A DNA stretch of 19,186 bases from Pseudomonadota bacterium (GTDB taxonomy: Bacteria > Pseudomonadota > Gammaproteobacteria > PS1 > Pseudothioglobaceae). The notes beneath the pieces were generated by a model. The model was not told where the DNA came from. It saw only the letters and a list, made by a program, of their open reading frames with translations, and searched no databases. Numbering within the stretch: the stretch's first letter is position 1; each line of letters begins with the position of its first letter. A program made the position numbers and the translations under genes. The stretch is from positions 1 to 19,186 of the forward strand of contig JAHZKM010000011.1 of the NCBI GenBank assembly GCA_022600395.1, written 5' to 3'. Of this stretch, positions 1-19,186 are shown piece after piece.

Positions 1-2
1 CT

Positions 3-740
3 GATGAGCAAACTTTTGCGACGATCATTTGTCGAGAACATGCAGTTATTTGTGGGATGGCATTTGCTCAAGCCGCTTTTTTGACCTTGGATCAGAATAT
101 TAAAATTAAATGGCAAGTAGAAGAGGGTGATTGGGCAGAGCCCTCTCAAGTATTAGCAATTTTATCGGGCCCCTCAAGGTCAATTATTAGTGCAGAGCGT
201 GTTGCGCTTAATTTTTTGCAGACCTTGAGCGCGGTGGCAACACAGACTAGAAGGTTGGTTGATCATATTGCCCATACTAAAGCACAACTACTAGATACTA
301 GAAAAACCTTACCAGGTCTTCGTTTAGCGCAAAAATATGCAGTTGCTTGCGGTGGCGGCATGAATCATCGAATGGGATTGTATGATTGTATTATGCTTAA
401 AGAAAACCATATTATAGCTTCAGGTGGTATCAGCAAGGCAGTTCAAAAAGCAAAAGAAAATTATCCTGAACTTGATTTAATTGTTGAGGTGGAAACGTTA
501 GAGCAGCTAAAAGAGACGCTAACATTAGCAGGAATAACGAGAGTATTGTGTGATAACTTCTCGAACCAAGATCTAGTCGAAGCGGTGCGGATGGCTGCTG
601 ATAAATTACCGATAGAAGCGTCTGGCAATATTGACATAGATACCCTGATTGCAACTGCTGAAACCGGTGTTGATTTTATTTCAACAGGCAGTATTACCAA
701 AAACATTCAAGCGATTGATTTGTCGTTACGTTTTTCCTGA
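3..740 (+). CDS. nadC: Nicotinate-nucleotide pyrophosphorylase (quinolinate phosphoribosyltransferase), 5'-truncated by window edge
   Basis: NadC converts quinolinate and PRPP to nicotinate mononucleotide, CO2 and PPi in de novo NAD synthesis in the cytoplasm. The frame is open from base 3, before the first internal ATG at 57, and the residues there (ICREHAVICGMAF) fit the conserved N-terminal domain, so the true start lies outside the window. About 245 residues are visible against a usual ~280. Family motifs appear in order: SAERVALNFLQTLS, TRKTLPGLR, the GGGMNHR quinolinate-binding stretch, KENH, VEVET, LCDN, EASGNI and STGSIT. The 3' end converges with cysQ, and the two frames overlap by 15 bp. 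The identification is firm; the start cannot be seen. Confidence 0.96.
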   Translation, partial: DEQTFATIICREHAVICGMAFAQAAFLTLDQNIKIKWQVEEGDWAEPSQVLAILSGPSRSIISAERVALNFLQTLSAVATQTRRLVDHIAHTKAQLLDTRKTLPGLRLAQKYAVACGGGMNHRMGLYDCIMLKENHIIASGGISKAVQKAKENYPELDLIVEVETLEQLKETLTLAGITRVLCDNFSNQDLVEAVRMAADKLPIEASGNIDIDTLIATAETGVDFISTGSITKNIQAIDLSLRFS

Positions 741-1490
741 GGCAAAAAACACAGGACTTCTCAGACTATCTTGGGTATTGTAGCGTAAAGGTTTGTTGTT
801 TTCGTCTACAACACGTCCGCCAGCAGCCTCCAAAATACACCCACCAGCAGCCGTATCCCATTCTGAGCAAGGACCAAATCTTGGATAGTAGTCATACTTA
901 CCTTCGGCAATTTTACAAAATTTTAGCGCACTTCCTAAATAATTGATGCGATATTGTTCAAAATGATCTAGATGGCTATGTAGTTTATGATTATGAGATG
1001 AGTGGTGACCAATTACAACCTCTAAAGGTGTTTTTTGAGGGCTTACTTGAAGTTCGGTTTTGGTATTATTTTGAAGCTTAAAAGCCCTAAATTGATCGTT
1101 GGTAAAGTAGTGTGTTTTGCTTAGAGGTGCATAGATAAAACCAAAAATAGGGCGATTACTTTTGATATAAGCAATGCAAATACAAAACTCACCAGTTTGC
1201 TCAATAAAGTCCCTAGTGCCATCAAGCGGATCCATAAGCCAGTATTCATCCCAGCTTGAACGTTCAAAAAAATTAACTAATTCAGATTCTTCAGAAATAA
1301 TAGGAACGTTAGGAGTAAGTTGCTTTAAGGTTGCAGATAACAGCTGATGTGCTTTTTGGTCAACAACAGTTAATGGCGTTTGATCTGATTTGGTTTCAAT
1401 GGTTAGACTAGTTTTGTAGTACGACATAATCAACTCTCCAACTTGTGTGGTGAGTGTGATTAAGTGCGGTGTTAGCGTATTGAACATCAT
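726..1490 (-). CDS. cysQ: 3'(2'),5'-bisphosphate nucleotidase CysQ
   Basis: This inositol monophosphatase-family, Mg-dependent phosphatase hydrolyses pAp (3'-phosphoadenosine 5'-phosphate) to AMP. pAp arises from sulfate assimilation and from phosphopantetheine transfer. With the start at 1490 it is 254 residues, close to the 246 of E. coli CysQ. Metal-binding motifs are the SEESE acid pair near residues 66-70, DPLDGT at 87-92 and WDTAAG at 211-216. The frame stays open to a TTG at 1565, but that extension would run into tRNA-Ile, so I reject it. ATG at 1490 or the adjacent ATG at 1487 gives an N-terminus aligning with E. coli CysQ. No clear Shine-Dalgarno is visible. It is probably cotranscribed behind rpoD and the tRNA. 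Its product could relieve pAp inhibition of Orn, encoded in the same window (known biochemistry; the link here is inference). Confidence 0.92.
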   Translation of the reverse strand: MMFNTLTPHLITLTTQVGELIMSYYKTSLTIETKSDQTPLTVVDQKAHQLLSATLKQLTPNVPIISEESELVNFFERSSWDEYWLMDPLDGTRDFIEQTGEFCICIAYIKSNRPIFGFIYAPLSKTHYFTNDQFRAFKLQNNTKTELQVSPQKTPLEVVIGHHSSHNHKLHSHLDHFEQYRINYLGSALKFCKIAEGKYDYYPRFGPCSEWDTAAGGCILEAAGGRVVDENNKPLRYNTQDSLRSPVFFASGKT

Positions 1491-1531
1491 GATATTATCA
1501 TACCATTGAGGGTGATAAATACTGCTAAATA

Positions 1532-1608
1532 TGGTGGGCCTACTTGGACTTGAACCAAGGACCAATCGATTATGAGTCGAGTGCTCTAACCAACTGAGCT
1601 ATAGGCCC
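1532..1608 (-). tRNA. ileX: tRNA-Ile2 (anticodon CAT, read as LAU after lysidine modification)
   Basis: A 77-nt cloverleaf folds with a perfect 7-bp acceptor stem (GGGCCTA/TAGGCCC), D stem GCTC/GAGC, T stem CTTGG/CCAAG and an encoded CCA. The anticodon loop CTCATAA has anticodon CAT at 1572-1574. The anticodon-arm and variable-loop sequence CGACTCATAATCG-TTGGTC matches E. coli ileX rather than elongator or initiator tRNA-Met, and C4-G69 and C5-G68 agree with known TilS recognition features. The top pair of the anticodon stem is a C27-U43 mismatch where E. coli ileX has G-U. It sits 16 bp after rpoD, an arrangement I recall from Pseudomonas. The modifying enzyme TilS is also encoded in this window. 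Confidence 0.93.
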
Positions 1609-1624
1609 GATAAAACGGATTTTT

Positions 1625-3439
1625 TTAAGAATCTAAAAAGCTTTGTAGCTTATGAGCACGAGAAGGGTGTCGTAGCTTTCTTAGTGCTTTCGCTTCAATT
1701 TGACGGATACGTTCTCGCGTCACATCAAATTGTCTGCCAACTTCTTCTAACGTGTGATCTGTATTCATGTCGATACCAAAGCGCATTTTTAATACTTTTG
1801 CTTCACGAGGAGATAGATTGGCCAGTAGATCGCCAGTTGTTTCTCTAAGGCTTTCTTTAGTAGTGATTTCTACAGGAGAGGATAGGTTTGTATCTTCAAT
1901 AAAATCACCAATATTAGAATCTTCATCATCACCAACAGGTGTTTCCATTGATAATGGCTCCTTGGCAATTTTCAAAATTTTAATAATCTTATATTCTGGC
2001 AGCTCCATTTCAGTGGCCAACTCTTCTGGAGAGGCTTCACGACCGAATTTTTGTAGTAATTGACGACGTACACGATTGAGCTTATTAATGGTTTCAATCA
2101 TATGCACTGGAATACGAATGGTGCGTGCTTGATCGGCAATTGAACGAGTAATGGCTTGGCGAATCCACCAAGTGGCGTATGTTGAGAATTTGTAACCACG
2201 ACGATATTCAAACTTGTCAACCGCTTTCATAAGGCCGACATTTCCTTCTTGAATAAGGTCTAAAAACTGTAAGCCGCGATTTGCGTATTTTTTGGCAATC
2301 GAGATAACCAATCTCAAGTTAGCTTCAATCATTTGTGATTTGGCCTTCTTGGCACGACGATCGCCCTTTCGATAAAGTTTGTTAAGAGATTTTAACTCAG
2401 CAATGGTTAGTTGCATCTCTTCTTCATATTCGTGTAAATTTTTCTGCGCATAGAATATTTCATCTTTGGCCGCAGCAAGGTCTTTAGCAACTTTTTCGTC
2501 TACTTTTGCATTGTTCAGCCAATCGTAATTCGTTTCGTTGTCATTAAATAGTTCAAAAAATTGAGCCCTTTCCATGCCCGCGTAAAGACAAGCATTTTGG
2601 ATAACTTTTTCCTGTTTTTTAACTTGTGCAACGCGATCACAAATCACCTCCATCATAGTGGAAACTAACTTAGGCGCAAGGCGCAAATCTGACAAGCCTT
2701 TTGATAGTTGTACGCGTGCGGCCACTGTTTTTTTATGACGAAAGCCATGCTTTTCTTTTAATTCTTGATAGCCTTGAGAGCAACCTAAAACAGTTTCAAA
2801 ACGGGTGTACACCTTACCTTCATCAGGGCCAGTATATTCCATTTCTTCCATGTCTTCATATTCTTCATCATCATCAAACTCACCTGCATCAAAAGCAGCT
2901 TTTTTGGCTTCAAAATCAGCTGCATCGCCCTGATAACCAATGATGACGTCAGTCATTTTACATTTTCCTTCTTCTAGACGTTTGTGGGCCTTAAAGAAGT
3001 AATCAGTAATTGATGGATAAAGTGTGATGGCTTGCATAATTTCGAATACACCTGCCTCAATTTCTTTGGCAATGCGAATCTCATCTTCTTGCTCTAATAG
3101 ATCAACAACACCCATTTCACGCATATACATTCTAACCGGATCAGTTGTTCGTCCAAACTCAGAGTCAAGAGCAGCTAATGCGGCAACAGCTGCTTCTGCA
3201 GAAGTGGATTGTGCCTTGGCACCTGACTCTACAACCAAGGTGTCTGCATCAGGGACTGAATCAGAAACTGTAATATCTAACTCTTCCAAAATAGTAACAA
3301 TTGGCTCTATCTGCTCTTGTGTTAATAAGTCTTCAGGCAAGATGTCGTTGATTTCAGAGTAGGTTAAGTAACCTTTTTCTTTACCAACCGTAATCAATTT
3401 TTGTAGTGCTTGCTTGTGTGCTTTTGTAGTAGATTTCAT
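1625..3439 (-). CDS. rpoD: RNA polymerase primary sigma factor RpoD (sigma-70)
   Basis: The housekeeping sigma factor directs core RNA polymerase to -35/-10 promoters. At 604 residues it is close to E. coli RpoD (613). Domains in order: region 1.1 (~1-65); an Ala/Ser-rich linker; region 1.2 starting [11 protein letters not shown] at 100; the non-conserved insert (~130-365) with a very acidic tract near 185-203; region 2 (~367-446), with [20 protein letters not shown] at 394-413 and the [11 protein letters not shown] -10 element helix; region 3, with the acidic 3.2 finger [11 protein letters not shown] at 503-513; and region 4, with the -35-binding helix-turn-helix at ~564-590 ([18 protein letters not shown]). 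The ATG start is well placed. Upstream neighbour is prs, not the rpsU-dnaG pair of E. coli. A TATAAT box lies 32 bp upstream. Confidence 0.98.
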
Positions 3440-3471
3440 AGAGTAACGTGTTATGACAGACCAAATTATGG

Positions 3472-3477
3472 ATTATA
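3472..3477 (-). promoter_or_regulatory. Probable -10 element of an rpoD promoter
   Basis: In the 90-bp gap between prs and rpoD, the minus strand carries a perfect TATAAT, about 32 bp upstream of the rpoD ATG, implying a short leader of roughly 25 nt. No good -35 hexamer is seen at 16-18 bp, so the call rests on the -10 match and its location. Confidence 0.45.
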
Positions 3478-3529
3478 CACAAAGATATTTGTTAAAAATC
3501 ATAGCATCGTGCGTTTTAGCGTTGAATAT

Positions 3530-4492
3530 TTATTGAATGTCAGAAAAAATATTGATGATAGATTGTTCTTCACTAATACGCTTAATAACTTCAGCCATAA
3601 TAGGGGCAATTGAAAGTTGCCTAATTTTATGACATTTAGCAGCGTCAGCCATTAAAGGGATAGTGTTTGTAGTGATTAATTCGTCTAGCTCAGAGTTTTT
3701 AATATTGTTGATCGCATTACCTGATAGTACTGCATGTGTGGCATATGCGACAACTTTTTTGGCACCTTTTTCTTTAAGAATGCCTGCTGCTTGACATAAA
3801 GTTCCTGCTGTATCAACCATATCATCGATCAAGATACAAGTTTTTCCTTTGACGTCACCAATCACATTCATGACTTTTACCATATTAGGAGCGGGGCGAC
3901 GTTTGTCAATAATAGCCAAATCTGCATCATTAAGTTTTTTGGCAGCAGCGCGTGCACGAACAACACCACCTACATCTGGAGAAACCACGACAATATCTTC
4001 ATGATTTTGGCTGACAATATCCTCTAGTAGCACAGGCTGGGCATAGATATTATCAATAGGAATATCAAAGAAACCCTGAATTTGATCAGCGTGTAAATCA
4101 ACTGTTAAAATTCTATCAATGCCAGCAGATTCAACCATTTTAGCAGCGAGTTTTGCAGTAATAGGAACACGAGTTAGGCGTGAGCGACGATCTTGTCGTG
4201 AATAGCCAAAGTAAGGCACAACTGCAGTAATTCTCGCTGCTGATGAACGCTTTAAAGCATCGGCCATGACTAATAATTCCATCAGTGTTTCAGCGGGAGA
4301 AGGTCCGCAAGTTGGCTGGATAATAAACACATCGCAGCCTCGTACATTTTCTAAAATTTCAACTTGTGATTCACCATCACTAAACCTGCCAACCACTGCT
4401 TTTCCTTGTGCAACATTTAAACTAGAAATAATTTCGCCAGAAAGTAATGGATTGGCATTGCCACTAAAAATTTTGATGGTGTCGAGAGACAT
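3530..4492 (-). CDS. prs: Ribose-phosphate pyrophosphokinase (PRPP synthetase)
   Basis: Prs transfers pyrophosphate from ATP to ribose 5-phosphate to make PRPP, used for purine, pyrimidine, NAD, histidine and tryptophan synthesis. Its 320 residues compare with 315 in E. coli. Visible motifs are GRFSDGE (35-41), the ATP-binding FGYSRQDRR (95-103), [12 protein letters not shown] (131-142), [10 protein letters not shown] (171-180), KRRPAP of the flexible loop (197-202) and the PRPP-binding loop DDMVDTAGT (223-231). The ATG start gives the family N-terminus [15 protein letters not shown]. Upstream are tRNA-Gln and ispE, the ispE - tRNA-Gln - prs order I know from Pseudomonas, but a terminator separates prs from them and a TATAAT lies 30 bp before its start. 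Two other window products, NadC and TrpD, consume PRPP. Confidence 0.97.
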
Positions 4493-4522
4493 AAGTATGA
4501 TTAATTGTTGAGAATTGTTTAA

Positions 4523-4528
4523 ATTATA
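4523..4528 (-). promoter_or_regulatory. Probable -10 element of the prs promoter
   Basis: A perfect TATAAT on the minus strand lies 30 bp upstream of the prs ATG and downstream of the tRNA-Gln terminator, so prs is likely transcribed on its own. The spacing to the ATG nearly equals that of the rpoD candidate. No convincing -35 box is visible; the upstream DNA is A/T-rich. Confidence 0.5.
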
Positions 4529-4601
4529 CTAGGTTACAATGATAAAAATAGTTTTTGCTAAGGGATTGCGTAAGTAAATTTAGTTAGATAATAGATATAA
4601 A

Positions 4602-4635
4602 AAAAGCCACATCTTAGCGTTAAGATGTGGCTTTT
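4602..4635 (-). terminator. Rho-independent terminator after tRNA-Gln
   Basis: A perfect 15-bp inverted repeat (AAAAGCCACATCTTA / TAAGATGTGGCTTTT) closes on the 4-base loop 4617-4620. Read on the minus strand, the stem is followed by an uninterrupted T run, 7 bp beyond the tRNA-Gln 3' end. It ends the pepP-trpD-orn-ispE-tRNA-Gln transcript and insulates prs. In the plus direction the T run is shorter. Confidence 0.88.
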
Positions 4636-4641
4636 GAAAAA

Positions 4642-4716
4642 TGGCTGGGCTGGCAGGATTTGAACCTGCGCATGACGGGATCAAAACCCGTTGCCTTACC
4701 GCTTGGCGACAGCCCA
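4642..4716 (-). tRNA. glnU: tRNA-Gln (anticodon TTG)
   Basis: A 75-nt cloverleaf has acceptor stem TGGGCTG/CAGCCCA, a 3-bp D stem, anticodon stem ACGGG/CCCGT around loop TTTTGAT (anticodon TTG), T stem GCAGG/CCTGC, discriminator G and encoded CCA. The weak U1-A72 pair and G73 are known glutamine identity features. The first 21 nt overlap the 3' end of ispE: the D-loop TAA at tRNA positions 19-21 is the ispE stop codon. The gene symbol follows E. coli tRNA-Gln(TTG) naming and is only indicative. Confidence 0.96.
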
Positions 4717-5562
4717 TTTAAGGATTGGAGAAGTGTTTATTGCTTGTGCAGTAAAACTCATCCATTTTTTTGGCATTTTTTCTAATGCTGCCAAAGCATT
4801 TTTTTTAGTGGAAAATTCAGCAAAAACACTGCTACCCGTTCCACTCATTCTTGCTTTTCCTATCAGATTGGAGCAGTTATTAAGTTCCTCTAACGCAAGC
4901 CCAATTTCCTCTGTTTGCTCAATGGCTGCTTGCAGACAGTCATTGTGAGTATTTGTAAGCTCAGAGAAGTCGGATATTTTCCCTATCATCGGACTCATTG
5001 TCAATGCTTTATGCGAGAAAATTTCTGATGTGGAGGTATGCTGATTAACAAAAACCACTAAAAAGTAGTTATTTGGGGTGTTTACAGGACTTAAAATTTC
5101 TCCTACGCCTTCCGCCCAAGCGCTTTGAGCATTGATAAAAACGGGCACATCTGCACCTAGCTCTAGACCTAATGCTGTAAGTTTCTGCAAACTTAAGTCT
5201 GTTTTCCAAAGGTGATTAAGCGCAACTAGTGTCGTAGCCGCATCAGACGATCCACCACCCAAGCCAGCGCCTGCAGGGATGCGTTTTACAATAGAGACAT
5301 CACACCCTAGATGCGTCTTAGTGTTTTTTTGTAAAAGCTCAGCGGCGCGTATGATTAAATCGCATTCTGGTGCAATATTTTCATTACCTGAGGTTCGATT
5401 AATAATGCCCTGATCAGTTACTGTAAATTGCAACTCATCATGATAATCTAATAGCTGAAAAAGAGTTTGTAAGTTGTGGTAGCCATCTTTGCGTTTGCTG
5501 TTGATATGCAAAAATAAGTTAATTTTTGCAGGCGCCAGCCAAACTTTAGGTGAGCTAGACAT
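4696..5562 (-). CDS. ispE: 4-diphosphocytidyl-2-C-methyl-D-erythritol kinase
   Basis: IspE phosphorylates the 2-hydroxyl of CDP-methylerythritol with ATP in the MEP pathway to isoprenoids. It is a GHMP kinase of 288 residues (E. coli 283). Motifs: the N-terminal [10 protein letters not shown] with the catalytic-site lysine near 13, the ATP-binding [16 protein letters not shown] (~97-112), and LGADVPVF with the catalytic-base aspartate near 138. I chose ATG at 5562, where the start overlaps the orn stop by 8 bp, over the TTG one codon upstream. The last six codons and the stop lie inside tRNA-Gln, so the tail WAVAKR is encoded by tRNA sequence and extends past the usual family end near NTSPIL. 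The gene sits in a tight minus-strand operon with orn. Confidence 0.96.
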
Positions 5563-6097
5563 CAATAAAGACGTCTCGATAGTATTTTAATTCGTCAATT
5601 GAGTCACGAATATCAGCTAATGCTAAGTGTGCAGGCTCGCCCGTCCTAATCATTTTTGCTTCAGGTTTCCAGCGGACTAACAGCTCTTTGAGTGTGCTGA
5701 CATCAATATGACGATAGTGGAAGAATTTTTCTAATTCGGGCATGTAGTTGTACAAAAAACGTCTATCTTGACAAATGGTATTACCACACATGGGTGACAC
5801 ACCAGCATCAACATATTTTTCTAAAAACTCAATAGTTTGTTTTTCAGCTTGCTTAGTAGATATAACACTGTCTTTAACGCGTTGAACCAAGCCAGAGTTA
5901 GTGTGATGTTCCGTATTCCACTCGTCCATACCTGCTAGAATTTCTCCACTTTGATGAATCGCTAAAGAAGGACCTTCTGCTAAAATATTAAGATCTTTGT
6001 CTGTCACAATCGTGGCAATTTCAATAATGACATCGCGTTCTGGAAAAAGGCCAGTCATTTCTAGATCAATCCAAATTAAATTTGATTCTTTGTTCAT
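5555..6097 (-). CDS. orn: Oligoribonuclease
   Basis: Orn is the 3'-5' exoribonuclease that clears short RNA oligomers, including dinucleotides such as pGpG, in the cytoplasm. The 180-residue length is typical. All DEDDh catalytic residues are in place: D11 and E13 (IDLEMTG), D111 (CQDRRF), and H157 and D162 ([10 protein letters not shown]). The ATG follows an AAAGGA Shine-Dalgarno at 7-nt spacing, which overlaps the trpD stop region. It is 11 bp downstream of trpD and overlaps ispE by 8 bp, indicating one transcript and likely translational coupling. Known enzymology has pAp inhibiting Orn, and the pAp phosphatase gene cysQ is about 4 kb away. Confidence 0.98.
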
Positions 6098-6108
6098 AAG
6101 TTTATCCT

Positions 6109-7128
6109 TTAACAGCCTGTTGATTCACGTACAAAGTCATCTAGCTTTTGATGTGCTGAGCCTTTATTTAAAATATTAAAAGCCTTGTCAATACCGTCTT
6201 GGAGTGAAGTGCCTAGACCACATACATAAATAGCAGCGCCGGCATTTAGTGCAATAATATTTTTAGCTGAGCCTTCTTTACCATCAAGCGCTTGTTGAAT
6301 CAGAGTTAAGGAATCTTCGGCATCATTCGCTTTAATATCATCTAGATTACCCAGTGGTATGCCAAAGTCAGTTGGGTTAATGGTGTAAGTGGTGATCACG
6401 CCATTCTTTAGCTCTGCAACAAAAGTGTCATCTGCGATGGATATTTCATCTAAGCCGTCTTTGGAATGGACGACCATTACATGCCTAGATCCTAGGCTTT
6501 TCAAAACATTGGCGATGGGCTCAACTAATTCCTTGCTATATACTCCCATGACTTGTGTCGGTGCTTTGGCAGGGTTAGTGAGTGGACCAAGTACGTTGAA
6601 AATAGTTCTAACAGCCAGCTCTTTGCGCGGCCCAATGGCGTATTTCATGGCTGAATGATGAGCAGGGGCAAACATAAAACCAACACCAATTTTATTAACA
6701 CTATGGCTAATTTGCTCCGCACTCATCTCTAAATTAACCCCCGCAGCTTCTAGAACGTCCGCACTGCCAGATTTTGATGAAATAGAGCGATTACCGTGCT
6801 TGGCAACTGAACCGCCAGCAGCTGCAACAACAAAGGCGCAAGCAGTAGAGACGTTAAACAAGCTAAGTCCGTCACCGCCTGTTCCGCAAGTATCAACTAG
6901 ATGCTTGGTATTTTTGACTTCTACACCTTTGGCAAGCGAACGCATCACTTTGGCGCTGGCCGTTATTTCAGCAATGGTTTCGCCCTTCATAGAAAGACCA
7001 ACTAAGAAGGCGCCAATTTGTGCATCGGTCGTTTTGCCAGTCATAATGTCACTCATGACAGCATGCATTTCACTTTCGGTTAGATCTTGTTTTGCAATAA
7101 CTGCTTTGATAGCTTGTTGTATATTCAT
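6109..7128 (-). CDS. trpD: Anthranilate phosphoribosyltransferase
   Basis: TrpD joins anthranilate to PRPP, forming phosphoribosyl-anthranilate, the second step of tryptophan synthesis from chorismate. At 339 residues it is a stand-alone enzyme, not fused to a TrpG glutaminase. Motifs: the PRPP/Mg-binding DTCGTGGDG (79-87), [18 protein letters not shown] (110-127), APAHHSAM (154-161) carrying the anthranilate-site histidines, NVLGPLTNP (178-186), and DGLDEIS in the metal-binding loop. It begins 3 bp after pepP and lies 11 bp before orn. No other trp gene is in the window, so it is separated from a classical trp operon and grouped with unrelated housekeeping genes. Confidence 0.98.
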
Positions 7129-7131
7129 GGG

Positions 7132-8355
7132 TTAGTCTTCATTCATTAAGGTTTCAATTTCATCAATAGTTTTAGCAAGTTGTTCGGTTAAGACTGTGTT
7201 ACCAGCATTTGTTACCCAAACATCATCTTCGATTCTAATGCCGATATTGTGGTAAATAGGGTTGATTTTATCACTCTTACGAATATAAATACCAGGTTCA
7301 ACAGTGATTACCATACCTTCCTCAAATTTACGATGTTGTTGGTCTTGTTGGTATTTTCCAACATCATGAACATCCATGCCTAGCCAGTGGCCGGTACCAT
7401 GCATGTAAAAATTTGATAGCGGCTCATCTAATGCAAGCAAGCCTAGCGATTCAAGCCCTTTTCGAATAATGTTAGAGGCGATTTCATGTGGTTTGTGAAC
7501 ACTAACACCAGGCTTAATACTATCAATAGCAGCCAATTGAGCATCTAGTACGATTTGATAAATTTGTTTTTGTGCTGTACTAAATCGACCATTAACCGGG
7601 AAAGTGCGTGTAATATCGCTCGCATAGTTTTCAAACTCACAACCAGCATCAATCAGTACCAAGTCGCCGTCTTTAAGCGGTTTGTTGTTTTCTATGTAGT
7701 GCAATATGCAGGCATTTTTTCCACCTGCAACAATAGGAGTATAGGCATGTACTGCATTGTTTTTAACAAAGTGTGCGTCAAAAATACTTTGAAGTTCGTA
7801 TTCAAACATATTAGGAGATGTATTTTTCATGGCAAGTACGTGAGCTACCATTGAAACATTAGCTGCTCTTTGCATGGTGCTTATTTCAAACTCATCTTTA
7901 ATTAAGCGCATTTCATGCAAAGGATCTTGCAGACTTTTAAGCGTGTAGCTTGAAAGTAGACTGCTAAGCGTTCTGTCAAGATCACAAGGCTTCTCGTCAA
8001 AATAAACTACATTTTCTGCTGTGATTAATTGTGACAAGTGATCTTTTAATAAATTGATGTTTAAAGCTTTCTCAAGCTTTAGAGTCTCGGGCGCGTCTGC
8101 AAGGCCTAGGCGCTCTCCATCCCAAATTTCACGATCAGGATCTTTGTCTCTCAAAAACATAGTATAGGTGCTTCGACTGATAACAGCGACTGCTTGTGGC
8201 TCTTTAAACCCAGTTAAATAGAAAAAATCGCTATTTGGTCGAAATGGAAAAGTAACGTCACCATTTCTAAATTGTTCAGGATTGGTTGAGATAACAATAA
8301 CAGCGTTATCATCAATCTGGCTTAGTAACTCTTTTCTTCTATTTTGATGTATCAT
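7132..8355 (-). CDS. pepP: Xaa-Pro aminopeptidase (aminopeptidase P)
   Basis: This dinuclear-metal peptidase removes the N-terminal residue from peptides whose second residue is proline. It has 407 residues against 441 in E. coli. The N-terminal creatinase-like domain carries FPFRPNSDFFYLTGF (36-50). The C-terminal pita-bread domain holds all five metal ligands: D236 (LIDAG), D247 (ASDITR), H323 (GTGHWLG), E353 (TVEPGI) and E376 (RIEDD), equivalent to D260, D271, H354, E383 and E406 of E. coli. The ATG at 8355 gives a family-like but slightly short N-terminus. It is first in the minus-strand run with trpD, orn and ispE, and starts 35 bp from the divergent rsmE. Confidence 0.96.
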   Translation of the reverse strand: MIHQNRRKELLSQIDDNAVIVISTNPEQFRNGDVTFPFRPNSDFFYLTGFKEPQAVAVISRSTYTMFLRDKDPDREIWDGERLGLADAPETLKLEKALNINLLKDHLSQLITAENVVYFDEKPCDLDRTLSSLLSSYTLKSLQDPLHEMRLIKDEFEISTMQRAANVSMVAHVLAMKNTSPNMFEYELQSIFDAHFVKNNAVHAYTPIVAGGKNACILHYIENNKPLKDGDLVLIDAGCEFENYASDITRTFPVNGRFSTAQKQIYQIVLDAQLAAIDSIKPGVSVHKPHEIASNIIRKGLESLGLLALDEPLSNFYMHGTGHWLGMDVHDVGKYQQDQQHRKFEEGMVITVEPGIYIRKSDKINPIYHNIGIRIEDDVWVTNAGNTVLTEQLAKTIDEIETLMNED

Positions 8356-8390
8356 TATTTTTCAAGTCAATTTAGTAGCGCAAAGATACC

Positions 8391-9107
8391 ATGAAACACG
8401 TCCGCTTGTACCAAAATGCCCCTTTGAAAATTAATGATAATAAGTTTCTTGATGACTATGCATCACATCATTTAACTAAGGTTTTGCGCTTTCCTCAAGG
8501 GCGCGATATTACTTTATTTAATGGCGATGGATTTAATTATCAAGCGAGTGTTCTGAGTGTAAAAAAAAAGTGTGAAGTGCGAATTACAAGTCGCACCGCT
8601 AATTTAAACGAATCAAGGTTAAATCTGACTTTAGCGCAAGGTATTGCTAAGGGTGAAAAAATGGATTTTTTAATACAAAAAGCAGTAGAGCTTGGGGTGA
8701 ATCAAATTATTCCTATTTTTACTCAACATTGTGTGGTGAGACTCGCAGCTGAAAAACTCCAAAAACGCATGCAACATTGGCGCAAAATTATTATTGGTGC
8801 TTGCGAACAATCAGGTAGATCAGTGGTTCCAGAGTTGCTAGAGCCATTAAGTTTGGAAGAGCTTATGGCTCGTAATTTTGATTCTGTGTTTGTACTGCAC
8901 CATCGAGCAGAAAGTTCTTTGTTAGAGTTTGATCAGCCTGACCAAGCAACCATTATTATAGGTCCTGAGGGTGGGCTGAGCGATAAAGAGATTGCTTATA
9001 CTGTCCAAAATGGTGCGCAACCATTATTACTAGGCTCTAGAGTGCTGAGAACAGAAACAGCCTCTCTAGCCGCTATTGCGAATATGCAAATGCTATGGGG
9101 TAGTTAA
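8391..9107 (+). CDS. rsmE: 16S rRNA (uracil(1498)-N(3))-methyltransferase
   Basis: RsmE methylates N3 of U1498 in 16S rRNA of the 30S subunit using S-adenosylmethionine. It has 238 residues (E. coli 243), with an N-terminal PUA-like RNA-binding domain (~1-70) and a C-terminal SPOUT domain. SPOUT motifs are KAVELGV (97-103), ACEQSGR (137-143), IIIGPEGGLS (188-197) and the knot-forming LGSRVLRTETA (214-224). The ATG is preceded by only 35 bp shared with pepP, without a clear Shine-Dalgarno, so its promoter probably lies partly inside pepP. The 3' end overlaps the convergent DsrS-like gene by 15 bp. Confidence 0.96.
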   Translation: MKHVRLYQNAPLKINDNKFLDDYASHHLTKVLRFPQGRDITLFNGDGFNYQASVLSVKKKCEVRITSRTANLNESRLNLTLAQGIAKGEKMDFLIQKAVELGVNQIIPIFTQHCVVRLAAEKLQKRMQHWRKIIIGACEQSGRSVVPELLEPLSLEELMARNFDSVFVLHHRAESSLLEFDQPDQATIIIGPEGGLSDKEIAYTVQNGAQPLLLGSRVLRTETASLAAIANMQMLWGS

Positions 9108-10133
9108 AACGGCTAATGCTTTTTGAATTGGCTCGAGCACAGGCGCTAATTTTTTGCGAATTGCCGATCCGGTTAGATTATGAGCCGAAATTGTACTTAC
9201 TACCAAACGTTCATTAACACCTGCTAATAATAATCTAGCATTGAGCTGCTCCTGTTCCGCGCTTGAGTTGAGATTTAGACTTTTAATTTGTATATTAATC
9301 TTATCAAGAGAGCTCTGCGGAGTTATTTTTTCATGAGATATATATTGGCCAAGCACTTCTAAAGCACGGTAAAGTACATATTCTTGATTAATCTTTTTTA
9401 AAATATGGGCAAGTGTGGATAGAAAGATTTGCACCTGATCATTGTTAATAATTTGCAGGTCAGGATGTTCATAATTAGGCGATTGAATTTTAAACTCATT
9501 AGGTAGATGGCCTTGCATTCTTTCAACAAAACCCACCAAAAAGGCAGTTTTTCTTTGACCCTGTTTCCATAATTTATCTTTAGATTTTTGGTCGATTAAA
9601 TCGCCTTGTAAGACTAAACTAGTTGTATCTATTAGCTGTTCTGTTTCGTTTATAAAAGGCAAAAATTCTAATAAGTATTGGGCAACATCTCGACCTGTTT
9701 GAGTTTGAATGACAAACTCTTTGGTTAGCAAAAAACGACCAATTTCGGCTTGATTGTCGGTATTAGTAGCACACCACCAAGTGAGTTTTAGAAGTTGATC
9801 GTCAAGATTGGTTGAGTTAGCAACCGCTACAACCGCCTCAACCTCACCTAGTTTGAGCAAAGATGCTAGATTTGAAGACTCAACTTGCCCCATTCTTGAC
9901 CAGCGCTTTAGGTAAGAAGGATAGCCGCCCATTGCACCCAAAACTTGGGTAACCAATAGTTTTTTAACATCTTTAATATAAGCTGCACTGTCTCCGCTCG
10001 GCTTTAGCTCGATTGTTTGTTCTTTAAATTGTGCATTAAGCCCTACAACGACTAGCTTATAGGTATCAATGCGAATAGCAATCGAGGTGGCAATTAAAAC
10101 ATTTAGTTTTAGTATGTCTTCAGGCTCAAGCAT
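9093..10133 (-). CDS. dsrS: Probable DsrS-like protein associated with sulfur oxidation
   Basis: This 346-residue soluble protein has no signal peptide, no clear membrane segment and no recognised catalytic motif. Its N-terminal pattern (a LEPEDILKLNVLIA start, then GGYPSYLKRWSRMGQ at 69-83, LLKLGEVEAVVAVA at 92-105 and a Trp-Trp pair at 119-120) resembles what I remember of DsrS, a protein of unknown mechanism encoded with the dsr sulfur-globule oxidation genes of purple and SUP05-type sulfur oxidisers. This is recall of a family, not a search result. The ATG start overlaps the stop of the upstream small membrane gene by 8 bp, so translation is probably coupled in the order proC - membrane protein - this gene. 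No dsrAB, dsrC or other dsr gene is in the window. If the match fails it should be called hypothetical. Confidence 0.55.
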   Translation of the reverse strand: MLEPEDILKLNVLIATSIAIRIDTYKLVVVGLNAQFKEQTIELKPSGDSAAYIKDVKKLLVTQVLGAMGGYPSYLKRWSRMGQVESSNLASLLKLGEVEAVVAVANSTNLDDQLLKLTWWCATNTDNQAEIGRFLLTKEFVIQTQTGRDVAQYLLEFLPFINETEQLIDTTSLVLQGDLIDQKSKDKLWKQGQRKTAFLVGFVERMQGHLPNEFKIQSPNYEHPDLQIINNDQVQIFLSTLAHILKKINQEYVLYRALEVLGQYISHEKITPQSSLDKINIQIKSLNLNSSAEQEQLNARLLLAGVNERLVVSTISAHNLTGSAIRKKLAPVLEPIQKALAVLTTP

Positions 10134-10527
10134 TTAACAGTCTATTTAGTTGTGATAAGGAGTGAGAAGCAAGTGAATCTTTAAAGATAATCAACGAATT
10201 TTTGCCAAGATTGATTATCACCAGGAATTGAGATTGATAGGCGCAGTAAACACAAGGGTATTGGCAAGAATTGCCAGACTTATCGATTGTTGTAAACGCT
10301 TGATCGTCTAAAGTGATCGAACAAATTGCGCTCGACTTTGTTAATAAGATATGTGTATTTAACCAGTAAAAATGCGCTATAAGTAGGATGCTAAACATCA
10401 AGCTAGCATAGTGGTTAAAATTGTAAACCCAAACGATAGTGAGTGCAAATAAATGCACAAGCATTGAGATGCGTTGGTAAATTTTTGACGCCTGAAGCTT
10501 AAAAGTGGTTCGTTCAGTCGCTATCAC
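10126..10527 (-). CDS. Small inner-membrane protein, YgfX/CptA-like
   Basis: This 133-residue protein has two likely membrane helices (about 17-35 and 40-60), an N-terminal basic segment and a C-terminal mostly beta soluble domain ending in IIFKDSLASHSLSQLNRLL. The same plan (basic strand, helix pair, beta region, then DS followed by a leucine-rich helix) is seen in E. coli YgfX/CptA, an SdhE-linked membrane protein once described as a toxin. Sequence identity looks low, so the assignment is tentative, and no SdhE-like partner gene is adjacent. The start is GTG at 10527, overlapping the proC stop by 14 bp; the stop overlaps the DsrS-like gene by 8 bp. Four cysteines (69, 87, 91, 94 approximately) include a CVYC pair, which may be chance. 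Confidence 0.6.
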   Translation of the reverse strand: MIATERTTFKLQASKIYQRISMLVHLFALTIVWVYNFNHYASLMFSILLIAHFYWLNTHILLTKSSAICSITLDDQAFTTIDKSGNSCQYPCVYCAYQSQFLVIINLGKNSLIIFKDSLASHSLSQLNRLLNA

Positions 10528-11344
10528 TTAATTCTGTCGCTAGTTGTCCTGCCCTATCAAATGCAGCGCGCATAGCGTGCGCCACTACGATGTCAAAATT
10601 TTGATCTTGAAACGACTCGATGGCAGCTTGGGTTGTTCCGTTTGGAGAGGTAACATTGGCGCGTAATTCTTTAGGTGATTCGTCGCTCGCATCAGCCATC
10701 ATACTAGCACCTAAAGCTGTTTTTACGCTTAGCATTTGAGCAGTTTTTTTGTCTAATCCTAATGCAACACCAGCCTTTGACATGGACTCAATCATCAAGA
10801 AGAAATAAGCCGGTCCACTGCCAGACAAGGCAGTGACAGCATCTAACATTGCCTCCTCTGCCACCCATAGAGTTTGTCCTACACAACCAAGAATGTTGGT
10901 GGCTAATTGTTTCTGAGCGTCGCTTACAAGGTTGTTGGCAAACATTCCTGTTACACCTTGATTGAGTAAAGCCGGGGTGTTTGGCATGGTGCGCACAATT
11001 GCTTTTTTACCACCAAGCCAGCGGTCAATATCATGGGCATGAATCCCGGCAGCAATTGAAATAATTAGAGTGTTGGTGTTTAGTGATGTTTGTAACGATC
11101 GACAAACGCTGGCAAGCACCTGGGGTTTAACCGCTAAAACCACTACATCGCAACAACGAGCCAATGCCAAATTATCCGTAAATGCTTCAAGGTTAAATGT
11201 TTGCTTACGTAGGGATAATAGCGCTTCGTTAGTATCGCTGACTTTGATATTGTCAGCAGAAAAACCTGTATTGATTAATCCGGAAATAATAGCAGAAGCC
11301 ATATTACCTGCGCCAATGAATCCAATTGTTGCTGTATTTTTCAT
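10514..11344 (-). CDS. proC: Pyrroline-5-carboxylate reductase
   Basis: ProC reduces 1-pyrroline-5-carboxylate to proline with NAD(P)H, the last step of proline synthesis. The 276-residue length is typical. The Rossmann dinucleotide-binding motif GFIGAGNMA is at 8-16. Further family motifs are VLAVKPQ (~71-77), IISIAAGI, RTMPNTPA, and the C-terminal dimer and active-site region SGSGPAYFFLMIE through SPNGTTQAAI. The ATG start follows a divergent 62-bp gap shared with gph. Its 3' end overlaps the next gene by 14 bp, so it heads a three-gene minus-strand operon. Confidence 0.97.
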   Translation of the reverse strand: MKNTATIGFIGAGNMASAIISGLINTGFSADNIKVSDTNEALLSLRKQTFNLEAFTDNLALARCCDVVVLAVKPQVLASVCRSLQTSLNTNTLIISIAAGIHAHDIDRWLGGKKAIVRTMPNTPALLNQGVTGMFANNLVSDAQKQLATNILGCVGQTLWVAEEAMLDAVTALSGSGPAYFFLMIESMSKAGVALGLDKKTAQMLSVKTALGASMMADASDESPKELRANVTSPNGTTQAAIESFQDQNFDIVVAHAMRAAFDRAGQLATELSDSD

Positions 11345-11406
11345 TACAATGTTTTTTAAATTTAGTTTGAAGACTATTCTACCAAAATAACCAAAGAGGT
11401 ATCAAA

Positions 11407-12081
11407 GTGAGTGCAAAAAAATTCAATCCAAAATTAATCATGATCGATGTTGATGGTACCTTGGTAGACAGTGTTCCAGATTTGGCTTATTGTGTTGATG
11501 AAACTATGAAGGCTATGGGAAAGAAGCCTTGGGGTGAGGCTCAAGTTCGCCATTGGGTGGGTAATGGTGTGCCAAAATTAGTGGAAAGGTCTTTGACAGG
11601 CGAGCTAGAAGGTGTACCTAATCAAGCCGAATACGACCAAGCATACCCAATATTTTTAGAACTGTACTCTGTCAATACTTCTGTTCGATCATGTCTATAC
11701 AAAGGCGTTAAAGAAGGGTTAGACTATCTGACAGCGCAAGGTTACACGTTAGGCTGTGTAACCAATAAAGCTGAGCAGTTCACCTTGCCTATTTTAAAAG
11801 ATTTGGACGTTTTTGATTATTTTGGTATCGTGGTATCTGGAGATACTTTAGCAAAGAAAAAACCGGACCCATTGCCGCTTTTACACAGTGCTGACTTTTT
11901 CGGTATCGATCCAAAAGATTCACTCATGTTGGGAGATTCAGTGAGCGATGTTAAGGCGTCACGTGCGGCTGGATTTGATATTATCTGCATGTCATATGGA
12001 TATAACCATGGTAATGATATTCGTGATACTAATCCAGATTTGGTTATTGATTCCATGGTTGAACTGAAAGATTATCTATAA
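11407..12081 (+). CDS. gph: Phosphoglycolate phosphatase (HAD family)
   Basis: Gph is a haloacid dehalogenase-family phosphatase that removes 2-phosphoglycolate, formed by DNA repair or by the oxygenase side reaction of RuBisCO. Its 224 residues fit the family. HAD motifs: I, DVDGTLVDS (14-22) with nucleophile D14 and D16; II, the threonine of VTNKAE; III, the lysine in KKKPDPLP; IV, LGDSVSDV. The start is GTG at 11407, supported by an AAAGAGG Shine-Dalgarno about 7 nt upstream; no nearby ATG fits. It is divergent from proC. HAD substrate specificity is hard to read from sequence, so another phosphomonoester substrate is possible, but the overall pattern is closest to Gph. Confidence 0.9.
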   Translation: MSAKKFNPKLIMIDVDGTLVDSVPDLAYCVDETMKAMGKKPWGEAQVRHWVGNGVPKLVERSLTGELEGVPNQAEYDQAYPIFLELYSVNTSVRSCLYKGVKEGLDYLTAQGYTLGCVTNKAEQFTLPILKDLDVFDYFGIVVSGDTLAKKKPDPLPLLHSADFFGIDPKDSLMLGDSVSDVKASRAAGFDIICMSYGYNHGNDIRDTNPDLVIDSMVELKDYL

Positions 12082-12097
12082 ATTTCTATAAATAAAA

Positions 12098-12125
12098 TTG
12101 ACAGATTTTGATAATGGTTTAGTGT
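12098..12125 (+). promoter_or_regulatory. Possible promoter upstream of bioA
   Basis: A perfect TTGACA -35 hexamer at 12098-12103 is followed after 16 bp by TAGTGT, a weak -10 match (3 of 6). It lies in the 96-bp gph-bioA gap, about 50 bp before the bioA start. I looked for a BirA operator-like inverted repeat here and saw none. Confidence 0.3.
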
Positions 12126-12177
12126 TTTTTTGCATCAAGGGTAAAACACAACCTTTGTTTAAAGTGACGTAAAATGA

Positions 12178-13422
12178 ATGGTTATGGATACATTTGATCA
12201 AAATCACATTTGGCATCCTTATGCCAAAATTCCTAACTCTGTTACAGCGAATAAAGTGCTTTCAGCTAAGGGTGTTTACCTTAATTTAGAGGGTAACAGG
12301 TGTGTTATTGACGGCATGAGTTCTTGGTGGAGTGCTATTCATGGCTACAACCACCCTGTATTAAATCAAACCATAACAACACAGCTGGGGAAAATGTCAC
12401 ATGTGATGTTTGGCGGCCTGACACATGACCCTGCAATTAATCTTGCTAAGACTTTAGTTGAAATTACACCTGAAAACCTAAGTAAAGTTTTTTTTTCAGA
12501 TTCTGGTTCTATTGCTGTAGAAGTTGCGATGAAAATGGCGTTGCAATATTGGCATAACAAAGACCAATCAAAAAAACATAAATTTATTACTATTCGCGGA
12601 GGCTATCATGGCGATAGTTTCGGTGCGATGAGTGTTTGCGATCCAGACAATGGCATGCATCATTTGTTTTCAGGTATCTTGCCACAACATTTTTTTGTCA
12701 AGAGTCCGTCAATAGTTTCAATGGACGAGGCGTTAGCAGATTTAAAAAAAACCTTAAAATCACATTCCAAAAACATTGCTGCTATGATTTTGGAGCCGAT
12801 AGTTCAGGGTGCAGGTGGCATGAGGATTTACAATCCACAATATTTAACCCAAGCAAAAGCATTATGCAAACAGCATGACGTATTGTTCGTTTTAGATGAA
12901 ATTGCCACAGGATTTGGACGAACAGGTGAATTATTTGCATTAGAGTATGTCGATGTTGAGCCGGATATTTTGTGTTTAGGTAAGGCGTTAACAGGCGGTT
13001 ATATGACTTTGGCTGCAACCTTAACAACGGATGAAATCTCACAAGGGATTGGCACACTTATGCATGGCCCTACCTTTATGGCTAACCCATTGGCTTGTAG
13101 TGTTGCCAATGCGAATATTGAGCTATTGCTAAATTCTCCATGGCAAGATAATATTGCTGATATTGAAACTGTTTTGAGTGGTGAGCTGTCTTCATTGAGG
13201 TCACATGATAAAGTCGCTGATGTGCGTATTTTAGGCGCGATTGGTGTCGTAGAATTAACTCAAGAGATAGATGTAGAGAAGGTTCAAAATCAACTGATTG
13301 AAAATGGAGTATGGCTTAGACCTTATGGTAAGCTATTGTATACTATGCCTCCTTTTATCATTAACAAGCAAGAATTATTGCTAATTACCAAAGCTATTAA
13401 AACTGTTATCGAAAAATTATGA
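12178..13422 (+). CDS. bioA: Adenosylmethionine-8-amino-7-oxononanoate aminotransferase
   Basis: BioA is the PLP-dependent aminotransferase that uses S-adenosylmethionine as amino donor to make 7,8-diaminopelargonate in biotin synthesis. It has 414 residues (E. coli 429). Motifs: DGMSSWWSAIHGYNHP (45-60), HVMFGGLTH (75-83), FFSDSGSIAVEVAMKMALQY (105-124), GGYHGD (141-146), LDEIATGFGRTG (239-250) with the PLP-ring aspartate D240, and LGKALTGG (267-274) with Schiff-base K269, then HGPTFMANPLAC. The start may be ATG at 12178 or, two codons later, at 12184. The stop overlaps the next start as ATGA. No other bio gene is in the window. Biotin serves acetyl-CoA carboxylase, a fragment of whose AccA subunit lies at the far end. 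Confidence 0.97.
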   Translation: MVMDTFDQNHIWHPYAKIPNSVTANKVLSAKGVYLNLEGNRCVIDGMSSWWSAIHGYNHPVLNQTITTQLGKMSHVMFGGLTHDPAINLAKTLVEITPENLSKVFFSDSGSIAVEVAMKMALQYWHNKDQSKKHKFITIRGGYHGDSFGAMSVCDPDNGMHHLFSGILPQHFFVKSPSIVSMDEALADLKKTLKSHSKNIAAMILEPIVQGAGGMRIYNPQYLTQAKALCKQHDVLFVLDEIATGFGRTGELFALEYVDVEPDILCLGKALTGGYMTLAATLTTDEISQGIGTLMHGPTFMANPLACSVANANIELLLNSPWQDNIADIETVLSGELSSLRSHDKVADVRILGAIGVVELTQEIDVEKVQNQLIENGVWLRPYGKLLYTMPPFIINKQELLLITKAIKTVIEKL

Positions 13423-14357
13423 AGAAAATATTACTAATATTGAGTTTGTTTGTATCCATTTCTAGTGCTAGTAACTATAAAAAAGTTAGTGTTGAAGTCA
13501 TTGCTGAGAATCTTAATGGCAGTGCTTATTACATACCTGGACTGTCTGGTTCGGCAACTGAATACGAGGGTTTTATCTCCAACGCAGGTTTTGTAGTAAC
13601 CAGCGAAGGAGTGGTAGTGTTTGATGCTTTGGGCACGCCATCACTCGCTAAAGCCATGCTTGGTGAAATCCGAAAAGTGACTAACAAGCCTATTAAACTA
13701 GTGATTGTGAGCCATTATCACGCAGATCATATTTATGGATTACAAGTTTTTAAGGAGCAAGGTGCGCAAATTTGGGCACCCAAAGGAACTTGGGACTACC
13801 TTGATTCTGAAACCGCCCCTACTTTGTTAGAATCTAGACGCATCTCGCTTTATCCTTGGGTGAATAGCAAAACATATTTGGTTGAGCCTGATCGTATTAT
13901 TGATCAGGACACAGAGTTCAGCTTAGGTGAGCATCAGTTTTTGCTGACTTACTTCGGTAAAGTTCACTCAGAAGGCGATATGTCGTTGTTGAGCTTAAAT
14001 GACCAAACACTTTATAGTGGCGATATTATTTTTGAAGGACGTATTCCTTTTGTGGGCGATGCTGATATCATTAAATGGTCAAAAACGCTTGATCGGGTTC
14101 GAAATATTGAGATGGAGTATTTTGTGCCTGGGCATGGAATGGCCTCAGATCAGCCGCAAGAAACTATGGACCTAACTTATCGATATCTGAATTTTTTACT
14201 CAAGCAATTAACTGTAGCTGCTGATGAAATGATACCTTTTGATGAGGCTTATCAAGCAATTGATTGGTCGGAATTTGAAGATGAACCAGCTTTCGATGCA
14301 GCTAATCGACAGAATGCTTATGCAGTTTATTTATATCTTGAAAGAATTCTGGATTAA
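13419..14357 (+). CDS. Exported metallo-beta-lactamase-fold hydrolase
   Basis: This 312-residue protein starts with a likely Sec signal peptide (MKK, then a hydrophobic stretch, cleavage near SSAS at ~18), so it probably acts in the periplasm. The metallo-beta-lactamase zinc site is intact: H99, H101, D103 and H104 (SHYHADH), H183, D202 (SGDIIFEG) and H239 (PGHG). The substrate is not evident. Exported relatives in sulfur and alcohol oxidisers include SoxH-like and quinoprotein-relay hydrolases, and I infer this broad kinship from the HYHADH and SGDIIFEGRIP context only. The ATG overlaps the bioA stop by 4 bp, implying translational coupling. The 87 bp between its end and priA hold no convincing hairpin. 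Confidence 0.85.
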   Translation: MKKILLILSLFVSISSASNYKKVSVEVIAENLNGSAYYIPGLSGSATEYEGFISNAGFVVTSEGVVVFDALGTPSLAKAMLGEIRKVTNKPIKLVIVSHYHADHIYGLQVFKEQGAQIWAPKGTWDYLDSETAPTLLESRRISLYPWVNSKTYLVEPDRIIDQDTEFSLGEHQFLLTYFGKVHSEGDMSLLSLNDQTLYSGDIIFEGRIPFVGDADIIKWSKTLDRVRNIEMEYFVPGHGMASDQPQETMDLTYRYLNFLLKQLTVAADEMIPFDEAYQAIDWSEFEDEPAFDAANRQNAYAVYLYLERILD

Positions 14358-14444
14358 CATTTACCAAACATACTCAGTAGATATTTACAGCAAAATTTAT
14401 GTAACTGGTTTTGCTAATCAAAAGTCTGACTCACAAAGAGCTGG

Positions 14445-16406
14445 TTAGTCAATTGGATCTACATCTAAATACCAGCGAACTTTGCTTTTTAGTTTGATAG
14501 TGTCAATATGTAGATTGAGCGTTGCTAACATTTGGTGCAGCGCTGCTCGATCATTAGCTTGTAGATAGAGATTAAAGTAGTAATAGTCTGCCTTTTTTTC
14601 AATGGTACTGGCAACTGGCCCCCAAATCTCAACTGTGTCAAGATTAATGCTTTTCAATAAGCCAGCTACCTCACGTAAAAAATCTTCAGCATTTTGTTTG
14701 TTTTTGGCATTTGAGCACAAAAGCGCTTGATGGGAGAATGGCGGCATCATTGCACTCATGCGTTGTTTAAGAACGCTACTAGCAAATTGTGTGTAGCGAT
14801 TAGAAAGTACATAATGAAACATAGGATGATCTGGATAGCGCGTCTGGATAGCCACTTCTCCCTGGTCGCCGCTTCTACCAGCACGACCAGAGACTTGAAT
14901 GAGAAGCTGTGCCAAGTATTCAGTGGCGCGAAAGTTGGTGGATAAAAAGCCGCCATCAATGTCCAGAATACCCACCATAGCTAAATTAGAAAAATCATGG
15001 CCTTTGGCCAACATTTGTGTGCCAACAATAATACATGGTTCGCCAGAGTTGATTTTTTCCAAGTGTTGAGCAAGGGATTTTTTGCGTCGTGTGGTGTCAC
15101 GATCAATACGGATAATGGGGGTATCGGCAAAGTGAGCGCTTAGCGTTTCTTCAAGTCTTTCCGTGCCATAACCATAGACTTCTAGGCTTTGTTCACCACA
15201 TTCTGGACAAGCTGATTCTGGCATTTTTTCATCACCACAATGATGGCATTTAAGTCGATTAATATGTCGGTGATAGATCATGGAGGCGTGACAATGGCTG
15301 CACTCAGATTTCCAGCTACACGTCGTGCAAAAGTAAACAGGTGCGTAGCCACGCCTATTGATAAACAGCATAACTTGTTTACCTTGAGCTAAATATTGCT
15401 GTATTTTTTCAATCAATAATCCAGACAAGGCGCCATCAGCATGAGAGCGCATATCAATCAGACTGACTTTTGGCATCACTACGCCACCAGCTCGATTGGC
15501 CAAAGTTAAGCGCGTGAGCTTATTATCCATGGCATTTTTTAAAGTTTCCAAACTTGGTGTGGCTGTGCCTAATATCAAAGGAATATCTGCTTGTTTGGCA
15601 CGAATAAAGCTTAAATCTCGCGCTGAATATCGAAAACTAGACTGTTGTTTAAAAGAGCCATCATGCTCTTCATCAATAATAATCATCCCAAGGTTTGGCA
15701 TTGGTGCAAAAATGGCGCTTCGTGTACCTAAAACCACACCTGCCTCTGCGCTTTTGGCCATCAGGTAAGCATCAAGCTTTTGGGTTTCGTTCAGTTGCGA
15801 ATGGATCGCTACAACACGAGTGTTAAGTCGTTGCTCAAAGCGTGCAATCATTTGTGGAGTTAGGCCAATTTCTGGCACCAATACCAAAACTTGTTTGCCT
15901 TGGTCAAGCATCTCTTGAGTGATTCTTAAATAAACTTCAGTTTTTCCACTGCCAGTAACCCCATGTAGCAAAAAACCATGATATCCATGTTGTTCAGCCA
16001 AAATAGCTTTAATAGCTTGATCTTGCTCTTGTGTGATTTCGAAATCAGGCTGGCTAGTTTTAACGGGCAGTCCGATGAGTTTTTTTATTTTTGCTTCTTT
16101 GCCAAGGCGCAAATTTTTAGGCATAGCTGCCAATAAAACTTCGCCAATGGGGTGGTGGTAATATTTAGCAGCCCAAAATAAAAAATCTAGTATGGGCTTG
16201 TCTAGAATAGGCGACTCGTCCAAGACTTCTATGATAGATTTTAATTTGTTAAATTCACTCTTATCTTTGCTGGACATTACAATGCCAACTACTTTTTTAG
16301 TGCCAAAAGGCACTTTTACACGAGTGCCAACCTCTGGTGCATGGTCGCATAGATAATCAAAAGTTTTGTTAAGTGGTACAGAAATAGCAACTTCAATGAT
16401 TGGCAT
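14445..16406 (-). CDS. priA: Primosomal protein N' (replication restart helicase PriA)
   Basis: PriA is a 3'-5' superfamily 2 DNA helicase that recognises stalled forks and D-loops and reloads DnaB. It has 653 residues, shorter than E. coli PriA (732). An N-terminal 3'-end-binding domain (~1-95) precedes the helicase core with Walker A GVTGSGKT (149-156), DEEH (245-248), GTATPS (280-285) and motif VI QVSGRAGR (504-511). The zinc-binding insertion has all eight cysteines: 360, 363, 369, 372, 387, 390, 400 and 403. The C-terminal domain is present. The ATG at 16406 gives the usual N-terminus (IIEVAISVPLNKTFDYL). It is divergent from ybeY with 56 bp between starts. Confidence 0.98.
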   Translation of the reverse strand: MPIIEVAISVPLNKTFDYLCDHAPEVGTRVKVPFGTKKVVGIVMSSKDKSEFNKLKSIIEVLDESPILDKPILDFLFWAAKYYHHPIGEVLLAAMPKNLRLGKEAKIKKLIGLPVKTSQPDFEITQEQDQAIKAILAEQHGYHGFLLHGVTGSGKTEVYLRITQEMLDQGKQVLVLVPEIGLTPQMIARFEQRLNTRVVAIHSQLNETQKLDAYLMAKSAEAGVVLGTRSAIFAPMPNLGMIIIDEEHDGSFKQQSSFRYSARDLSFIRAKQADIPLILGTATPSLETLKNAMDNKLTRLTLANRAGGVVMPKVSLIDMRSHADGALSGLLIEKIQQYLAQGKQVMLFINRRGYAPVYFCTTCSWKSECSHCHASMIYHRHINRLKCHHCGDEKMPESACPECGEQSLEVYGYGTERLEETLSAHFADTPIIRIDRDTTRRKKSLAQHLEKINSGEPCIIVGTQMLAKGHDFSNLAMVGILDIDGGFLSTNFRATEYLAQLLIQVSGRAGRSGDQGEVAIQTRYPDHPMFHYVLSNRYTQFASSVLKQRMSAMMPPFSHQALLCSNAKNKQNAEDFLREVAGLLKSINLDTVEIWGPVASTIEKKADYYYFNLYLQANDRAALHQMLATLNLHIDTIKLKSKVRWYLDVDPID

Positions 16407-16462
16407 GAACGAACAAAAAATATCAACGTAAAATAAAACATTTTATCAATTAAACCTTTGGC

Positions 16463-16903
16463 ATGATTGTTATTCAAAATAGTATTGACGTTAATAATAT
16501 TAATGAAGTAGATTTTTCCAATACTTTGCAAAGCGTGCTAGATGAGCTTAACGTAAGTGATAGCGAGCTGCTTGTGCGCTTTGTTGATAAGCCAGAGATT
16601 CAGCAGCTAAACAAAACCTATCGTCATCAAGATAAGCCCACTAATGTTTTGTCTTTTCCTAGTGACCTGCCGATTGAGATTGATGAGGCAATTTTGGGCG
16701 ATGTGATTATTTGCATGGAAGTAGTGACAGAAGAGGCGAAAGCGCAAGGAAAAACTTTTGAGAATCATTTAGTGCATATGGCTATTCATGGCACACTTCA
16801 CTTGCTAGGATTTGATCATATTGAAGAGTCTGAGGCGCAAAAAATGGAAGCACTTGAGATAAAAATTTTGGAAAAAATGCAAATCAGTAATCCATATGAA
16901 TAA
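16463..16903 (+). CDS. ybeY: rRNA maturation factor / endoribonuclease YbeY
   Basis: YbeY is a zinc-dependent endoribonuclease acting in 16S rRNA 3'-end maturation and ribosome quality control. It has 146 residues (E. coli 155). The H-x3-H-x5-H metal site is complete: H109, H113 and H119 in MAIHGTLHLLGFDH. NKTYRHQDKPTNVLSFP (50-66) and LGDVIIC are also family-typical. The ATG at 16463 is the only reasonable start; no strong Shine-Dalgarno is visible. It is alone here, without its common neighbours ybeZ (phoH-like) and ybeX (corC). It converges with tilS, leaving 7 bp between stops. Confidence 0.96.
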   Translation: MIVIQNSIDVNNINEVDFSNTLQSVLDELNVSDSELLVRFVDKPEIQQLNKTYRHQDKPTNVLSFPSDLPIEIDEAILGDVIICMEVVTEEAKAQGKTFENHLVHMAIHGTLHLLGFDHIEESEAQKMEALEIKILEKMQISNPYE

Positions 16904-16910
16904 TTAAGAC

Positions 16911-18086
16911 TTATTCGGCGTGTTGCGCCCGGCCAAGACGCTCTATAGCGCGTAATTCATCGTTAATATAATACATTTTTAGACTGTTTCGCTCCCAAGG
17001 CGGTATTCCAGCCTCTTGCAGTACTTTTTTAAGGGGTTGGGAATGCTTTTTGCCAGCTAATTTAATGCGCTGGCCTTCTGTGCGGTAGCGGATAGAAAAA
17101 TTTGGCAAATTTTCCAATTCTGCATGAATAGGGCATTTTTGCTGATTTTTCTCTGAGTGTGTATCAATAAAATATAGCTGTTGTTGATAGCGCCTAATTT
17201 CAAATTCATTCCAACTAACTAATGGCATGGCGTCTGCTTTAGCAAAGATGAGTTCGAAAACTTGATCCATGATTTTGTCGCTCGGCGCTAAAAAATTTAA
17301 TTGATTGAGTTGATAGCGCAATACATTTTTAATTCTATGAAGCTCGAGCGTTATTAGCGGATTGATTTGTAATCGATTGTTAGAATCAATTAGCCGGTAG
17401 TTTTCAATATCAAGCTCGGCCAATTCATGCATGAGTTTGAGTGACTCGGATTGGTGTTTAGCACTACGAGCAAGTGATTTGGTTAGATTTTGGTAGGTTT
17501 TTGACAATAAGGGAATAACCTCTAAACGTAATAAGTTGCGTCTAAAGTTAGTATCTTTGTTGCTATCGTCTTCAATCCAGCTAAGTTTGTGCTTAGTGGC
17601 GTAGTCAATGACTTGCTGCTTATTAATCTCCAGCATCGGGCGATAGTGAATCCCCATACCTAAAGGTTTTTGTCGTGGCATGGAGGCTAATCCAGCCACG
17701 CCTGCGCCACGAAATAATTGCAAGAGTAAGGTCTCTGCTTGATCATCTTGATGGTGGGCAGTGCACAAAACCTCATCTTGATTTAAATCACACGATAGTG
17801 AAAAATAGCGTTTTTTACGTGCATTTTCTTCGATATTAGATGATTTTTCTAAATAAAAATCAATATTTTTATAAGGAATATTAAGTTGTTTGCATAATTT
17901 TTGACAAAAAATCTGCCAATTATCGCAATGCTCAGATAAGTGATGATTGCAATGCACTACTCTTAGGCGTTTAGGAAAGTGGGCGTGTAAATAGTGGAGT
18001 AAAACGACAGAATCCATGCCACCACTCAGGCCGAGGACAATATTTTTGCCCTCGAGATAGGTGTCTTTAGTCTTTAAACTGTCCAA
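16911..18086 (-). CDS. tilS: tRNA(Ile)-lysidine synthetase
   Basis: TilS attaches lysine to C34 of tRNA-Ile2(CAT), switching its reading from AUG to AUA; this is essential in most bacteria. It has 391 residues (E. coli 432). The PP-loop ATP-binding motif SGGMDS is at 21-26, followed by [31 protein letters not shown] and GAGVAGL, then [15 protein letters not shown] and the C-terminal [14 protein letters not shown] region. The start is a TTG at 18086, overlapping the accA-like stop by 20 bp; no ATG lies between it and the PP-loop. The non-standard start and overlap suggest translational coupling to the upstream frame. Its tRNA substrate is encoded at 1532-1608. accA near tilS is also the E. coli arrangement. 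Confidence 0.95.
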
Positions 18087-19185
18087 AGCTTAGTAGTTTT
18101 TCTTGTCTTGCTAAGAGCAAATCTTGCATAGGGATTTTTTTAATCGTGTTCAGCTCTTGCACTAAAGCGTCCTTTAATAAAGACTGTGCTTCAGATGGAT
18201 TGCGATGATTGCCACCTAGTGGTTCATTAATAATAACGTCAATCAAACCCTCTTTTTTAAGGTGTGTTGATGTTAGTTTTAGAGATTCAGCAGCGACATT
18301 TGCTTGGCTCGCATCTTTATACAAAATAGAAGCACAGCCCTCTGGAGAGATAACTGAATAGATAGAATATTCAAACATCATCATTGTATCTGCTACGCCA
18401 ATTGCTAAAGCGCCACCAGAGCCACCTTCACCAATCACTACAGAGATAATCGGTGTAGCTAAGGTTGACATCTCGAACAAGTTTTTAGCAATCGCTTCAG
18501 ATTGACCGCGTTCTTCAGCGCCAATACCAGGGTAGGCTCCAGGTGTATCAATAAAAGTAATGACCGGCATGTTAAATTTCTCAGCCATCTTCATTAAGCG
18601 AAGCGCTTTGCGATAACCTTCTGGGCGAGGCATGCCAAAGTTGTATTTGAGTTTTTCTTGCCAAATATCATCACCCAATCTTAAAGAGGCAAGCACACCT
18701 TGCAGCATTTCAGCTTCATTGGTATTGCCAGCATTTTGATAACAATCGATCAATAAGCTATAGGCTTCAAGATTTTTTGGATCGTTCTCTAAAACGAATC
18801 TACAGTTTTTTTCAGCATCTTTGAATCTTTGATTATCAATAAACCTAGCGGCTTGATTTAGCAGTTCCTTAGGGGTAAGTACTTCTTTAGCGGCAAGTAC
18901 TCTAACAGTTTTTTGTCTTGCTTTTGGTTTTATCATGCCAGTGACATTGCTAATAGGATTCACTTTAGGAAAGAGAGTGGTTTGAGTTTGTTGTCCTGTT
19001 CTTAATTGCTTGAGAAACGAATCTAGAGAGTAAATGCTCTGTATTTTTCGGCAATATCCGATCAGTTCATTAACCTCATGTTGTTCAGAGGCTTTCCCTA
19101 AAGTGAAGATATTACCAACATTGATTAACACGTCTCTTGCACGGGTAATGGCGACATTTAATCTTCTAAAGTCACGTAAAAATCC
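18067..19185 (-). CDS. accA: Chimeric frame: SF1 helicase C-terminus + TPR-like segment + C-terminal part of acetyl-CoA carboxylase carboxyltransferase alpha (AccA); 5' partial
   Basis: One uninterrupted frame runs off the window edge; the GTG at 19131 is not a credible start. Reading 5' to 3': residues at 19185-~18960 ([19 protein letters not shown], then LINVGN) match motif VI and the C-terminal end of UPF1/DNA2-like superfamily 1 helicases. A basic linker follows (~18960-18875). Next is a TPR-like helix pair (~18870-18682: [18 protein letters not shown], then NPLE-type spacing and [21 protein letters not shown]). From ~18657 on it is clear Acc[54 protein letters not shown] and [15 protein letters not shown]. 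coli AccA has NFGMP at residue 131, so about 127 N-terminal residues are missing and replaced. AccA normally pairs with AccD to make malonyl-CoA; this version should not be assumed functional. Confidence 0.85.
18640..18690 (-). other. Junction between TPR-like segment and AccA-like segment
   Basis: Homology to AccA begins at or just before the [10 protein letters not shown] stretch (codon E at 18657-18655). The residues just upstream ([11 protein letters not shown]) do not resemble AccA. The breakpoint is therefore placed at about 18658-18680. No insertion sequence, direct repeat or stop codon is visible at the join, and the frame is kept. Confidence 0.7.
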
Positions 19186-19186
19186 A

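Follow-up and report, generated by a model that had tools for sequence, protein, structure and literature searches.

An apparent helicase-TPR-AccA fusion in a Thioglobus-like draft genome is very probably a chimeric contig end

The open reading frame at the contig end

Bacterial fatty-acid synthesis generally needs the subunit encoded by accA, and the locus described here raises the question of whether, in one bacterium, this subunit has been joined in a single polypeptide to the end of a helicase and a TPR-like segment. The window, that is, the whole stretch of 19,186 nucleotides that was analyzed, is the entire contig C20 (1-19186) of a Thioglobus-like draft genome that comprises 1,175,869 bases in 125 contigs and is 94.17% complete. 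That C20 is no longer than 19,186 bases is deduced from where the window stops and from the frame being open there. On the minus strand, a single frame of 372 amino acids runs from 19185 to 18067 and is open at the contig end. The frame is confirmed to be real in the supplied letters, and a first-pass annotation that had read in it helicase motif VI, a TPR-like segment and AccA to its normal end is borne out by Pfam and NCBIfam.

Among the Pfam matches, AAA_12 (PF13087) covers frame residues 1-25 (profile 169-193 of 195), scoring 26.4 bits with the whole frame and 28.0 bits with the tail alone against a cut-off of 27, TPR_19 covers residues 116-159 (E 4.5e-7), and AccA (PF03255) covers residues 176-368 (profile 118-310 of 310, E 4.3e-94). 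In NCBIfam, the end of the IGHMBP2 helicase model TIGR00376 (586-629 of 639) matches frame residues 1-47 with 32 bits, far below the whole-protein cut-off of 348.9 bits, and AccA is matched by residues 176-371. The frame stays under the NCBIfam AccA cut-offs (319.1 of 357 bits and 305.8 of 319.3 bits) and is not a full-length AccA, as its N-terminal part is absent and only profile positions 118-310 of 310 are represented. When solved structures were searched with the frame, matches were returned for the AccA part only, with AccA chains aligned from residue 171-176 on.

The frame divides at 18660|18661. On the low side lies the native 3' part of accA (18067..18660, minus strand), which encodes residues 120-316 and the stop codon (PF03255 profile 118-310, E 2.5e-94 for this part). 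Its native neighbor, at 16911..18086 on the same strand, is presumably tilS, a name read from the sequence rather than from a family search; as called here, it shares 20 bases with the 3' end of accA, in agreement with the earlier view that the AccA tail overlaps tilS as a native accA might. On the high side lies the tail (18661..19186, minus strand), probably the end of an IGHMBP2/Dna2-like superfamily-1 helicase that includes motif VI, with a single TPR-like segment after it, as indicated by AAA_12, TPR_19 and the end of TIGR00376. The tail gene is open at the contig end, and of the helicase motifs only the last, motif VI, is present.

Two other frames of the window were also noted. A 346-residue frame at 9093-10133 has no Pfam match at E 0.001, and a 133-residue frame at 10126-10527 has a weak CptA-type (PF07254) match under the cut-off (22.1 of 27.3 bits).

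The missing half of accA

A search of the organism's own genome for AccA returned two complementary matches, profile positions 118-310 on C20 and 1-153 on a second contig, C83, and found no second complete accA. With C20:18500-19186 as the query in a DNA search of the same genome, followed by exact comparison, the 110 bases at 18551..18660 were found to be the first 110 bases of C83. The two contigs part ways immediately after 18660|18661, which is also the point where AccA similarity in the window ends. Past the overlap, C83 encodes the N-terminal 119 AccA residues that are absent from C20, and reading from C83 into C20 yields an AccA of normal, full length (316 residues). Since C83 crosses this point and extends 110 bases into the 3' part of accA, the native form of the gene is present in the assembly, and C83 holds the native continuation, in exact overlap with C20 up to the join. 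The accA of this organism is ordinary and complete, and is split over two overlapping contigs. The join itself, at 18660..18661, 526 bases from the contig end, has the features of a misjoin, with native accA on the low side and unrelated sequence on the high side; the accA genes of eight congeners (below) follow C83.

These results refine the first-pass annotation, which had recognized an AccA part, its truncation and the nearness of the join to the contig end, with figures that need adjustment. AccA starts in the frame not at NFGMP but at a glutamine (Q, 18660) six residues earlier; the number of absent residues is 119, or 125 when the count runs up to NFGMP, rather than about 127; and the join lies at 18660|18661 rather than at 18657, about 530 bp from the end. 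The search for a full accA that it had proposed led to the missing half on C83, where the overlap ends at the join.

The overlaps between contig ends also bear on how the assembly was made. The last 141 bases of C83 (L005 4301-4441) are the reverse complement of the last 141 bases of C123, and from these end sequences C123, C83 and, via the accA overlap, C20 are probably consecutive in the genome. According to the paper describing COBRA, where repeats fragment an assembly, contigs from metaSPAdes and MEGAHIT mostly overlap at their ends by the largest k, a habit of de Bruijn assemblers; the MEGAHIT k list used in that paper goes up to 141 (PMC10914622). The 141-base overlap of C83 and C123 suggests a MEGAHIT-like assembly with k=141 here. 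The overlap of C83 and C20 is 110 bases, not 141, and hence is no plain k-mer fork, and the two are not plain neighbors in a k=141 graph; it could have come from a pruned native branch or from extension via chimeric reads. The first 300 bases of C20 have no match elsewhere in the genome.

accA in congeneric genomes

The search for AccA in the genus covered 12 genomes including the organism's own. Eight of the 11 congeners gave one full-length AccA match each, and the remaining three, without an accA match in this search, are taken as gaps or search misses. In all eight, AccA has 316 residues to the stop, and the AccA read from C83 into C20 aligns with them without a gap at the join (the row for L023 is one residue short in this alignment). 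The AccA part on C20 has 85-94% protein identity to the same part in the eight congeners. At the DNA level, identity to seven relatives (L023 being left out for its short row) is 0.784-0.829 for the part of accA found only on C83 and 0.761-0.821 for the part found only on C20, a similarity that is as expected of one gene.

Gene order is conserved in the same way. tilS adjoins accA in 8/8 congener loci, with a tilS/accA overlap in these relatives as well; on the other side of accA, the LysE-type transporter gene of C83 (lysE1) is found in seven of the eight, and lysE2 and an EamA-type gene come next in six. L023 has no lysE match in a stretch reaching 8 kb past accA, and two further genes of C83 were not found in the eight congener neighborhoods. 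The reading from C83 into C20 places accA where the genus has it, between tilS and the lysE-type genes.

The spacing of ybeY and tilS varies among these loci. It is about 300 bases or less in the window and in L016, L017, L019 and L021, and 3-4 kb separate the two genes in three congeners (L018 4644-7835, L020 4069-8204 and L022 1459-4651).

The fusion and its tail in other genomes

The whole frame served as the query in a scan of contigs of other genomes (genome_contigs), with three patterns taken from the tail or the join and three from AccA, and the best 80 of 577 relatives were taken as accA loci. The tail occurs in none of these 80, and a normal AccA N-terminus is present in 78. In the other two, L056 and L109, the AccA match begins 38 and 64 residues in, close to a contig end that leaves only about 260 and 190 bases ahead of the C-terminal part of AccA. 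L054, whose alignment begins before the join, at residue 154, was considered as a fusion and rejected, having a normal AccA N-terminus and no tail match. The loci with the closest AccA (15 at 75-90% identity) are Candidatus Thioglobus, Candidatus Ruthturnera, SUP05-cluster, PS1-clade and other gammaproteobacterial records, which places the present genome near this group. No independent genome with the same architecture was found among the 80 accA loci (best 80 of 577) or in 82 family genomes. A narrow literature search, which proves little, likewise found no AccA-helicase-TPR fusion.

The 526-base tail, searched separately as had been recommended for both halves, has no match in the 82 other genomes of the family. 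Among the congeners, the tail was found in 0/11 genomes and is absent from all eight accA neighborhoods. In a class sample of 368 other genomes, four had weak partial matches (E 1.4e-5 to 7.6e-4), of which two fall on the helicase end and two on the TPR part. The two helicases, in L025 and L026, are IGHMBP2-like bacterial proteins that seemingly end in a CCCH-type zinc finger, as judged by eye from the translations; they were rejected as close relatives of the tail, from which their ends diverge. Peptide-pattern scans of genome_contigs and viral_contigs and tblastn of plasmids and phages found no tail relative at the limits used, a gene-order search over the 83 genomes already covered for the family added none, and no full-length relative with the same helicase-TPR tail was found in the genomes and databases searched.

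Within the organism's own genome, the only PF13087 match is the tail. This family is matched at the cut-off in one of 12 genus genomes, by this tail only, and below it in five others. PF13086 gave two below-cut-off matches in the own genome, on C96 and C95, and both were rejected as the missing helicase body: the frame on C96 is DNA helicase II (UvrD) and scores over one NCBIfam cut-off, and the C95 frame, in the part examined, is UvrD/RecB-like. Searches of the bin with PF13087 and PF13086 did not recover the remainder of the tail helicase.

In PADLOC, the tail matches MkoA and MkoC (best E 3.8e-6), all within residues 1-48; these matches reflect the common helicase end and give no grounds for assuming a defence system. 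The TPR part accounts for a fourth, weak match (E 0.011). Base composition is uninformative as to source. The GC content of the tail is 37.1%, compared with 39.4% for the window and 37.8-43.4% for eight native genes or gene parts, and its GC3 is 29.1% vs 29.7-37.2% in the same eight; both values are just under the native range, and too close to it to show a foreign source. The tail would come either from another organism in the sample or from sequence of this genome that is missing from the bin.

How the join arose

The apparent helicase-AccA fusion is very probably a chimeric contig end. The exact 110-base overlap of C83 and the intact accA order in relatives both support the assembly chimera that the first-pass annotation had favored; it is observed that the two contigs overlap, that the joined gene is intact, that gene order is conserved and that the fusion does not occur in the sequences searched. 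We infer that the join was made during assembly or library preparation rather than in a cell. On this account, the organism's accA would be a normal 316-residue gene crossing from C83 into C20, and C20 would have been extended at 18660 into 526 foreign or misplaced helicase-TPR bases, either by the assembler or through a chimeric fragment in the library. The frame would be open across the join because both pieces are coding and by chance share strand and frame, and the joined frame would have no function of its own. Weighing against this account are the overlap of 110 rather than 141 bases, a tail composition close to that of native genes, searches that did not yield the origin of the tail, the three congeners with no accA match and the missing lysE neighbor in L023.

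A genuine fusion protein that ties AccA to a helicase-TPR module would also leave the frame open through the join. By our own estimate, an open frame is expected in about 1/6 of random joins of coding pieces (strand 1/2, frame 1/3). Against such a protein, its AccA would lack the first 119 residues, which C83 of the same genome encodes in frame with the rest, and among the accA loci (best 80 of 577) the tail is nowhere found and a normal N-terminus is the rule; the tail has no match in the 82 family genomes either. This reading is extremely improbable. It is also very unlikely, if not to that degree, that a real deletion, inversion or insertion in part of the population cut accA in some cells and that the draft has both forms. 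Both continuations past 18660 do occur in the assembly, with 110 identical bases common to them, and minority variants resemble read chimeras when coverage data are lacking. Such a rearrangement has against it that accA is generally needed and that no second complete copy was found in the genome. The absence of the tail from all 11 congeners and of the helicase body from the bin also argues against it. A Thioglobus population in which some cells carry a helicase-TPR gene ahead of a truncated accA, and others an intact accA, is very doubtful; if true, it would amount to an unusual structural variant affecting lipid synthesis, in a gene on which bacteria generally depend.

To return to the chimeric contig end, the predicted helicase-AccA fusion should not be adopted as a protein architecture, and the case is a caution that contig-end proteins in draft genomes can mimic new domain fusions.

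Comparison with known systems

The AccA part of the frame (residues 176-372) corresponds to the last 197 residues of an ordinary AccA alpha subunit (PF03255; TIGR00513), from which it differs in that the N-terminal 119 residues are replaced on C20 and located on C83. To the IGHMBP2/Dna2-like SF1 helicases (TIGR00376; PF13087) the frame is linked by residues 1-47, which match the last part of the model, motif VI included, at a score far below the whole-protein cut-off; unlike them, the tail has the helicase end only, followed by a TPR segment. AccA fused to other domains in a single chain is known, for example, from the AccADCB chain in 9kkm, but there the partners are, by name, subunits of the same enzyme, whereas the frame on C20 joins a truncated AccA to an unrelated partner. 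The likeness to chimeric short-read contigs lies in a join near the contig end and in another contig that overlaps exactly up to the join and restores the gene order; the one difference noted is an overlap of 110 bases here vs 141 at another contig end of the same assembly.
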